From positions 5,580,001 through 5,644,000 of the forward strand of contig NZ_MWQN01000001.1 in the NCBI RefSeq assembly GCF_002024165.1: a DNA stretch of 64,000 nucleotides, read 5' to 3'. Origin of the DNA: Embleya scabrispora (GTDB lineage Bacteria > Actinomycetota > Actinomycetes > Streptomycetales > Streptomycetaceae). The notes below the pieces were generated by a model that saw only the letters and a list, made by a program, of their open reading frames with translations, did not search any database and was not told where the DNA came from. Shown piece by piece: positions 1-64,000 of the stretch (positions are counted from its first letter, which is position 1; the number at the start of each line of letters is the position of its first letter). The translations under genes were made by a program, and so were the position numbers.

Positions 1-78
1 CATGGCGTGGGCGGTGCGGGCGATCCGGACCGCGATCTCGCCGCGGTTGGCGATCAACAGCCTGCGGATGAGCGGCAT
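1..78 (-). CDS. Biotin carboxylase / acyl-CoA carboxylase alpha subunit, N-terminal fragment
   Basis: Only the first 26 codons are in the window; the gene runs off the left edge. The peptide begins MPLIRRLLIANRGEIAVRIA, which contains the LIANRGEIAVRI signature that opens the biotin carboxylase domain of acyl-CoA, propionyl-CoA and methylcrotonyl-CoA carboxylase alpha subunits. This subunit carboxylates biotin with ATP and bicarbonate. It lies 82 bases downstream of a carboxyltransferase beta-subunit gene on the same strand, so the two probably form one enzyme and one operon. The substrate cannot be judged from this fragment. Confidence 0.85.
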   Translation of the reverse strand, partial: MPLIRRLLIANRGEIAVRIARTAHAM

Positions 79-160
79 ACGATCCCCTCGGTGTGCGGGT
101 GGCCGGCGGGGGTGGTTGCGGGAGTGGCCGCGCGGGCGCGGACCCCGGCGGAGGTCGGGC

Positions 161-1759
161 CTACATGCGGAAGACCCCGTAGCCGGTGGTACCCGCGACC
201 GGGGCCGAATGTGCGGCGGACAGGGCGATTCCGAGTACCGTGCGGGTGTCGCGGGGGTCGATCACCCCGTCGTCGTAGAGCCGCGCGGTGACGAAGAAGG
301 CGTGCGACTCGCGTTCGATCTGCGCCTCGATCGCGCCGCGCCGCAGTTCGTCCACGTCCTCGTCGAAGGCGATCCCCCGAGCGGTGGCGGCCTGGCGGCC
401 GACGATGGACAGCACGCCCGCCAGTTGCGCCGCGCCCATCACCGCGAGTTTGGCGGTCGGCCACGCGAACAGCAGGCGGGGATCGAAGGCACGCCCGGAC
501 ATCCCGTAGTTGCCCGCGCCGAAGGACGCGCCGATGTTGAGGGTGAGGTGCGGGACGGTGGAGTTGGTCACCGCGTTGATCATCTTGGCGCCGTCCTTGA
601 CGATGCCGCCCTGTTCGTACGCGGTGCCGACCATGTAGCCCGTGGTGTTCTGGAGGAACAGCAGCGGGGTGTGCGAGCGGTTGGCGAGTTGGATGAACTC
701 GGCGGCCTTCCGGGACTCCTCGCCGAACAGCACCCCGCGCGCGTTGGCCAGCACCCCGACCGGGAAGCCGTGCACCGACGCCCAGCCGGTGACCAGGGCG
801 GCGCCGTACTCGGACTTGTACTCGTCGAACCGCGACCCGTCCACCACCCGGGCCAGCACCTCGCGCGGATCGAAGGGGACGCGCAGGTCCGTGGGGACCA
901 GGCCGAGCACCTCGTCGACGTCGTACAGCGGCTCGTCGGGCGGTCGGCTCGGCCCGGGGCCGTGCTTGCGCCAGTTCAGGTCGGCCACGATGCGCCGCCC
1001 GATCCGCAGGCAGTCGTACTCGTCGGCGGCGTAGTGGTCGGCGAGCCCGGATACCCGCGCGTGCATCGCGGCGCCGCCCAACTCCTCGTCGTCCGCCTCC
1101 TCGCCGGTGGCCATCCGGACCAGCGGCGGGCCGCCGAGGAAGACCTTGGCCCGGCCGGCCACCAGCACCGCGTGGTCGCACAGGCCCGGGATGTACGCGC
1201 CGCCGGCGGTCGAATTGCCGAACACGAGGGCGACGGTGGGGATTCCGAGCGCGGACAGCTCGGTCAGGTCGTGGAAGACCCGGCCACCGGGCACGAACAG
1301 TTCGGCCTGGGTGGGCAGGTCGGCACCCCCCGACTCGACCAGGTTGACCACCGGGAGTCGGTTGCGGCGGGCGATCTCCAGGGCGCGGAGGTTCTTGCGC
1401 AGGGAGTACGGATTGACCGAACCACCGCGCACGGTCGGGTCGTTGGCGATCAGCACACACTCCACGCCGGAGACCGGACCGATACCGGTGACCATGCCGG
1501 CGCCCACGGTGAACTCGGTGCCCCACGCGGCCAGGGAGGACAACTCCAGGAAGGGCGCGTCCCGGTCCAGCAGCAGTTCGATGCGCTGACGGGCGGTCAG
1601 GCGTCCGCGGGCCCGGTGTCGTTCGACGTAACGTTCGCCGCCGCCGGCCCGGGCGAGGTCCAACTGCTCGTGCAGCGCCGCGAGGGCGGCCAGTTGTGCG
1701 GTGCGGTTGGCCCGGTAGGTGTCGGACCGGGGATCGAGACGGGAACGCAGAACGGGCAC
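161..1759 (-). CDS. Acyl-CoA carboxylase beta subunit, methylcrotonyl-CoA carboxylase type
   Basis: This 532-residue carboxyltransferase moves CO2 from carboxybiotin to an acyl-CoA. An N-terminal crotonase-like half carries FGNSTAGGAYIPG near residue 180, and a C-terminal half carries the glycine-rich IGASFGAGNYGMSGR near residue 412. Length and the terminal GYGVFRM fit the beta subunit of 3-methylcrotonyl-CoA carboxylase (leucine breakdown) better than propionyl-CoA carboxylase. The start is GTG, with GAGGAG eight bases upstream. It is followed by the biotin carboxylase gene. The exact substrate (methylcrotonyl-CoA, geranyl-CoA or another) is inferred from overall resemblance only. Confidence 0.88.
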   Translation of the reverse strand: MPVLRSRLDPRSDTYRANRTAQLAALAALHEQLDLARAGGGERYVERHRARGRLTARQRIELLLDRDAPFLELSSLAAWGTEFTVGAGMVTGIGPVSGVECVLIANDPTVRGGSVNPYSLRKNLRALEIARRNRLPVVNLVESGGADLPTQAELFVPGGRVFHDLTELSALGIPTVALVFGNSTAGGAYIPGLCDHAVLVAGRAKVFLGGPPLVRMATGEEADDEELGGAAMHARVSGLADHYAADEYDCLRIGRRIVADLNWRKHGPGPSRPPDEPLYDVDEVLGLVPTDLRVPFDPREVLARVVDGSRFDEYKSEYGAALVTGWASVHGFPVGVLANARGVLFGEESRKAAEFIQLANRSHTPLLFLQNTTGYMVGTAYEQGGIVKDGAKMINAVTNSTVPHLTLNIGASFGAGNYGMSGRAFDPRLLFAWPTAKLAVMGAAQLAGVLSIVGRQAATARGIAFDEDVDELRRGAIEAQIERESHAFFVTARLYDDGVIDPRDTRTVLGIALSAAHSAPVAGTTGYGVFRM

Positions 1760-1936
1760 GACCTCGACTCCTCGCCTGTCGACGCGAAGGCAGCTTCCGG
1801 ATGTTAACGGCCGGTCACTTGGCTATGGAAGGCCCGAGCGGGGCGGGGGAGTCGCGGGCGCCGGCGCTGCCCCCGGGTCGGTCGGCGCACACCGGCGCCG
1901 ACGCGACCCCGGGCGGGGCCGCGTCGGCGGCTGGGA

Positions 1937-2743
1937 TCAGCCGTGGTGCCCGTGGTGCCTCGCGTGCGGGTCGGCGGCCTGCTCCGGCGCGTGGGCGTGC
2001 GGCGCGGGCTTGCCCGCCTCGACGGTGAGCTCCGCGGTGCGGACCACGCCGCCGTGTCGGAAGTCGAGGAAGAACCGGTACGCGCCGACGCTGGGCAGTT
2101 CGGTGTGGAACGCGATCTCCGGACCGGCCGGGGTGACCCCGTCGCCGGGCGCGCCGCCGGGGTGCACGTGCAGGTAGGCGAGGTCGCCGTCGCGCAGCAC
2201 GACCAGGTGGCCGAACGCGGCCAGGTAGGGCTCCAGGTCGGTGACGGGCACACCGTCCCGGGCCACCGAGAGGGTGAGGTGCGCGCCCTGTCCGGCCGCG
2301 GGCTCGCCGGCGAGGGTGACCGTGTAGCCGTCGACCTCGGCGGTCGCTGCCGGGGCGGGCAGCGGCACGGGCCGGAAGTCGCCCGCGACGTGGATGTCGA
2401 CGCCGAGGGTGAGCGGGCTGCCGGTGGCGGCCGGGGCGAAGTCGGTGAAGATTCGGTAGGTGCCGGCCTCGTCGAGGGTCAGCTCCTGGGTCCAGACGCC
2501 GTCCTCGCCGAGGACTGGGTGTACGTGCCGGAAGCCGCTCAGATCGCGGCGCACCACGATCAGGTGCAGGTCCTTGTCGTGCTGCGGGACGTACTCGCGC
2601 ACCGGGGTGCCGTCGGGGCCGTCGATCCGGAACGCGAAGGTGCCGGCGGGCGCGGCGACGGGGACCAGGGTGTAGCCGTCGCGGGAGACCTGAAGACCCT
2701 CGGGGGTGGCGGGGGCGGCTGCGTGGTGGGCGTGGACGGTCAT
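1937..2743 (-). CDS. Copper-associated His-rich protein
   Basis: A 268-residue protein with no signal peptide or obvious membrane segment. It has two beta-rich segments with similar sequence (around DLHLIVVRRDLSGFRHVHPV and GHLVVLRDGDLAYLHVHP), suggesting an internal duplication. HVHP motifs and histidine-rich ends (MTVHAHH and HHGHHG) could bind metal. Similar proteins sit beside copper P-type ATPases in actinomycetes. A CsoR-type palindrome lies 87 bases upstream, so copper-induced expression is likely. No ATPase or chaperone gene is adjacent, so it appears to be a stand-alone member of the copper regulon. A role in copper binding or buffering is inferred. Confidence 0.72.
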   Translation of the reverse strand: MTVHAHHAAAPATPEGLQVSRDGYTLVPVAAPAGTFAFRIDGPDGTPVREYVPQHDKDLHLIVVRRDLSGFRHVHPVLGEDGVWTQELTLDEAGTYRIFTDFAPAATGSPLTLGVDIHVAGDFRPVPLPAPAATAEVDGYTVTLAGEPAAGQGAHLTLSVARDGVPVTDLEPYLAAFGHLVVLRDGDLAYLHVHPGGAPGDGVTPAGPEIAFHTELPSVGAYRFFLDFRHGGVVRTAELTVEAGKPAPHAHAPEQAADPHARHHGHHG

Positions 2744-2829
2744 GACGGGCTCCCTGGCGATGTGCGTGGTGTTCGAGGTATTCGGCCTCTTCGTCGGCGG
2801 CCGGCGGTACCGGCCACGCAGACGAAGTT

Positions 2830-2846
2830 ATACCCCCAGGGGGTAT
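2830..2846. promoter_or_regulatory. CsoR-type copper operator
   Basis: ATACCCCCAGGGGGTAT is a perfect 8-bp inverted repeat around one central base. It matches the known form of actinobacterial CsoR operators (TACCCC/GGGGTA). It lies upstream of the His-rich protein, where Cu(I) binding to CsoR would relieve repression. The regulator gene itself is not in the window. Confidence 0.8.
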
Positions 2847-3001
2847 CAGGCAAGATCGTTCGCGGGGTTTCTCGGAACTTCTTCGCAGCGCGACGGCCGA
2901 GGCCGGCGAGTCGCCGGGACGGAAAACGGGATTCGCATCGGGTGTGCGGTGTCGGATACTGCGGGCTCGGGGGACGGTCACGGGGAAGCGAGGTCGGCGG
3001 G

Positions 3002-3694
3002 ATGCGTACGTTGTTGATGGGGGTGGTCGGGTCGACCGCCTACGGGTTGGCCACCGAGACCTCGGACGAGGATCTGCTCGGCGTCTTCCTCGCGGATTCG
3101 CGGGAGGTGCTGGGCCTGGACGGCGCGGCGGCGGCCGGCCGCTCGCGGGTGACCACGAAGCCCGACGTGACGATGCACGAACTGGGCAAGTACTGCTCGC
3201 TCGCGCTCAAGTGCAATCCGACGGTGACCGAGTTGTTGTGGCTTCCGGAGTATCGGGTCGAGACCGAGGCCGGTCGCCGACTCCGGGCCCTGCGTGGGAA
3301 GTTCCTGTCCACGGAGTACGTCCGGTCGGCCTACGGGGGATATGCGCTTCAGCAGGCCAAACGCCTGCTCGGTCGGCACGAGGCGGGCAAGGACGGCTTC
3401 TCGGCGGACACCGCCCGACGTACCGCCAAACACGGCCGACACTGTCTGCGCCTGCTGCTCCAGGCCCAACGCCTGCTCGCCACCGGCGAGTTGATCCTGG
3501 ACGTGAGCGCGCAGCGCGAGGACCTGTTCGCCGCGGGCCGGCTGGCCGCGGAGGACCCGCCCGCGTTCGCCGCGCGCTTCGAGCACGAGAAGGCCCGCCT
3601 CGACGCCGTGACCTCGGTGCTCCCCGACCGCCCGGACCGCGCGGCGATCAACACGCTGGTCGTGGAATTGCGGATGGCCGCACTCACTCCCTGA
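3002..3694 (+). CDS. Nucleotidyltransferase domain protein (COG3541-like)
   Basis: A 230-residue protein whose N-terminus reads GSTAYGLATETSDEDLLGV (residues 10-28). This is the G-S-x-x-Y-G ... S-D-x-D metal-binding motif of minimal DNA polymerase beta-type nucleotidyltransferases of the YcgL/COG3541 group. The rest is helical and charged. The ATG at 3002 is chosen because it places the motif at the N-terminus, as usual in the family; the reading frame is open further upstream but has no recognisable domain there. The gene stands alone. The substrate is unknown: some relatives act in toxin-antitoxin or phage-defence settings, but no partner is visible here. Confidence 0.72.
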   Translation: MRTLLMGVVGSTAYGLATETSDEDLLGVFLADSREVLGLDGAAAAGRSRVTTKPDVTMHELGKYCSLALKCNPTVTELLWLPEYRVETEAGRRLRALRGKFLSTEYVRSAYGGYALQQAKRLLGRHEAGKDGFSADTARRTAKHGRHCLRLLLQAQRLLATGELILDVSAQREDLFAAGRLAAEDPPAFAARFEHEKARLDAVTSVLPDRPDRAAINTLVVELRMAALTP

Positions 3695-3762
3695 CCGAGG
3701 TCGAATACGCTCCGTGTGGGTAGGTATCGACACGGACCGGAACCTTCGAAGGGGGCGCGATC

Positions 3763-3945
3763 ATGGCGCTGGCGCAGGAAAACGATCCTCCGCGAAGGAG
3801 CAGGCCGCCCCGGAAGGATTGGAAGAACTCCTTCGAACACTGGGACGCCACGCCGCACGACTGGCACGTGGAGGGCCCGGACCTGTTCCAGTGCGGGGAG
3901 TGCGGCTTTCGCTCCTCCGCCGTCCCGGTGCGACCTGCGCGATAG
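3763..3945 (+). CDS. Small hypothetical protein with one CxxC motif
   Basis: A 60-residue protein. The N-terminal third is basic (PPRRSRPPRK) and the centre aromatic (DWKNSFEHWDATPHDWH). A single CGEC motif near residue 47 might bind zinc if two chains pair. A good ribosome site (GAAGGGGGCG) lies just before the ATG, which is the main reason to call it. No family is recognised. Its codon use is less GC3-biased than that of its neighbours, so it could be spurious. Confidence 0.45.
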   Translation: MALAQENDPPRRSRPPRKDWKNSFEHWDATPHDWHVEGPDLFQCGECGFRSSAVPVRPAR

Positions 3946-4034
3946 CGGTCGGCGCGGCGGCGGCGAGCGTCGGCCCCGAGCGCATCCGCGTCCGGTCGGG
4001 GACGCCCGGGGCCTTGCGGTACGGCTCAAATGTG

Positions 4035-4065
4035 TTGACCTTCGCGGTGATCACCTTGGTACGGT
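4035..4065 (+). promoter_or_regulatory. Candidate leaderless promoter for the DUF1152 gene
   Basis: TTGACC (4035-4040) and TACGGT (4060-4065) are separated by 19 bases and match the -35/-10 pattern of the vegetative actinomycete sigma factor. The -10 box ends six bases before the GTG start at 4072, and there is no ribosome site. Transcription would therefore begin at or next to the start codon. Confidence 0.6.
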
Positions 4066-4071
4066 CCGGCC

Positions 4072-5031
4072 GTGTTCACACTCGCCGAACCTCCGCTCTT
4101 CGCCCGCCTCCGGGATGCCCGCTCGGTGCTGATCGCCGGGGCGGGCGGTGGATTCGACGTGTTCGCCGGGCTGCCGCTCGGCATCGCGTTGACGGACGCG
4201 GGCAAGCGGGCGCACTTCGCCAATCTGTCGTTCGTGACGGTGGATCACCTGCCGTCCTCGGTACGCGTGGCGCCGGGGCTGGCCGCGGTGCGGTCGGACA
4301 CGCCGGGGAACGACGACTACTTCCCCGAGCGGGCGCTGGCGATGTGGCTGTCGCGCAACGGCTTCCCGGACACGGTGTACGCGTTCGCGAAGACCGGGGT
4401 GAAGCCGCTGCGGGCGCTGTACCGGCGCCTGGTGCGGGACCTGGACATCGACGCCATCGTGCTGGTCGACGGCGGGACCGACATTCTGATGCGCGGCGAC
4501 GAGGCGTCCCTCGGCACACCGGAGGAGGACATGGCCAGTCTGGCCGCGGTCGCCGGGGTGGACGTACCGGTCCGGTTGGTGGCCTCGCTCGGGTTCGGGA
4601 TCGACGCCTACCACGGGATCTGCCACGCGCAGGTGTTGGAGAACCTGGCCGCGCTCAGCCGGTCCGGGCACTATCTGGGCGCGCTGTCCATCCCGCGCGA
4701 ATCGCGGGAGGGCACGCTGTTCCTGGACGCGGTGGCATACGCGAATCGGGTCACCCCGCGCCGCCCGAGCATCGTGCAGGGTTCGGTGGGCGCGGCGCTG
4801 ACCGGCCGGTTCGGCGACGCGCACTTCACCGAACGCACCGGGAACAGCGAACTGTTCATCAATCCGCTGATGAGCGTGTACTTCACCGTCGACCTGGCCG
4901 GCCTGGCCGAACGCTCGCTCTACCTCGACCGACTGGAGGGCACCCGCAACATCTGGGAAGTCTCGTCGCGCATAGCGGAGTTCCGCGACGAGTTGCCGTC
5001 GACCCGGCCCAGGCGGGCGATCCCGCACTGA
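4072..5031 (+). CDS. DUF1152 family protein
   Basis: A 319-residue soluble protein. The N-terminus carries a glycine-rich nucleotide-binding-like turn (IAGAGGGFDVFAGLPLG, about residues 22-38), and an acidic segment, VLVDGGTDILMRGDE, lies near residues 134-148. These match the DUF1152 family found in bacteria and archaea, for which no function is established. The GTG start follows a candidate leaderless promoter directly. The neighbours are unrelated in sequence, so context gives no functional hint. Confidence 0.75.
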   Translation: MFTLAEPPLFARLRDARSVLIAGAGGGFDVFAGLPLGIALTDAGKRAHFANLSFVTVDHLPSSVRVAPGLAAVRSDTPGNDDYFPERALAMWLSRNGFPDTVYAFAKTGVKPLRALYRRLVRDLDIDAIVLVDGGTDILMRGDEASLGTPEEDMASLAAVAGVDVPVRLVASLGFGIDAYHGICHAQVLENLAALSRSGHYLGALSIPRESREGTLFLDAVAYANRVTPRRPSIVQGSVGAALTGRFGDAHFTERTGNSELFINPLMSVYFTVDLAGLAERSLYLDRLEGTRNIWEVSSRIAEFRDELPSTRPRRAIPH

Positions 5032-5044
5032 GGCCGATCGGCCG

Positions 5045-6514
5045 TCAGGTCTCGCGCAGCGGGTGGTAGTCGTCCGGGCTCAGGCCGAACGTCCAGGCCA
5101 CGCCCTCGCGGGCGGTCTCGGTGTCCGGCGGGACCCGCAACCAATAGGTGCGGACGCTGCCGTCGGGCTCCGGGGTGGAGTTGAGCACCTCGACCATCAC
5201 GATCGGCTCGTCGTCGTCGAGGTCGATCTCCCACAACACGCCGGTCTCGTCCCGGTCGAGCGGCCGGCCGCCCATCTCGCGCAGATAGCGGTCGTAGCCG
5301 TAGATCTCCAGCATGACCCGGCGCAGTTCGGCGTTGCGCTCGTTCCGGATGGCCCGTGCGGTCAGCCGGCTGCCGCCGGGACCGAGGCCGCCGACGAAGG
5401 CGGCCGGTACGGGCATCCCGCGCCACGCGTGCAGCGCGAAGCCGTCGGCGTACACGAGCGCGGGGCCGTCGCCGTCGTGCAGTCGGGAGTGGTCGTCGCG
5501 GCGCAGGACGGTGGGCCGTTCGCTGACGAGGGCGACCCGCTCGTGGGGCCACCACCAGCCGACGTGGCGGGCCACCTCGCCCAGTTCGGCCACGATGGGG
5601 AACTCGAACTCCGGGAAACACCTGCGCAGTCCGTCGAACACCGCCAGCCACGCCCCGTCGAACTGGCCGCCGAGGGCGCTGTACGTGGTCGCGCGGACCT
5701 TGTCGGCGACGTCCCATCGGCCCGGGACGGAAGCCGCGCGTCTGGTGGGGGTGCGTACGGAGGGGTCCGTCGCGCCGACGCCGGCGTGTACGGCCTCGCG
5801 GATCCGCTCGGTCAACTCGCGGGTGGGCTCCCACAGCCTCGACGTGGCCTCGTTCCAGGCGAGTTGCCAACCGGCCGCGCCGAGTGCCGCGCCGGCCTCG
5901 GCCTTGGCGGCCTGCCACGGCCCGCTCCACAGCCGCTCCTGTACGGGCCGACCGGGACGGCCGGGCACCTTCACCGACAACCGCGTGGCGGCCAGGTCGG
6001 CCGGCCGACACGTACCGGAGGCCACCGTCGCCGCGACCGCCGCCGCGAGTGGCGAGTCGTACCAGACCACCCGCTCGGGCTCCGCCATCCCGGCGGCGCG
6101 GTACACCGCCCGGATCGCCCGCTCGGCCGCCTCCCGATCGGCCCCGCCGGTGGCGGAGACCACCTCGGCCCAGTGGTCGGCGGCCTCCTGCAACACCACC
6201 CGATCCGCGTCCCGGAGCACTCGGACCGGCCCGTTGCCGGGACGCGAGCGAATCACGCCCGTCGCGCGGCGGGGCCCGGGGTGCGCGGGAGCGGGCACCG
6301 GGGGTGGGACGAGATGAGCGGGGACGCCCTTGTGGGCCGTTGACGCGTCGCGCGGGGCCTCCGTCTCGCGCGCCATGCTCGCCACGTTCGCCCGGAGCGC
6401 GGACCAGGCCGCGGCGGCCGGATTGGCGGGCGGCGCCGGGCGGGGCGCCGGGTGCGCGGCCGGCGCCTTACGGGGCAGCGCGATGCCGGGCAGTCGGCGG
6501 GGCGGCGGGGCCAT
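5045..6514 (-). CDS. DUF6745 domain protein
   Basis: A 489-residue protein. The first ~100 residues are rich in Pro and Ala and probably disordered. The remainder contains GWWWPHERVALVSERPTVL followed by RLHDGDGPALVYADGFALHAWRG, which resembles the DUF6745 domain of large actinomycete and cyanobacterial hypothetical proteins. The ATG at 6514 is preceded by GGAG at a suitable distance; an upstream extension into the repetitive Pro-like DNA is unlikely to be translated. It ends 13 bases from the end of the convergent DUF1152 gene. Function unknown. Confidence 0.7.
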   Translation of the reverse strand: MAPPPRRLPGIALPRKAPAAHPAPRPAPPANPAAAAWSALRANVASMARETEAPRDASTAHKGVPAHLVPPPVPAPAHPGPRRATGVIRSRPGNGPVRVLRDADRVVLQEAADHWAEVVSATGGADREAAERAIRAVYRAAGMAEPERVVWYDSPLAAAVAATVASGTCRPADLAATRLSVKVPGRPGRPVQERLWSGPWQAAKAEAGAALGAAGWQLAWNEATSRLWEPTRELTERIREAVHAGVGATDPSVRTPTRRAASVPGRWDVADKVRATTYSALGGQFDGAWLAVFDGLRRCFPEFEFPIVAELGEVARHVGWWWPHERVALVSERPTVLRRDDHSRLHDGDGPALVYADGFALHAWRGMPVPAAFVGGLGPGGSRLTARAIRNERNAELRRVMLEIYGYDRYLREMGGRPLDRDETGVLWEIDLDDDEPIVMVEVLNSTPEPDGSVRTYWLRVPPDTETAREGVAWTFGLSPDDYHPLRET

Positions 6515-6881
6515 CGTGTCTCCCAAGACTCGCAGTTCGCGCCGACACGCTAACCACCCCCACCGACACCACCTCCCCCCAACCGACCCCCAGCCGACCC
6601 CCAACCGACCCCCAACCGGCCCCCAGCCGCACGCACCCGGCCCCGCCCACCACGCCTGCGCCGCACCCGACCGCGCCGACCGCACCCGCGCCGCGCTTGT
6701 ATCGCGCCCGACCGCGCCCACTACGCCGGTACCGCGCCCGGCCGACACCCCACCGCGCTTGGTCCGGCCCCGAGATTGCGCCCACCGCGCCTGCGCCGCA
6801 CCCGACTACGGCTGACCAGGTCTGCGCCGCGCCCGACCGGTCCGCGCCGCGCCCGACCGCGCCCGGCCGCGGGCGTGCGGG
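6515..6881. other. Gene-free low-complexity spacer
   Basis: This 367-base stretch between the DUF6745 gene and the response regulator is strongly biased (C-rich on the + strand, with repeated CCGCGCC and CGCACC words). It contains an 11-bp tandem repeat, listed separately. I see no gene with a plausible start and ribosome site. It may be a slippage-prone spacer. Confidence 0.6.
6577..6630. repeat. 11-bp tandem repeat, about five units
   Basis: Five successive copies of CCCC-A-A/G-CC-G-A/G-C (CCCCAACCGAC and one-base variants), the last one base short. The array lies just upstream of the DUF6745 start. Length variation between strains would be expected. Confidence 0.8.
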
Positions 6882-7550
6882 TCAGTAGCCCGTTGGGCGG
6901 ATCAGGCCGGATTCGTAGGCGTATACCGCTGCCTGGGTGCGGTCGCGTAGGGACAGCTTGACGAGGATTCGGCCCACGTGGGTCTTCACCGTCTGTTCCG
7001 CCACCACCAAGCCGGCGGCGATCTCGGCGTTGGACAGGCCCTGGGCGATCAGGGACAGGACCTCGGTTTCGCGTTCGGTCAGGTCGCCGATCCGGCCCTT
7101 GGCGGGAATCTTCGGGGCGCCGGCCAGGCGGGCGTACTCGGCGATCAGGCGTTTGGTGAGGTTGGGCGCGAGCAGGGCGTCGCCGGCGGCCACCACCCTT
7201 ACCGCGTGGGCCAGTTCCTCGGCCGAGGCGTCCTTGAGCAAAAAGCCCGACGCGCCGGCGCGCAGCGCCTCGTACACGTACTCGTCCAGGTCGAAGGTGG
7301 TCAGTACGAGAACCTTGGCCGCGGCGTCGGCGGGACCGGTGATGCGGCGGGTGGCCTCGATGCCGCCCAGGCGCGGCATCCGGATGTCCATCAGCACCAC
7401 GTCGGGGGCCAGTTCGGCGACCATCGCGACCGCGTCGAGGCCGTCCACCGCCTGGCCGACCACCTCGATGTCGGGCTCGGCGTTCAGCAGCACGGTGAAC
7501 CCCTGCCGGACCATCACCTGGTCGTCGGCGATCAACACCCGCACGGTCAC
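6882..7550 (-). CDS. NarL/LuxR-family response regulator
   Basis: A 222-residue DNA-binding regulator, phosphorylated by the histidine kinase encoded just upstream. The receiver domain (residues 3-120) has the acidic pair D9/D10, the phospho-acceptor D55 in VLMDIRMP, and a conserved Lys in FLLKDA. A LuxR-type helix-turn-helix (LTERETEVLSLIAQGLSNAEIA, then TVKTHV) occupies about residues 155-212. The start is GTG, 13 bases after the kinase stop codon, so the two are co-transcribed. The target genes cannot be read from the sequence. Confidence 0.92.
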   Translation of the reverse strand: MTVRVLIADDQVMVRQGFTVLLNAEPDIEVVGQAVDGLDAVAMVAELAPDVVLMDIRMPRLGGIEATRRITGPADAAAKVLVLTTFDLDEYVYEALRAGASGFLLKDASAEELAHAVRVVAAGDALLAPNLTKRLIAEYARLAGAPKIPAKGRIGDLTERETEVLSLIAQGLSNAEIAAGLVVAEQTVKTHVGRILVKLSLRDRTQAAVYAYESGLIRPTGY

Positions 7551-7563
7551 GAACCGTTCCCCC

Positions 7564-8865
7564 TCACGTACCACTCCCCAGCGGCAACCGCGCCACCACC
7601 TCGTAACCGCCGCCGGGAATCGGCCCGTCGGCGAACTCGCCCCCCAGCATGGCCACCCGCTCCCGCATGCCGAGCAACCCGTGCCCCCCGCCCTCCGCGC
7701 CCGCCCCGACCCCGGCCACGACCCCCGCCGCGGGCGGCGCCGTATTGGCCACCCGCAGGGCCAATCCCGTGGCCTGGTACCCCACCTCCACCCGGATCGT
7801 CGCCCCGGGCGCGTGCCGCAGCACGTTGCTGAGCGCCTCCTGCACGATGCGAAACGCGGACAACTCGACCCCCGGCGACAACGCCCGGCGCTCGCCGGTG
7901 ATCCGGGTCTCGACGTCGAGGCCGGCGCCGCGTACGTTGTCGACCAACTCGTCCAGCCGGTCCAGGGTCGGCTGCGGGACGTGCCGCATGGCACTCGACA
8001 GGTCGTCCTCGGAGCGCAAGACGCCCAGTACCCGGCGCAGTTCGGCGAGCGCGTCCACCGCGTTCGCCCGGATGCCGATCAGGTTCTCCCGCAACGCCTC
8101 GGACGGCTCGGCCACCAGATGCGGCGCGACCTGCGCCTGGATCGAGATCACCGACATGTGATGGGCGACCACGTCGTGCAACTCCCGGGCGATCCGGGTG
8201 CGTTCCTCCAGCAGGGTGCGTCTGGCCCGTTCCTCGGCGGTGAGTTCGGTCTGCGCCTCCAACTGCGTCCGGGCCTCCCTGCGGCCGCGCAGCGCCGCAC
8301 CGACCAGCACCGTGACGCAGAAGATCACGGCGGCCCGGTACAGATCGGGGTTGTGCACGGGCGACGCGGCCAGGGTGCACACCGCCCCCGCCAGCACGCT
8401 GATCCCCAGCGCCTCGGCCGCGATCCGCGGGCGCATCCGCAGCGCCAGTACGAACAACACGGCGGCGTGCAGCGCGATGCCGCTCCCGGTCCACGGGTAC
8501 ATCTGCGACCCCTGTGGCCTCGCGAGCACCGCGACCAGGACCATCGTCACGGTCACCGCCCACCAGGCCCGCACCGGCCGCTGTACCGAGCACACGACCG
8601 CCAGCGGCGGGATCGCGCCCAGCACCACGCCGAGTCCCTGGCCCAGGCCGTACTGCCAAATGGCCTCGTTGACGCCGATGATCCCGATCGGGAAAACGAC
8701 GAACGCGACCAGGAGCAGCAGCACCGGCTGCCAGTCGCGCCAACTCCGCGGCAGCGGATCGGGCCGCGCCGTCCACAGGTCGTCACGGAGTGTACGGGTC
8801 AGGGTGCCCAGTGCCGATCCGAATCGGCCCCCGCTGCCCTCCCGCACAAGACCAACCCTAGGCAC
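7564..8865 (-). CDS. Sensor histidine kinase, HisKA_3 type
   Basis: A 433-residue membrane kinase. Hydrophobic segments between about residues 46 and 190 form a multi-pass sensor region with no large extracellular loop. A coiled linker leads to the dimerisation motif RIARELHDVVAHH with phospho-acceptor His230. The ATP-binding domain ends with GHGLLGMRERVAMLGG near residues 393-408. The GTG start has GGAGG six bases upstream. It is paired with the response regulator immediately downstream. Small sensor regions of this type often detect membrane or envelope stress, but the signal here is unknown. Confidence 0.92.
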   Translation of the reverse strand: MPRVGLVREGSGGRFGSALGTLTRTLRDDLWTARPDPLPRSWRDWQPVLLLLVAFVVFPIGIIGVNEAIWQYGLGQGLGVVLGAIPPLAVVCSVQRPVRAWWAVTVTMVLVAVLARPQGSQMYPWTGSGIALHAAVLFVLALRMRPRIAAEALGISVLAGAVCTLAASPVHNPDLYRAAVIFCVTVLVGAALRGRREARTQLEAQTELTAEERARRTLLEERTRIARELHDVVAHHMSVISIQAQVAPHLVAEPSEALRENLIGIRANAVDALAELRRVLGVLRSEDDLSSAMRHVPQPTLDRLDELVDNVRGAGLDVETRITGERRALSPGVELSAFRIVQEALSNVLRHAPGATIRVEVGYQATGLALRVANTAPPAAGVVAGVGAGAEGGGHGLLGMRERVAMLGGEFADGPIPGGGYEVVARLPLGSGT

Positions 8866-9022
8866 GCCCTACCTCCGCCGTCCGGGCGGGTCGATGCCCG
8901 ACCCGGCCCCGGCACCGAAGCTACGCACCGCCCCCACCGGCGCGCATCCCGCCGCGGAGCCGCCTTGCCGACTGGCTCGGAGGTATGACGGGTATGACGG
9001 CCCGGACGCGACCGCCCACCCC

Positions 9023-11191
9023 TCAACCGGGCTCCTTGACCCCCGCCAGCATCCCCTCGATGCGGTCCGGCGGCCCGGGGCGGGAGAAGTACCACCCCTG
9101 CCCCGCGTCGCATCCGATCGCCCGCAGCCGCTCGGCCTGGACCGCCGTCTCGATGCCCTCGGCCGTCACGGTGAGCCCGATGGCGTGCGCCAACTCGACC
9201 AGCGAGGCCACGATCCGCCCGTCCACCGGGTCCGAGTCGCCGGGCTGGCGCAGGCCCTCGACGAACGAACCCGCGATCTTGAGTTCGCACACCGGCAGTC
9301 GGCGCAGATAGGCCAGGTTCGAGTAGCCGGTGCCGAAGTCGTCGATCGCGATCCGGATGCCCATCGCGGCCAGTTCGCGCAGCCGTTCCAGCGGACCACC
9401 GTCGGTGGACATGATCTGACTCTCGGTCAGCTCGAATTGCAGCCGGCCCGGATCCAGGCCGGTCTCGGCCAGCACCCGCTCCACCTGCCGGACCAGGCCC
9501 GGTTCGCGGCACTGGCGTTCGGCCAGGTTGACGCTGATGAACGGCGCGCTGTCCGGCTCCAGGTCCTGCCAGCGGCGGGCCTCGCGGCAGGCCTGTTCCA
9601 GCACGTGCATGCCCAGCGGCACGATCAGGCCGGTCTCCTCGGCCAGGCCGATGAAGCGGTCCGGTCCCACCAGGCCGTTGCGCGGATGGCGCCAGCGCAC
9701 CAGCGCCTCGACGCCGAGCACGCCGCCGTCGGCGAGGGAGACCAGCGGCTGGTAGTCGACGTAGAACTCGCCGTGATGCAGCGCGGCGGGCATCTCCGCG
9801 GACAGCGTGTAGCGGGCCACCTCGCGGTCGTTGCGGTCGGTGTCGAACACCGTCCACCGGCCGCGGCCGTCGGACTTGGCCCAGTACAGCGTTATGTCGG
9901 CCGCCCGCAGCGTGTCCGCCGGGCTGGTGCCGGCCACCGGCCGTTCGACGATGCCGATGCTCGCGGTGACCGTCAGATCGTGGCCGCGGATCCGGAACGG
10001 CTCGCGCAGCGCGGCGAATACGCCGTCGGCGAGCGCCACCACCTGGCCGGTCCCGGTGGAGTGCTCGACCAGGATGACGAACTCGTCGCCGCCCATCCGC
10101 GCCATCAGATGCCCGGCCTGGCCCGCGTACCGGCTCAGCCGCCGGGCGACCGCGACCAGCAACTGGTCGCCCACGTCGTGCCCGAGGCTGTCGTTGACCA
10201 CCTTGAACCCGTCCAGGTCCAGATAGCACAGGCCGACCCGATCGCCGGGGCCCGGGTGTTCGAAGGCCGCGGTCAGTCGTTCGACGAACAGCGCGCGGTT
10301 GGGCAGCCCGGTGAGTTGGTCGTGCATCGCCTGGTGGCGCAGCCGGGTGTGCAGGCGGTGGCGGTCGGTGACGTCCTCCAGCATGCAGACCTGGTACTCG
10401 GGGTTGCCCTTGGAGTCGCGGACCAGGGAGAGCGACAGGTGTGTCCACAACGTCTCGCCGTCGGCGTTCTCGAACTGCTTCTCCAGCGCGAAGTGATCCC
10501 GCTCGCCGGTGACCAACTCGTCGTAGAGCTTCCACATGTGGTCGGTGTCGCCGGCGTGCATGAAGTCGCGGACCTGCCGCTTGCACATCTCCTCGACACT
10601 GGCCGCGAACATGGTCGTCATCGCCTGGTTGACGTCGATCACGTTGCCGTCGACGTCGCCGATCCCGATGCCGATCGCGGCCTGGTCGAAGACCGCCCGA
10701 AAGCGCGCCTCGCTCGTGTGCAGCGCGTGTTCGGCGTTGTCCCGCGCGACCAGGACGGCGGCGTGGATGGCCTCCTGCTCGTCCAGTGTGCGCCGCCGCA
10801 GGGCCTCCGCGTAGCCCGCCGCGAGCGCCCCGGTGAGCGCGGAGACCCGCTCCAGCCAGACGTCGGGATCGTGGCCCTGGGCGGCGGCCTTGGCGCGCAG
10901 CACGGGCCACCAGGGGCCGACCAGGCCCAGCGTGCGCTCCAGCGTCCCGCTGCCGGTGAAGTGTTGCCCGACCAGCGACGCGCCGACCTCGCGGGCGATC
11001 GCGGGGTCGAACGGATCGGAACGCAGCGCGTGGGCGAGGCGCTCGGCCTGCCCGCGCAGGTACTCCTCGATCTCGGCTCCGCTCAGCGGGACGAAGCTGG
11101 TGCCCTCGATGGTGCGGGCCCAGTCGCGGGCGAAGCGGCTCAGCGACCCCTCGGCCCCGTCGAAGCGCGCGTCGTCCGTTCCGCCGCTCAC
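9023..11191 (-). CDS. PAS-GGDEF-EAL cyclic-di-GMP enzyme
   Basis: About 722 residues in the order: an N-terminal helical domain with FARDWARTIEGTSFVPLS (20-140), PAS/PAC (about 160-280), GGDEF (about 285-450) and EAL (about 460-710). The GGDEF motif (367-371) and EAL motif (495-497) are intact, as are the NLAERQ, ELTES, DDFGTGYSN and AEGIET motifs, so both synthesis and breakdown of c-di-GMP are possible. No RxxD inhibitory site precedes GGDEF, and the usual KID triplet of EAL reads KIA. The GTG at 11191 is chosen over the ATG at 11431 because GGGGAG lies just upstream and the extension has no domain. In streptomycetes c-di-GMP controls the switch to sporulation through BldD. Confidence 0.9.
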   Translation of the reverse strand: MSGGTDDARFDGAEGSLSRFARDWARTIEGTSFVPLSGAEIEEYLRGQAERLAHALRSDPFDPAIAREVGASLVGQHFTGSGTLERTLGLVGPWWPVLRAKAAAQGHDPDVWLERVSALTGALAAGYAEALRRRTLDEQEAIHAAVLVARDNAEHALHTSEARFRAVFDQAAIGIGIGDVDGNVIDVNQAMTTMFAASVEEMCKRQVRDFMHAGDTDHMWKLYDELVTGERDHFALEKQFENADGETLWTHLSLSLVRDSKGNPEYQVCMLEDVTDRHRLHTRLRHQAMHDQLTGLPNRALFVERLTAAFEHPGPGDRVGLCYLDLDGFKVVNDSLGHDVGDQLLVAVARRLSRYAGQAGHLMARMGGDEFVILVEHSTGTGQVVALADGVFAALREPFRIRGHDLTVTASIGIVERPVAGTSPADTLRAADITLYWAKSDGRGRWTVFDTDRNDREVARYTLSAEMPAALHHGEFYVDYQPLVSLADGGVLGVEALVRWRHPRNGLVGPDRFIGLAEETGLIVPLGMHVLEQACREARRWQDLEPDSAPFISVNLAERQCREPGLVRQVERVLAETGLDPGRLQFELTESQIMSTDGGPLERLRELAAMGIRIAIDDFGTGYSNLAYLRRLPVCELKIAGSFVEGLRQPGDSDPVDGRIVASLVELAHAIGLTVTAEGIETAVQAERLRAIGCDAGQGWYFSRPGPPDRIEGMLAGVKEPG

Positions 11192-11610
11192 CCTGTGCTC
11201 CCCACGGTGGTCCAGCGCCGGTCGGCTCCCCGGCACGCCTGGAGCCACGTGCCCGGCGCCCACGATGGTCGATCCACCGCCCCACCTTTCCTCCTCGGGG
11301 GCGATCCGCCACCGCGCAATGTCGGTGCGGTCGCCTCTCGGACGAGCCGGCCACAATCCCCAGCGGCCGTGTGAACGAGCCACATCACCCGTTATCACCC
11401 GTTCGGACGAGCCGGATGATACGTCCGACACGTCCCGACGATCGCGTGATCATCGTTGACGGTATCCGCCGCGGCGCGGAAACGTCTTGCAGTTGGACAC
11501 GGCGCGAGGAGCATCACTCCGGAGAGGGACAGGTGGTGCGCGCGGGTCCGTACCGAATTGTGGCGTACGCCCGCGTGCTCCGGCGCACGCAGGGCGCCCG
11601 ACGCGATGAC

Positions 11611-11623
11611 TGACGGACCATCA
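11611..11623. promoter_or_regulatory. Candidate TetR-type operator, TGACGGACCATCA
   Basis: An imperfect 6-1-6 palindrome about 100 bases upstream of the ADP-ribosylglycohydrolase start. It resembles sites at 18510, 27902 and 53011. The binding protein is unknown. Confidence 0.35.
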
Positions 11624-11721
11624 GGTTGTTGCCCCCGGGTAACGGTACGCTCTACCGGCTCGCGTCGGCGAGTCGGGGCGCCGCCGCGACCGGCGTTCGG
11701 CGACCCGTCCGGAGAGAGGAT

Positions 11722-12585
11722 GTGGTCCCGATGATGGTCGAGTTGGCGGTGGGCGACGCGTACGGCGCCGGGTTCGAGTACGCGGAGCGCTCGTTCGTCA
11801 CGCGAGGCAACACACTCGCCGGTTATGTGCAGCATCCCCGTCATCGTGACGTGCTGCCGGGTCGATATACGGACGACACGCAGATGAGTATCGCGGTCGC
11901 CGAGTGGTTGCTCGGTGACGATCGCGGAATTCCGGCGCTGGCGGATCTGTTCGTGCGGGCGTACAAGCGGGATCCGCGCGCCGGATACGCGCGGGGGTTC
12001 CGGGGCGTACTCGAGGAAGTCGCCGACGGCACACGGCTTCTGGAGGTGCTGCGACCGGAGAGCGACAAGAGCGGCGCGGCGATGCGGGCGGGCGTGATCG
12101 GGCTGCTGCCGGATCGGGACGAGGTGCGGCGCACGGCGGCGCTCCAGGCCCGGATCACCCACCGCACGCCGGGCGGGATGACCTCGGCCGCGGCGGCGGC
12201 GCTGGCGGTGCACTACTGCCGGTACGGGCTCGGCCCGGTCGCCGAGCTGCCGGGTTGGCTGGCGGCGAACCTGCCCGCGTCCACCGGCCCGACGGTGTGG
12301 ACCGAGCCGTGGCGAGGCAAGGTCGGCTCCGCCGGGATGGACAGCACCCGCGCGGCGGTCACCGCGCTCGCCGCGCGCACCGGCACGGCCGCGCTCCTGC
12401 GCGCGTGCGTCGCGTACACCGGCGACGTGGACACGGTGGCCACCATCGCGCTGGCGGCGGCGAGTTGTTCGGCGGAGTACGCCCAGGACCTGCCGAGCGC
12501 GCTGCTGACGGGCCTGGAGGACGGCCCGTACGGCCGGGGCCATCTCGCGGGCCTGGACGCGCGGTTGACGGCGCGGTTCGGCTGA
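11722..12585 (+). CDS. ADP-ribosylglycohydrolase (DraG/ARH family)
   Basis: A 287-residue enzyme predicted to remove ADP-ribose from proteins, nucleic acids or small molecules. The di-magnesium site is formed by GDAYGAGFE near the N-terminus, YTDDTQMS around residue 50 and GDVDTVATIA near residue 236, all present as in active DraG relatives. The GTG at 11722 is preferred because GGAGAG sits at the right distance; the ATG at 11731 would give a protein three residues shorter. It could act with the NUDIX cassette 1.4 kb downstream, although the tRNA and a hydrolase gene on the other strand intervene. Confidence 0.85.
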   Translation: MVPMMVELAVGDAYGAGFEYAERSFVTRGNTLAGYVQHPRHRDVLPGRYTDDTQMSIAVAEWLLGDDRGIPALADLFVRAYKRDPRAGYARGFRGVLEEVADGTRLLEVLRPESDKSGAAMRAGVIGLLPDRDEVRRTAALQARITHRTPGGMTSAAAAALAVHYCRYGLGPVAELPGWLAANLPASTGPTVWTEPWRGKVGSAGMDSTRAAVTALAARTGTAALLRACVAYTGDVDTVATIALAAASCSAEYAQDLPSALLTGLEDGPYGRGHLAGLDARLTARFG

Positions 12586-12652
12586 GCCGCGCGCCGGGTG
12601 AAAGGCGGGCGAAAGATCGCCTCGGCCGCGTCCCGAGGGGTGGGCGGCCGAA

Positions 12653-12690
12653 AGACGAGAGGCCCCCGGCGAACCGGGGGCCTCTCGTCT
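12653..12690. terminator. Bidirectional terminator hairpin
   Basis: A perfect 17-bp stem with a CGAA tetraloop. It lies between the end of the ADP-ribosylglycohydrolase gene (+) and the 3' end of the tRNA gene (-). On the minus strand it is followed by TTTC, a weak T-run. Confidence 0.85.
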
Positions 12691-12693
12691 GCC

Positions 12694-12769
12694 TGGAGCC
12701 CCAATACGGAATCGAACCGTAGACCTTCTCCTTACCATGGAGACGCTCTACCGACTGAGCTATTGGGGC
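12694..12769 (-). tRNA. tRNA-Thr, anticodon GGT
   Basis: A 76-base gene including an encoded 3' CCA (12694-12696). The acceptor stem GCCCCAA pairs with TTGGGGC. The D arm begins GCTC, the anticodon stem is TCTCC/GGAGA around the loop ATGGTAA, and the T arm carries GGTTCGATTCC. The loop centre gives anticodon GGT, reading the ACC codon that dominates GC-rich genomes. The strong hairpin just beyond the 3' end probably terminates it. Confidence 0.95.
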
Positions 12770-12887
12770 CTGCGCGGCGAAAACTTACCGGATCCGCGTT
12801 CGGTCTGCCAACTTGATCCGTTCGGGTCGCCGGCCCGGCCCGGGAGCGGTTGCGCACCCGGGCTCGCGCCCGCCCCCGGAGCGGCGC

Positions 12888-13709
12888 TCACCACTCGCCG
12901 GGGCTCATCGTGAAGTGCGCGTAGGGCACCGTCCAGACCACCTCGCCGGCGGTGTGCGCGGGCTCGCCGTAGGCGGTGCCGTGGTCGCTGGTGACGATCG
13001 CGAAGCACGGCCGGCGGTAGCTCATCGCGCGAAACAGCCGGCCGATGTGCCGGTCCACGTATTCCAGCGCCGCCGCGTGGGTGTCGCGGGTGTCGCCGTC
13101 GGCGGCGGTGGCACCGGGGGTGTGGAACCAGTTCGGGTGGTGCACGGCGGCGACGTCGACGAGCAGGAACAACCGGCGCTCCGGGTCCAGGCCGCCGACC
13201 ACCAGCTCGGCCCGGGCGACCTGGGCCTCGAAGGAGATCGGTGAGGTGACGCCGAGTTCGGGGTCCCAGTGGCTCTCGGCGAACATCCCGGGCAGCACCG
13301 AGTCGAGCGCGCCCTGCTTGTCGAAGCAGCCGACCCCGCCGATGCACGCGGTGTGGTAGCCGGCCTTGGTCAGCGCGCTGGGCAGGTCCGGGGTGTCGAA
13401 CAGCCAGGTGTGCGCGCCGGTCGTCTCGGTGTCGCCGAGGCGGGAGGCGAACAGGCGCGGGTGCGGGCCGGGTCCCTCCGGGGTGGGCAGGTAGCCCGCG
13501 AGGAACGCGGTGTGCGCGGCGAAGGCGAGCCGCGCCGGGGTCTGCCGGCGCTGCCAGCCGCCCTCGGGCAGGACCCGCGCGAGATTGGGCAGTCGGCCGG
13601 CCGCCGCGAGCTCGACGGCCACGTCGTACCGCAGCGCGTCGAGCGTGACGAGCAGCAGGTCCTGCTCACCCACGACGGCGTTCATGTCGGGATCGGTCAT
13701 ATCGGACAT
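12888..13709 (-). CDS. STM4013/SEN3800-type hydrolase (alkaline phosphatase superfamily)
   Basis: A 273-residue protein with the sulfatase/phosphodiesterase metal-site pattern: LLLVTLDALRYD (residues 18-29) at the N-terminus, an early RLAFAAHTAFLAGYLP segment, and VTSDHGTAYGE near the C-terminus. These suit the STM4013/SEN3800 family, which in other bacteria is encoded with a radical SAM protein and STM4012/STM4014 partners. None of those partners is adjacent, so this is an orphan copy. The ATG at 13709 is chosen because GCAGGTGG precedes it; the upstream frame is open but unsupported. It is divergent from the NUDIX cassette. Confidence 0.75.
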   Translation of the reverse strand: MSDMTDPDMNAVVGEQDLLLVTLDALRYDVAVELAAAGRLPNLARVLPEGGWQRRQTPARLAFAAHTAFLAGYLPTPEGPGPHPRLFASRLGDTETTGAHTWLFDTPDLPSALTKAGYHTACIGGVGCFDKQGALDSVLPGMFAESHWDPELGVTSPISFEAQVARAELVVGGLDPERRLFLLVDVAAVHHPNWFHTPGATAADGDTRDTHAAALEYVDRHIGRLFRAMSYRRPCFAIVTSDHGTAYGEPAHTAGEVVWTVPYAHFTMSPGEW

Positions 13710-13852
13710 GCCACCTGCTCCGCTTCTGCTCGGGTGTTCGGGGCCGCCGCCGGTGGCCCGCACGCGGGCGGCGAGTGGATCGCCCATGCCTACCAGAGGG
13801 AGGGGACTCTTCGAGGGATAACCCCCTCGCCGGTTCGGATCCGCCCGTGTAT

Positions 13853-13891
13853 GTTGTTCTCAGATTAAGAAGATCTCAACCGGAGAACAAC
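13853..13891 (+). promoter_or_regulatory. Inverted repeat in the NUDIX cassette promoter
   Basis: GTTGTTCTC (13853-13861) and GAGAACAAC (13883-13891) form a perfect 9-bp inverted repeat with centres 30 bases apart, on one face of the helix. The stretch is conspicuously AT-rich for this genome, with AGATTAAGAAGATCT in between. It lies 82 bases before the NUDIX start and is a good candidate operator, possibly for the NUDIX protein's own helix-turn-helix. Confidence 0.55.
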
Positions 13892-13973
13892 CGTCGAGTC
13901 GGTGTCGGGAACGTGAACCGACAGGGCCGCGTCGGACGTGCATCGCCATGAGCACACGGGAGGGAATCGCGAT

Positions 13974-14900
13974 ATGGCCGAGACCGCCACCACCGAACGC
14001 GACTGGCTCGCGTCCTACGACCCCAGGGCCTTCGAGCCGATCGCGGTGACCGTCGACATCGTCGCGCTGACGATTCGTCAACTCGGCCCGCCGGCCGGGG
14101 CGTCGGTCGATCCGGAGGGCGGAGCGGGGGGCGGGGCCGGGGGCGACTCGGAGGCGGGGACGGAGCCGGAGGCCGGCCGGGAAGCCGGCGAGGGAGCCGA
14201 GAGCGCCGCCAAGGCGCTGCACGTGCTCCTGGTCCGGCGCGGCGAGATGCCGTTCGCGGGCCGGCTCGCGCTGCCCGGCGGCTTCGTCCGCCCGGTGATC
14301 GATCCGGACGGCACCCGGCACGAGGAGGACCTCGCCGAGGCCGCCGAGCGCGAACTCGCCGAGGAGACCGGGCTCGCCGCCGGCACCCGGCTCGACCGGC
14401 TCCACCTCGAACAGCTGGGCACCTACGGCGCGCCCGGCCGCGACCCGAGGATGCGGATCGTCTCGGTCGCCCACCTCGCCTTCGCCCCGGACCTGCCCGA
14501 CCCGACCGCCGGCGGCGACGCCGCCCACGCGCAGTGGGTCCCAGTCGCCGACGTCGACCCGGCCGATCTGGCCTTCGACCACGCGCGCATCCTCGCCGAC
14601 GGCCTGGAGCGCGCCCGCGCCAAGCTCGAATACTCGCCGCTGGCCACCGCGTTCGCGGGCGAGGAGTTCACCGTCACCGAACTGCGCGAGGTCTACCAGG
14701 CGGTGTGGGGCCGGCCGATGCACGCCGGCAACTTCCACCGCAAGGTGCTCTCGGTACCCGGCTTCGTCCGGGACACCGGCGCCACCACCGCCCGCGGCGG
14801 CGCGCGCGGCGGGCGCCGCGCCCGGCTGTACCGCGCGGGCCCCGCACGTCTGCTGCACCCGGCGCTGCTGCGCCCGTCCCCGGAGGAGGACTCCCGATGA
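13974..14900 (+). CDS. NUDIX hydrolase / NrtR-like regulator
   Basis: A 308-residue protein with a NUDIX domain ending in the canonical RELAEETGL, preceded by GGFVRPV and an enlarged loop. The C-terminal segment (FTVTELREVYQAVWGRPMH, then FHRKVLSVPGFV) matches the winged helix-turn-helix of NrtR-type proteins, in which a NUDIX domain senses ADP-ribose or related nucleotides and controls DNA binding. A Gly/Glu-rich insert of about 40 residues follows the first strand. It is the first gene of a four-gene cassette: its stop overlaps the next start (ATGA). Whether it hydrolyses ADP-ribose or only senses it is open; the RExxEE residues for metal binding are present. Confidence 0.85.
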   Translation: MAETATTERDWLASYDPRAFEPIAVTVDIVALTIRQLGPPAGASVDPEGGAGGGAGGDSEAGTEPEAGREAGEGAESAAKALHVLLVRRGEMPFAGRLALPGGFVRPVIDPDGTRHEEDLAEAAERELAEETGLAAGTRLDRLHLEQLGTYGAPGRDPRMRIVSVAHLAFAPDLPDPTAGGDAAHAQWVPVADVDPADLAFDHARILADGLERARAKLEYSPLATAFAGEEFTVTELREVYQAVWGRPMHAGNFHRKVLSVPGFVRDTGATTARGGARGGRRARLYRAGPARLLHPALLRPSPEEDSR

Positions 14901-16051
14901 CCAGGACGCCCGGCACCACCTCGACCGGCCCCACCACCTTCGACGACGCGCTCGACCTGCTGGCCGGCGCACCGGACCCGCAGGGCGTCTTCGGGCCCTA
15001 CGACGGCACACCGGAGGCCTGTCTGCGGGCGGGCAACCGCACCTATCGGCTGCTCGCGCGCCTGCTCCACCCGGACGCCGCGCCGGCCGACCGCCGCGCC
15101 GAGGCCGCCGCCGCGTTCACCCGGCTCGGCGAGTCGTGGAACCGCTATCAGCAGGACATCACCGGGGTGACCGGCCGTCAGGTGGTGATCACCACCAAGC
15201 GCCGGGTCTACTCGGTCGGCGGCGAGCGGGCGAGCGGCGACATCGCCACGCTCTACAAGGTCAACTACCGGGCCGAGGACGACGGCGAGGCGCGGGCGCT
15301 GCTCAAGCTGCCGCGCTCGGTCACCGACAACGACCTGATGGAGCGCGAGGCCACCGCCCTGGAGCGGATCGCGCGCGAGGGCGATCCGGAATACGCGAAC
15401 TACGTACCCCGGCTGATCGAGACGTTCCGCCATCGCGACGCCGCGTCCGGTACCGAGCGGCGTGCCAACGTGATCGAACGGGTGCGCGGCTTCCGGTCGT
15501 TGGCCGAGGTGCGCGAGGCGTACCCGGACGGTCTGGACGCGCGCGACGTGGCCTGGATGTGGCGCCGACTGCTGGTCGCGATCGGATACGCGCACCGCGC
15601 GGGTGTGGTCCACGGCGCGATCACCCCCGACCACGTGCTGATCCACCCGCGCGAGCACGGCCTGGTCCTGGTCGACTGGTGCTACTCGGTGCTGCTCGAC
15701 GGCCCGGCCGGCGCGGCCCCACCGGAGGCGATCCTGCGGGCGAAGGCGGTCGAGCACGTACCCGCGATGATCGACCGGCACGCCGACCTGTACCCGCCGG
15801 AGATCCCGGCCAAGCAGCCGCCGGAGACCGCCGCGGACGTCTACATGGCGACCCGCTGTGTCACCGGCCTGCTCGCGCCGGACGCGCCCAAGCCGCTGTT
15901 GCGCTTCGCCCGGGGCTGCTCGCTGCCCGCCCCGGCACGCCGTCCGCACGACGCGTGGAAGCTGCTCGGCGAGTTGGACGAACTGCTCGGCAAGCTCTAC
16001 GGCCCGCGCCGCTTCCGGCCGTTCGCGATGCCCACGCGTCGCGAGTCGTAG
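14897..16051 (+). CDS. J-domain-like plus pseudokinase-fold protein
   Basis: A 384-residue protein with two parts. Residues 20-80 look like a J domain: YRLLARLLHPD carries the HPD triplet, followed by AAAFTRLGESWNRY. The rest resembles a protein kinase: an N-lobe (KVNYRAEDDG, LLKLPRS), then HRAGVVHGAITPDHVLIHP where kinases have HRDLKPxNIL, and LVDWCYS where kinases have DFG. The catalytic Asp, Lys and Asn are thus replaced, so it is probably a pseudokinase or binds another ligand. It overlaps the NUDIX gene by four bases (ATGA) with GGAGGAGG upstream. A scaffold or client-recruiting role is inferred. Confidence 0.75.
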   Translation: MTRTPGTTSTGPTTFDDALDLLAGAPDPQGVFGPYDGTPEACLRAGNRTYRLLARLLHPDAAPADRRAEAAAAFTRLGESWNRYQQDITGVTGRQVVITTKRRVYSVGGERASGDIATLYKVNYRAEDDGEARALLKLPRSVTDNDLMEREATALERIAREGDPEYANYVPRLIETFRHRDAASGTERRANVIERVRGFRSLAEVREAYPDGLDARDVAWMWRRLLVAIGYAHRAGVVHGAITPDHVLIHPREHGLVLVDWCYSVLLDGPAGAAPPEAILRAKAVEHVPAMIDRHADLYPPEIPAKQPPETAADVYMATRCVTGLLAPDAPKPLLRFARGCSLPAPARRPHDAWKLLGELDELLGKLYGPRRFRPFAMPTRRES

Positions 16052-16171
16052 GTCCCATCCGACGGAAGCGGCGGCGGTCTCCGCCCGCTTCCGTCGCACC
16101 TTCGGCCGGCCCGCTGGGCCGGCCGGACATCCACGCACGGATCCCTCCGTCCCGATCGGGGAGTGAGCACC

Positions 16172-17167
16172 ATGGGTAGTGGCAATTGGTCCACCAACGT
16201 CTACGACGCGGCCCAGAGTTACAACCGGGCCAGCGGTCGCAGCGCGTTCCACTACGACCACGTCACCAAGAACAGCACGCCGCACAGCGCCTGGAAGGCG
16301 CACGTCGACCTGGATCCGGCGCTCGCGGGGATCCGGGAGAGCCGGGACAGCGACGAACACCCCATGTCGCTGGCCGTCTCGGTGCTGTTCGACGTGACCG
16401 GCTCGATGCTTCGCGTCCCGCAGACCCTGCAGACCAAGCTGCCCGAGCTGTTCGGACTGCTGCTGCGCAAGGGCTATGTGCAGGACCCGCAGATCATGTT
16501 CGGCGCGATCGGCGACGCGACCAGCGACCGAGTCCCCTTGCAGGTCGGCCAGTTCGAGTCGGACAACCGGATGGACGACCAGCTCGGCAACATCCTGCTC
16601 GAAGGCGGCGGCGGCGGGCAAAAGCGCGAATCCTACGAGCTGGCCCTGTACTTCATGGCCCGGCACACCTCGATCGACTGTCACGAGAAGCGCGGCAAGC
16701 GCGGCTACCTGTTCGTGATCGGCGACGAGATGCCCTACCGCAAGGTGCGCCGGTCGGAGGTGCTGGAGTTCATCGGCGACGACATCGGCGAGGACATCCC
16801 GATCGAGCGGATCCTGGCCGAACTGCGGCGCAAGTTCGAGGTGTACTACATCCTTCCGGCCGGGTCCTCCTATGTCGGCGACAAGGAGGTCCTGGGCGAG
16901 TGGAAGGGCCTGCTCGGGCAGCACGTGATCGAACTCGACGACCCCGACGGGGTCTGCGAGACGATCGCGCTGACCATCGGGCTCGCGGAGGACGCGATCG
17001 ACCTGGACGAGGGCCTGGAGCACCTGCGCGACGTGGGCGCCGACGCGCAGGTGGCCAACGTGTCCAAGGCATTGGCCTCGTACGCCCGTTCCGGCGGCGC
17101 GGTGGCCGTCTCCGGCGCGCTGCCGGGCCTGGGCGAGGGCGACGGCGCGGGTACCACGCGCCTGTGA
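16172..17167 (+). CDS. von Willebrand factor A domain protein
   Basis: A 331-residue cytosolic vWA protein. The metal-ion-dependent adhesion site begins with VLFDVTGSM (D74), a DxTGS variant of DxSxS. Further conserved blocks are FGAIGDAT, a glycine loop GGGGGQK, and FVIGDEMPY near residue 190. There is no signal peptide or membrane segment. The ATG at 16172 is chosen because GGGGAG precedes it by eight bases; the in-frame GTG at 16163 overlaps that site. The gene follows the pseudokinase gene by 120 bases and overlaps the PurA-like gene by four (GTGA). vWA proteins usually organise partner complexes. Confidence 0.8.
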   Translation: MGSGNWSTNVYDAAQSYNRASGRSAFHYDHVTKNSTPHSAWKAHVDLDPALAGIRESRDSDEHPMSLAVSVLFDVTGSMLRVPQTLQTKLPELFGLLLRKGYVQDPQIMFGAIGDATSDRVPLQVGQFESDNRMDDQLGNILLEGGGGGQKRESYELALYFMARHTSIDCHEKRGKRGYLFVIGDEMPYRKVRRSEVLEFIGDDIGEDIPIERILAELRRKFEVYYILPAGSSYVGDKEVLGEWKGLLGQHVIELDDPDGVCETIALTIGLAEDAIDLDEGLEHLRDVGADAQVANVSKALASYARSGGAVAVSGALPGLGEGDGAGTTRL

Positions 17168-18450
17168 CACCTCGTCATGTCGCGGTCGTCGACCTGGGGT
17201 TCGGCGACGCGGGCAAGGGCACCACGGTGGACCGGCTGTGCGCGCGAGGGCGTGCGGAGGGGCGGCCGGTCCACGCGGTGATCCGGTTCAACGGGGGTGC
17301 GCAGGCCGCGCACAACGTGGTAACCGACGACGGGCGGCACCACACGTTCGCCCAGTTCGGCTCGGGCACGTTCACCCCGGGCACGCGCACCCACCTGTCC
17401 CGGTTCGTGCTGGTGGATCCGCTCGCGCTGGCCGCGGAGGCCGAACACCTGCGCGCGCTCGGGGTGGCGGATCCGCTCGCGCTGCTCACGGTGGACCGGG
17501 ACGCGCTGTTGACCACGCCGTACCACGCGGCGGCCAATCGGGCCCGGGAGTCGGCGCGCGGGGCGGGGCGGCACGGGTCGTGCGGGATGGGGGTGGGCGA
17601 GACCGCGGCCTTCGCGCTCGCCCACCCGGAACTGGTGCCGCGGGTGGGGGACTGCGGTGCGCCCCGACTGCTGCGTCGGCGGTTGAGCGCGGTGCGGGAG
17701 GTGTTGAGCGCCGAATTCGGGACACCGCTCGGACCCGACGTCGAGGCGTGCGTGGCCGCGTTCACCGGCTTCGGGCGGGCGGTGCGCGCGGTGGACGGGG
17801 GGTATACGGGCGAGCTGCTGCGGGCCGGGCGGGTGGTGTTCGAGGGGGCGCAGGGCGTACTGCTGGACGAGTGGCACGGGTTCCACCCGTACACGACGTG
17901 GTCGACCACGACGTTCGCGGGCGCGGAGGCGTTGGCCGCCGAAGCGGGGGAGGGGGTGTACCGGCTCGGCGTGCTGCGCACCTACACCACCCGGCACGGG
18001 CCCGGGCCGCTGCCGAGCGAGGACGCGGGGCTGACGGCCGCGCTGCCGGATCCGCACAACGGGACCGGGCGGTGGCAGGGCGCGTTCCGGGTGGGCCACT
18101 TCGACGCGGTCGCGCATCGGTACGCGGTCGCGGTGTGCGGGGGTGTGGACGGGCTCGCGCTCACCCACGCGGACGTGCCCGGACGGGTGCCGGGCCTGGG
18201 TGTGGTGCGCGCGTACGCCGGGCCCGAACCCGAGGCGAGTCCGGTCCCGGACCTGGCCCACGCGGAGCGGCTGACCGCGCTGATGGCGGCCGCGCGACCG
18301 GTGGTGGAGCCGGCGCCGTCGGCCGCCGAGTGGCCGGATTTCGCCGCTGCCCGGCTGGGTGCCCCGGTGACCTTGCTCTCGTTCGGTCCGCGCACCGGTG
18401 ACAAGCGCGAGCGGGGGGTATTAGGCTCCTATTACTCTCCGGTAACATAG
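17164..18450 (+). CDS. Divergent adenylosuccinate synthetase (PurA-like)
   Basis: 428 residues, the length of a normal PurA. PurA joins IMP and aspartate using GTP. The N-terminus here reads VVDLGFGDAGKGTTVD, against G-x-Q-W-G-D-E-G-K-G-K in PurA: catalytic Asp and Lys are kept, but the Trp is absent and Glu has become Ala. RFNGGAQAAHNVV retains the catalytic His. FEGAQGVLLDEWHGFHPYTT and the GTP-side segments are recognisable. The divergence suggests another nucleotide or acid substrate, as for phage PurZ, which uses dGMP. The start overlaps the vWA stop (GTGA), so the two products are probably made together. A separate housekeeping purA is expected elsewhere. Confidence 0.8.
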   Translation: MTPRHVAVVDLGFGDAGKGTTVDRLCARGRAEGRPVHAVIRFNGGAQAAHNVVTDDGRHHTFAQFGSGTFTPGTRTHLSRFVLVDPLALAAEAEHLRALGVADPLALLTVDRDALLTTPYHAAANRARESARGAGRHGSCGMGVGETAAFALAHPELVPRVGDCGAPRLLRRRLSAVREVLSAEFGTPLGPDVEACVAAFTGFGRAVRAVDGGYTGELLRAGRVVFEGAQGVLLDEWHGFHPYTTWSTTTFAGAEALAAEAGEGVYRLGVLRTYTTRHGPGPLPSEDAGLTAALPDPHNGTGRWQGAFRVGHFDAVAHRYAVAVCGGVDGLALTHADVPGRVPGLGVVRAYAGPEPEASPVPDLAHAERLTALMAAARPVVEPAPSAAEWPDFAAARLGAPVTLLSFGPRTGDKRERGVLGSYYSPVT

Positions 18451-18509
18451 TGGTTCCGGGTCGATGGTCGGAGTCTTTTCCAGGACCGCGTACTCTCGGA
18501 ACCAGAAGT

Positions 18510-18522
18510 TGACGGACCGTCA
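18510..18522. promoter_or_regulatory. Candidate TetR-type operator, TGACGGACCGTCA
   Basis: A perfect 6-bp inverted repeat around one base, about 170 bases upstream of etfB. Similar 13-base sites occur at 11611, 27902 and 53011. A fatty-acid- or CoA-responsive repressor would suit the electron-transfer flavoprotein genes, but the regulator is unknown. Confidence 0.5.
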
Positions 18523-18691
18523 GAATTGAATGTGCCCTGTGTCACGCGTGTGCCTGTGCGCGGGCGTGGCATCGTGGCGCGAGATCGATGGATCTTGGGG
18601 CCGGAACCGTGGGCCCGTCGTGGACCCCGACGGCGGGCATGACACCCTCGGACCGGCACCTGGGTGACCGGACGACCACAGGAGAACTGTT

Positions 18692-19486
18692 GTGAAAATC
18701 GTTGTCTGCGTGAAGTACGTACCCGACGCGACCGGGGACCGGGGCTTCAACGACGATGGCACCACCGATCGCGAGTCGGTCGACTCCCTGCTGTCGGAGC
18801 TGGACGAATACGCGATCGAGCAGGCTCTCAAGATCGTGGAGTCCGGCGTCGAGGCCGAGATCACGTACCTGACGGTCGGTCCGGACGATGCCAAGGACGC
18901 GCTGCGCAAGGCGCTGGCGATGGGCGGCGACAACGCCATCCACGTCAACGACGACGACATCGCGGGCACCGACGCGCTGGGCACCTCGCTGATCCTGGCC
19001 AAGGCCATCGAGGACGCGGGCTTCGACCTCGTCGTGTGCGGCATGGCCTCCACCGACGCGTCGATGGGCGTCGTGCCGGCCATGCTCGCCGAGCGCCTGG
19101 GTGTTCCGCAGGTCACCTACCTGGACGAGATCACCGTCGAGGGCGCGGGCAAGGGCGGCGGCGTGGTCAAGGGCCGCCGCGAGGGCGACGTCGCCACCGA
19201 GCTGATCGAGGCCTCGCTGCCCGCCGTCGTGTCGGTCACCGACCGCACCGGCGAGGCGCGTTACCCCTCGTTCAAGGGCATCATGGCGGCCAAGAAGAAG
19301 ACCGTCGTCTCGAAGGACCTGGACGACCTGGGCATCGAGTCGGACGAGGTCGGCCTGTCCGCCGCCTGGTCGGTCGTGGACACCGCGACCAAGCGCCCGC
19401 CGCGCGCCAAGGGCGAGGTCGTCGAGGACGAGGGCGAGGGCGGCGTGCAGCTGGCCGCGTTCCTCGCCGCCAAGAAGTTCATCTGA
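18692..19486 (+). CDS. etfB: Electron transfer flavoprotein beta subunit
   Basis: A 264-residue protein of the FixA/EtfB family. It opens with MKIVVCVKYVPD and contains ALRKALAMGGDNAIHV and the conserved LAERLGVPQVTY segment typical of EtfB. With EtfA it carries electrons from acyl-CoA dehydrogenases to the respiratory chain via ETF:quinone oxidoreductase. The GTG start has CAGGAGAA upstream. etfA follows after 116 bases on the same strand. Length is normal for the family and no defect is visible. Confidence 0.95.
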   Translation: MKIVVCVKYVPDATGDRGFNDDGTTDRESVDSLLSELDEYAIEQALKIVESGVEAEITYLTVGPDDAKDALRKALAMGGDNAIHVNDDDIAGTDALGTSLILAKAIEDAGFDLVVCGMASTDASMGVVPAMLAERLGVPQVTYLDEITVEGAGKGGGVVKGRREGDVATELIEASLPAVVSVTDRTGEARYPSFKGIMAAKKKTVVSKDLDDLGIESDEVGLSAAWSVVDTATKRPPRAKGEVVEDEGEGGVQLAAFLAAKKFI

Positions 19487-19602
19487 GTCGGTCGGCAGAA
19501 CCGGACTGTTTCGACACCTTTGACCGGCCGCCCCCCGGGGCGACCGAGCATCGCAACCCGGCCGGAGAGATCCGGGCTGTACCGGAGTAGGAGAGAACAA
19601 CC

Positions 19603-20562
19603 ATGGCCGAGATCCTCGTTCTCGTCGACCACGCCGACGGCGCGGTCCGCAAGCCGACCCTGGAGCTGCTGACCCTGGCCCGCCGCCTCGGCGAGCCGGC
19701 CGCGGTCTTCCTGGGCAAGGGCGCCGAGGGCGCCACCGAGACGCTGGGCAGGTACGGCGCGCAGAAGGTCTACGTCGTGGACGCGCCCGAGGTGGACGAG
19801 TACCTCGTCGCCCCGGCCGTCGACGCGCTCGCGCAGATCGCCGGGGGCGGCGCGCCGGGCGCGATCCTGGTCGCGTCCTCGAACGACGGCCGCGAGATCG
19901 CGGCGCGCGTCGCGGTGCGCCTGGAGTCGGGCCTGATCACCGACGCCGTCGACGTCGAGGCGGGCCCCGAAGGCCCGGTTACCGAGCAGTCGGTGTTCGC
20001 CGCGACCTACCAGGTCAAGGCGCACGTCACCAAGGGCACCCCGATCATCACGGTCAAGCCGAACGCGGCCACCCCCGAGGAGGCCCCGGCCACCCCGACG
20101 GTGGAGGCCGTGACGGTGGACTTCACCGCCTCGGCGACCGGCACCAAGGTCGTCTCGCGCGCCCCGCGCGAGAAGTCCGACCGCCCCGAGCTGACCGAGG
20201 CCGACATCGTCGTCTCGGGTGGCCGCGGCGTGAACGGCGCGGAGAACTTCCACGTGATCGAGTCGGTCGCGGACGCGCTCGGCGCGGCCGTGGGCGCCTC
20301 CCGCGCGGCGGTCGACGCCGGCTGGTACCCGCACAGCCACCAGGTCGGCCAGACCGGCACCCAGGTCTCGCCGCAGCTCTACGTCGCGGTCGGCATCTCC
20401 GGCGCGATCCAGCACCGCGCGGGCATGCAGACCTCCAAGACGATCGTCGCGATCAACAAGGACGAGGACGCCCCGATCTTCGACCTGGTCGACTACGGCG
20501 TGGTCGGCGACCTGTTCAAGGTGATGCCGCAACTCGAAGCCGAGATCAACAAGCGCAAGTAG
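19603..20562 (+). CDS. etfA: Electron transfer flavoprotein alpha subunit
   Basis: A 319-residue EtfA/FixB protein. The C-terminal FAD-binding domain shows [37 protein letters not shown] and the family signature [17 protein letters not shown] ... [21 protein letters not shown]. The ATG is preceded by GGAGAG. It partners with EtfB directly upstream, and the pair ends at a hairpin terminator. EtfA supplies most of the FAD contacts of the heterodimer. Confidence 0.96.
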
Positions 20563-20593
20563 CCGCAGCCGCCACCGGCGAACCGCCCACACG

Positions 20594-20628
20594 ACGACCC
20601 CGCACCGAAAGCCCGGCCGCGGGGTCGT
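20594..20628. terminator. Hairpin after etfBA
   Basis: ACGACCCCGC and GCGGGGTCGT form a 10-bp stem with a 15-base loop, 31 bases after the etfA stop codon. It lies between etfA and the convergent vapC. Confidence 0.65.
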
Positions 20629-20677
20629 TCGGCGTTTCGCCCGGCAATCGCACGGCCGAACACTCGTATCGATGGGG

Positions 20678-21100
20678 CTACTTGCCGGTCGGGGGGCCGT
20701 ACCACTGGAGTGCCTGTCCGGTAACGGCCGCGATGCACTCGAAGTCCCGGTCGCGATGCAGCAGCGTCAAGCCCTGGAGCTCTGCCGTGGCGGCGACAAT
20801 CAGGTCCACGGCCCCGGCGCTGCGATGTTGCCCCCGATCGGTGAGCTGGTCCTGAACCTGCCAGGCACGGTCGTAGGCACGATCGTCCACCGGGACCCAG
20901 TTGAACAACAGCCGTAGATCCTCGATGCTTCGTGCGCGGTGCGCGGCCGAGCGGGCACTGTAGAAGAATTCGAGTTCGGTGATGGGGCAGGTCGCGATGA
21001 GCCCGGCCGAAGCGGCCTGATCCCAACCGTATTGTTCGCTTTCCGCGCGCATGAAGCGGGCGAGTGCGCTGGTGTCGATCAGGAATTGCGCCGCACTCAC
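20678..21100 (-). CDS. vapC: VapC-type PIN-domain ribonuclease toxin
   Basis: A 140-residue PIN-domain protein. The acidic metal-site residues appear in FLIDTSALARF (D9), ITELEFF and AVDLIVAATAELQG, with a final HRDRDFE. VapC toxins cut specific tRNAs or rRNA and arrest growth until the antitoxin neutralises them. The GTG start overlaps the antitoxin stop by four bases (GTGA), the usual coupling. All catalytic positions look intact. Confidence 0.9.
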   Translation of the reverse strand: MSAAQFLIDTSALARFMRAESEQYGWDQAASAGLIATCPITELEFFYSARSAAHRARSIEDLRLLFNWVPVDDRAYDRAWQVQDQLTDRGQHRSAGAVDLIVAATAELQGLTLLHRDRDFECIAAVTGQALQWYGPPTGK

Positions 21101-21312
21101 CGGCGGTAGTTCCGCTTGTCCTCGAAGATCTCCAGATCGAAGGCGCCATCCTCGGCCGCCGCCCGCAGTCGGGTGAGTGCCAGTGCTCGCCGCCGGTTGT
21201 CCAGGACTTCGCGGAGCGCGGTATTGACCGTCTCCTTTTTGGTGCCGGTTCCCAACGCCTGGGCCACGGCGGCGACCAGGTCGTCATCGAGGTCGATCAC
21301 GGTCCGGGCCAT
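21097..21312 (-). CDS. vapB: VapB-type antitoxin
   Basis: A 71-residue protein. MARTVIDLDDDLVAAVAQALGT is a ribbon-helix-helix DNA-binding start typical of actinobacterial VapB (DUF2191-like) antitoxins. The C-terminal tail (AFDLEIFEDKRNYRR) would wrap the toxin. GGAGGTG precedes the ATG. It lies directly upstream of vapC. VapB dimers usually repress their own promoter, and a palindrome upstream fits this. Confidence 0.88.
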   Translation of the reverse strand: MARTVIDLDDDLVAAVAQALGTGTKKETVNTALREVLDNRRRALALTRLRAAAEDGAFDLEIFEDKRNYRR

Positions 21313-21327
21313 CGGATGCACCTCCGT

Positions 21328-21335
21328 TGATATCA
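21328..21335. promoter_or_regulatory. Possible VapB operator, TGATATCA
   Basis: An 8-bp perfect palindrome 16 bases upstream of the vapB start, inside a locally AT-rich promoter (further GTATATCC and GGTATCAA words up to 21366). Autorepression by the ribbon-helix-helix antitoxin is expected for this family. Confidence 0.4.
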
Positions 21336-21495
21336 GCCTGCGTTTCGAGTATATCCGGCATGGTATCAATGTCGGCCGGCTCGGCGTCGACGACGTCCAC
21401 CGTGTCGCTCCCGGTCTCACCGTGACGCTACCGACCGCGGGCCGGGCGCGGGGGCTGACGGCCGCCCGGCGTTGGGGGCTTCGAGGTCGGGTGGT

Positions 21496-22419
21496 TCAGG
21501 GGCGGGTGGCCGGGAGTGGGTCGGGGTGGGTGGGGGGTGCCTCGCGGGTTGGGGGCGGTGAGCCGGCGCCGCGGGGGAGGCTTGCCAAGGTGATGCCGGT
21601 CAGGACGATCGCGGCGCCCGCGGCCTCGATCCACGTCGGGCGTTCGTCGAGGACGGCCCAGGCGGTGAGGATGCCGACGATCGGGACGAGGAGGCCGTAC
21701 GGGGCGACCGCCGAGGCCGAACGGCGGCCGAGGAGGGCGAACCACAGGCCGTAGCCGAGCCAGGACGACAGCACGACGGTGAACGCCAGGCCGCCGACGC
21801 CGGTCCAGGAGGCCGAGGTCAGCGCGTCCACGTCCCGGCTCGGGCCCTCGACGGTCAGGGACAGTGCGAGCAGCGGCAGCGGGGCGGCCAGTGCCGACCA
21901 CACGACCAGGCCGAGCCCGCCGGGGATGCCCGCCTTGCGGGTCAGCACATTGCCGAAGCCCCACGACGCCGCGGCGCCGACCACCAGCAGGAACGGCCAC
22001 AACGACGCGCCCTGGCCCCGACCGAACGCGATCACGCCCATGCCGATCGCGGCCACGCCCAGTGCGAGCAGCCGGGTGCGCCCGGGGATCTCCCGCAACA
22101 TCACCACCGCGCACAGCACGGTGAACATCGCCTGGCACTGGATCACCACCGAGGACAACCCGGCCGGCATGCCCGCGTGCATCGCGCTGAACAGGAACGC
22201 GAACTGGCCCACGTTGACCGTGAGTCCGACCCCGATGATCAGCTTCCAACTCGTCCGCGGCCGCTTGACGAACAGCACCGCGGGAAACGCGACGAGCGCG
22301 AAGCGCAGCGCGGCCAGCAGGAATGGGGGGAAGTCGTCGAGGCTCGCGTCGATGGCGACGAAGTTCACCCCCCAGATCACCGTGACGAGCACGGCCCACA
22401 GGGAATCGGTACGGGTCAT
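21496..22419 (-). CDS. EamA-family transporter
   Basis: A 307-residue inner-membrane protein with about ten transmembrane segments in two EamA repeats: IWGVNFVAIDASLDDFPPFLLAALRFA-type sequence at the N-terminus, and a second repeat containing LLVPIVGILTAWAVLDE. The first repeat fits the EamA/RhaT drug/metabolite exporter fold. The C-terminal ~25 residues are Pro-rich and cytosolic. It is transcribed away from a LysR regulator gene that starts 74 bases away, so that regulator probably controls it. The substrate is unknown; amino-acid export is common in the family. Confidence 0.88.
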   Translation of the reverse strand: MTRTDSLWAVLVTVIWGVNFVAIDASLDDFPPFLLAALRFALVAFPAVLFVKRPRTSWKLIIGVGLTVNVGQFAFLFSAMHAGMPAGLSSVVIQCQAMFTVLCAVVMLREIPGRTRLLALGVAAIGMGVIAFGRGQGASLWPFLLVVGAAASWGFGNVLTRKAGIPGGLGLVVWSALAAPLPLLALSLTVEGPSRDVDALTSASWTGVGGLAFTVVLSSWLGYGLWFALLGRRSASAVAPYGLLVPIVGILTAWAVLDERPTWIEAAGAAIVLTGITLASLPRGAGSPPPTREAPPTHPDPLPATRP

Positions 22420-22493
22420 GCCGAAAAGTGTGTGCTCGGGCCATCCATGGAGTCCAGCTACATTTTCCGGATCTCAATCGGTAGTTTCGCTAC

Positions 22494-23405
22494 ATGGAGA
22501 TCAAGCGGCTGAACATCCTGCGCGCGCTCGACCAGCACGGCACCGTGATCGCCGCCGCCCAGGCACTGCACCTGACCCCGTCCGCGGTGTCCCAACAACT
22601 GGCGGTACTGGCCCGGGAGGCCGACGCCGTGCTCCTGGAGAAGCACGGGCGCGGTGTCCGGCTCACCCCGGCCGCACATGTCCTGCTCGGCCACGCCGAC
22701 GCCATCGCGACCCGGCTGGAACAGGCCCGCGCCGACCTCGCGGCGCAGCGCGACGGCCGCATCGGGCGGGCCCGGATCTCCGGCTTCCCGTCCGGCATCG
22801 CGGGCCTGATCGCGCCGGCGCTGGCCCGGCTCAAGCGGACCCACCCGGGGTGGCGGTTCGAGGTGGTCCAGTACGAGACCGAGCAGGCGCTGCCGCTGCT
22901 GCCCGCGCGCGAGCTGGATCTGGCGGTGGTGATGACGCATCCGGACCTGCCCGCGCCGGACCACCCGCGGATCGAGCTGCACCCGCTGCTCGACGAACCG
23001 TTCGAGCTCGCGCTGCCGGCCGATCACCCGCTGGCGGAGCGCGCCGAGGTGACTTTGGCCGCCGACCTCGTGGACGCCGACTGGATCATCACCGCGCCCG
23101 GGACGGCCTGCCACGGCCTGCTCCTGACCGCCTGCCACCAGGCGGGCTTCCAGCCGCGCCTGGTGCACACCTCGACCGACTTCGGCGCGCAGCTGGCCCT
23201 GGTGGCCGCCGGCCTGGGCGTGACGATCATTCCGCGCCTGGCCCAGCCCGAACTCCCCCGGGGCGTGGTGCTCCGCCCCATCACCGCCCCGGCCCCCCGC
23301 CGCCGGCTGATGGCGGCCGTCCGCCGGGGCCAGGGCCCGACCCCGCTCCTCGACACCCTGCGCACGGTGGGCGCGGAACTCGCCGAGCGGGGCGCCCCCG
23401 GCTGA
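22494..23405 (+). CDS. LysR-family regulator
   Basis: A 303-residue regulator. The N-terminal helix-turn-helix contains MEIKRLNILRALDQHGTVIAAA then LTPSAVSQQLAVL, and a type-2 periplasmic-binding-like effector domain fills residues 90-300 (beginning GRARISGFPSGIAGLIAPAL). It is divergent from the EamA transporter and likely controls it. The effector is unknown. Length and domain order are normal. Confidence 0.9.
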   Translation: MEIKRLNILRALDQHGTVIAAAQALHLTPSAVSQQLAVLAREADAVLLEKHGRGVRLTPAAHVLLGHADAIATRLEQARADLAAQRDGRIGRARISGFPSGIAGLIAPALARLKRTHPGWRFEVVQYETEQALPLLPARELDLAVVMTHPDLPAPDHPRIELHPLLDEPFELALPADHPLAERAEVTLAADLVDADWIITAPGTACHGLLLTACHQAGFQPRLVHTSTDFGAQLALVAAGLGVTIIPRLAQPELPRGVVLRPITAPAPRRRLMAAVRRGQGPTPLLDTLRTVGAELAERGAPG

Positions 23406-23454
23406 CCCGCAAAAGCGGGGGCGTCGTGTGCTCCGCAGGGCGTCGCGCGTGCGG

Positions 23455-24396
23455 TCAGGTGCGTGATGGGGTGCCTTCCGGGCTCTTGTCCGGTGTGGCG
23501 GAAGGTTCCTGCGCATCGTGCTTGCCGAAGTAGGCGACGGCCACCGCGCCGGACACGGCGAGGATGAAGCCGAGGACGGCCAGCCAGGCGAGGCCGGCGC
23601 GGGAGGTGTCCCCGAGCCACAACACGCCGACCGCGCCCGGGACCACCGTCTCGCCGACCACCAGGGCCGCGGTGGCGCCGTTCACCGAGCCGATCTGCAA
23701 CGCGATCGTGTGCAGGTACATCCCGCCGATACCGCCGATCAGGACCGCGTACAGGGCCGGATCGGCGATCAGCTTGCCCAGGTCGAACGGGTCGACGCCG
23801 TCCAGGATGCGCACCCCGATACCCAGGCCGCCGAAGCCGAGACCGGAGAGCAGGCCCGCGACGATCGCGCCGTTGGCGCCGAGGAAGCGGACCAGCACGG
23901 TCCCGCCGACGATCACCACGAAGGTGACGATCAGCACCCACCAGTGCGTGGCGCGCGGACTGTGCCCGTCGCCCTCGGGCCCGGCCGCGATGCCGAGCAG
24001 GACCAGCGCGCCGCACACCACCCCGATCGAGGTCCAGTCGGCCCGATGCAGCTTGATGCCGAGCAGCTTGATCCCCAGTACGGCGGTGATCACCAGGTTC
24101 GCGCTGATGATCGTCTGGGACAGGAACAGCGGCAGCAGCCGCGCCGCCAGCGCGCCGAGCGCGAAGCCGACGAAGTCGAGCAGGGTGCCGACGATGAACT
24201 CCCACGTGACCGCGGCCTTGGCGGTCGAGGACAGGCTCGGGCCGCCGTACCCGGTCACCTGGGCGGTACCGCCGCTCCGCGCGGCCTGCTTGGCCGCCTC
24301 CTCGCGCGCGGATCGCCGCGACCCGACCGCTTGCAGCACCGACCCCACTCCGTAACACGCGGAGGCCGCGACAGCGGTGCCCAGTCCGACGATCAC
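23455..24396 (-). CDS. DMT-superfamily membrane protein
   Basis: A 313-residue multi-pass protein starting [25 protein letters not shown], with about nine to ten hydrophobic helices and a cytosolic loop of 30-40 residues after the first helix ([17 protein letters not shown]). This resembles the actinobacterial DMT-type transporters annotated as EamA-like or Mg-transporter NIPA-like. A hydrophilic C-terminal tail follows FGKHDAQ. The GTG start has GGGAG six bases upstream. The substrate is unknown. It is convergent with the LysR gene upstream in the window and has no clear partner. Confidence 0.75.
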
Positions 24397-24718
24397 AGAA
24401 GACTCCCTCTCACCAGAACTCGTGCCTCATCCGAGGACGACCGACGGCGCACGGCCGCGAACACCCCGCCGGTTCACGCGTGCCCGCCCGGGCCCGACCG
24501 TACCGGCACGGCTTCCCGCCCCGCCCCGCCCCGGCAACGATCACGTCGTGCGGGCGGTTTCCGATTCGGCGGCGCCGTTCGGATCCCATACCTGCGACGT
24601 ATGCGGGCCGTACGCATCTCGGCTGACGGCGGGGTGTGCGAATCCCCGGCAGTGGCATTCGGGGGAACCTTCCGCGCGCCTTGTCCGTATTTGTCGTTTT
24701 ATATCCCATGTTTCAGAA
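24397..24718. other. Gene-free interval before the surface-protein gene
   Basis: A 322-base divergent intergenic region. The last ~35 bases (TTTGTCGTTTTATATCCCATG) are unusually AT-rich and probably hold the promoter of the surface-protein gene. No small gene with a ribosome site is visible. Confidence 0.5.
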
Positions 24719-26500
<1,782 letters not shown>

Positions 26501-26514
26501 TCCCCATCCACCCC

Positions 26515-26552
26515 GAATGGCCCACGAACTCCCCAGAGTCCGTGGGCCATTC
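26515..26552. terminator. Bidirectional terminator hairpin
   Basis: GAATGGCCCACG pairs with CGTGGGCCATTC (12 bp). After one mismatch the stem continues with ACTC/GAGT around a small loop. It separates the convergent surface-protein and amidohydrolase genes. Confidence 0.85.
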
Positions 26553-26573
26553 CCACGTCCGCCGAGGGTGGGG

Positions 26574-27788
26574 CTACTTGGTGATGCCGAAGCGGTCGAG
26601 ACCGAAGGCCTTGATCGCGTTGGTGCGGAAGAGTTTGTCGCATTCGGCCTGGGTGAGGCCCGCCTTCGTGGCGATGTCGAGGGCGACCTTGTGGGTGTTG
26701 GGGAAGGTCGAGTCGGCGTGCGGGTAGTCGACCTCGAAGCAGATCTGGTCGATGCCGATCACGTCGCGGTTTCGCAGGCCGATCTCGTCGTCGAAGATGC
26801 AGCCGTAGATCCGGTCCTTGATGTACGAGCTGGGCTTTTGGGTGAGCGAGGAGCCGAACGCGTTGTCGTCGCGCTCCTCCCACAGCTTGTCCGCGCGCTC
26901 CATGACGTAGGGCATCCAGCCGACCTGGCCCTCGGCGTAGGCGATCTTCAGCTTCGGGAAGCGGTCGAAGACGCCGGAGAAGATGTAGTCGACCATCGAG
27001 CCCATGGCGTTTTGGAACGTCAGCACGGAGGAGACGATGAACGGCGCGTCGGGGGAGGTGGAGGGCATCTTCGAGGACGAGCCGATGTGCATGCACACGA
27101 TCGTGTTCGTCTCCTCGCAGGCCCGGAAGAACGGGTCCCAGAACCGGTCCTTGGAGTGCACCGACGGCAGGCCGAGCGGGACCGGGTTCTCCGAGAAGGC
27201 GACCGCGAAGGAGCCCTTGGCGGCGCAGCGGCGCACCTCGGCGGCGGCCAGGTCCGCGTCCCACAGCGGGATGATCGTCATCGGCAGCAGGCGGCCCTTG
27301 CCGTCACCCGCGCACCACTCGTCGATCATCCAGTCGTTGTACGCCTGCACGCACAGCAGCGCGAGTTCCTTGTCCTCGCGCTCGTAGAACGCCTGGCCGC
27401 AGAAGCGCGGCAGGATGTTCGGGAAGCACAGCGAGGCGTCGACGTGGTTGGCGTCCATGTCCTTGAGGCGCTCGGACTGGATCCACGCGCCCGGCCGGAT
27501 GTCGTCGAAGGTGACCGGCGTCACGTCGAGCGTGTCGAAGCCGACCGCGGCGGAGAGCTTGGGGAACGGGTAGACCAGGTCGTCGTACAGCCACCAGTCG
27601 CACCACTCGCCGTCCTCGACGCCGCGCTCGTACGAGAAGACGCCGCCGATGAAGTTGAACTTCGCCTTGTCGCGCACCACGCGCGGGCCGCGGTCCTTGT
27701 ACTTGGCGGGCAGCCGCGAGGTCCACAGGTCCGGCGGCTCCACCACGTGGTCGTCCACGGAGATGATGCGCGGGATTTCGAGCGTCAT
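26574..27788 (-). CDS. Amidohydrolase family protein (ACMSD-like TIM barrel)
   Basis: A 404-residue cytosolic enzyme of the amidohydrolase-2 group. The N-terminal SVDDHVVEPPDLW replaces the classical HxH metal motif with D-x-H. Later blocks are CFPNILPRFCGQAF, NDWMIDEWCAGD, VCMHIGSSS, and DQICFEVDYPHADSTFPNT near the C-terminus, with an acidic metal ligand. This pattern is typical of actinobacterial decarboxylase or hydrolase relatives involved in breakdown of aromatic or polyketide-like acids. The substrate is unknown. AAGGAGCAGGTC precedes the ATG. It is divergent from a LysR gene with two palindromes between them. Confidence 0.85.
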   Translation of the reverse strand: MTLEIPRIISVDDHVVEPPDLWTSRLPAKYKDRGPRVVRDKAKFNFIGGVFSYERGVEDGEWCDWWLYDDLVYPFPKLSAAVGFDTLDVTPVTFDDIRPGAWIQSERLKDMDANHVDASLCFPNILPRFCGQAFYEREDKELALLCVQAYNDWMIDEWCAGDGKGRLLPMTIIPLWDADLAAAEVRRCAAKGSFAVAFSENPVPLGLPSVHSKDRFWDPFFRACEETNTIVCMHIGSSSKMPSTSPDAPFIVSSVLTFQNAMGSMVDYIFSGVFDRFPKLKIAYAEGQVGWMPYVMERADKLWEERDDNAFGSSLTQKPSSYIKDRIYGCIFDDEIGLRNRDVIGIDQICFEVDYPHADSTFPNTHKVALDIATKAGLTQAECDKLFRTNAIKAFGLDRFGITK

Positions 27789-27899
27789 GACCTGCTCCTT
27801 AGTGCGACTTCGGTGCGACTTCGGTGCGGTTGCGGCGGGGCTTGCCGGCGTGCCGGGAGCGCCCGTGCCCCCGCGGGACCCGTGCTCCCAAGGAAACCT

Positions 27900-27916
27900 G
27901 CTGACGGGGCGTCAGC
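27900..27916. promoter_or_regulatory. Inverted repeat GCTGACG-N3-CGTCAGC
   Basis: A perfect 7-bp inverted repeat in the divergent promoter of the amidohydrolase and LysR genes. The TGACG-N3-CGTCA core is shared with the site before etfB. It may be a TetR-family operator. Confidence 0.45.
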
Positions 27917-27939
27917 CAAGCCCCTGTTGTTGCTAACGT

Positions 27940-27956
27940 TATGCCGACACGGCATA
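27940..27956. promoter_or_regulatory. Possible LysR operator TATGCCG-ACA-CGGCATA
   Basis: A perfect 7-bp inverted repeat with a 3-base centre, 11 bases before the LysR start. Its place in the divergent promoter suggests autoregulation and control of the amidohydrolase gene. Confidence 0.5.
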
Positions 27957-27967
27957 GGTGGGTATCC

Positions 27968-28876
27968 ATGGAACTGCGCGACCTGAGATGTTTCCTGGCG
28001 GTCGCCGAGGAGCGGCACTTCGGCCGGGCCGCCGCCCGGCTGTACCTGTCCCAACCGATGGTGAGCAAGGCCGTTCGCCGGCTGGAGCAGCAGCTCGGCA
28101 CCCGGCTCGTGGACCGCTCGTCGCTGCCGGTGGCGCTCACCCCGCTCGGCGAGGTGTTCCGCGGTCGGCTCGACGAGTCGTTGCGGGTGCTCGACGACGC
28201 CTGCGCGGAGGTACGGCGGCGGGCCACCTGGGACGCCGGGCAGGTGCGTGTGGGGTATACCTCCGGCCTGGGCCCCTCGCTCGTGTCCGCCGCGATCTCC
28301 GCGCTGCACATCCGGCACCCGGCGCTGCGCGTGCAGTGGACCAGCGAGCCGACCGCGCGCCAGGTGGCCGACGTGCGCGAGGGTGTGCTCGACGCGGGCC
28401 TGGGCTGGCTGCCGGACCTGGGCTCCGGCTTCGAGTCGGCCAGGGTCGGTACGTTCGCCTTCGTCGCGCTGTTCCCGCAGGAGCACCCCTTCGCCGAACG
28501 GCGCTCGGTGGACCTGACCGAACTGGTCGGCTGCGGCGAGCCGATCGTGGTGTGGCCGCGCCAACCGCACCCCCGGCTGTACACGCGCGTCACGGAGGCG
28601 CTGCGGCGCTCGGGCGCGACCGACATCGTCGAGGCGTACGGCAGCGTGGACGACGTGATCGCGCGCGTCGTGGACCGCCAGGGGGTCGGCCTGTCGCCGC
28701 GCGGCTGGGCCCGGCAGCGGCCGGTGCGCGGAGTCGTCCAGGTCCCGCTGACGGGGGCGCCCGACGTCGCGGTGACCGCCTTCTGGCGCGCCGACACCGA
28801 CCACGAGGGCGTCGACGTCCTGGTGGAACTGCTGCGCGAGGTCGCGGCGGACAGCGACCTGGCCGACCAGCTGTAG
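27968..28876 (+). CDS. LysR-family regulator
   Basis: A 302-residue regulator beginning MELRDLRCFLAVAEERHFG, with a helix-turn-helix (RAAARLYLSQPMVSKAVRRL) and an effector domain from about residue 90 (GQVRVGYTSGLGPSLVSAA). AGGTGG precedes the ATG. It is divergent from the amidohydrolase gene, whose substrate or product may be the effector. No defect is visible. Confidence 0.9.
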   Translation: MELRDLRCFLAVAEERHFGRAAARLYLSQPMVSKAVRRLEQQLGTRLVDRSSLPVALTPLGEVFRGRLDESLRVLDDACAEVRRRATWDAGQVRVGYTSGLGPSLVSAAISALHIRHPALRVQWTSEPTARQVADVREGVLDAGLGWLPDLGSGFESARVGTFAFVALFPQEHPFAERRSVDLTELVGCGEPIVVWPRQPHPRLYTRVTEALRRSGATDIVEAYGSVDDVIARVVDRQGVGLSPRGWARQRPVRGVVQVPLTGAPDVAVTAFWRADTDHEGVDVLVELLREVAADSDLADQL

Positions 28877-28974
28877 GGCGGGGCACAGGCCGGCCGAGGC
28901 ATTGGCGAGGCCCTCCACCGTCCCCAGTGAAGGGCCTCGCCGGGTCAACGGCCCGGACCGGCCGCAGGTTCCCG

Positions 28975-29736
28975 CTACTGCAACAACCGGCCCAACCGCC
29001 CCGGCAGGTTAGGCAGCCCCGGGATGTTCTGTGCCCCCGGCGGCTGGTTCTGCTGCGCGGTCTGCGCCGGGATCAGGTTCGGGTCGATGGAGATCTCCGA
29101 GGACTGCATCAGCACCGTGCCGGTCCCGACGAAGTCGTACTGGTGCTCCTCGCCCGACGCGCCGCCGATCCCGGTCAGCCGCCGGGCCATGCCGAGCGCG
29201 CCGCGCATGTACTTGGTGTCGAAGTGGTGGCACGGCGTCGGACAGTCGGCCCAGCCGAGCAGCGCCTCCGGGTCCACCCGGATCGGCGGTTCGACGAAGT
29301 GCACCGCGCCGTTGGACGCGGCGACGAACTTGCCGGTCCCGATCAGCGTGACGAACCCGGGCACGATCGACTGCTTGAGGTCCAGACCGGGCTGGAACGC
29401 GAGCAGGTTGGCCGCCCGGATGGTCAGGTTGCCCACTTCCAGGTCGTACGAGTTGACGTCGAACCCGCGGTCGGCGAGCAGCAGTTGCCCCTTGCCCTGG
29501 GCGACGATCCAGTCCTGGATGTACAGCGGCGAGTTGAAGTTGGCGGTGACCAGCCGGTCCAGCGCGCCCACGCCCAGCGCCTCGAACTTGATCCGCCCGT
29601 AGTAGGCGATCATCTTGCCCTTCTGCACGAACCACTCGCCGTCGAGCGCCACGCAGAAGGAGTAGGGGTTGACGTTGTCGTCCTGCGGCAGCGAGCGCGC
29701 GTCGTACACGGTCGTGCCGGAACCCGGGCCGCTCAC
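28975..29736 (-). CDS. AIM24 family protein (third of three)
   Basis: 253 residues. The body (YSFCVALDGEWFVQKGKMIAYYGRI, GVGALDRL, GKGQLLLADRG, AFQPGLD) matches the AIM24 family of double-stranded beta-helix proteins. The C-terminus adds about 45 residues rich in Pro, Gln and Asn (IPGLPNLPGRLGRLLQ). It contains a CPTPCHH patch absent from the two paralogues. The GTG start overlaps the previous AIM24 stop by four bases. The function of bacterial AIM24 proteins is not established. Confidence 0.82.
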   Translation of the reverse strand: MSGPGSGTTVYDARSLPQDDNVNPYSFCVALDGEWFVQKGKMIAYYGRIKFEALGVGALDRLVTANFNSPLYIQDWIVAQGKGQLLLADRGFDVNSYDLEVGNLTIRAANLLAFQPGLDLKQSIVPGFVTLIGTGKFVAASNGAVHFVEPPIRVDPEALLGWADCPTPCHHFDTKYMRGALGMARRLTGIGGASGEEHQYDFVGTGTVLMQSSEISIDPNLIPAQTAQQNQPPGAQNIPGLPNLPGRLGRLLQ

Positions 29737-30380
29737 AGCTTCTCCTCGCTCGCCTGGACGTAGACCGTGCCGGTGCCGGACAGTTCCAACTGGAACGCCT
29801 CGCCCGAACCGCGCCCGATCACGTCGCGCCAGCCGACGTTGGCGCCGATCCGGTTGTCGAGTTGCCCCCGGTGCGCGATGTACGCCTGCGGGTCGACGTG
29901 GATCGACCGGCCCGGTCGGACGGGAAGTTCGATCACCCCGCCGTGCGCGAGCACCGCGCACCAGCCGCGCCCGGTCAGCGTGGTGGTGAACAGGCCCTGG
30001 CCGGTCACCTGGCCGCGGATCATGCCGCGCACGCCGCCCTGCGAGCCCATGAACATCGTGCCCTGCTGGAGGCTGTCCTCGAACACCATCAGCCGGTCGG
30101 CCTCGATGTGCAGGGTGTCGCCGGTGATCTCGATCAGGTGCACGTGTCGGCCCGCGTAGCCGAACATCACCCGGCCGTCGCCCTCGGCCTTCATCAGCGG
30201 TACCGACTCGCCGGCCAGACGCCGACCGATCATCCCGCCGACGCCCTGCGCTCCGGTGCTGGTCGGGGTGAAGGAGACCTCGCCCCGGTAGGCCAGCATC
30301 GCGCCGCGCAGGCAGTACAGCGTCTGCCCGGGCCGCACGGTGGCCTCGATCATCTTGGAGTTGAGCTGGTCGAACGTCAC
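29733..30380 (-). CDS. AIM24 family protein (second of three)
   Basis: 215 residues. It has the repeating beta-strand pattern of AIM24 with GQTLYCLRGAMLAYRGEVSF, GRRLAGESVPLMKAEGDG, and GQGLFTTTLTGRGWCAVL. The start GTG overlaps the stop of the first AIM24 gene, and its own stop overlaps the third: three coupled paralogues that probably form a hetero-oligomer. The other two differ mainly in the C-terminal region. Confidence 0.85.
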   Translation of the reverse strand: MTFDQLNSKMIEATVRPGQTLYCLRGAMLAYRGEVSFTPTSTGAQGVGGMIGRRLAGESVPLMKAEGDGRVMFGYAGRHVHLIEITGDTLHIEADRLMVFEDSLQQGTMFMGSQGGVRGMIRGQVTGQGLFTTTLTGRGWCAVLAHGGVIELPVRPGRSIHVDPQAYIAHRGQLDNRIGANVGWRDVIGRGSGEAFQLELSGTGTVYVQASEEKL

Positions 30381-31015
30381 GTCTGCCCCCCGATGGTCTG
30401 CCGCTCGGTGGGCTGTACGTACACCAACCCGTCGCCCTCGAAGCGCAACTGCACGCTCTCGCCGGATCCCTCGCCGATGAACGTGCGCCAGTTCACGTCC
30501 TTGACGAACTCCTTGCGGAGCTGCCCGGTGTGCGCGACGTACGCCCCCGGGTCGACGGACAGCGGTTCGCCCTGCGACACCCGCAGTACGATCGCCGGCC
30601 CGTCGGAGGTCACCGCGACCGTGCCCTGACCCGAGACGGTCGTGGTGAACAGGCCCTGCCCGCTGCTCGCGCCGTGCAGCCCGGTGAACTCGGTACCGGT
30701 ACGCAGGCTCTGCTCGACCGCGAGCAGGTTGCTCGACTCCACGTGCAACGTCTCGCCGGTGAGGTGCACGAGGTTGATCTCGGTGGCCCGGTCCGCGAAC
30801 CAGCACGTACCCTCGCCGCTCACCTCCATGAGGGTCATGCCCTCGCCGGTGAGCCGGCGGGTCACCATCCCGCGCAGCCCCTCACCCCCACCGGACAGTC
30901 GTTTGAAGGTCATTCGTCCGTCATAGGCGATCATCGTCCCGTTCCGGGCCTTGACCGCCTCTCCGCCCAAGCCCACCGCGAGAACTCGCGTGCCCTGCAT
31001 CACAAAGGTCGCCAC
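30377..31015 (-). CDS. AIM24 family protein (first of three)
   Basis: 212 residues. AVGLGGEAVKARNGTMIAYDGRMTF, RRLTGEGMTLMEVSGEG and GQGLFTTTVSGQGTVAV fit AIM24 and align well with the second copy. The GTG start lacks a ribosome site; a TAACTT box (31023-31028) ends seven bases before it, so a leaderless transcript is possible as well as readthrough from the SPFH gene 21 bases upstream. A later in-frame ATG exists five codons on. Confidence 0.83.
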   Translation of the reverse strand: MATFVMQGTRVLAVGLGGEAVKARNGTMIAYDGRMTFKRLSGGGEGLRGMVTRRLTGEGMTLMEVSGEGTCWFADRATEINLVHLTGETLHVESSNLLAVEQSLRTGTEFTGLHGASSGQGLFTTTVSGQGTVAVTSDGPAIVLRVSQGEPLSVDPGAYVAHTGQLRKEFVKDVNWRTFIGEGSGESVQLRFEGDGLVYVQPTERQTIGGQT

Positions 31016-31036
31016 GGTCGGGAAGTTAGCAGTGCC

Positions 31037-32131
31037 TCAGCCCTGGTCGGGGGGTGGAAACCCCTCATCTTGCCGGGGTTTTACCGGCGGCGCGGCCGGC
31101 GGCACGATCGGCGGCGCGGTGGGCGGCGGCGGAACCCGGGGCGCGGGCGGCATCGGCGGTACGGCCGGCACCACCGCCGTCGCCGGTCGATCCTCGTCCC
31201 CCAGCGCCGAGGCCGAGGCCGCGACCGCCGCGGCCCGCTCGTCCGCGGACCCCTCCTCGACCCTGTTCCCGCCCCGGTCCTCGCCCCCGTCCGCGACCCG
31301 CGCCGCGGCCTGCGCGACCGCCTTCACCGCGGCCCGCGCCACCGCCGGATCACGCGGCTCCGGCCCGCCCCCGCCGTTCGGGAAGTTCTCGAAGAAGCGC
31401 AACATCTCCACCGGGAACGGCATCACCAGCGTCGAGTTCTTCTCCGCGGCCACCTCGACCACCGTCTGCAGCAGCCGCAGTTGCAACGCGGCCGGCGACT
31501 GGGACATCTCGTCGGCCGCCGCCGCGAGCTTCTTGGACGCCTGGAACTCGCCGTCGGCGGTGATGATCCGCGAGCGCCGCTCCCGCTCCGCCTCGGCCTG
31601 GCGCGACATCGACCGCTTCATCGACTCGGGCAGCTGTACGTCCTTGAGCTCGACCCGGTCGATCTCCACACCCCAGCCCACCGCCGGGCTGTCGATCATC
31701 AGGGCCAGGCCCCGGTGCAGTTCCTCGCGGTTGGAGAGCAGGTCGTCCAGGTCGCTCTTGCCGATGATCGAGCGCAGCGAGGTCTGCGCCACCTGCTCGA
31801 TCGCGAACACGTGGTTCTGCACCTCGATGATGGCCCGCGCGGGGTCGTGCACCCGGAAGTAGACGACCGCGTCCACGCGCACCGTCACGTTGTCCCGGGT
31901 GATGCCCTCCTGCGCCGGGATGGGCATCGTGATGATCTGGATGTTGACCTTCCGCATCCGGTCGAAGAACGGCACGATCACGTGGAATCCGGGTTGGCGG
32001 ATCCGCTGCCTGACCCGGCCGAGCCGGAACACCACCCCGCGTTCGTACTGCTGCACCACTCGCGCGCCCTTGGCCACCACGATGAGCGTGGCGACCACGA
32101 TCCCGATGACGAAACCCACCGCGATGTCCAT
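31037..32131 (-). CDS. SPFH/band-7 membrane protein (slipin-like)
   Basis: A 364-residue protein. One N-terminal membrane helix (about 5-22) is followed by an SPFH domain (QQYERGVVFRLGRVRQRIRQ, ending about residue 230 in a coiled coil with MSRQAEAERERRSRIITADGE). The last ~110 residues are Pro/Ala-rich and probably disordered. SPFH proteins form membrane microdomain scaffolds. It heads the AIM24 operon, which suggests the AIM24 proteins work at the membrane with it. A TAGCAT box six bases before the ATG indicates a leaderless transcript. Confidence 0.88.
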   Translation of the reverse strand: MDIAVGFVIGIVVATLIVVAKGARVVQQYERGVVFRLGRVRQRIRQPGFHVIVPFFDRMRKVNIQIITMPIPAQEGITRDNVTVRVDAVVYFRVHDPARAIIEVQNHVFAIEQVAQTSLRSIIGKSDLDDLLSNREELHRGLALMIDSPAVGWGVEIDRVELKDVQLPESMKRSMSRQAEAERERRSRIITADGEFQASKKLAAAADEMSQSPAALQLRLLQTVVEVAAEKNSTLVMPFPVEMLRFFENFPNGGGGPEPRDPAVARAAVKAVAQAAARVADGGEDRGGNRVEEGSADERAAAVAASASALGDEDRPATAVVPAVPPMPPAPRVPPPPTAPPIVPPAAPPVKPRQDEGFPPPDQG

Positions 32132-32137
32132 ATCCCG

Positions 32138-32143
32138 ATGCTA
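32138..32143 (-). promoter_or_regulatory. Candidate -10 box (TAGCAT) of the SPFH-AIM24 operon
   Basis: TAGCAT on the minus strand ends six bases before the SPFH ATG, and no ribosome site is present. No convincing -35 was identified. Confidence 0.45.
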
Positions 32144-32362
32144 GGAACCCGAGGCCGGAAATGGACCGGGAACTCCCTACGCACGGTGCGATCGGCGTCA
32201 AGAGTCGGTCATGTGATGCCACGTCGGTCACGCCCGGCGGGCGCGCGGGAGTCCAGCCGGCCCCGCTCGTATCCCACCGACAGGCCCCTCTTGTAACTTG
32301 AGGAGGTGGCCGGCGCCGGACCCGGCACACCGGCCGCGATCGCCCGCGAGGAGTGCACCACG

Positions 32363-33229
32363 ATGACGATGTTCGCCTCGCCCGAGGACGCCCGCACCCG
32401 GCTCGGCGCCGTCGACTACCTGACCGACCCCGGCATCGCCACCGCCGTCTTCCTGGCCGACGCGCTGGGCAAACCGCTGCTGATCGAGGGGCCGGCGGGG
32501 GTGGGCAAGACCGAGTTGGCCAAGGCGGTCGCTGCCGCCACGTCCTCGGCGCTGATCCGACTCCAGTGCTACGAGGGCCTGGACGAGTCCCGGGCGCTGT
32601 ACGAGTGGGACTACCGCAAACAACTCCTGCGCATCCAGGCCGGGGTGGACGGCTGGGACGAGGCGCGCGCCGGCATCTTCGCCGAGGAGTTCCTGCTCGC
32701 CCGCCCGCTGCTCACCGCGATCCGCCGGGACGAGCCCACCGTGCTGCTGATCGACGAGACCGACAAGGCCGACGTCGAGGTCGAGGGGCTGCTCCTGGAG
32801 GTGCTGTCCGACTTCCAGGTCACCATCCCCGAACTGGGCACCATCACCGCCTCGCAGCGCCCGTTCGTGGTGCTCACCTCCAACGCCACCCGCGAGCTGA
32901 GCGAGGCGCTGAAGCGCCGCTGCCTCTACCTCTACATCGACTACCCGACGCCGGAGCGCGAGCGCGACATCGTGCTCACCCGGGTGCCCGGGATCCGCGC
33001 GCACCTGGCCGAACAGGTGGTCCGTACCGTCGCCTCGCTGCGCGCCCTCGAACTCAAGAAGGCGCCGTCCATCGCGGAGAGCCTGGACTGGGCGCACACG
33101 CTGCTCGCCCTGGAGGCCGACGACCTGGACGAGGAGACCATCGCGCGCACCCTCGGAGTCGTGCTCAAGCACGTCGCCGACCACACGCGGGCCGCGAAGG
33201 AACTCGGCCTGCCCGGCCTCGGCGGCTGA
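32363..33229 (+). CDS. MoxR-type AAA+ ATPase
   Basis: A 288-residue AAA+ protein with Walker A GPAGVGKT (43-50), Walker B VLLIDETDKAD near residue 132, a sensor Asn in VVLTSNATRELSEALKRRC and the downstream YIDYP segment typical of MoxR ATPases. MoxR ATPases act as chaperones with a vWA partner, encoded six bases downstream here. The ATG at 32363 is chosen over the GTG at 32306, because GAGGAG precedes it by nine bases and the extension is unlike the family. Confidence 0.9.
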   Translation: MTMFASPEDARTRLGAVDYLTDPGIATAVFLADALGKPLLIEGPAGVGKTELAKAVAAATSSALIRLQCYEGLDESRALYEWDYRKQLLRIQAGVDGWDEARAGIFAEEFLLARPLLTAIRRDEPTVLLIDETDKADVEVEGLLLEVLSDFQVTIPELGTITASQRPFVVLTSNATRELSEALKRRCLYLYIDYPTPERERDIVLTRVPGIRAHLAEQVVRTVASLRALELKKAPSIAESLDWAHTLLALEADDLDEETIARTLGVVLKHVADHTRAAKELGLPGLGG

Positions 33230-33235
33230 CCGCCG

Positions 33236-34624
33236 ATGTCGCTCCTGGATCGGCACACCGGGTTCGTCCGGGCGCTGCGGCACGGCGGATTGCCGGTGTC
33301 GCTCGCCGAAGGGCTCGACGCCGCACGCGCGTTGACCGTGCTCGACCTCGCCGACCGCGAGACGCTGCGGGCCGCCTACGCCGCGTCGCTGGTCAAACGA
33401 CACACCCACCGGCCGGTCTTCGACACCCTCTTCGAGCTGTGGTTCCCGCTCGGGCAGAGCCCGGCGCAGGCGCCGGAACCACCGGAGGACGCGCCGGCCG
33501 AAAGCGCCTCCGCCCAGGACGCCGACGCCGCCGATGCCGAGGCCTTCCGCGACCGGCTGCGCGAACTCCTGCTCACCGACGACGAGATCGCGCTGCGCGC
33601 GCTGGCCCGCGAGGCGGTCGGCCGGTTCGCCGGCTTCGAGGGCGCGTCGGGATCCTCGTGGTCCGCACAGCTGGTCGGCCGGGCGCTCGACCCCAAGACG
33701 CTGATGGCCGGCCTGCTGCGTGCGGTACTGGGCGGGCAACTGCCCGGCGGGGTCGCCGAACGCAACGCCCGGCGGATGATCCAGGCCCGGGTGGACCGGC
33801 TGAACGCCCACATCCTGGCCGACGTACGCCGCCGGCTCGCCGAGGACCGCGGCATCGAACGGGTCGCCGAGACGGCGGTGCGGCCGGCCGTGGAGAACCT
33901 GGACATCCTGCGCGCGAGCCGGGCCGACCTGGTGGCGCTGCGCCGCGAGGTGCAGCCCCTCGCGCAGCGCCTGGCCACCCGGCTGACCGTCCGGCAACGT
34001 GCGGGCCGCAGCGGCCGATTGGACTTCCGCCGCACGGTGCGCGCGTCGTTGTCCACCGGCGGTGTGCCGCTGACCACCCGGCACCGGCCGCGCCGACCGC
34101 ACAAGCCCGAGTTGGTGGTGCTGTGCGACGCCAGCGAATCGGTCGCCTCGTTCGCCCACTTCACCCTGCTGCTCGCCTACGCACTGCGCGAACAGTTCGC
34201 CCGGGTAAGGGTGTTCGCGTTCATCGACACGCTCGACGAGGTGACCCGGTTCTTCGAACGGCCCGGCGGCGACGTGGGCGAGGCGATGCGCCGGCTGACC
34301 GCCGAGGCGAACCTGGTGCGGCTGAGCGGACACAGCGACTACGGGCACGCCTTCAAGGTCTTCGTCGAGCACTACGGCGACGTGATCGGCCCCAAGACCT
34401 CTCTCCTGATCCTGGGCGACGCCCGCAACAACTACCAGGACCCGGCCCTGTCCGCACTGGAGGCGATGGTCGCCCCGGCCCGCCACGCCTGGTGGCTCAA
34501 TCCGGAGCCGGAGCGCGACTGGGACACCGGAGACTCGATCGCCGGCGTGTACGGCCGGCACATCCCCCTGATCGAGTGCCGCAACCTCACCCAACTGGGT
34601 CGTTTCGTGGGGGAGTTGGCCTGA
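33236..34624 (+). CDS. CoxE-type vWA protein
   Basis: A 462-residue partner of the MoxR ATPase. The N-terminal helical region carries a Pro/Ala/Asp-rich linker (about 75-105). The C-terminal vWA domain has the MIDAS motif LCDASESV near residue 300 and LILGDARNNYQDP as a later metal-site element. CoxE proteins help MoxR ATPases insert metal or remodel target complexes. No carbon-monoxide-dehydrogenase-type genes are nearby, so the client is unknown. The methyltransferase gene follows after four bases. Confidence 0.85.
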   Translation: MSLLDRHTGFVRALRHGGLPVSLAEGLDAARALTVLDLADRETLRAAYAASLVKRHTHRPVFDTLFELWFPLGQSPAQAPEPPEDAPAESASAQDADAADAEAFRDRLRELLLTDDEIALRALAREAVGRFAGFEGASGSSWSAQLVGRALDPKTLMAGLLRAVLGGQLPGGVAERNARRMIQARVDRLNAHILADVRRRLAEDRGIERVAETAVRPAVENLDILRASRADLVALRREVQPLAQRLATRLTVRQRAGRSGRLDFRRTVRASLSTGGVPLTTRHRPRRPHKPELVVLCDASESVASFAHFTLLLAYALREQFARVRVFAFIDTLDEVTRFFERPGGDVGEAMRRLTAEANLVRLSGHSDYGHAFKVFVEHYGDVIGPKTSLLILGDARNNYQDPALSALEAMVAPARHAWWLNPEPERDWDTGDSIAGVYGRHIPLIECRNLTQLGRFVGELA

Positions 34625-34628
34625 CCAC

Positions 34629-35291
34629 ATGGACGCGCACCGGATCGCCGTCACGTTTTGGGACGACGCCTACGCCGAGGGGATGTACGCCGACGCCGAG
34701 CCCGACGCGTTCGTGGCGCGCATCCTGGAGGCGGCGCCGCCGGGCGCCTCCGGAGTGGAGATCGGGTGTGGCAACGGGCGAAACCTGATCCCGCTGCGGC
34801 GCGGTGGGCTGGATCTGCTCGGGGTCGACCCGTCCCGGATCGCGCTGGAGCAACTGGCGCTGCGGGCGCCGGGGGTGCCGTCGGTGCACGGCACCCAGGA
34901 CGACCTGCCCGCCGGGCGGCGATACGAACTCGTGGTCGGCATCCAGGTGCACCAGCACGGCACCCGCGCCGCCGCCCGGGACATGCTGCGCGGTTCGCTG
35001 GAGCGGGTGGCGCCCGGTGGGCTGTTCGCGCTGCGCACCGCCTCCGCCGCGACGGAGGCGGTCGAGGCGCACGAGGTCTTGGACGAACACGCCGACGGGG
35101 GCCGGACCTTCCGCTACCTGGAGGGCTTCAAGGCGGGGCTCGTCGTGCACTACTACGGCCGGACCGAACTGGAGGCGATGCTGGCCGGCTTCGAGCCGGT
35201 TCTGCCGCTGCGCGCCGAATACAGCCCGCGCCTCGACCCGCCGGCGGGCCGCTGGGCCCACTGGGAGACGATCGTGCGCCGGCCCCGCTGA
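34629..35291 (+). CDS. Class I SAM-dependent methyltransferase
   Basis: A 220-residue protein with the SAM-binding motif GVEIGCGNGRNL (about 41-52), followed by GVDPS (motif II) and YELVVGIQVHQHG. It begins four bases after the vWA gene and is probably co-transcribed. The substrate is unknown. Its stop abuts the stop of the convergent YbaK gene. Confidence 0.82.
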   Translation: MDAHRIAVTFWDDAYAEGMYADAEPDAFVARILEAAPPGASGVEIGCGNGRNLIPLRRGGLDLLGVDPSRIALEQLALRAPGVPSVHGTQDDLPAGRRYELVVGIQVHQHGTRAAARDMLRGSLERVAPGGLFALRTASAATEAVEAHEVLDEHADGGRTFRYLEGFKAGLVVHYYGRTELEAMLAGFEPVLPLRAEYSPRLDPPAGRWAHWETIVRRPR

Positions 35292-35759
35292 TCACGCCTC
35301 GACGTCCGCCGCCTGCCCGCCCGTCATCCGCAGCAGTTCCGCGTACGTCGTCGGATACATGTGGTTGTGATCGCCCGCACCGGCCCAGACCACCTCGTGC
35401 TCGTCCAACCACGTGTCGATCAGCGTGCGGATCGGCCGCGGATGACCCACCGGGGCCACTCCGCCGACCTCCTGGCCGGTCGCGGCGAGAACGAACTCCG
35501 GATCGGCGCGCCGCACCTTGCCGACGCCCAGCAGTCGGGCCACCACACGGGTGTCGACCCGATGCGCCCCGCTGGTGACCACCAGGAGCGGTCGGCCGTC
35601 GGCGGAGAAGATCAGGCTGTTGGCGATCGCGCCCACCTCGCAGCCCAGTACCTCCGCGGCCGCCGCCGCGGTCGGCACCGTCTCGGCGAAGGTGTGGATC
35701 CCACCCGTGGCGCCGAGCGCGCGCAGCGCCTCGGCGACGTTGTCGACCGGCGTGTTCAT
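35292..35759 (-). CDS. YbaK/EbsC-family aminoacyl-tRNA deacylase
   Basis: A 155-residue YbaK-fold protein (CEVGAIANSLIFSADGRPLLVVTSGAHRVD, GVAPVGHPRP) related to Cys/Pro-tRNA deacylases that hydrolyse mischarged tRNA. The ATG has no ribosome site; TAACCT (35766-35771 on the minus strand) ends six bases before it, consistent with a leaderless transcript. Length is typical. Confidence 0.9.
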   Translation of the reverse strand: MNTPVDNVAEALRALGATGGIHTFAETVPTAAAAAEVLGCEVGAIANSLIFSADGRPLLVVTSGAHRVDTRVVARLLGVGKVRRADPEFVLAATGQEVGGVAPVGHPRPIRTLIDTWLDEHEVVWAGAGDHNHMYPTTYAELLRMTGGQAADVEA

Positions 35760-35857
35760 GGGGCGAGGTTAGCGCCGGCGCACCGCGACCACGGCATCGA
35801 TGCCGCCGACCTGCGGCGACGGGCGGCGAAGTGTGCGCGGTGCTACCTTGACCGGCC

Positions 35858-36412
35858 ATGACAGCGAATCGTCGGGTGCTCGTGATCAGTGGCTCGCTTC
35901 GTGCGGAGTCGACCAACTCCGCGGTGGTGCGGACCGCTTCCGTGGTCGCGCCGGACGGGGTCGACGCCGTCGTCTTCGCCGGCCTCGCCGAGCTGCCGCA
36001 CTTCAACCCCGACGACGACCACGAGCCGTTGCCGCCGGCCGTCGTCGCGCTGCGCGCCGCGATCGAGGACGCCGACGCGGTGCTGTTCTCCACCCCCGAG
36101 TACGCCGGCGCGCTGCCCGGCTCGTTCAAGAACCTGCTCGACTGGACCGTCGGCGGCGTCGAGACCAGTGACAAGCCGGTCGGCTGGATCAACGCCTCGA
36201 CCAACCCCGGCGGCGCGGCCAAGGCGCACGAGTCGCTGCGCACGGTGCTCGGGTACACCGGGGCCGACGTGATCGACGCGGCCTGCGTACGCCTGGGCGT
36301 GGCCCGCGACGGGATCGCCCCCGACGGCCTGATCGCCGACCCCGAGGTGCGCGAGGGCATCACCGCCGTGCTGACCGTACTCGCCGAGGCGGCCCGACTC
36401 ACCCGCACCTGA
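35858..36412 (+). CDS. NADPH-dependent FMN reductase family protein
   Basis: A 184-residue flavodoxin-like protein. It starts VLVISGSLRAESTNSAVVRTA, the FMN phosphate-binding loop, and has FSTPEYAGALPGSFKNLLDW for the flavin ring. It probably reduces quinones, azo compounds or FMN with NAD(P)H. TACCTT ends eight bases before the ATG, so the mRNA may have little or no leader. It stands alone. Confidence 0.9.
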   Translation: MTANRRVLVISGSLRAESTNSAVVRTASVVAPDGVDAVVFAGLAELPHFNPDDDHEPLPPAVVALRAAIEDADAVLFSTPEYAGALPGSFKNLLDWTVGGVETSDKPVGWINASTNPGGAAKAHESLRTVLGYTGADVIDAACVRLGVARDGIAPDGLIADPEVREGITAVLTVLAEAARLTRT

Positions 36413-36728
36413 ACGCGCTCCCGCTCCCGGGCCGGCCACGACGAGCCGGCCCGACCGACCACCGCCACGCGCCGGCCCATCCACACGCGCCGCGCGGGCA
36501 CCGTCGATCTCGCCGCGGCGCTCGCGGCTGCCGGTGCCGGCCGGGGAGGCACCGCCGTGGGAGCCGTCCGAGCACCCGCCCGTCGCGGTGACGCGGGGCC
36601 GCCGACGCGCGCTCGGTGACCGGGGTCACCCGGGCGGCGGCCTTGGGTCCGGGGGATGTGGGCATCGTCCTTCGGATGGCCGCCGACGGGGTGGCCGCGC
36701 GGGAGCGGCCGAGAAGGGGCGTGGGAGC
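36413..36728. other. Gene-free interval before the MFS gene
   Basis: 316 bases, GC-rich, with no supported gene. The end holds AGAAGGGGCGTGGGAGC, the ribosome site of the transporter. No clear regulator site was found. Confidence 0.45.
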
Positions 36729-38156
36729 GTGACGCACGATGCGCCCGATCCGCATCGGTGGCAGGCGCTCGGGGTCTGTCTGATCGCGGGGTTCATCACC
36801 CTCCTCGACGTGTCGATCGTCAACGTCGCGCTGCCGTCGATCCGGGCGGGCCTGGACGCGTCGGAGAGCGACGTGCAGTGGGTGCTGTCCGGCTACGCGC
36901 TGACCTTCGGCCTGGTCCTGGTGCCGGCCGGCCGGATCGGCGACGCGCGCGGGCGCCGGATGATGTTCATGACCGGTCTGGCCCTGTTCACCGCCGCCAG
37001 CGCGCTGTGCGGCGCCGCGCAGACGTCGTTGTGGCTGGTGCTGGCCCGACTGCTCCAGGGCATCGCGGGCGGCATCCTCACCCCGCAGGTGTCCGCGCTC
37101 ATCCAGCAGATGTTCGCCGGCCACGAACGCGGCCGCGCGTTCGGCATGTTCGGCACCGTGATCGGCATCTCCACCGCGGTCGGCCCGCTCCTGGGCGGCC
37201 TGATCATCAAGGCGGCCGGCGCCGAGGAGGGCTGGCGCTGGGTGTTCTACGTCAACCTCCCGATCGGCGTGCTGGCCCTCGTACTGGCCCGGCGGCTGCT
37301 GCCGGGACCGGACCACGAGAATCGGGCCTGCCTGCGCGACCTCGACCCCGTGGGGGTGCTCCTGCTCGGCTCCGGCGTGCTGCTGTTGCTGCTGCCGCTG
37401 GTCGAGGAACGCCAGTGGCAGGGCTCGACGAAGTGGCTCCTGATCCCGATCGCGGCGGTGTTCCTGGCGGCATTCGTGCGCTGGGAGATCCACCAGACCC
37501 GGGTCGGCCGCAATCCGGTGGTCGACCTGGCCCTGTTCCGGGTCCGGTCGTACACGCTCGGGTTGTTGGTGATGCTGTTCTACTTCGCCGGGTTCACCTC
37601 GATCTTCTTCGTCTTCACCCTTTACCTCCAGTCCGGCCTCGGCTACAGCGCGCTGCTCGCCGGGCTGGCGATCACCCCGTTCGCGGTCGGCTCCGCGGTC
37701 GGCGCGTGGCTCGGCGGGCATCTGGTGAACCGGTACGGACTCGCGCTGGTGACCGGCGGGCTGCTGATGGTCGCGATCGGTCTGGGCGGGGCGATCGTGG
37801 GGGTGTACGAGGTGCCCGGGCGCGACGTCGGCTGGATCCTGGTGGCGCCGCTGGCGTTCGCGGGGGTGGGCAGCGGGCTGGTGATCTCGCCCAACCAGAC
37901 GCTGACCCTGGCCCGGGTGCCGCCGGCGCAGGGCGGCAGCGCGGGCGGGGTGTTGCAGACCGGACAGCGGATCGGCTCGGCGATGGGCATCGCCGCGGTC
38001 GGCTCGATCTTCTTCTCCCGACTGGCCGCCGACCAGGGCCGGGACTGGGCCGGGCCGCTGCGGCACGGCCTGGTGGTGTCGGTGGCGTTCGTGCTCGCCG
38101 CGTTCGTCGTCGCGATGGCGGATCTGCACCGGGGGCGGGTGCCCGGGACCCGGTAG
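36729..38156 (+). CDS. MFS drug exporter, DHA2 type
   Basis: A 475-residue major facilitator transporter with about 14 membrane helices. It carries DVSIVNVALPSIRAGLDAS in helix 1, GRIGDARGRRMMF in loop 2-3 and the helix-5 antiporter motif GTVIGISTAVGPLLGGLI. DHA2 members export cationic drugs or antibiotics with protons. The GTG at 36729 is chosen for its position just before the first helix. No regulator lies adjacent. Confidence 0.9.
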   Translation: MTHDAPDPHRWQALGVCLIAGFITLLDVSIVNVALPSIRAGLDASESDVQWVLSGYALTFGLVLVPAGRIGDARGRRMMFMTGLALFTAASALCGAAQTSLWLVLARLLQGIAGGILTPQVSALIQQMFAGHERGRAFGMFGTVIGISTAVGPLLGGLIIKAAGAEEGWRWVFYVNLPIGVLALVLARRLLPGPDHENRACLRDLDPVGVLLLGSGVLLLLLPLVEERQWQGSTKWLLIPIAAVFLAAFVRWEIHQTRVGRNPVVDLALFRVRSYTLGLLVMLFYFAGFTSIFFVFTLYLQSGLGYSALLAGLAITPFAVGSAVGAWLGGHLVNRYGLALVTGGLLMVAIGLGGAIVGVYEVPGRDVGWILVAPLAFAGVGSGLVISPNQTLTLARVPPAQGGSAGGVLQTGQRIGSAMGIAAVGSIFFSRLAADQGRDWAGPLRHGLVVSVAFVLAAFVVAMADLHRGRVPGTR

Positions 38157-38165
38157 CGTCCGGCC

Positions 38166-38897
38166 ATGACCTTCGACATCCACGCGGCACTGCCCGCCGC
38201 GCTCGCCGATCGGGCCGGGGCCTGGGAGTTCGTGCGCGCCTTCGCCGCCGACCGCGCCCGGGCGATCGGACCCGCCGACGGGTACACCCCGGCGGAACTG
38301 GACGCGAGCGCGGCGCGACTGGGCGTCGCGCTGCCGGCCGCGCTCCGCGAGCTGTACGAACTCCTGGGCCGCCGGTCGGACCTGACGAGCAATCACGACG
38401 TGCTGCTGCCGCCCGACAAGCTCTACGTGGAGGACGGCCTGCTGGTCTTCCGCGAGGAGAACCAGGGCGTGGCCTGGTGGGGCGTGCGGCCGCAGGGCGA
38501 CGACCCGGAGGTCCTGGTGAGTTTCGACACGGCCGAGCCGGTCGAGAAGCCGTGGAGCGCCTGGCTGAACCGGTTCTCGCTCGCGGCCGTCGAGATCGTG
38601 CTGTCCGAGACGCTGCTGTTCGACGACGACCTGGTCGAGGCGGTCGAGCTGGACGCGGACGGTCTCGACCTGCTTCCCGAGGCGATGCGGGAGCTGGCCT
38701 TCCCCGGCTACCCCGAGGGCGAGTCGGCCGGGAACCGGATCCGCTGGTTCGCCGGTGACGACCTGCTCGGCCGGTACGACGGCGCCATGATCGTCTTCCG
38801 CGCCCGTACCGAGGACGACCTGGAGGCCTTCTTCGACGCGGTCTGCGGCCCGGACGACGAGGACGACGAGGACGAGCCCAACGACCGCACCGGGTGA
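38166..38897 (+). CDS. SMI1/KNR4-like protein
   Basis: A 243-residue acidic soluble protein. LDASAARLGVALPAALRELYELLGRRSDL near residues 41-69 and FREENQGVAWWGVRPQGDDP near 96-115 resemble the SMI1/KNR4 fold used by many cytosolic immunity proteins. The C-terminus is extremely acidic (GPDDEDDEDEPND). It starts nine bases after the MFS stop and may be co-transcribed. No toxin gene is nearby, so an immunity role is unproven. Confidence 0.7.
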   Translation: MTFDIHAALPAALADRAGAWEFVRAFAADRARAIGPADGYTPAELDASAARLGVALPAALRELYELLGRRSDLTSNHDVLLPPDKLYVEDGLLVFREENQGVAWWGVRPQGDDPEVLVSFDTAEPVEKPWSAWLNRFSLAAVEIVLSETLLFDDDLVEAVELDADGLDLLPEAMRELAFPGYPEGESAGNRIRWFAGDDLLGRYDGAMIVFRARTEDDLEAFFDAVCGPDDEDDEDEPNDRTG

Positions 38898-38904
38898 GGC
38901 GGGC

Positions 38905-38943
38905 CGGCCGCCCGGCGTCCGAGGCGCGGACGCCGAGCGGCCG
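38905..38943. terminator. Bidirectional terminator hairpin
   Basis: A 17-bp stem with one mismatch and a 5-base loop (CGGCCGC-CGGCGTCCG arms), between two convergent genes and within 11 bases of both stop codons. Confidence 0.85.
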
Positions 38944-38953
38944 AACCCGGCGC

Positions 38954-40816
38954 TCAGGAGCCGCTGTTACGGAACGGCTCCTTCGGCCGGCCCAGGTTCG
39001 GCCGACCCAGCACGTCCTTGGCGGACAGCGCGTAGATGCCGTGGTTGGTCAGCACCCACACCACGTTGCGGTCCCACTCGACGTAGACGCCGTGCGTCTG
39101 GTTGCCCATCGCCCACTCCGGGAACGTGCCGTCCTCGGTCGGCCAGTCCCGGGTCTTGGTGCCGAACGCCTTGGGCACGAAGTACGCCTCGATCTCCGGC
39201 CGGGCCGGGTTCTTCACGTCGAAGACCTGGGCGCCCGCGTTGTAGAAGCCGTACACGAGTGTGCCGTCGTCGTGCCGGCCGGGGTTGGTGTAGTAGCCGG
39301 TGCGCTTGGGCCCGAAACTGCCCCGGCGCTGGCAATAGTCGGTGATCCCGGCCGACTTCGGCGGCGTCGGCCGCGGCAGTTGCCCGACGATCCGGGGATT
39401 GGCCGGGTCCCGCGCGTCGATCTGGTAGATCGGCTTGTAGGGCTCGTAGCAGTCCTCGGTCAGCGGATAGCCGGAGACGTAGATCATCCCGGTGCGCTGA
39501 AACTGCGACACGTCGATGTTGTCGCCCTCGGTGCCCGCGACCGACGGCGGCAGGTCCACGTGCCCCACCTGGCGCATCCGGGCCGGGTCGGAGATGTCCA
39601 GGACGGTCATGCCCAGGCCGCCCTGCACGGCGAAGCCGTACCGACCGCCGCGCTCCACCGGAGTGGGCACGAACAGCGACATCCGCGCGCCCAGCCAGCT
39701 GGTCCGGTTCCCGCAGCGCGGGTTGCGCGCGTACGCCTCCTCCTCGCCGGTGACCTGGCCGGGCAGGTGCCAGGTGTCCAGCAGCTTCGGCGCGCTCGGG
39801 TCGGACATGTCGTAGGACTGGTAGCCGGCCGAGTGCAGGTTGGTCGGGTATTCGGTGTTGGCGTACGTGTCGTTCGGCGCGACCGCGATGAACATGTACT
39901 TGCCGCCGTCCCAGTACGGCACGTCCAGCGAACCGGAGCCCTGCTGCGGCCGGTTCGGGTCGCTGTGCAGCGGGTCCGGCTGGGTCGAGTCGGTGCTGAC
40001 GGTCGAGATCAGCTGCCAGTCGGCCTTGCGGGGACCGTTCAGGCGATACACCTTGAAGCCCTTGAGTCCGGGCTTGGCACGCAACTTCGCCACGCCCTCG
40101 GGGTTGCCGTACTTGTCCTTGCCCGGCTCGTCGCCGAGTTCGGTGATCTGGCGCTTGTCCTCGAAGGACTGCACCATCACATACGCGCGCAGCCGGTCGT
40201 TCCACTGGATCGTGGACGCGCCCCAGTAGTCCCCGGCCGCCCAGGTCCCGTTGGCCTTCGACTCGTCGCCGCCGACGTCCTCCCGGGACATCTTCTCCAC
40301 CACCTTGACGTGCTTGACGTCGGTGATGTCGTAGACGCGGCCCTCGGAGCGGTCGTACTGGAACATGTAGCGGCGGCCGTCGAAGTCGACGATGTTCTGC
40401 CAGGTGTGGAAGAAGTCGGGGGTGAAGTCGTAGCCCTCGTAGGCGGCTTCGACGGTCATGTTCTTCACGTACTGCCGGCCGTCGTACTCGGCCCGGCGGC
40501 CCGGGAACGGGTGCGGGTTCTCCTCGTCGAGCGGGGTCGACGCCGGGGCCAGGAACGAGCCGTCGAGCTGCATGCCGTACGCGTTCGGATCGGCCGCCTG
40601 CGGGCGGCGGTCCTGGCAGACGAAGGGGATGTTCGGATCGGTGCCGGCGGCGCCCGCGGCGGTCGCGGTGCGGGCCGGGGAGCCGGCGGCGGGGGAGCCG
40701 GCGCGTGGGGCGCCCGCGTAGGTGCCGGCGGTGAGCGCCACCAGGGCGGCCACCGCCAGCGCGCTCGATCTGCCGTATCTGCCGGTGCCGTTGCCAAGGA
40801 GGGGAGTGCGGCGCAT
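38954..40816 (-). CDS. Secreted LVIVD-repeat beta-propeller protein
   Basis: A 620-residue exported protein. The signal peptide has a basic start (MRRTPLLGNGTGRYGRS) and hydrophobic core (SALAVAALVALTAG). Repeated blade-like units (VYDITDVKHVKVV, MTVLDISDPARMRQVGHVDL, YQIDARDPANPRIVGQL, QVFDVKNPARPEI) match LVIVD repeats, which form propellers on secreted or surface proteins. Cysteines occur in pairs (FVCQDRR, NPRCGN, EDCYEP, DYCQRR), perhaps forming disulfides. GGAAGG precedes the ATG. It is divergent from a LysR gene. No catalytic residues are recognised. Confidence 0.85.
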   Translation of the reverse strand: MRRTPLLGNGTGRYGRSSALAVAALVALTAGTYAGAPRAGSPAAGSPARTATAAGAAGTDPNIPFVCQDRRPQAADPNAYGMQLDGSFLAPASTPLDEENPHPFPGRRAEYDGRQYVKNMTVEAAYEGYDFTPDFFHTWQNIVDFDGRRYMFQYDRSEGRVYDITDVKHVKVVEKMSREDVGGDESKANGTWAAGDYWGASTIQWNDRLRAYVMVQSFEDKRQITELGDEPGKDKYGNPEGVAKLRAKPGLKGFKVYRLNGPRKADWQLISTVSTDSTQPDPLHSDPNRPQQGSGSLDVPYWDGGKYMFIAVAPNDTYANTEYPTNLHSAGYQSYDMSDPSAPKLLDTWHLPGQVTGEEEAYARNPRCGNRTSWLGARMSLFVPTPVERGGRYGFAVQGGLGMTVLDISDPARMRQVGHVDLPPSVAGTEGDNIDVSQFQRTGMIYVSGYPLTEDCYEPYKPIYQIDARDPANPRIVGQLPRPTPPKSAGITDYCQRRGSFGPKRTGYYTNPGRHDDGTLVYGFYNAGAQVFDVKNPARPEIEAYFVPKAFGTKTRDWPTEDGTFPEWAMGNQTHGVYVEWDRNVVWVLTNHGIYALSAKDVLGRPNLGRPKEPFRNSGS

Positions 40817-41226
40817 CTGACGAACCTTCCGACCGGGACGATGACGGGGAAGTACACGACCGGCGGCGACGGCGCCGGGCGGGGACGCGGCACACGCCTT
40901 TGCGGGGTACGACGCGAACGGAATCCCCGATCGCACCGTCGACCCGTGGCCTCCTCGCCGGCGACCGGTCCATCCGGCGAGGGGCATTTTCGGCGAGTGG
41001 CCCGACCCGGCGGCTTCGGAAGCTCCGATGCCGCCGCGCGTCGATCCGCCCGGGGCCGCTCGCGCGCTCGTGCGGCCACGGCGGCGGCTCGTCAAGAAGC
41101 CGTCGCCACGTGCATGATGGCTGCGCCGGTGCATGTCCATCCAATGCCGATCCGGCGCCATGGCATCACCAAACAGGTATGCGTCCTGTCGGGGGGACGC
41201 AGCACCGAACCGGTACGGGAGCCCGC
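40817..41226. other. Divergent intergenic region
   Basis: 410 bases between the LVIVD gene and a LysR gene, with no supported ORF. It holds repeated GTGCATG words (41110-41116 and 41130-41136) and the inverted repeat listed next. Confidence 0.5.
41144..41166. promoter_or_regulatory. Possible LysR operator ATGCC-N13-GGCAT
   Basis: An interrupted 5-bp inverted repeat 60 bases before the LysR start, with spacing usual for LysR-type sites. It could control both divergent genes. Confidence 0.35.
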
Positions 41227-42174
41227 GTGGACCTGCTCGACGGACGGCTGAAGTTTCGCCACCTGACCCTGATCACGGCGATCGCCGAGCACGGGGGAGT
41301 CAGCCGCGCGGCCGAGGCGTTGCACCTGACCCAGCCCGCCGCCACCCGCACGCTGCGCGAGTTGGAGACGATGGTCGGCGTGCCGCTGTTCGAGCGCGGC
41401 CCGCACGGGATGAGCGCGACCCTGTACGGCACCGCCCTGGTCGCACACGCACGGGCGATCCTGGCCGAGGTGCGACGGGCCGGCGACCACCTCGCGAGCC
41501 TGCGCGAGGGGCAGACCGGCACGGTCACCGTGGGCACCCTGCTCGCCGGGACCAGCGTGCTGCTGCCGCGTGCGGTGTCCGCGCTCAAGCGGGAGCGGCC
41601 CGGGATCACCGTGATCGTCCGCGAGGCCACCCACGACGTGCTGCACCCGCAGTTGCTCGCCGGCGAGATCGACGTCGTGGTGGGCCGGTTGGGGCCGGCC
41701 GCGGACGCCGGGCGGATCCGGCGGACCGCGCTGTATCGCGAGCCGATCCGGCTGGTGGTGCGCCGCGGTCACCCGCTCCTGGACAGCGCGCGCGAACTGG
41801 CCGACACGATCGCGCACCCGTGGATCCTGCCGCTCGAACAGACGGCGCTGCGCAGCGAATTGGCCCAGCTGTTCCTGCGCAACGGGCTGGCGCTGCCGGC
41901 CGACCGGGTGGAGTGCACCTCGATCCTGACCGTACGTGCGCTGCTGCTCGGCACCGACATGATCGCCGCGCTGCCCGAACTCGTGGTCACCGGCGACGAC
42001 CGCCTCGCGGTGTTGCCGGTGCCGCTGGAGTCGGTGCGCCGCACCGTGGGCACCACCCTCCTGGCCGACCGGCCGCCCACCCCCGCCGTGGGCGCCTTCC
42101 TCGCCTGCATCGGCGAGGAGGCGGCGGCGTTGCGGGCCGCGCTGGGCGAGGAGGCGGCGCTCGATCCGGACTGA
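41227..42174 (+). CDS. LysR-family regulator (GbpR-like)
   Basis: A 315-residue regulator starting LLDGRLKFRHLTLITAIAEHG, with helix-turn-helix SRAAEALHLTQPAATRTLRELE. The N-terminus resembles the GbpR/PcaQ-type branch that begins a few residues later than classical LysR. The effector domain starts near residue 95 (GTVTVGTLLAGTSVLL). GGGAG is five bases before the GTG. It is divergent from the LVIVD-repeat protein and may control it. Confidence 0.88.
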   Translation: MDLLDGRLKFRHLTLITAIAEHGGVSRAAEALHLTQPAATRTLRELETMVGVPLFERGPHGMSATLYGTALVAHARAILAEVRRAGDHLASLREGQTGTVTVGTLLAGTSVLLPRAVSALKRERPGITVIVREATHDVLHPQLLAGEIDVVVGRLGPAADAGRIRRTALYREPIRLVVRRGHPLLDSARELADTIAHPWILPLEQTALRSELAQLFLRNGLALPADRVECTSILTVRALLLGTDMIAALPELVVTGDDRLAVLPVPLESVRRTVGTTLLADRPPTPAVGAFLACIGEEAAALRAALGEEAALDPD

Positions 42175-42274
42175 CGCGCCCGCCCCGTACCACCGCACGC
42201 CCTGTTCAGGCGGTTTCGCCCGGGAGCACCATGCCACCTCGACAACCGCGCGGGACCGCGCCCAGGGGGCCATC

Positions 42275-43174
42275 GTGCCGAACGATCCACTCAGCCTCAC
42301 CCCGCATCCACGGCTGCTGCTCGTGCTCAACGGCCCCCGGGGAGTCGGCAAGCGCGTGGTGGCCGCCGCCGTCGCCCGCCACCTGCGCGGTGCCACGGTG
42401 TTCGACCCCGACGCGGTGTTCGACCACGCCACGGTGGCGACTTCCCACCCGGTGGGCGTCGTCCCCCACACGGCGGGCGCGCCGGCCGCGTTGGCGGCCC
42501 CCGACGACGGCGCCGCCCCGGAGGCCCCCGGACACCGGCCGCGATCCGCCGCCGGGACGAACAGCGGGACGAACACCGCGACGCCGCACGCCGACCACCG
42601 CGCGCCCGGGGCGAACGACCCCGAGCACCGCGCGCCCGCCCGCCGGCGGATCCTGGTCGCGGATGCCGCCGAGGCGCTGCGCACGCACCGGCCCGGGCCG
42701 ATCCTGATGCCCGCCACCCTCCTCGACCGCGCGCACTGCGAGCACCTGCTCGATCTGCTGGTGGCCCGCGGCTTCGACGTCCGACACGTCACGCTGCACC
42801 TGGACCGGCGCGACCGCCGGGCCCGGATCGGCGACGACGAGGCGACGGCGTCCGGTCGCGCAGCCCGCCGCGCGCGACTCGGCTCCGAGCGGCGCTACGA
42901 ACGGGCCAGGCCCTGGCTGCACGCGGCGACGCTGGTCGTGGACACCACCGCCACCTCGCCGGACACGATCGCGGTCGGCCTCGCCGAGGCGGCGCTGCGG
43001 GGGTCGCTGCCCACGCACCGGGGGAGCGGCGAGCGCATCGAGGCCCCGCCGGACTCGCACCCGATCACGACGAACGCCGCCGACGGGGGATCCCGGGGGC
43101 GATACCGCGCCACGAACCGTGGCGTCCCGGTACAGGCAGGCCGATTCCGGGACATTCGCCGACGGAACGGCTAG
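42275..43174 (+). CDS. P-loop kinase-like protein (TmrB-like)
   Basis: A 299-residue protein. The N-terminal NGPRGVGKRVVAAAVA is a Walker A (GxxGxGK), and VRHVTLHLDRRDRRAR and SERRYERA later on resemble TmrB and AAA_33 nucleotide kinases. Residues 60-125 are a Pro/Ala/Gly-rich insert that looks disordered, and the C-terminus is a basic tail (RGRYRATNRGVPVQAGRFRD). The start is GTG. It probably binds ATP and phosphorylates or binds a small molecule; resistance is known for TmrB but unproven here. Confidence 0.65.
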   Translation: MPNDPLSLTPHPRLLLVLNGPRGVGKRVVAAAVARHLRGATVFDPDAVFDHATVATSHPVGVVPHTAGAPAALAAPDDGAAPEAPGHRPRSAAGTNSGTNTATPHADHRAPGANDPEHRAPARRRILVADAAEALRTHRPGPILMPATLLDRAHCEHLLDLLVARGFDVRHVTLHLDRRDRRARIGDDEATASGRAARRARLGSERRYERARPWLHAATLVVDTTATSPDTIAVGLAEAALRGSLPTHRGSGERIEAPPDSHPITTNAADGGSRGRYRATNRGVPVQAGRFRDIRRRNG

Positions 43175-43303
43175 CCGGCGACTCGATCTCGTGCAACAGT
43201 TCGATGAACGTACCGATGGCACCCGGACCCTGAGTCGTCACACGCGACGGGTCTTCGCGGACCCGCCGTAGCGGATCACACCGCGTGTGTCCATGGTGCT
43301 CGA

Positions 43304-43333
43304 CCCCCACGTGAGGGGAGGTGAAGCCTCCCC
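43304..43333. promoter_or_regulatory. Palindromes upstream of the desaturase
   Basis: CCCC(C)CACGTGAGGGG (43304-43318) is an imperfect palindrome around CACGTG, similar in style to MerR-family sites. It runs into a GGGGAGG/CCTCCCC hairpin (43315-43333). They lie about 100 bases before the desaturase start. Function unproven. Confidence 0.35.
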
Positions 43334-43434
43334 GGGATCGGGGGCTTGTCGGCTCGTTCCCCGGTGGGACGGTCAATAGCGTCGAGGTGGGCGCCAAGCC
43401 ACTGCGCTCACACGACCAACCACCGAGATCCGGG

Positions 43435-44508
43435 ATGCCCCATGACCTTGACCGCACCGACCCTGGACGCGCCGCAGGCCCCGCGCCGCGCCGGGGCAGC
43501 GACTTCGCGCCGCTGCTCGCCGACCTCAAGGCGGCCGGCCTGCTGGAGCGGCGCACCGCCTGGTACGCCCGCTCGATCGGCCTGAACCTGCTGCTCCTGC
43601 TCGGCTCCTGGGCCGCGGTCATCCGGGTCGGCGACTCGTGGTGGCAGCTCGCCCTCGCGATACCCGTCGCGCTGTTCACCACCCGCGCGTCCTTCGTCGG
43701 CCACGACGCGGGCCACCAGCAGATCGCCCGCAGCGCCCGCACCCACCGCATCCTTTCCCTGCTGCACGGCAACCTGCTGATGGGGATGAGCTGCGGCTGG
43801 TGGAACGCGAAGCACAACAAGCACCACGCCAACCCGAACCACCGGGAGAAGGACCCGGACGTCGCGGTCGGCGTGCTGGTCTGGGACGCCGAACAGACGG
43901 GCGGCCGGACCGGCCTGATGGGCTGGCTGACCCGCAACCAGGCACGACTGTTCTTCCCGCTGCTGCTGCTCGAAGGGCTCAACCTCAAGGTCAACGGCCT
44001 GATGGCGCTCAAGGAGCGCACCCCGCGCGAGCGCCGGGTCGAGGGTTCGGTGCTGGCCCTGCACTACGCCCTGTACATCTCGGTCCTGGCGATCTCGATG
44101 TCGCCGGTCAAGGCCCTGGTCTTCGTACTGCTCACCCACGCGCTGCTCGGCCTGCACCTGGGCATGGCGTTCGCGCCCAACCACAAGGGCATGCCGATGC
44201 CGGAGCCGGGCGTCAAGTGGGACCACCTGCGCCGCCAGGTGCTGACCTCGCGCAACGTCACCGGCGGCCCGGTCACCGACTGGCTGCTCGGCGGGCTGAA
44301 CTACCAGATCGAACACCACCTGGTGCCGAACATGCCGCGGGTGAACCTGCGCCGCGCGCAACCGATCGTGCGCGCGCACTGCGCCCGGCTCGGAGTGCCC
44401 TACCTGGAGACGAGCGCGATCACCTCGTATCGGCAGGCGCTCGGCCACATGCACCGGGTGGGCGCGCCGCTGCGCAAGGAGCGGGCAAAGGTGTCCGCAA
44501 ATGATTGA
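43435..44508 (+). CDS. Membrane fatty-acid desaturase
   Basis: A 357-residue integral membrane di-iron desaturase with the three histidine clusters HDAGH, HNKHH and QIEHH (in NYQIEHHLVPNMP). It introduces a cis double bond into acyl chains, using ferredoxin or a similar donor. The start is uncertain: in this frame the first ATG gives MPHDLDRTDPGRAAGPAPRR, but a second ATG at 43442, one base out of frame, gives MTLTAPTLDAPQAPRRAG with better GC3. The good N-terminus joins the enzyme only if one base is added near 43490, suggesting a frameshift or sequencing error. Confidence 0.85.
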   Translation: MPHDLDRTDPGRAAGPAPRRGSDFAPLLADLKAAGLLERRTAWYARSIGLNLLLLLGSWAAVIRVGDSWWQLALAIPVALFTTRASFVGHDAGHQQIARSARTHRILSLLHGNLLMGMSCGWWNAKHNKHHANPNHREKDPDVAVGVLVWDAEQTGGRTGLMGWLTRNQARLFFPLLLLEGLNLKVNGLMALKERTPRERRVEGSVLALHYALYISVLAISMSPVKALVFVLLTHALLGLHLGMAFAPNHKGMPMPEPGVKWDHLRRQVLTSRNVTGGPVTDWLLGGLNYQIEHHLVPNMPRVNLRRAQPIVRAHCARLGVPYLETSAITSYRQALGHMHRVGAPLRKERAKVSAND

Positions 44509-44570
44509 TGTGTCGTACATCTATCCCTAGGGTGGGGCCGACCTTCCGCCCTCTCCCACCCGGAGCGTTC

Positions 44571-46055
44571 GTGACCGGCCCCGCCTCGACTCCGCACGAC
44601 GCGCGACGACGCCTCCTCGTACCGGTCCTCGGCTCCTGCGGCATCGTCGCCGCGCTGATGCAGACCGTCGTCGTCCCGCTCCTGCCGGACCTGCCCGCAC
44701 TGACCGGCAGTTCGGCCTCGACGGTGAGCTGGACCCTGACCGCCACGCTGCTCAGCGGCGCGGTCTGCACCCCGCTGCTCGGCCGGGCGGGCGACATGTT
44801 CGGCAAGAAGCGCATGCTGGTCCTGGCCATGGTCGTGTTGTCGATCGGCTCGCTGATGTGCGCGCTCACCTCGGACATCGCCGTGCTTATCGTCGGCCGC
44901 ACCCTCCAGGGCATGGCCACCGCCGTGGTTCCGCTGGGGATCAGCATCCTGCGCGACGAACTGCCGCCGGCCAAGGTCGGCGGCGGCGTCGCGATGATGA
45001 GCTCGACGCTCGGCATCGGCGCCGCCGTCGGCCTCCCACTGGCCGGCCTGGTGGTCGACCACGCCGACTGGCACATGATGTTCTGGGCCGCCACGGCACT
45101 GGCCCTGGTGGTGCTGACCCTGGTCGTGCTCGTGGTCCGCGAGTCGCCGGTCCGCACCCCCGGCCGCTTCGACGTGATCGGCTCGCTCGGCCTGGCCGCG
45201 TTCCTGGTCTGCCTGCTGCTCGCGGTCTCCAAGGGCGCCGCCTGGGGCTGGGGCAGCGCCCGGACGACCGGCCTGATCGGCGCCGCCGCGGCAATCCTGC
45301 TCGGCTGGTGCCGGCACCAGTGGCGGGCGCGCACCCCACTCGTGGACCTGCGGGTGACCACCCGCCCGGCGGTGCTGCTGCCCAACATCGCCGCGCTGTT
45401 CATCGGCTTCTCGTTCTACGCGAACAGCCTGTCCACGGCCCAGCTGGTACAGACACCCGAGGCGAGCGGCTACGGCCTCGGCCTCTCGGTCGCCGCCGGC
45501 GGCCTGTGCCTGCTCCCCGGCGGGGTGATGATGGTCGTCCTCTCCCCCCTCTCCACCCGGCTGACCGCCACCCGGGGACCACGCTTCTGCCTCGGCCTCG
45601 GCGCCGTCCTGCTCGGCCTGGGCTACGTGGTGCGCATCTTCACCAGCCACGACCTGTGGACCGTCATCGCCGGCGCCACGGTCGTCGCCTCCGGCACCGC
45701 CATGTGCTACTCGGCGCTGCCGATGCTGGTCATCCGGGCCGTGCCCGCCGCGCAGACCGCCGCCGCCAACGGGATCAACGCGCTGATGCGCACCATCGGC
45801 CAGGCGGTGTGCAGCGCGGTGGTGGCGGCCGTGCTCACCACGTACACGATCTCCGCCGCCGGACGCGAACTGCCCGCGCTGCACGCCTACATGGTCGTGT
45901 TCGTGATCGCCGGCGCGGTGGCCGGATGCGCGCTGATCGCCTGCCTGTGCATCCCCGACCCCGTCGGCCCCACGGCGGTACCGATCCCCGCCCCGGCCAC
46001 CCCCGCCGACTCGCGCCCGCTCGCGCCTAGGCCAGACCCAACCGGTCGAACATGA
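44571..46055 (+). CDS. MFS drug exporter, DHA2 type
   Basis: A 494-residue transporter with about 14 helices: LLVPVLGSCGIVAALMQTVVVPLLPDLP in helix 1, GRAGDMFGKKRMLVL in loop 2-3 and LGIGAAVGLPLAGLV in helix 5. The GTG at 44571 has GGAG at a good distance. Its 3' end overlaps the 3' end of the convergent binding-protein gene by 29 bases. It probably exports hydrophobic drugs or metabolites. Confidence 0.88.
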   Translation: MTGPASTPHDARRRLLVPVLGSCGIVAALMQTVVVPLLPDLPALTGSSASTVSWTLTATLLSGAVCTPLLGRAGDMFGKKRMLVLAMVVLSIGSLMCALTSDIAVLIVGRTLQGMATAVVPLGISILRDELPPAKVGGGVAMMSSTLGIGAAVGLPLAGLVVDHADWHMMFWAATALALVVLTLVVLVVRESPVRTPGRFDVIGSLGLAAFLVCLLLAVSKGAAWGWGSARTTGLIGAAAAILLGWCRHQWRARTPLVDLRVTTRPAVLLPNIAALFIGFSFYANSLSTAQLVQTPEASGYGLGLSVAAGGLCLLPGGVMMVVLSPLSTRLTATRGPRFCLGLGAVLLGLGYVVRIFTSHDLWTVIAGATVVASGTAMCYSALPMLVIRAVPAAQTAAANGINALMRTIGQAVCSAVVAAVLTTYTISAAGRELPALHAYMVVFVIAGAVAGCALIACLCIPDPVGPTAVPIPAPATPADSRPLAPRPDPTGRT

Positions 46056-47580
46056 TCAGCCCGTCCTCGAACACGGTCAGGTCGACCACCTTAACGTTCT
46101 TCGCCCGGATCGCCGCCGTGAACGCCTGCTCGTAGGCGAACATCGGCACATCCTGCGCCAGCGCCCGCTGCACCTCGGCATACGCGGCCCGCCGGACCTC
46201 CGGATCCGTGGTGGCCCGGGCCCGCTCCAGCGCCCCGTCCACCGCCGGGTTCTTCCACTGCATGTGGTTGTCCTGCCCCTTGGAGTGCAGGAAGTTGTAC
46301 AACACCGGCTCCGGGTCGTCGAAGGACAACACGAACTCGCCCGCGTCGAACTGCCGTTGGATCTGCACCTTCTGGAGGTACTGGGTGCCCTCCAGGAACT
46401 CGGTCCTCATGCCGATGTTCCTCATCGTGGCGATCTGGGCCAGCCAGTATTCGGCGGTCACGTGCGAGCCCGGACTGTTGTACGTGCTGTAGGTGAAGTT
46501 CAGCGGCTTGCCCTCGGCGGCGAGCGCGTCGAGCAGGCGCTGCGCCTCGACCCGGTTGTTCGCGGGCAGCGGCGCGTCGGAGGCGACGAAGTCCGAACCC
46601 GGGCGCAGGAACGTGCTCAGCGGCTTGCCGGCGTCGTCGGTGACCACCTTCGTCCGCGCGGCCGGATCCATGATCAACGCGAACGCGCGCCGCGCCCGGG
46701 GATCGTCGAACGGCGGCCGGGCCGTGTTGAACAGCGTCATGAAACCGCCGCTCTTGCCCTCGGTGACCACCGGCAGCCCGGCCTTGCGCGCGTCGCCCAT
46801 CAACTTGGCCTGCGCCGTGGTCAACACCTGGGCCTGATCGGCGTTCAGCATCGCCAGCCGCTGCGACTGGTCGACCACCGGCTTGAGGATCAGCTCCTTC
46901 AACGGCGGCCGCGAGCCCACCTGCCAGTACTTCGGATTGCGCTTGAACACCATCTGCTGGTCGCGCACCCAGCTCTCCAGCCGGTACGGCCCGGCTCCCA
47001 CCGGCTTGGCGCCGAACCCCTTCGGATCGGCCCTGATCGCGGTCGGCGAGCCGATGAACGCCAGGTTGTGCGCGATCACCTTGTCGAAGTGCGCGTTCGG
47101 CGCCGGCAGCGTGACCCGCACGGTCCGGCTGTCGGCCACGGATATGCCGATCCCGGCGACCACCCGCGCCTGGAGCGACTTGTTCGCCGGATCCGCGTGC
47201 CGCTCCCAGTTGAACTTCACCGCCTCCGCGTCCAGCGGGGTGCCGTCGGAGAACCTCAGATCCGGCCGCAACCGCATCGTCCAGACCCGACCGCCCTCCG
47301 CCGCGGTCGCGCTCTCCGCCAGCTGCGGCATGGCCCGGCCGGTCTTCGGATCGATCCACAACAGCACGTCGAAGACCGCCGCGGCCTGGGTGCCACCGGT
47401 GATCTGGGACAGGCTCGCCACGATCGGGTCGAGACTGCGCGCCTCCTGCGTGACCAGCACGGTCATCGCGCCGCGGGACGAACCGCCGGCGGTGGAGTCC
47501 GCACCGCACGCGGCGGTGGTCAGGGTCAATCCGAGCAGCGCGGCCACGAGGGCCGGCCGCCGGGGGAGCACGGATCGCAC
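46027..47580 (-). CDS. ABC transporter substrate-binding lipoprotein, family 5
   Basis: A 517-residue lipoprotein. The signal peptide VRSVLPRRPALVAALLGLTLTTAAC ends in a lipobox with the acylated Cys near residue 26. The body is a family-5 binding protein (FKRNPKYWQVGSRP, GAGPYRLESW, DGTPLDAEAVKFNWER), a group that takes peptides, nickel or other small ligands. GAGGAG is seven bases before the GTG at 47580. No permease or ATPase gene lies next to it, so it must work with proteins encoded elsewhere or act as an orphan. Confidence 0.9.
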   Translation of the reverse strand: MRSVLPRRPALVAALLGLTLTTAACGADSTAGGSSRGAMTVLVTQEARSLDPIVASLSQITGGTQAAAVFDVLLWIDPKTGRAMPQLAESATAAEGGRVWTMRLRPDLRFSDGTPLDAEAVKFNWERHADPANKSLQARVVAGIGISVADSRTVRVTLPAPNAHFDKVIAHNLAFIGSPTAIRADPKGFGAKPVGAGPYRLESWVRDQQMVFKRNPKYWQVGSRPPLKELILKPVVDQSQRLAMLNADQAQVLTTAQAKLMGDARKAGLPVVTEGKSGGFMTLFNTARPPFDDPRARRAFALIMDPAARTKVVTDDAGKPLSTFLRPGSDFVASDAPLPANNRVEAQRLLDALAAEGKPLNFTYSTYNSPGSHVTAEYWLAQIATMRNIGMRTEFLEGTQYLQKVQIQRQFDAGEFVLSFDDPEPVLYNFLHSKGQDNHMQWKNPAVDGALERARATTDPEVRRAAYAEVQRALAQDVPMFAYEQAFTAAIRAKNVKVVDLTVFEDGLIMFDRLGLA

Positions 47581-47828
47581 GTGGTCGCTCCTCGCACGGG
47601 CCCACCCCGGTCCGGGCGGACCACGGTCTCCGGGCGGGCCGGATCCCCATGGACGGTGAGGGCTCAACCTAAAGTCACTCCTGACTCACGGTCAACAACC
47701 GTTTCCGGATCGGTGACCGTCCGGGGCTGCGAGCCGGTTGGGTGATTCGTGCGATTTTCCTGCCGAAGCGGGCATAGGACGGTGTGTTTGCCGATGCCGT
47801 GAGGCCTGAACGCACGCCAGGAGACCGC

Positions 47829-48968
47829 ATGACCACCGCCGCCCTGACGCCGGACCTGCTCGCCGAGCTGCGCCGTCCCCGCGCGTACCCGCTGGTGTCC
47901 CTGACGCTGCCCACGCACCGGCACCGCCCGGAGAACCAGCAGGACCACATTCGGCTGCGGAACGTGCTCACCGAGGCGGAGAAGCGGCTGGCGGCGGACC
48001 CGGAGGTGACCCGGGAGGTACGGATCAAGACGGCCGACCGGCTCCGGGCCGCGGCGGCCGAACTGGATCCGGAGAGCTTCCTCGACGGTCTGGTGCTCTA
48101 CGCCTCGGCGGACGAGCACTACGCCTTCAGAATCGAGGCGCCGGTCAGCGAGCGGATCGTCTTCGCGACCACCTACCTCACCCGCAACCTGGTCTCCGCG
48201 GCGGAACGCCTCACCCCGTACTGGGCGCTGGTGCTCAGCGAGCAGGAGGCACGATTGTGGCGCGGCCGGGGCGAGCACGTGTACGAGGCGCGCGTCGACG
48301 GATTCCCGGTCACCACACCCGCGCCCGAGCCGGACGGCCAACCCCGGCGCGAGGGCGGCGGCATCGGGGTGAGCGAGGAATTCCGCCGACTGCTGAACGA
48401 GGCCGACGAACACCTGGCCCATGCGCTCACCGGGCCGCAGCGTGACGGCAAGGTCGTCCTGGTCGGCCTGCGACCGCAGGTCAAGGCGTTCCGCGAAGGC
48501 AGCCGCAACGCCGGGCACCTGGCCGAGAGCGATCTGGAGGTCGGCGGCCTGGTCGACGCCACGGCCGCGCAGCTCGCCGAGATCCTGGCCCCGGCGCGGG
48601 CCGCGCTGGCCGAGGAGGCGACCGCCGCCGCACTGCGGGCGCTCGACGACGCGCGCAGCGCCAAGCGGTACGCGGGCGGCATCCAGGAGGTGTGGGCGCC
48701 GGTCCGAGCCGGGCGCGGCGCGCTGCTCGTGGTCGAGGAGGGCCTGCGGGTCACCGGTCGCCTGGTCATCGTCGAGGCGACCGGGGAGATCGCGCTCCAG
48801 GTGCTCACCGGCCCGCACGCGGAGGACGCGGTACTGGCCGGTCGGGCCGAGGACGACATCGTCGACACCGTGGTCGAGGCGGCCCTCGAAGGCGACGGCA
48901 AGGTGGTCTTCGTCCCCGACGGCACACTCGCGGACGTGGGCGGCATCGCACTGGCGATGCGCTATTGA
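47829..48968 (+). CDS. Release-factor-1-like (baeRF) protein
   Basis: A 379-residue protein of the bacterial archaeo-eukaryotic release-factor (baeRF) type. It has the layered eRF1-like arrangement: YPLVSLTLPTHRHRPENQQD at the N-terminus, WALVLSEQEARLWRG in the middle, and DGKVVFVPDGTLADVGGIALAMRY at the C-terminus. GGAG precedes the ATG. baeRF proteins are proposed to act on stalled or hibernating ribosomes; the GGQ motif of release factors is not evident here. Confidence 0.72.
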   Translation: MTTAALTPDLLAELRRPRAYPLVSLTLPTHRHRPENQQDHIRLRNVLTEAEKRLAADPEVTREVRIKTADRLRAAAAELDPESFLDGLVLYASADEHYAFRIEAPVSERIVFATTYLTRNLVSAAERLTPYWALVLSEQEARLWRGRGEHVYEARVDGFPVTTPAPEPDGQPRREGGGIGVSEEFRRLLNEADEHLAHALTGPQRDGKVVLVGLRPQVKAFREGSRNAGHLAESDLEVGGLVDATAAQLAEILAPARAALAEEATAAALRALDDARSAKRYAGGIQEVWAPVRAGRGALLVVEEGLRVTGRLVIVEATGEIALQVLTGPHAEDAVLAGRAEDDIVDTVVEAALEGDGKVVFVPDGTLADVGGIALAMRY

Positions 48969-49082
48969 GCCGGCACCACGCACATCCGGGTGCGGCGGCG
49001 GCCTCGCGACAGGCCGCCGCCGCACCCGGATGACACGTGAGCGAACCGGCCAGGGCCGATCGGCGGTCGATCGATACGTCGA

Positions 49083-49724
49083 TCAGTGCAGATCGCGTTC
49101 CAGGGCTTCCAGGTCGTCCTCGTACGCGGTGCTCGTCTCGAACCGGTAGATGATGCTGCGCGGATCCGCGTCCTCGAAGGGGGCGTCGAGCCATTCGCCC
49201 GGTTCGGTCGGCTCGATCGCGGACACCCACAGGGTCGAATCGCCCGGTTCCAGGCCCAGTTCGTCGGCGCGCTGGGCGATCTCGTCCGGATCGTAGACGT
49301 CGAAGAGCACCGCGACCGCGCTGGACGCGCTGTCGGCGCCGGTATCGCGCGGCGAGACGGCCGGTTCGTTCTCGCCGGCCTCCGCGTCGGCCCGGCGGGC
49401 GTGGTCGACGAGGGTGATCAGATCCTTGATCACGTAGTCGCGACGGATCAGCACGGTCACCGCCTCGGGGTTGGTCGGCCCCTCGTATTCGGCTTCCTCG
49501 CCGCTGCTCGGCACCTCGAACGGGGTGACCTCGTCGTAGGCGTCGTACAACAACTCGTCGTAGGCCTCCGCGGCGGCCGCGAGCGCGTCGTACGCGGCGA
49601 AGACGGCCGGGTCGCTCTCGCCCTGGCGGGCTTCGACGGCGGCCAGATGGTCGTCGATCGCCGATTTGAGAACGTCCGCGGCGGCACGGACCTGCTCTGG
49701 CGTGGGCTGCGCAACACCGGTCAT
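49083..49724 (-). CDS. Conserved actinobacterial hypothetical protein
   Basis: A 213-residue acidic protein. The N-terminal helical part (VRAAADVLKSAIDDHLAAVEAR) leads to a beta-rich C-terminal half (LWVSAIEPTEPGEW, IIYRFETS). Such proteins occur next to the DUF5703 and chaplin genes in streptomycetes as far as I recall, but I cannot name a domain. Function unknown. The ATG lies at the divergent promoter with DUF5703. Confidence 0.6.
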   Translation of the reverse strand: MTGVAQPTPEQVRAAADVLKSAIDDHLAAVEARQGESDPAVFAAYDALAAAAEAYDELLYDAYDEVTPFEVPSSGEEAEYEGPTNPEAVTVLIRRDYVIKDLITLVDHARRADAEAGENEPAVSPRDTGADSASSAVAVLFDVYDPDEIAQRADELGLEPGDSTLWVSAIEPTEPGEWLDAPFEDADPRSIIYRFETSTAYEDDLEALERDLH

Positions 49725-49842
49725 GGGGTGACGTTATCCGCAAGAGCCCCACGCGCGCACAATGGTTCACTGATGGCAGAGTCGTTGGCCTACCAAAAGG
49801 CCGGTCACCGCGCCGGCGGCGCGGGCGCCGGGGAATGGAAAC

Positions 49843-50028
49843 ATGGCGGACTACGAGTTTCGGCAACTGGACATTCCGCGCGGCACGTCCCGCGGCGACG
49901 CGTGTCGGATCCTGACCGAGCAGGCGGAATACGGGTATTGGGAGCTGGACCGGCTGCTCCTGCGCGGCGACGGCAGCCGCCGGGTGGTGCTCCGGCGCCG
50001 GATCATCAGACAGGTGCGCACCATGTGA
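49843..50028 (+). CDS. DUF5703 family small protein
   Basis: 61 residues, basic. MADYEFRQLDIPRGTSRGDACRIL and ELDRLLLRGDGSRRVVLRRRI match the short DUF5703 family of streptomycetes. Function unknown. The last codons and stop are duplicated just downstream (see the repeat). Confidence 0.85.
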   Translation: MADYEFRQLDIPRGTSRGDACRILTEQAEYGYWELDRLLLRGDGSRRVVLRRRIIRQVRTM

Positions 50029-50046
50029 CGGATGCGCACCATGTGA
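50015..50046 (+). repeat. 14-bp tandem repeat at the DUF5703 stop
   Basis: TGCGCACCATGTGA occurs at 50015-50028 and again at 50033-50046, an 18-base period. The first copy encodes the end of DUF5703 (..RTM-stop); the second repeats the same reading after the stop codon, suggesting slippage or a small duplication. Confidence 0.8.
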
Positions 50047-50162
50047 GCGAGGTGAAGGCCGGACTGCCCGCCCCTGTCCTCCCAGGGGCGAGCGGTCCAT
50101 CCGGGCGCGCGTCGGGGTGCGTCGGGCGCCCGGTCGATGCGGATGGGTCCCGGAGGTCGGGA

Positions 50163-50821
50163 TCAGTCCCGGGCGGGCCGCGCGCGACGGTACAGGACGA
50201 AGCCGCCGAGCAGCAGCGCGGCGCCGATCGGGGCCACGGTCAGCGCGTCGGAACCGGTCTCGGCGAGGGATCCGCCGCCGTGCGAGGAACCGCCGGTCGT
50301 GCCGCCGGTGCTGCCGGCCGAGCTGCCACCGGTCGTGCCGCCCGTGGTGCCGCCGGTCGTGCCGCCCGTGGTGCCGCCGGTGTTGCCGCCCGTCGACCCG
50401 CCGGTGTTGCCACCGGTGTTGTGGCCGGTCGAGCCGCCGCTGGTGCCGCCGGTGGTGGGCGGCGACGTGGTCGGCGGCTTGGTGGTGGGGGCTTGGTGCT
50501 CGGCGGGCACGTGGTCGGCGGCTTGCTGGTCGGCGGGTGCGTCGTCGGGGGCTTCGTGTGCGGTGGCTTGTTCGTCGACACGTTGGCGCAGTGGTTGCCG
50601 AAGGCCGGGTTCAGCGCACCGATGACGTTCACGGTGTTGCCGCAGATGTTCACCGGGACGTGGATCGGCACCTGGATGTTGTTGCCCGACGCCACGCCGG
50701 GCGAGCCGACGGCCGCTCCGTCGGCCCCGCTGCCGGCGTTGGCCACGCCGACGGCCGCGGACGCGAGTGCGCCCGCGGTGGCGACGACGACCAACAGCCC
50801 CTTCTTGGCGAGCTGGTGCAT
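50163..50821 (-). CDS. Long chaplin with LAETG sorting signal, frameshifted
   Basis: The ATG at 50821 (AGGGG upstream) opens a signal peptide (MHQLAKKGLLVVVATAGALA) and one chaplin domain (SGNNIQVPIHVPVNICGN, ALNPAFGNHCAN). A Thr/Pro and Thr-Gly linker and a sorting signal (LAETGSDALTVAPIGAALLL, then RRARPARD) follow in another frame. One base must be added at the G-run 50487-50491 (C-run on the coding strand) to read TKPPTTKPPTT and join both halves; without it the frame ends at 50240. Restored, it is about 219 residues with one chaplin domain, whereas ChpA-C of S. coelicolor have two. Chaplins coat aerial hyphae. Confidence 0.85.
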
Positions 50822-51132
50822 GTAGGTACCCCTGTGTCTCTTTCGCGAGGGGCGGGGGACGTTGACCCCGCACGGTCGTCCAACGAGAGTCGACACCGGA
50901 GGTCACCGGGGTGACGGGGATTCGCTCGTATGGCTGAGTTTCGGCCTTCCGTGCAACCGTGTTCCGATTGTTTTCGCCCGCGCTTCGGCCCGGACGGGCT
51001 CGGCTGAACGAAGCCGACCGTCGCCGCGCCGAGGCCGCCGGGCCCGGGCGGGGGCCGGCCGTACAGCGGGACGGCCCCGAGACCGTGGCGGTCCCGGGGC
51101 CGTCCTCACGCCATCGAGCGCGTGGGCCTGGA

Positions 51133-51372
51133 TCAGGTGTTGATGCAGGTGTTGCCGAAGGCGGGGTTCAGCACACCGACGATGTCGATGGTGTTGCCGC
51201 ACAGGTTGATCGGGACGTGGATCGGCACCTGGATGTTGTTGCCCGACACCACACCGGGGGAACCGACGGCCGCGCCGTCCGAATCGGCGTTGGCCATGGC
51301 GCCACTGGCACCGGCGAGCACGAGACCACTGCCGGCCGCGACGATGAACGCGGTCTTGCCCATCTTCTTCAT
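51133..51372 (-). CDS. Short chaplin (ChpH-like)
   Basis: A 79-residue secreted protein. Signal peptide MKKMGKTAFIVAAGSGLVLAG ends after AMANA; the mature part is one chaplin domain (SGNNIQVPIHVPINLCGN, GVLNPAFGNTCIN) with the two conserved cysteines. Such short chaplins self-assemble as amyloid-like sheets on aerial hyphae and spores. The ATG at 51372 has an upstream GGAGG about 11 bases off; the in-frame ATG three codons later is also possible. The nearby long chaplin matches the chpC-chpH pair in S. coelicolor. Confidence 0.93.
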   Translation of the reverse strand: MKKMGKTAFIVAAGSGLVLAGASGAMANADSDGAAVGSPGVVSGNNIQVPIHVPINLCGNTIDIVGVLNPAFGNTCINT

Positions 51373-51587
51373 GATTCTTCCGTCCTCCTTGTAGACACCA
51401 CGACGCGCATGCGCGCCGCACAAGAAGAAACGACCGGATCAAGCGCAGGCTACGTGCTCCGGGAGGTATTCACTCGTTCGGGCCCGACGGCCGGGAAAAC
51501 CCGTGGTCGGCGATGCCGACGGGCGCGCGGCACGGGCTCGGGATCCCGCTCCCGACCCGGCCGTGCGCCCCCCGCTCATCCGATGTC

Positions 51588-52916
51588 TCACGCGTTGTCG
51601 AGCAGGTGGTCCAGCACCCGGACACCGAACTTCAGCCCGTCCACCGGGACCCGCTCGTCCACGCCGTGGAACATGCCCGCGAAGTCGAGGTCGGCCGGCA
51701 GCTTGAGCGGCGCGAAACCGAAGCAGCGGATGTTCAGATCGGCGAAGGACTTCGCGTCGGTGCCGCCCGACAGGCAGTACGGCACGGCGCGCGCGGCCGG
51801 GTCGTGCGCGCGCAGCGCGGCCGACATGGCCTCGACCAGGGCGCCGTCGAAGCCGGTCTCCAGGGCCTGGTCCGTGTGGACCGTCTCGCGGCGCACGCGC
51901 GGGCCCAGGACCGCGTCCAACTCGGCGTGGAACTCGTCCTCGAAGCCCGGCAGGAATCGACCGTCCAGGTGGGCGGTGGCCTGCCCGGGGATCACGTTGA
52001 CCTTGTACCCGGCGTTCAGCATGGTCGGCTGCGCGGTGTTGCGGATGGTCGCGCCGATGATGCTCGCGATCGGGCCGAGCCGCTCGATGGTGGACTCTAT
52101 GTCGTCCGGGTCGAGTTCGATGCCCAGGGCGTCGGAGACCTCGTCCAGGAACGCGCGCACGGTCTTGGTGATCCGGATCGGGAACTTGTGCCGACCCACC
52201 CGGGCGACCGCCTCGGCCAGTTCGGTGATCGCGTTGTCCTTGGCGATCATCGAGCCGTGGCCGGCGGTGCCGTCCACGATCAGCCGCATCCAGTCCATGC
52301 CCTTCTGGGCGGTCTCGACCAGGTAGAGCCGCAGGTCCTCGTTGACCGTGAAGGAGAAGCCGCCGACCTCGCCGATCGCCTCGGTGACGCCCTCGAACAG
52401 GTCGGCGTGGTTGTCCACCAGGTGCCGGGCGCCGTACAGACCGCCGGCCTCCTCGTCGGCCACGAAGGCGAGTACGACATCGCGCGAGGGCAGCCGGCCG
52501 GACCGTACCCGATCACGCAGCACCGCGAGCACCATCGCGTCCATGTCCTTCATGTCGACCGCGCCCCGACCCCACACGCAGCCGTCGGCGATCTCGCCCG
52601 AGAACGGGTCGTGGGTCCAGTCGGCGGCGTTCGCCGGGACCACGTCGGTGTGGCCGTGGATCAGCAGGCCCGGCCGGGACCGGTCGATGCCCTCGATCCG
52701 GACCACCGTGCTGGCCCGGCCGCGCTCGGATTCGTAGATCTTCGGCTCCAGGCCGACCTCGGCCAGCTTTTCGGCGACGTATTCCGCGGCGGCCCGTTCA
52801 CCCGGCCCCGATCCGTCGCCGTAGTTGCTCGTGTCGATGCGAATCAGGTCGCGACACAGGTCGACGACCTCGTCTTCCGCGCGGGTGGTGGGCTGGGGAC
52901 GGACAGCCTCCGTCAT
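51588..52916 (-). CDS. M20-family metallopeptidase
   Basis: A 442-residue cytosolic enzyme of the M20/ArgE-DapE-peptidase-T group. Metal and catalytic motifs are HGHTDVVPA, GRGAVDMKDM and VADEEAGG; the lid/dimerisation domain lies between about residues 200 and 320. The C-terminal metal His is in GMFHGVDERVP. GAGGAG precedes the ATG. It cleaves small peptides or N-acyl amino acids; the substrate is unknown. Confidence 0.92.
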   Translation of the reverse strand: MTEAVRPQPTTRAEDEVVDLCRDLIRIDTSNYGDGSGPGERAAAEYVAEKLAEVGLEPKIYESERGRASTVVRIEGIDRSRPGLLIHGHTDVVPANAADWTHDPFSGEIADGCVWGRGAVDMKDMDAMVLAVLRDRVRSGRLPSRDVVLAFVADEEAGGLYGARHLVDNHADLFEGVTEAIGEVGGFSFTVNEDLRLYLVETAQKGMDWMRLIVDGTAGHGSMIAKDNAITELAEAVARVGRHKFPIRITKTVRAFLDEVSDALGIELDPDDIESTIERLGPIASIIGATIRNTAQPTMLNAGYKVNVIPGQATAHLDGRFLPGFEDEFHAELDAVLGPRVRRETVHTDQALETGFDGALVEAMSAALRAHDPAARAVPYCLSGGTDAKSFADLNIRCFGFAPLKLPADLDFAGMFHGVDERVPVDGLKFGVRVLDHLLDNA

Positions 52917-53010
52917 GACGGCTCCTCGGGAAAGGCGGAACGGCACGTGTCTACGGGTGTACCACCATCCTGCACCCGCGAGCGGATCCGACCGAGCCCG
53001 GGCACCGTTC

Positions 53011-53023
53011 TGACGATCAGTCA
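53011..53023. promoter_or_regulatory. Candidate operator TGACGATCAGTCA
   Basis: An imperfect inverted repeat in the divergent promoter of the M20 and TIGR04222 genes. It shares the TGAC-N5-GTCA frame of the sites at 18510 and 27902. Confidence 0.3.
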
Positions 53024-53221
53024 GTTGACTGGGGGCGGGTCGCGGGGCCGGCACGGGGCTCCCGCGCGAGCGCGTGGCGACTGCGGGGCGGCCGTGTGGC
53101 GACGATGCCCGGAACGTAGGGAGATGCCTCTGACCGGGGGGATCGGGCCACTGCTACCTTCCGGATCAGGGTGAACAAGCCGCACACACCCGCGAGTCGG
53201 ACAATCGGGAGGGGACGTCAC

Positions 53222-54103
53222 ATGAACGGCACGGCGTGGGGTCTGACGGGTCCCGAATTCCTCCGCCTCTACGGCGGGATCGCCCTCGGGCTCGTGGTTC
53301 TGGCGATCGTGTTGCGGATCGTGCTCGCCTGGGCGATCCGCGGCCAGGCGCGCGGCGGGCCGCTGGGCGCGTATGACGCGGCCTACCTGGCGGGCGGCCC
53401 GATGCGGGTCGCCGACACCGCGTTGGCGTCCCTGATCACCGAGGGCTACGTACACGTCCAGCGGGTCGGTCGGGTCACCGCGGCGACCGGATCGCGGCCA
53501 CCGGAGGCGGTGGCCGCGGCGATGCTGGACATCGTCCGCACCACGCGCGGCACCCGCATCGCCCTGCTGCGGGGCTGGTCGCGCAGTCCCATGCGTGCGG
53601 AGATCGAACGCAGCCTGGTCGACCGCGGACTGCTGCACTCGCCGCTCGCGCGTCGGATCGCCAAGACGCCGTCCCGGCTGCTGTTCGTGCTCGGGCTGGT
53701 GGGCATCGCCCGCTTCGTCAACGGCCTGGCGCACAGCCGGCCGATCGGCTTCCTGGTCCCGATGATCGTGTTCACCTTCGTCTTCGCGGGGCTGACCGCG
53801 GCGGGCTTTCGGACCACCGCGGCGGGCCGCCGGGAGCTGCGCGGTCTGACCGCACAGGTGCGGGCCGACCGCCGCTCCGGCGCCCTGGTCGGCGCGGGCG
53901 CGCTGTCCGGCCTGTTCGTGGTGGCCTGCCTGGGGTTGGCGGCACACCCCGACCCGGATGCCCGGCTCGCGCTGGTGGCGTACGGCGGCACCGGCAGCAG
54001 CGGTGGTGGCGGCGGTGGCGACGGCGGCGGAAGCGGCTGCGGTGGCGGGAGCAGTTGCGGCGGAGGCGGCGGCTGTGGCGGTGGCGGCGGCTGCGGGGGC
54101 TGA
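53222..54103 (+). CDS. TIGR04222-type membrane protein with Gly/Cys-rich tail
   Basis: A 293-residue membrane protein. An N-terminal helix (about 15-38), two or three further helices near residues 160-250, and a C-terminal tail of Gly runs with Cys pairs (CGGGSSCGGGGGCGG) match the TIGR04222 family. In many actinobacteria this gene sits next to DUF692, a RiPP-type maturation enzyme; none is nearby here. The ATG at 53222 begins MNGTAWGLTGPEFLRLY, typical of the family. Function unknown. Confidence 0.85.
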   Translation: MNGTAWGLTGPEFLRLYGGIALGLVVLAIVLRIVLAWAIRGQARGGPLGAYDAAYLAGGPMRVADTALASLITEGYVHVQRVGRVTAATGSRPPEAVAAAMLDIVRTTRGTRIALLRGWSRSPMRAEIERSLVDRGLLHSPLARRIAKTPSRLLFVLGLVGIARFVNGLAHSRPIGFLVPMIVFTFVFAGLTAAGFRTTAAGRRELRGLTAQVRADRRSGALVGAGALSGLFVVACLGLAAHPDPDARLALVAYGGTGSSGGGGGGDGGGSGCGGGSSCGGGGGCGGGGGCGG

Positions 54104-54133
54104 TAGATCCCCGGCTCGACGATCGACGAAGAC

Positions 54134-54168
54134 CGGCTCCGCATCCCCGACTCCGGGATGCGGAGCCG
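54134..54168. terminator. Hairpin after the TIGR04222 gene
   Basis: A perfect 14-bp stem (CGGCTCCGCATCCC) with a 7-base loop, 30 bases beyond the TIGR04222 stop. The rest of the 54104-54440 interval contains no supported gene; a strong ribosome site (GGAGGGAG) ends it. Confidence 0.85.
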
Positions 54169-54440
54169 TCGCACGTGCGGCCGTCCGCGGCCGCCGCGCA
54201 CAACGCTCCGCCGCGGCCGCCCCCGGGTTCCGCGCGCCCGCGGCTGTCGCGTCCCGTCGCGGGAAGAGTGGGACTCGAATGGGAGTTCTACGAGTCGCCG
54301 TTCCTCCCGAGGCGGGCAGCCGTCGATCGGGCCGGCCCGAACCGGAGGGAGGCGCGGCGCGGACGGTCACGTCGCACCAACCGGGTGCGCGGCCGCGCGG
54401 CGTACCCGTGGTGCGGGCACGGGACTGGAGGGAGTCTGCG

Positions 54441-55697
54441 TTGAGTGTGATCGAGGTTGCCCCGACCCGGGTCGATCCGGTGCGCTGGCCCGATGTGGCG
54501 GAGGTGCCACGTCGACCGATGCGCGCCGCCGCGGCCCGCGTCCTGTTCGAACGAGCGGTGGCCCGGCTGCCGTTGCGGGTGTGGATCGACGGCGCGATGC
54601 ACGGCGACGGGGACGCGAAGGCGCCGGTGATGCGGATCGTGCGGCCGGACGCGTTCTTCCGTCGGGTGGGCACGGGTGGGCTGATCGGCTTCGGCGAGGC
54701 GTATCAGGCGGGCGACTGGGAGGCGGACGACCTGACCGCGGTGCTCACCGTCTTCGCCTCACGGGTGAGTACGCTGATTCCCCCGGCGCTTCAGCGACTT
54801 CGCCGCCTGGCGATACCGCGCCTACCGCGTGCGCAGCGCAATACCGTGGCCGGCGCCAAGCGCAACATCCACCGGCACTACGACCTGTCGAACGAGTTGT
54901 TCGCCACCTTCCTGGACGAGACGATGGCGTACTCGTCGGCGGTGTTCGAGCAGGGCCCGGACGGCGGCCCGCGGGCCGACGAGGACGCGTTGCCCGAAGC
55001 CCAGCGGCGCAAGATCGACCGGCTGCTCGACCTGGCGGATGTCGGCCCCGGTACCCGGCTGCTGGAAATCGGGACCGGATGGGGCGAGTTGGCACTACGC
55101 GCGGCCGAGCGCGGGGCCGACGTACACACCATCACCATCTCGGCCGAACAGCGCGACCTGGCGGTGGCGCGGATCGCGAACGCGGGCCTGGCCGATCGGG
55201 TCCGGGTCGAGTTGCGCGACTACCGCCACGTGAGCGGCAGTTACGACGCGATCGTCAGCGTGGAGATGATCGAGGCGGTGGGGGAGGAGTACTGGCCCAC
55301 CTACTTCGGAATGCTCGACCGACTGCTCGCACCCGGCGGCCGGGTCGCGTTGCAGTCGATCACGATGCCGCACGACCGGATGTTGGCCAGCCGGGACACC
55401 TACACCTGGATCCACAAGTACATCTTCCCGGGCGGTCTGATCCCCTCCGACGACGCGGTGCGCAAGGCCACCGCCGCGACCCGGCTGCGGGTCGCGGACA
55501 GCAGGTCGTACGGCCTGCACTATGCCGAGACGTTGCGGCTGTGGCGGGAGCGGTTCGACCGGCGGGCCGACGAGGTCGAGGCGTTGGGCTTCGACCACGT
55601 GTTCCGGCGCATGTGGGACCTGTACCTGTCCTGGTCCGAGGCGGGCTTTCGGTCCGGCTACCTGGACGTGCGGCAGTACCTGCTGATGGAGGCGTGA
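54441..55697 (+). CDS. Cyclopropane-fatty-acyl-phospholipid synthase family
   Basis: A 418-residue SAM-dependent enzyme. The N-terminal lipid-binding half carries GFGEAYQAGDWEADDL and NTVAGAKRNIHRHYDLSNELF; the methyltransferase motif is LLEIGTGWGELAL, followed by EMIEAVG and the characteristic C-terminal RMWDLYLSWSEAGFRSGYL. It probably methylenates unsaturated lipid acyl chains, using products of desaturases such as the one at 43.4 kb. The TTG at 54441 is chosen because GGAGGGAG lies seven bases upstream; a GTG two codons later is the alternative. Confidence 0.9.
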   Translation: MSVIEVAPTRVDPVRWPDVAEVPRRPMRAAAARVLFERAVARLPLRVWIDGAMHGDGDAKAPVMRIVRPDAFFRRVGTGGLIGFGEAYQAGDWEADDLTAVLTVFASRVSTLIPPALQRLRRLAIPRLPRAQRNTVAGAKRNIHRHYDLSNELFATFLDETMAYSSAVFEQGPDGGPRADEDALPEAQRRKIDRLLDLADVGPGTRLLEIGTGWGELALRAAERGADVHTITISAEQRDLAVARIANAGLADRVRVELRDYRHVSGSYDAIVSVEMIEAVGEEYWPTYFGMLDRLLAPGGRVALQSITMPHDRMLASRDTYTWIHKYIFPGGLIPSDDAVRKATAATRLRVADSRSYGLHYAETLRLWRERFDRRADEVEALGFDHVFRRMWDLYLSWSEAGFRSGYLDVRQYLLMEA

Positions 55698-55944
55698 GGG
55701 CGAAAGTGGTGGGATCCGAGGGGGATCCGCCCGGAGGGAGCCCGGTTCGGGGCCAATGTCGGGGAATCGGGTCGGTGACTCCCTCGAAGTTTCCGCCGAA
55801 GATGAGGGCTTCCCCTGAAGTGCCGAGGGATTCCCGCGTGATCTGCTTGGGACGCGGGCGAGGGGTCCGCTCCGTTCGGCCGTCGCGGGGGTGTGGCCGG
55901 GCGGAGCGGACACCGACCCCGGCCGGTGCCGGCAGGTGCCGGTG

Positions 55945-55992
55945 AACCACGAAGTCCCCGAACGGCACTTGCCGTTCGGGGACTTCGTGGTT
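55945..55992. terminator. Very strong palindromic terminator
   Basis: Two 23-base arms (AACCACGAAGTCCCCGAACG... and its complement) flank two bases, giving a perfect hairpin between the CFA-synthase and mshC genes, which converge. The remaining 55698-56054 sequence contains no supported gene. Confidence 0.85.
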
Positions 55993-56054
55993 GTCCGGGA
56001 CGGTGCGGCCGTTGCGGCCGACCGCTGTGGCGCCCGGCCGCCGTCGGGTCGCGG

Positions 56055-57281
56055 TTACAGGGCCACGCCGAGGATCGCGTCCAGTGCCCGTGAGGCCACG
56101 CCCGGGGCGGACATGTCCTCGCCGCCGTCGGCGAGTTGCCGCGCCGCCCAGGCGTCCATGGCGGCCAGCGCGCCCGGGGCGTCCAGGTCGTCGGCCATGC
56201 GTTCGCGGATCGCGGCGAGCAGTTCGGTGGTGTCCGGCCCGTCGGGACGGCCGACCGCCGCGCGCCACGTGGCCAGCCGCGCCTCGGCCCCGGCGAGAAC
56301 CGTGTCGGTCCACTCCCAGTCGCTGCGGTAGTGATGGGCCAGCAGGGCCAGGCGGATCGCCATCGGGTCCACGCCCTCGCGGCGCAGCTTGGAGACGAAC
56401 ACCAGGTTGCCGCGCGACTTGGACATCTTCTCGCCGTCCAGCCCGACCATGCCCGCGTGCACGTACGCCTTCGCGTACGGCACCTCGCCGGTGACCACGT
56501 GCGCGTGCGAGGCGCCCATCTCGTGGTGCGGGAAGACCAGGTCGCTGCCGCCGCCCTGGACGTCGAAGCCCATGCCCAGGTACTTCAGCGCGATCGCCAC
56601 ACACTCGATGTGCCACCCGGGGCGCCCGGCCCCGAAGGACGCGTCCCAGGACGGCTCGCCCGGCCGCGCCGCACGCCAGAGCAGCGGGTCGAGCGGGTCC
56701 TTCTTGCCGATCCGCTCGGGGTCGCCGCCGCGCTCGCCGAAGATCTCCAGCATCCGGGCGGCGGTGTATCCGGACACGCCGCCGAAGCGCTCGTCCGACC
56801 CGATCGAGAAGTAGATGTCGCCGTCGACCGAGTAGGCCGCCTCCTTGGCGAGCAGGTCCTCGATCAGCGGCACGATCAGCGGGATCGCCTCGACCACGCC
56901 GATGTAGTTGGCCGGCGGTAGCACCCGCAGCGACGCCATGTCCTCGCGGAACAGCGCGGTCTCGCGCTCCGCCAACTCGACCCAGTCGACGCCGTCGCGC
57001 ACGGCCCGCTCCAGGAGGGGGTCGTCCACGTCGGTGACGTTCTGCACGTAGTCCACGCTGTGGCCGGCATCCCGCCAGACCCGCTGGAGCAGATCGAAGG
57101 CGACATACGTGGCCGCGTGGCCCATGTGGGTCGCGTCGTACGGCGTGATGCCGCACACGTACAACCGCGCGACCGGTCCCGGGGTGACCGCCACCAGCTC
57201 GTGCACGGAACTGTCGTGCACGCGCAGGGACGCACCCTGACCAGGGAGAACGGGGAGCTCGGGTGCAGGCCAGGCATACAT
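56055..57281 (-). CDS. mshC: Cysteine:GlcN-Ins ligase (mycothiol biosynthesis)
   Basis: A 408-residue enzyme that joins L-cysteine to 1D-myo-inositol 2-amino-2-deoxy-alpha-D-glucopyranoside with ATP, the third step of mycothiol synthesis. The class I synthetase HIGH-like motif is [10 protein letters not shown] within [16 protein letters not shown]; the second signature is EKMSKSRGN. Other MshC features are [15 protein letters not shown] and [11 protein letters not shown]. It lacks the extra C-terminal domains of CysS. The start codon follows a leaderless-type -10 box. Confidence 0.95.
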
Positions 57282-57288
57282 ACGTATG

Positions 57289-57294
57289 AGCCTA
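57289..57294 (-). promoter_or_regulatory. Candidate -10 box of mshC (TAGGCT)
   Basis: TAGGCT on the minus strand ends seven bases before the mshC ATG. No ribosome site exists between them, so the transcript is probably leaderless. The -35 is weak. Confidence 0.45.
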
Positions 57295-57425
57295 ACGTCA
57301 GCGGGGGGTGAAGATCTTCCAGGGTTGGCAGACGAATATCCGCGTCTTTACCGGCGCCCGGGACGGCGTGCGGGCCGGCGCCGGTGGCCGGGAACGCCCG
57401 GTCGACCCATGAATGTCATATCGAG

Positions 57426-58250
57426 TCAGATCGGCGGCCACGGAATCACGTGCCGGCGGCCGTCCGGCTTCGGCAGCCGGCCCTCGGCGAGCAGAACTCT
57501 CACCCGTTCGCGGGTGGCCTCGACCTCGTCCGGCGTAATCAGCTCGCCCAGACGCGCACCCAGCGCGCCGTGCAACTCCTCGGCCAGCGAGGTCAGCGCG
57601 GCGCGCGCGGAGGCCGGCAGCGGCTCGCCCGCCCAGCCCCACAGGAGGGTGCGGAGTTTGTCCTCGACGTGGAAGCAGATGCCGTGATCGATGCCGTACA
57701 CGTGGCCGGCCGGGCCGGGCAGGAGGTGGCCGCCCTTGCGGTCGGCGTTGTTGATCACCGCGTCGAACACGGCGATGCGCTGAAGTACGTCACCGGCCGC
57801 GTGCACGAGCAGGGCGGGCTGCTCCCTGCCCTGTTCGTCGGGGACGACCACGTGTGCGATCGGCTTCCAGGCCGGTCCGGGGTCGACCGCCGGCAGGATC
57901 GCGACCGGCTCGGGCTCGTCGTCCGCCCGCTTGTGGTCGATCCACACCTGGCACATGCCCGCGCCGTACGGGCCCTCCCGGAACACCGTGGTCGGCACGA
58001 TGTTCCAGCCCAGCGCCTCGGACACCTCGTACGCCGCCACCTCGCGCCCCGCGAGCGTGCCGTCGGGGAAGTCCCACAGCGGACGCTCGCCCGCGACCGG
58101 CTTCCACACGCACGGCAGGGACACGCCGTCGAGCGTCGCGACGCAGTACAGCGTGGCGTTGGAGGCGTCCTCCAGGCGCGCCCGCACCGTCAGCTCGCCC
58201 CGGCGCAACAGCTCCGGGACGGCGGCGGCGTCGAGGACCGTGTCGGTCAA
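57426..58250 (-). CDS. SCO1664-family protein (TIGR03843; PI3/4-kinase-like)
   Basis: A 274-residue protein. SNATLYCVATLDGVSLPCVWKP is the nucleotide-binding-like N-terminus; FDAVINNADRKGGHLLPG and GIDHGICFHVEDKLRT resemble the catalytic loop and metal site of the lipid-kinase/HipA-like fold. It is recognised as the actinobacterial SCO1664/TIGR03843 family. The TTG at 58250 overlaps the DUF3090 stop (TTGA), giving coupled translation. It is linked to mshC in many actinobacteria; function unknown. Confidence 0.85.
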   Translation of the reverse strand: MTDTVLDAAAVPELLRRGELTVRARLEDASNATLYCVATLDGVSLPCVWKPVAGERPLWDFPDGTLAGREVAAYEVSEALGWNIVPTTVFREGPYGAGMCQVWIDHKRADDEPEPVAILPAVDPGPAWKPIAHVVVPDEQGREQPALLVHAAGDVLQRIAVFDAVINNADRKGGHLLPGPAGHVYGIDHGICFHVEDKLRTLLWGWAGEPLPASARAALTSLAEELHGALGARLGELITPDEVEATRERVRVLLAEGRLPKPDGRRHVIPWPPI

Positions 58251-58816
58251 CGCCGGTACCCGTTGGCGCGCGGGCAGATGTGGCCCTCGGCGTCCATCGG
58301 CAGCCCGCAGAAGGGACACGCCGGCCGCCCGGCCGCGACCACGAGCAACGCGCGCTTCGCGAACGCCCGGGCCTGCCCGCCGGTGAGCCGCACGCGGAGC
58401 AGCGGCGGGCCGTCCTCGTCGTCGTCATCGCCGAGCAGGGTGTCCTCGGGGGAGTCGTCGTCGGGGACCTGGGCCTGTGCCTCGACCACGAGCCGTTCGT
58501 CGTCGGCGTCCCACGCGAGGGCCATCGTGCCGACCCGGAACTCCTCCAGGATCGGCGGCAACAGCGGGCCGGAGTCCTCCAGTTCGGCGGGCGTCACGGC
58601 CGGTACGGCGGTCTCGCCCCCGGTGCGGCGCACCAGCTCGTCGAGGAGTTCGTCGACACGTTCGGCCAGGACGGACACCTGGGTCTTCTCCAGCGCGACG
58701 CTCGTCACGCGGCCGGCGGCGGAGGCCTGGAGGAAGAAGGTTCGCTGGCCGGGCTCACCCACGGTGCCGGCGACGAAACGGTCCGGGGGGTCGTACAGGA
58801 AGACCTGGCGGGGCAC
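58247..58816 (-). CDS. DUF3090 family protein (TIGR03847)
   Basis: A 189-residue protein starting PRQVFLYDPPDRFVAGTVGEPGQ, with an acidic middle (DDDSPEDTLLGDDDDEDG) and a C-terminal zinc-ribbon-like end (CPFCGLPMDAEGHICP). It is exclusively actinobacterial as far as I know, and it is cotranscribed with the SCO1664 family gene. Function unknown. The start is GTG. Confidence 0.92.
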   Translation of the reverse strand: MPRQVFLYDPPDRFVAGTVGEPGQRTFFLQASAAGRVTSVALEKTQVSVLAERVDELLDELVRRTGGETAVPAVTPAELEDSGPLLPPILEEFRVGTMALAWDADDERLVVEAQAQVPDDDSPEDTLLGDDDDEDGPPLLRVRLTGGQARAFAKRALLVVAAGRPACPFCGLPMDAEGHICPRANGYRR

Positions 58817-58916
58817 GAGCTGCTCCGTGATTCTCGAGAGCGGGACGGGGTGGTCGGTCGGGTCGGACGGGTCGGTCGGTGAGGGCGCGCGGGGGGAGTG
58901 CGCCCTCCGAAGAACC

Positions 58917-59642
58917 CTACGGCGCGCCGGCTCCGCCGCCCACCACCGCGTCGCCGGACGCCGGTCCGTGCCGTCCGTCGGGCGGCGGCAGCAGGCCGGC
59001 CACCGAGCCGCCGGTGTCGTTGAGGCGGCCGACGGTCGGGCGGTGGGCGCCGTACGTGATCACCGTGAGCGAGCACGGATCCACCTGGATCCGCTGGAAC
59101 AGGTCCAGGTGCATCCCGAGCGCGTCCGCGACCAGCGCCTTGATCACGTCGCCGTGCGAGCAGACCAGGTACATCGCCTCGGGTCCGTGCTCGGCGGCGA
59201 TGCGCTCGTTCCAGTCGCGGACCGCGTCCACCGCGCGGGCCTGGGTGGTCCGCAGCGCCTCGCCGCCCGGGCCGGGGAAGGTGACCGCGCTCGGGTGCGT
59301 CTGCACGGTCTTCCACAGCGGGTCCTCGGCGAGCTTCTTCAGCTCCTGCCCGGTCCAGTCGCCGTAGCGGCACTCGCCGACCCGCTCGTCGACCTGCGCG
59401 CCCGCGTCGAGCGCGAACTTGGTCCCGAGCCGGGCCGTCAGCACCGCCTCCGAGGTCTGTCGGCAGCGCTCCAGCGGGCTGGTCACCACCGCCGCGAGCG
59501 GCAGCTCGGCGATCCGCGCCGCCAGCGCGGCGGCCTGTTCCTCGCCCCGATCGTCCAGGAACACCCCCGGCGTCCAACCGGCGAGGACTCCGGAGGAGTT
59601 GGCCGTGGTCCGTCCGTGCCGAACAAAGAGCACCGTCGTCAT
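58917..59642 (-). CDS. Histidine phosphatase (MSMEG_4193 family phosphomutase)
   Basis: A 241-residue protein. LFVRHGRTTANSSGVLAGW is the RHG phosphohistidine motif, and LVCSHGDVIKALVADALG holds the second histidine. It matches the actinobacterial MSMEG_4193/TIGR03848 group of histidine-phosphatase proteins, which travels with DUF3090 and the SCO1664 family. The phosphorylated substrate is unknown. It precedes the DUF3090 gene by 100 bases. Confidence 0.9.
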   Translation of the reverse strand: MTTVLFVRHGRTTANSSGVLAGWTPGVFLDDRGEEQAAALAARIAELPLAAVVTSPLERCRQTSEAVLTARLGTKFALDAGAQVDERVGECRYGDWTGQELKKLAEDPLWKTVQTHPSAVTFPGPGGEALRTTQARAVDAVRDWNERIAAEHGPEAMYLVCSHGDVIKALVADALGMHLDLFQRIQVDPCSLTVITYGAHRPTVGRLNDTGGSVAGLLPPPDGRHGPASGDAVVGGGAGAP

Positions 59643-59787
59643 GGGTCAAGCCTATGTCGGGGTGGTGCGGGCGCCGTGCGCGAGGCGTGCGTGAGGGCGG
59701 GCACGGTATGGATGAGGCGTGGGCGGGGGCGGTGCCGCGGTGGGTCGGGCCGATTCGGTCGGCCGCGGAAGCCGGCAAACTGGCCGG

Positions 59788-60762
59788 GTGATCGTCGACT
59801 GCGCCATCTACACGAACGGCCGCCGGACCGAAGGGCCCTCCGACTTCTCCGACGCGCTGGACGAGGCCCGGCGGGTCGGTGACTCCTTCCTGTGGATCGG
59901 GCTGCACGAGCCGACGCCGAGCGAGTTCGACCTGGTGACGAGCGAGTTCGGGCTGCACCCGCTGGCGGTCGAGGACGCGTTGCACGCGCACCAGCGGCCC
60001 AAGCTGGAGACCTACGACGACTCGATCTTCCTGGTCCTGAAGACGCTCCACTACTACGACGAGACGTCGTCCGTGGAGACCGGCGAGCTGATGATGTTCA
60101 TCGGCGACTCGTTCGTGGTGACCGTCCGACACGGTCCGGGCGCGGAGTTGAAGTCGGTGCGCCGACGGGTGGAGAAGCAGCCCAAGCTGCTCAAGCACGG
60201 CCCCGGCGCGGTGATGTACGCGGTCGCCGACGCGGTCGTGGACACCTATCTCGCGATCGCCGGCGAGCTGGAGACCGACCTGGAGGAGTTGGAGGCGCGG
60301 GTCTTCTCGCCGAGCCGGGAGAACGACGCGGAGGCGATCTACCTGCTCAAGCGCGAGGTCCTGGAGTGCCGGCGCGCCGCGCTGCCGCTGATCGAGCCGA
60401 TACGGCGGCTGGCCACCTCCGAGATCGCCTTCGTCCCGGCCGACACCCGGCCGTTCTTTCGGGACGTGGCCGACCACGTGACCAGGGTCACCGAACAGAT
60501 CGAGTCGTTCGACCGGTTGTTGTCGGACGTCCTGGGCGCGCATCTCGCGCAGGTGGGCGTGCGGCAGAACGAGGACATGCGCAAGATCTCCGCGTGGGCG
60601 GCGATCTTCGCGGTGCCGACGATGATCGCGGGCGTGTACGGGATGAACTTCGAGCACATGCCGGAGCTGAAGTCGGTGTGGGGGTATCCGGGGGCGGTGA
60701 CGCTGATGGTGCTGTCGTGCGTGGGGTTGCATCGCATGTTCCGGCGCAGCGGGTGGTTGTAG
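59788..60762 (+). CDS. CorA-family magnesium/cobalt transporter
   Basis: A 324-residue protein with a large cytosolic N-terminal domain (VEDALHAHQRPKLETYDDSIF) and two C-terminal membrane helices. The signature is YGMNFEHMPE, the GMN selectivity motif of CorA Mg2+ channels. The start codon is GTG, without a clear ribosome site. It works as a homopentamer. Confidence 0.95.
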   Translation: MIVDCAIYTNGRRTEGPSDFSDALDEARRVGDSFLWIGLHEPTPSEFDLVTSEFGLHPLAVEDALHAHQRPKLETYDDSIFLVLKTLHYYDETSSVETGELMMFIGDSFVVTVRHGPGAELKSVRRRVEKQPKLLKHGPGAVMYAVADAVVDTYLAIAGELETDLEELEARVFSPSRENDAEAIYLLKREVLECRRAALPLIEPIRRLATSEIAFVPADTRPFFRDVADHVTRVTEQIESFDRLLSDVLGAHLAQVGVRQNEDMRKISAWAAIFAVPTMIAGVYGMNFEHMPELKSVWGYPGAVTLMVLSCVGLHRMFRRSGWL

Positions 60763-61018
60763 GGGGCTGCGTCGCCTCCCTTCGCGGTCGACGCCGCGGC
60801 CCGTGTCGGTCGCCGGCGCGTCCGGGGCCCGGGGCCGGCGGCGTGTCCTTTGCCGGGTGTGGTCGTTGAACTCGGTACCGGCCGTGGCGGGGACGCACTG
60901 GACTCCCCCGCCGCGGCCTGATTTCGTTCCGTGAGCGATCAAGCGGTGGACGCCGGCACCGCCCACGCCGGACTCTCGTAGGCTTCTGCTCGTACAAACG
61001 CGGCGGAAGCAGGTGGGG

Positions 61019-61642
61019 ATGTTCGGCAAGTCGGGCAGGCAGCGCACATCGGGGACGCGCCCGGCCCAGGTTCCGGGGGCCGGAGCCGCCGGGGCCGACT
61101 GGTCCGCGCACACCCAGCTGGAGGACGCGGTGCGGTCCTACCTGCTGCACCCGGACGTGGCGATGGAGGCCCTGGGCTCGGTGCTGGGCCGCCGTCCGGT
61201 GCGCGGCTTCACGCTCGAACGGGTCGTGGACATCAACGCGAACGGCACGTCGGTCTGGCAGGAGGCGGCGGTGTGCGACGACCGGCGCCTGGTGTTGTGG
61301 CACAGCGAGGACATGACCGACCCGTCCGCGCCCGGCGGCACGGTGCTGGATTCCTCCGTGCAGGTGATTCCGCTCGGCTCGGTGTCGCACGTCGGGATAC
61401 GCACCCTGGTGGGCACCGACAACGACGGGCGGCGGCAACTGCGCGGCGCGTTCGTGTTCCTGGCCACGCCGACCCTCCAGGAGGTGGCGACGGTGCGCGG
61501 GGAGGACGGCGCGTCGACGGGGCGCTTCCGGCAGGAGGCGTACCGGTTCAGCAAGTCGCTGGAGGACGGCGGGCCGGGGCAGATTCGCCGGCTGTTGGAG
61601 TTCGCCGAGGTGGTCGCGGCGCGGGTGCCGGGGCCGCGCTGA
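61019..61642 (+). CDS. Conserved hypothetical protein, LVRV-type beta-rich domain
   Basis: A 207-residue soluble protein. The first 30 residues are basic and Gly/Ala-rich; the remainder is beta-rich (RGFTLERVVDINANGTSVWQE, LDSSVQVIPLGSVSHVGIRTLV, GRRQLRGAFVFLATP). No domain is recognised. The ATG at 61019 is preferred over the GTG at 61013 because the sequence starts FGKSGR; both are possible. It follows CorA on the same strand. Confidence 0.6.
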   Translation: MFGKSGRQRTSGTRPAQVPGAGAAGADWSAHTQLEDAVRSYLLHPDVAMEALGSVLGRRPVRGFTLERVVDINANGTSVWQEAAVCDDRRLVLWHSEDMTDPSAPGGTVLDSSVQVIPLGSVSHVGIRTLVGTDNDGRRQLRGAFVFLATPTLQEVATVRGEDGASTGRFRQEAYRFSKSLEDGGPGQIRRLLEFAEVVAARVPGPR

Positions 61643-61674
61643 GGGGGCGGCGCGGGTGGGGGCTCGGGGCGCTT

Positions 61675-61736
61675 CGGGTGTTTCGGGTTCTTCCGGTGCT
61701 TCCGGCGTTTCCGGTGCTTCGGGCGTTTCGGGTGCG
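61675..61736. repeat. Short degenerate repeat (GTTTCGG/GCTTCCGG words)
   Basis: About 60 bases of 9-18 base imperfect repeats between the hypothetical gene and the LLM oxidoreductase gene. It creates a spurious Gly-Ser-rich frame on the + strand. Confidence 0.7.
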
Positions 61737-61786
61737 GCGTGGGCGGTCGTGTGGCGGGCCCGAGGTGTGTCGGGCCCGCCGTCGGG

Positions 61787-62836
61787 TCAGGAGCCGGTGC
61801 CGGAGAGGTCCAGCGCCTCGGCGGCCAGGCGCAGCGCCGCCACCCGTTCGTCGAGGGTGCTGCCGTTCGGCGCGATGGTCAGGGTGGTCACGCCGGTGTC
61901 GGCGTAGGCCTGCATGCGCTCCGCGATTCGCTCCCGGCCGCCGAGCAGGCTGGTCTTGTCGATGAAGTCGTACGGGACGGCCGCGCCCGCGCCGGCGTAG
62001 TCCTTCGCCAGGAATTTGTCCTGGATCTCCTTGGCCTCGGCCTCGTAGCCCATGCGGACCGCGAGCCGGTTGTAGAAGTTCTGGTCCCGGCTGCCCATGC
62101 CGCCGACGTACAACGCGGCGTAGCCGCGCACCTGTTCGGCCGCCTGTCGCGGGTCGTCGCCGACCACGAGCGGGACGGTCGGCACGACGTCGAAGTCGGT
62201 CATCGCGAGCCCGGCCTTCTCCCGGCCGGCGCGGATGTGTACGAGCGATTCCTCGGCGTGCTCAGGGGCGTAGAAGACGCCGAGCCAGCCGTCGGCGATC
62301 TCGCCGGTCAGCTCCAGGTTCTTCGGGCCCACGGCGGCGATGTAGAGCGGGATGTGCTCGCGCACCGGGTGCACGGTGAGCTTGAGCGGCTTGCCCGGGC
62401 CGCCGGGCAGCGGCAGCGTCCAGTTGGCGCCCTCGTGGGCGACCCGCTCGCGGCGCATCGCCTTGCGGATCACCTCGACGTACTCGCGGGTGCGGGCGAG
62501 CGGCTTGTCGAACTTGACCCCGTACCAGCCCTCGGACACCTGCGGCCCGGACACGCCCAGGCCGAGCCGGAACCGGCCACCGGAGAGCACGTCGAGCGTC
62601 GCGGCGGTCATCGCGGTCATGGTCGGCGTGCGGGCCGGGATCTGGAAGATCGCCGAGCCGACGTCGATCCGGGTGGTCTGCGCCGCGACCCAGGACAGCA
62701 CGGTGGCCGCGTCCGAGCCGTACGCCTCCGCGGCCCAGCAGACCGCGTAGCCGAGCCGGTCGGCCTCCTGGGCGACCGCCAGATTGTCGGCGTCGTTGCC
62801 GGCGCCGAAGTAGCCGAGGTTGATTCCGAGTCGCAT
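61787..62836 (-). CDS. LLM-class F420-dependent oxidoreductase
   Basis: A 349-residue luciferase-like TIM-barrel enzyme. It starts MRLGINLGYFGAGNDADNL and has the F420-binding segments ETRIDVGSAIFQI-like TTRIDVGSAIFQIPARTP, SGGRFRLGLGVSGPQVSEGWYGV, and YIAAVGPKNLELTGEIADGWLG. It uses the deazaflavin F420 made by many actinobacteria. The substrate is unknown. It is divergent from the aldo/keto reductase. Confidence 0.92.
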   Translation of the reverse strand: MRLGINLGYFGAGNDADNLAVAQEADRLGYAVCWAAEAYGSDAATVLSWVAAQTTRIDVGSAIFQIPARTPTMTAMTAATLDVLSGGRFRLGLGVSGPQVSEGWYGVKFDKPLARTREYVEVIRKAMRRERVAHEGANWTLPLPGGPGKPLKLTVHPVREHIPLYIAAVGPKNLELTGEIADGWLGVFYAPEHAEESLVHIRAGREKAGLAMTDFDVVPTVPLVVGDDPRQAAEQVRGYAALYVGGMGSRDQNFYNRLAVRMGYEAEAKEIQDKFLAKDYAGAGAAVPYDFIDKTSLLGGRERIAERMQAYADTGVTTLTIAPNGSTLDERVAALRLAAEALDLSGTGS

Positions 62837-63045
62837 CTCCGCGGACCCCCTGTTCGACGTCTGTCCGACGTCCGTCTCACGCCCGGACGGGGTTCGTCCG
62901 GCGTTCGTCCGACTGGTTGGCGGTACCTGTTGCCTCGGCCGACCCTACCGCGTGACCTACCCGCCGGTAACCTGTCTCGTCGGCGTACCGCCGAACGGCC
63001 CCGCCAACGGCGGCGCGGGGGAGGGAACGGCTAGTCTCCGGTGCC

Positions 63046-64000
63046 ATGGAGCAGCGACATCTCGGCCGCACCGGCCTGCGGGTCTCCCGCATGGGGCTGG
63101 GCACCATGACATGGGGACGAGACACCGACGAGCACGACGCGGCCGACCAGATGAAGGCCTATCTGGACGCCGGTGGGAACTTCGTGGACACCGCCGACGT
63201 ATACGCCGACGGTGAGGCCGAGTACATGATCGGCCGCCTCCTCGACGGGTACATCCCGCGCTCGGAGGTGGTGATCGCGACCAAGGCCGCGAGTGTGCCG
63301 TACAGCGAGCGCCGCTTCGACGGCTCGCGGGGCCACCTGCTCCAGGCGCTCGACCACTCGCTGGCCCGCCTCGGCACGGACCATGTCGACCTGTGGCAGT
63401 TGCACGCGTACGACCCGTCGACGCCGCTGGAGGAGACCCTGCACGCGCTCGACCTGGCGGTCACCAGCGGGCGGGCCAGGTACGTCGGGGTGTCCAACTT
63501 CTCCGGCTGGCAACTGGCGAAGGCGGCCACGTGGCAGTCGGCGGCCCCCGGCCGGGTGGTCGTGGCCAGTACCCAGGTGGAGTACTCGCTGCTGCAGCGC
63601 GGCATCGAACGCGAGGTCCTGCCCGCGGCCCTCGACCTGGGCGTCGGCCTGCTCCCGTGGTCGCCGCTGGGGCGTGGAGTGCTGACGGGCAAATACCGCC
63701 ACGCCATGCCCGCCGACTCCCGGGGCGCCTCCGCCCACATGGGCCCCTTCGTCGCCCCGTACCTGGACGACCACTCCCGCCGCATCGTCGACGCCCTGGC
63801 CACCGCCGCCGACGGCCTGGGGGCGGCCCCGATCGAGGTGGCCCTGGCCTGGGTGCGCGACCGCCCGGGCGTGGTCGCGCCGATCGTGGGCGCGCGCAAC
63901 GCCGGCCAGCTCAGGGCGTCGTTGGCGGCCGAGTCCGTGACGCTTCCCACCGAAATCCGCAACGCGCTGGAGGACGTCTCCCAGCCGATGACGGGCTACC
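63046..64000 (+). CDS. Aldo/keto reductase, partial at the right edge
   Basis: 318 codons are seen, beginning MEQRHLGRTGLRVSRMGLGTM and continuing past the window edge. The catalytic tetrad is recognisable (D in NFVDTADVYADG, Y54-like Tyr in VYADGEAEY, K in VIATKAAS, H in LWQLHAYD), and the NADPH site carries PIVGARNAGQLRASL. It is probably an NADPH-dependent aldo/keto reductase or potassium-channel-beta-like protein; only a few C-terminal residues should be missing. Confidence 0.9.
   Translation, partial: MEQRHLGRTGLRVSRMGLGTMTWGRDTDEHDAADQMKAYLDAGGNFVDTADVYADGEAEYMIGRLLDGYIPRSEVVIATKAASVPYSERRFDGSRGHLLQALDHSLARLGTDHVDLWQLHAYDPSTPLEETLHALDLAVTSGRARYVGVSNFSGWQLAKAATWQSAAPGRVVVASTQVEYSLLQRGIEREVLPAALDLGVGLLPWSPLGRGVLTGKYRHAMPADSRGASAHMGPFVAPYLDDHSRRIVDALATAADGLGAAPIEVALAWVRDRPGVVAPIVGARNAGQLRASLAAESVTLPTEIRNALEDVSQPMTGY

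Follow-up and report, generated by a model that had tools for sequence, protein, structure and literature searches.

A conserved actinobacterial and phage cassette joining an NrtR-like regulator and a J-domain-like pseudokinase to vWA-like and PurA-like proteins

NrtR is an ADP-ribose-responsive NUDIX repressor. In Shewanella (3gz5) and Mycobacterium smegmatis (MsNrtR), NrtR pairs a NUDIX domain with a winged helix and has a palindrome upstream of its own gene, and the mycobacterial operator (GTTTTCGA-N7-TCGAAAAC) precedes nadABC. Phages are known to carry NAD-salvage operons (NAMPT/NadV and NMNAT) as well as PurZ (e.g., in phiVC8 and S-2L), an N6-succino-2-amino-deoxyadenylate synthase of the PurA superfamily that uses aspartate. 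In PurA itself (E. coli structures PDB 1ade and 1cg3), Arg303 has a role in the aspartate site (PMC8342488). The vWA-centred NTP-dependent conflict systems, prevalent in actinobacteria, join a vWA-type component to chaperone-like partners (Kaur et al. 2020, PMC7159879).

The window analysed here, a stretch of 64,000 nucleotides from Embleya scabrispora, contains a locus that recalls each of these systems in part (Table 1). An earlier note made from the sequence described four tightly arranged genes, and all four open reading frames are present on the forward strand: an ATGA overlap (14897-14900) joins the NUDIX and pseudokinase genes, a GTGA overlap (17164-17167) joins the vWA-like and PurA-like genes, and 120 bp separate the two pairs. 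The four genes are a genuine, conserved cassette that is apparently undescribed. No published description was found in the open-access papers searched; the literature on the gene combination, on PurA-like phage proteins and on base modification in cluster C phages held nothing on the cassette, PurA goes unmentioned in papers on vWA, jumbo-phage and NAD systems, and the account of vWA-centred conflict systems (PMC7159879) mentions neither PurA nor adenylosuccinate.

Table 1. Features of the cassette, in positions of the window
Feature	Position	Strand	Remarks
Putative palindromic operator	13853..13891	.	GTTGTTCTC-N21-GAGAACAAC; 39 bp, 83-121 bp upstream of NUDIX start
NUDIX / NrtR-like regulator gene	13974..14900	+	308 aa; NUDIX domain and winged helix
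J-domain-like segment fused to pseudokinase	14897..16051	+	384 aa
HPD motif of pseudokinase protein	15068-15076	+	J-domain-like segment
vWA-like gene	16172..17167	+	331 aa
MIDAS-type DVTGS of vWA-like protein	16391-16405	+	D-x-T-G-S motif
PurA-like enzyme gene	17164..18450	+	428 aa
PurA-like P-loop	17203-17220	+	GDAGKG
PurA-like His278	17995-17997	+	
Rebuilt aspartate loop of PurA-like enzyme	18073-18090	+	WQGAFR

The cassette is conserved across many actinobacteria and has a patchy distribution over chromosomes, plasmids and phages. The PurA-like gene and the vWA-like gene share exactly one set of 28 among 297 actinomycete genomes, a pairing that is therefore not due to chance, and 72 of a further 80 named loci keep the order NUDIX-pseudokinase-vWA-PurA. 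The conserved neighbourhood that the earlier note proposed is thus borne out, since the genes co-occur almost without exception and the rare co-occurrence that would speak against a system was not seen. The pseudokinase gene is missing from a few bacterial loci and from about a quarter of the viral ones, and so is not essential everywhere. The pseudokinase-vWA-PurA trio forms the core, with the NUDIX gene as a variably placed regulator. Beyond these genes, the only conserved neighbours in bacteria reflect lineage-level chromosomal context (in Streptomycetaceae, for example); Etf genes that lie downstream of the cassette in the window were ruled out as members because they are not common to other loci.

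The PurA-like protein matches Pfam Adenylsucc_synt (PF00709) at 1.5e-56 and has a PurA fold (AlphaFold and Foldseek, TM ~0.8 versus PurA). Active-site residues were surveyed in 190 PurA-like proteins, 112 of them bacterial. Asp13, Lys16, His41 and Gln224 are unchanged in all 190, which extends across the survey the earlier observation of a preserved catalytic Asp, Lys and His, and the guanine-site Asp333 is also retained. Arg303 of the aspartate site, on the other side of the ledger, is missing in 190/190, Val273 is replaced by His in every member, Thr300/Thr301 have become Trp/Gln (Gln at 301 in 187/190), and Arg131 and Arg305 are missing in every bacterial member (112/112). The P-loop change from GDEGKG to GDAGKG, on which attention had first fallen, is real but tells less than any other difference, the E being retained by most viral members; judged from the residue survey, the informative alteration of the active site is on its aspartate/ribose side. 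The invariant catalytic residues, the absent Arg303 and His273 together set the enzyme apart from both PurA and PurZ. A pseudo-enzyme was ruled out by the invariance of the catalytic set over 190 divergent members. The name '2-aminooxy adenylosuccinate synthetase' is uninformative for this family, as PurZ bears the same name.

For the second protein, the described union of a J-like segment with a kinase fold is borne out. The HPD motif is invariant in 14/14 aligned orthologues, is kept in 98/106 bacterial and 41/53 viral pseudokinases, and in the AlphaFold model sits between two helices (39-57 and 64-89) ahead of a fold that matches protein kinases structurally; the Pfam DnaJ score (E 0.012, 16.1 bits), however, is below the curated cut-off of 27.8. 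The reported lack of the HRD Asp holds throughout, the position reading HGA in all 14 orthologues. Pfam kinase-like matches are weak, and PHROGs places the protein in phrog_3043 (kinase). Apparent pseudokinase-vWA fusions in two contigs (L214 and L223) proved false, their reading frames beginning just upstream of the vWA gene. The vWA-like protein was likewise described from its MIDAS, and the motif (D-x-[ST]-x-S) is found in 110 of 111 bacterial and 73 of 85 viral members, but none of the Pfam, NCBIfam or PDB profiles recognises the family as vWA, and PHROGs assigns it to phrog_2971, labelled unknown function. The vWA label is motif-based, on D-x-T-G-S.

The NrtR-like character of the NUDIX protein, including the winged helix seen earlier, is upheld by Pfam matches above cut-off to both NUDIX (1.6e-17) and NrtR_WHD (3.1e-11), and the family profile matches Shewanella NrtR 3gz5 at 6.6e-46. 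Half-sites of the putative operator are present in 81 of 97 upstream regions versus 0.48 expected, with a fixed spacing of 29 bp start-to-start where both halves are intact, and the full pattern occurs once in the 10.96-Mb genome (none in the reversed control). Because the 39-bp palindrome is conserved and occurs only once in the genome, the cassette probably has the NrtR-like protein as its own dedicated repressor. The predicted operator (GTTsTTCTC...GAGAAsAAC) differs in sequence from that of mycobacterial NrtR and precedes the cassette, whereas the latter precedes nadABC.

The core is also widespread in phages. Mycobacteriophages, including those of the Bxz1 type, encode the trio, Vibrio and Rhizobium phages encode vWA and PurA, and among 80 viral contigs the full trio is present in 58 and vWA with PurA in 78. 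Within about 5 kb of the core, any additional family recurs in at most 9 of 85 viral loci. A gene-neighbourhood link to NAD is observed directly in two giant-phage contigs: one (L235) has an NrtR-NAMPT-vWA-PurA-pseudokinase-NMNAT operon, and the other (L225) has a similar NAD-salvage operon with cassette genes and an NrtR gene inside. Such direct adjacency was seen in only two or three phage contigs (raw count), and most cassettes have no adjoining NAMPT or NMNAT. Two further observations count against an NAD-linked reading, namely that no NAD gene is a member of the bacterial cassette and that the operator is confined to the cassette in the window's genome.

From these data we infer the chemistry and biological role of the cassette, which may be a self-contained, NAD/ADP-ribose-responsive purine-nucleotide-modifying system (probability about 0.4). 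The NUDIX protein would keep the operon repressed until NAD breakdown leads to a build-up of ADP-ribose or a similar product. The PurA-like enzyme would then phosphorylate the 6-oxygen of a purine nucleotide, probably with GTP, the substrate being either IMP-like or an NAD/ADP-ribose-type dinucleotide acted on at its purine, and would couple a non-aspartate amine (or ammonia) to give an N6-modified or re-aminated nucleotide. This enzyme might be activated or assembled, in a DnaK-coupled manner, by the vWA-like protein and the J-pseudokinase. Consumption of NAD would turn on the bacterial cassette, and during infection the phage core would safeguard nucleotide/NAD pools or restore them. With the purine-activating machinery intact but the aspartate site rebuilt, the product is probably a modified nucleotide, linked to NAD metabolism and of a kind not known before. 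The nucleotide- or ADP-ribose-linked pathway suggested in the earlier note is thereby strengthened in its NAD link (by the dedicated operator and the phage NrtR/NAMPT/NMNAT operons), but is revised as to the informative active-site change and as to the core, which is the trio. A more specific and quite improbable version has the enzyme acting on the purine of an NAD-type dinucleotide or of ADP-ribose, yielding a new N6-modified or re-aminated NAD/ADP-ribose species that gives large phages and bacteria either a cofactor resistant to NADases or a signal of NAD destruction.

An ordinary second adenylosuccinate synthetase (e.g., a backup PurA) would account for the PF00709 match and the PurA fold, yet canonical purA is kept in all 28 cassette genomes, the aspartate site is uniformly rebuilt around invariant catalytic residues and the PurA-like proteins form a separate clade (SH-aLRT 100), which makes this explanation highly improbable; replacement of purA by a protein making ordinary adenylosuccinate likewise appears not to apply. 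The nucleotide might instead be a modified deoxypurine for phage DNA, as in PurZ/Z-DNA, with the cassette retained by bacteria. PurZ, the sole studied phage relative of PurA, has that purpose, large phages often carry the core and the ribose contact Arg303 is lost. The family nevertheless lacks the PurZ serine, keeps Asp13 and has lost the aspartate loop partly kept in PurZ; no polymerase or DatZ-, MazZ- or kinase-like gene recurs next to the core (DatZ, MazZ and DpoZ genes do not recur within about 5 kb of the 85 viral loci), and chromosomal, NrtR-regulated bacterial copies fit poorly, so that base modification is rather unlikely.

A role in conflict or stress, in which NAD consumption by infection or stress triggers production of the modified nucleotide as a signal or toxin and the phage core is a counter-defence or anti-competitor device, is somewhat easier to entertain than base modification, although still unlikely. 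The cassette is patchy, self-contained and found on plasmids, phages and chromosomes, its vWA-like, J-like and pseudokinase parts are similar to those of conflict systems, and PADLOC gives a weak match of the pseudokinase to MkoA (3.9e-12). PADLOC called no system, however, and the other genes lack a system match; the cassette has no effector or toxin domain and, unlike most defence systems, is stable in 30 of 40 species of one genus. A pathway to a specialised nucleoside or nucleotide metabolite, unconnected with NAD biology and phage conflict, could also employ an altered PurA-type ligase under a regulator dedicated to it, and HAD and PRTase_3 genes are near the core in Rhizobium phage TM30. 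The lack of further biosynthetic, transport or resistance genes conserved alongside the cassette, and its presence in unrelated phages, leave this explanation less probable than any above except a backup PurA.

The NAD-responsive, nucleotide-modifying system proposed here comprises three or four genes common to filamentous actinobacteria, plasmids and large phages, and has been overlooked because the enzyme is annotated as plain adenylosuccinate synthetase (in phages, under the PurZ name) and its vWA-like partner is in no Pfam family. The presence of the core in Bxz1-type mycobacteriophages grown on M. smegmatis makes it directly testable. In its vWA-type component, chaperone-like partners and actinobacterial prevalence the cassette resembles the vWA-centred conflict systems, but it lacks a MoxR AAA+ gene and an effector domain. 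It shares the NUDIX and winged-helix regulator, with a palindrome upstream of the regulator's own gene, with the NrtR systems, and in two giant phages its genes lie within NAD-salvage operons, although the described phage pathway does not include the vWA-like, PurA-like and pseudokinase genes. PurZ and the PurA-like proteins are both phage-encoded members of the PurA superfamily placed by PHROGs in phrog_1211, but PurZ has Ser13 (phiVC8) and Val273, whereas the PurA-like family has Asp13 (190/190) and His273 and lacks Arg303. With PurA the family has in common the fold, the P-loop Asp13 and Lys16, His41, Gln224 and Asp333; it differs in the aspartate-side residues and in that its gene coexists with purA and is tied to a vWA-like gene. 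If this reading of the active site is true, the PurA superfamily would have, in addition to PurA and PurZ, a third branch with a novel acceptor and an NAD-tied product, and the family would bear on modified nucleotides and on phage-host conflict over NAD.

The four open reading frames described in the earlier note are all present in the window with matching coordinates, both of the gene overlaps claimed there (ATGA and GTGA) are confirmed, and the second and third genes are separated by 120 bp. Its expectation that the genes co-occur in other genomes was also borne out: a protein search found close relatives of the PurA-like protein in 28 of 297 genomes of the class (the window's own included), all 28 also containing a distant canonical PurA, and a second, independent search using a profile of the vWA-like proteins returned the identical 28 genomes and none besides. 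The near relative Embleya hyalina has a PurA-like protein with 96% identity. Across wide loci the order NUDIX, pseudokinase, vWA, PurA is constant and the 4-bp overlaps are often identical; amongst 80 named loci (Embleya, Frankia, Actinomadura, Micromonospora, Streptacidiphilus, and others), 72 contain all four genes in the same order and orientation. The pseudokinase is absent from three (L080, L096, L136), and the upstream genes are absent from five, most likely reflecting contig ends. Flanking genes are common to loci within single lineages only, so the cassette unit consists of these genes alone; the neighboring flavoprotein and sulfatase-like genes were rejected as parts of the system because other cassette loci lack them. 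The distribution is patchy, with cassettes in 30 of 40 genomes of one genus (one being a short fragment) and only two weak partial matches in 199 Streptomyces genomes. Naturally damaged cassettes also occur.

Locations of cassette genes, neighbors, and related features (L, compared loci or contigs; G:C, genome:contig)
Feature	Location	Remark
NUDIX gene	window 13974-14900	ORF confirmed
J-like/pseudokinase gene	window 14897-16051	ORF confirmed
vWA-like gene	window 16172-17167	ORF confirmed
PurA-like gene	window 17164-18450	ORF confirmed
Palindrome	window 13853-13891	window copy
Sulfatase/phosphodiesterase-like gene	window 12888-13787	upstream
Electron-transfer-flavoprotein alpha gene, preceded by likely beta gene	window 18694-20562	downstream
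Damaged cassette	L038:7662-8671	deletion of pseudokinase end and vWA start
Damaged cassette	G396:C5:524889-525875	in-frame TAG in vWA
Damaged cassette	G369:C71:51212-51505	vWA fragment
Unrelated family at pseudokinase position	L201:7222-7935; L202:6777-7568; L203:7190-7903; L279:4065-4973	
Phage NAD-salvage operons, core genes interleaved	L235:2601-9603; L225:4180-10611	described as NrtR-regulated
HAD hydrolase, PRTase_3, NUDIX, HIRAN genes	L202:2942-8000 (Rhizobium phage TM30)	directly upstream of vWA-PurA

Both NrtR domains were found in the NUDIX protein, whose family profile matches Shewanella NrtR in the PDB (6.6e-46). The upstream regions share the palindrome GTTsTTCTC...GAGAAsAAC, with at least one half-site in 81 of 97 regions versus 0.48 predicted by a first-order Markov model, and intact half-site pairs have a start-to-start spacing of nearly always 29 bp. 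The 10.96-Mb genome contains a single complete copy of the palindrome, located at the cassette operon, and no copy of the reversed control pattern. This upstream conservation and single genomic copy point to a dedicated autorepressor, which would bind both DNA and ligand. Of 104 members, 90 retain an intact Nudix box and at least nine have a degenerate one, a pattern that fits a sensor better than a required hydrolase; hydrolysis is likewise lost in M. smegmatis NrtR, which ADP-ribose releases from DNA (PMC6800001).

The best match to the AlphaFold model of the PurA-like protein (pLDDT 87.8) is E. coli PurA, with PurZ a poorer one. Amongst 112 bacterial and 78 viral members (n=190; E. coli numbering), Asp13, Lys16, His41, and Gln224 never vary, Asp333 is almost always kept, Val273 is always His, and Asn38 is Gln in 186; the alignment around Arg143 is uncertain. 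Thr300/Thr301 are replaced by Trp/Gln in most bacterial members. Arg131 and Arg305, which according to mutagenesis work bind aspartate in E. coli PurA, are missing in all 112 bacterial members (for viral members, these positions are not among the residues listed). Arg303, which in PurA touches aspartate and the ribose O2' (PMC8342488), is missing in all 190. The invariant catalytic set and uniformly rebuilt partner-substrate site argue that the enzyme is active and uses another acceptor, and decay was rejected on the same grounds. Identity with PurZ was also rejected, since phiVC8 PurZ has Ser at 13 and Val at 273, in contrast to Asp13 and His273 here. RefSeq and PHROGs name the phage genes (e.g., L198:7280-8608) '2-aminooxy adenylosuccinate synthetase'; this PurZ name on ~190 phage records is likely a misannotation because the active sites differ. 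In a tree built by a quick method without bootstrap, the family stands apart from canonical PurA (SH-aLRT 100), and actinobacterial members are nested among viral ones (support 98).

The proposed kinase fold without the HRD Asp held up, as HGA replaces HRD in 14 of 14 aligned members. The best-conserved motif of this protein is HPD (98/106 bacterial, 41/53 viral), modeled by AlphaFold between helices 39-57 and 64-89, N-terminal to the protein-kinase fold; its presence suggests that DnaK may be recruited. The DnaJ Pfam score is below the cut-off, making 'J-domain-like' the safe name. In the vWA-like family, D-x-T-G-S and GDE motifs are near-universal and no Pfam or PDB profile recognizes it, so the vWA label is motif-based; the sole library match is phrog_2971 (unknown function).

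The vWA-like and PurA-like genes co-occur in ~190 phages of Mycobacterium (Bixzunavirus), as well as in phages of Rhizobium and Vibrio. The pseudokinase is present in the mycobacteriophages and was not found in the examined Vibrio and Rhizobium phages; in pseudokinase-less phages, an unrelated family (237-302 aa, methionine-rich C-terminus) occupies its place before vWA. Of 80 viral contigs recovered with the vWA profile, 78 have an adjoining PurA-like gene and 58 the trio in order, and portal, terminase, and DNA-polymerase/UvsX genes back the phage origin of L214, L215, and L210. Plasmids of Rhodococcus, Tsukamurella, Acetobacter, and Agrobacterium also carry the core, with the NUDIX gene downstream, divergent, or absent.

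The 512-kb viral contig L235 has the order NrtR, NAMPT, vWA, PurA-like, pseudokinase, NMNAT-like, and in the 416-kb L225 an NrtR-like gene is followed by vWA, a NUDIX protein whose N-terminus was interpreted as NMNAT-like, NAMPT, PurA-like, and the pseudokinase. A NAMPT fragment lies immediately upstream of vWA in L240, NAMPT occurs in 7 of 50 contigs (counted in core-bearing contigs alone), and NADAR lies near core genes in Vibrio phages. These neighbors, together with an NrtR-type regulator in ~100 bacterial loci, tie the system to NAD metabolism, the direct phage cases being few. Most likely, the NUDIX protein would sense an NAD-breakdown product and thereby de-repress the operon, and the PurA-like enzyme, helped by the vWA-like protein and pseudokinase, would activate a 6-oxopurine nucleotide and then add a non-aspartate amine. 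As rival functions, the cassette may modify DNA, act as an effector in conflict, or form a pathway to a specialized nucleoside. The open-access literature searched contains no description of the gene combination, and an earlier one may exist elsewhere. The PRTase_3 and HAD genes of Rhizobium phage TM30 are reminiscent of genes for nucleoside-like metabolites in Ter systems.
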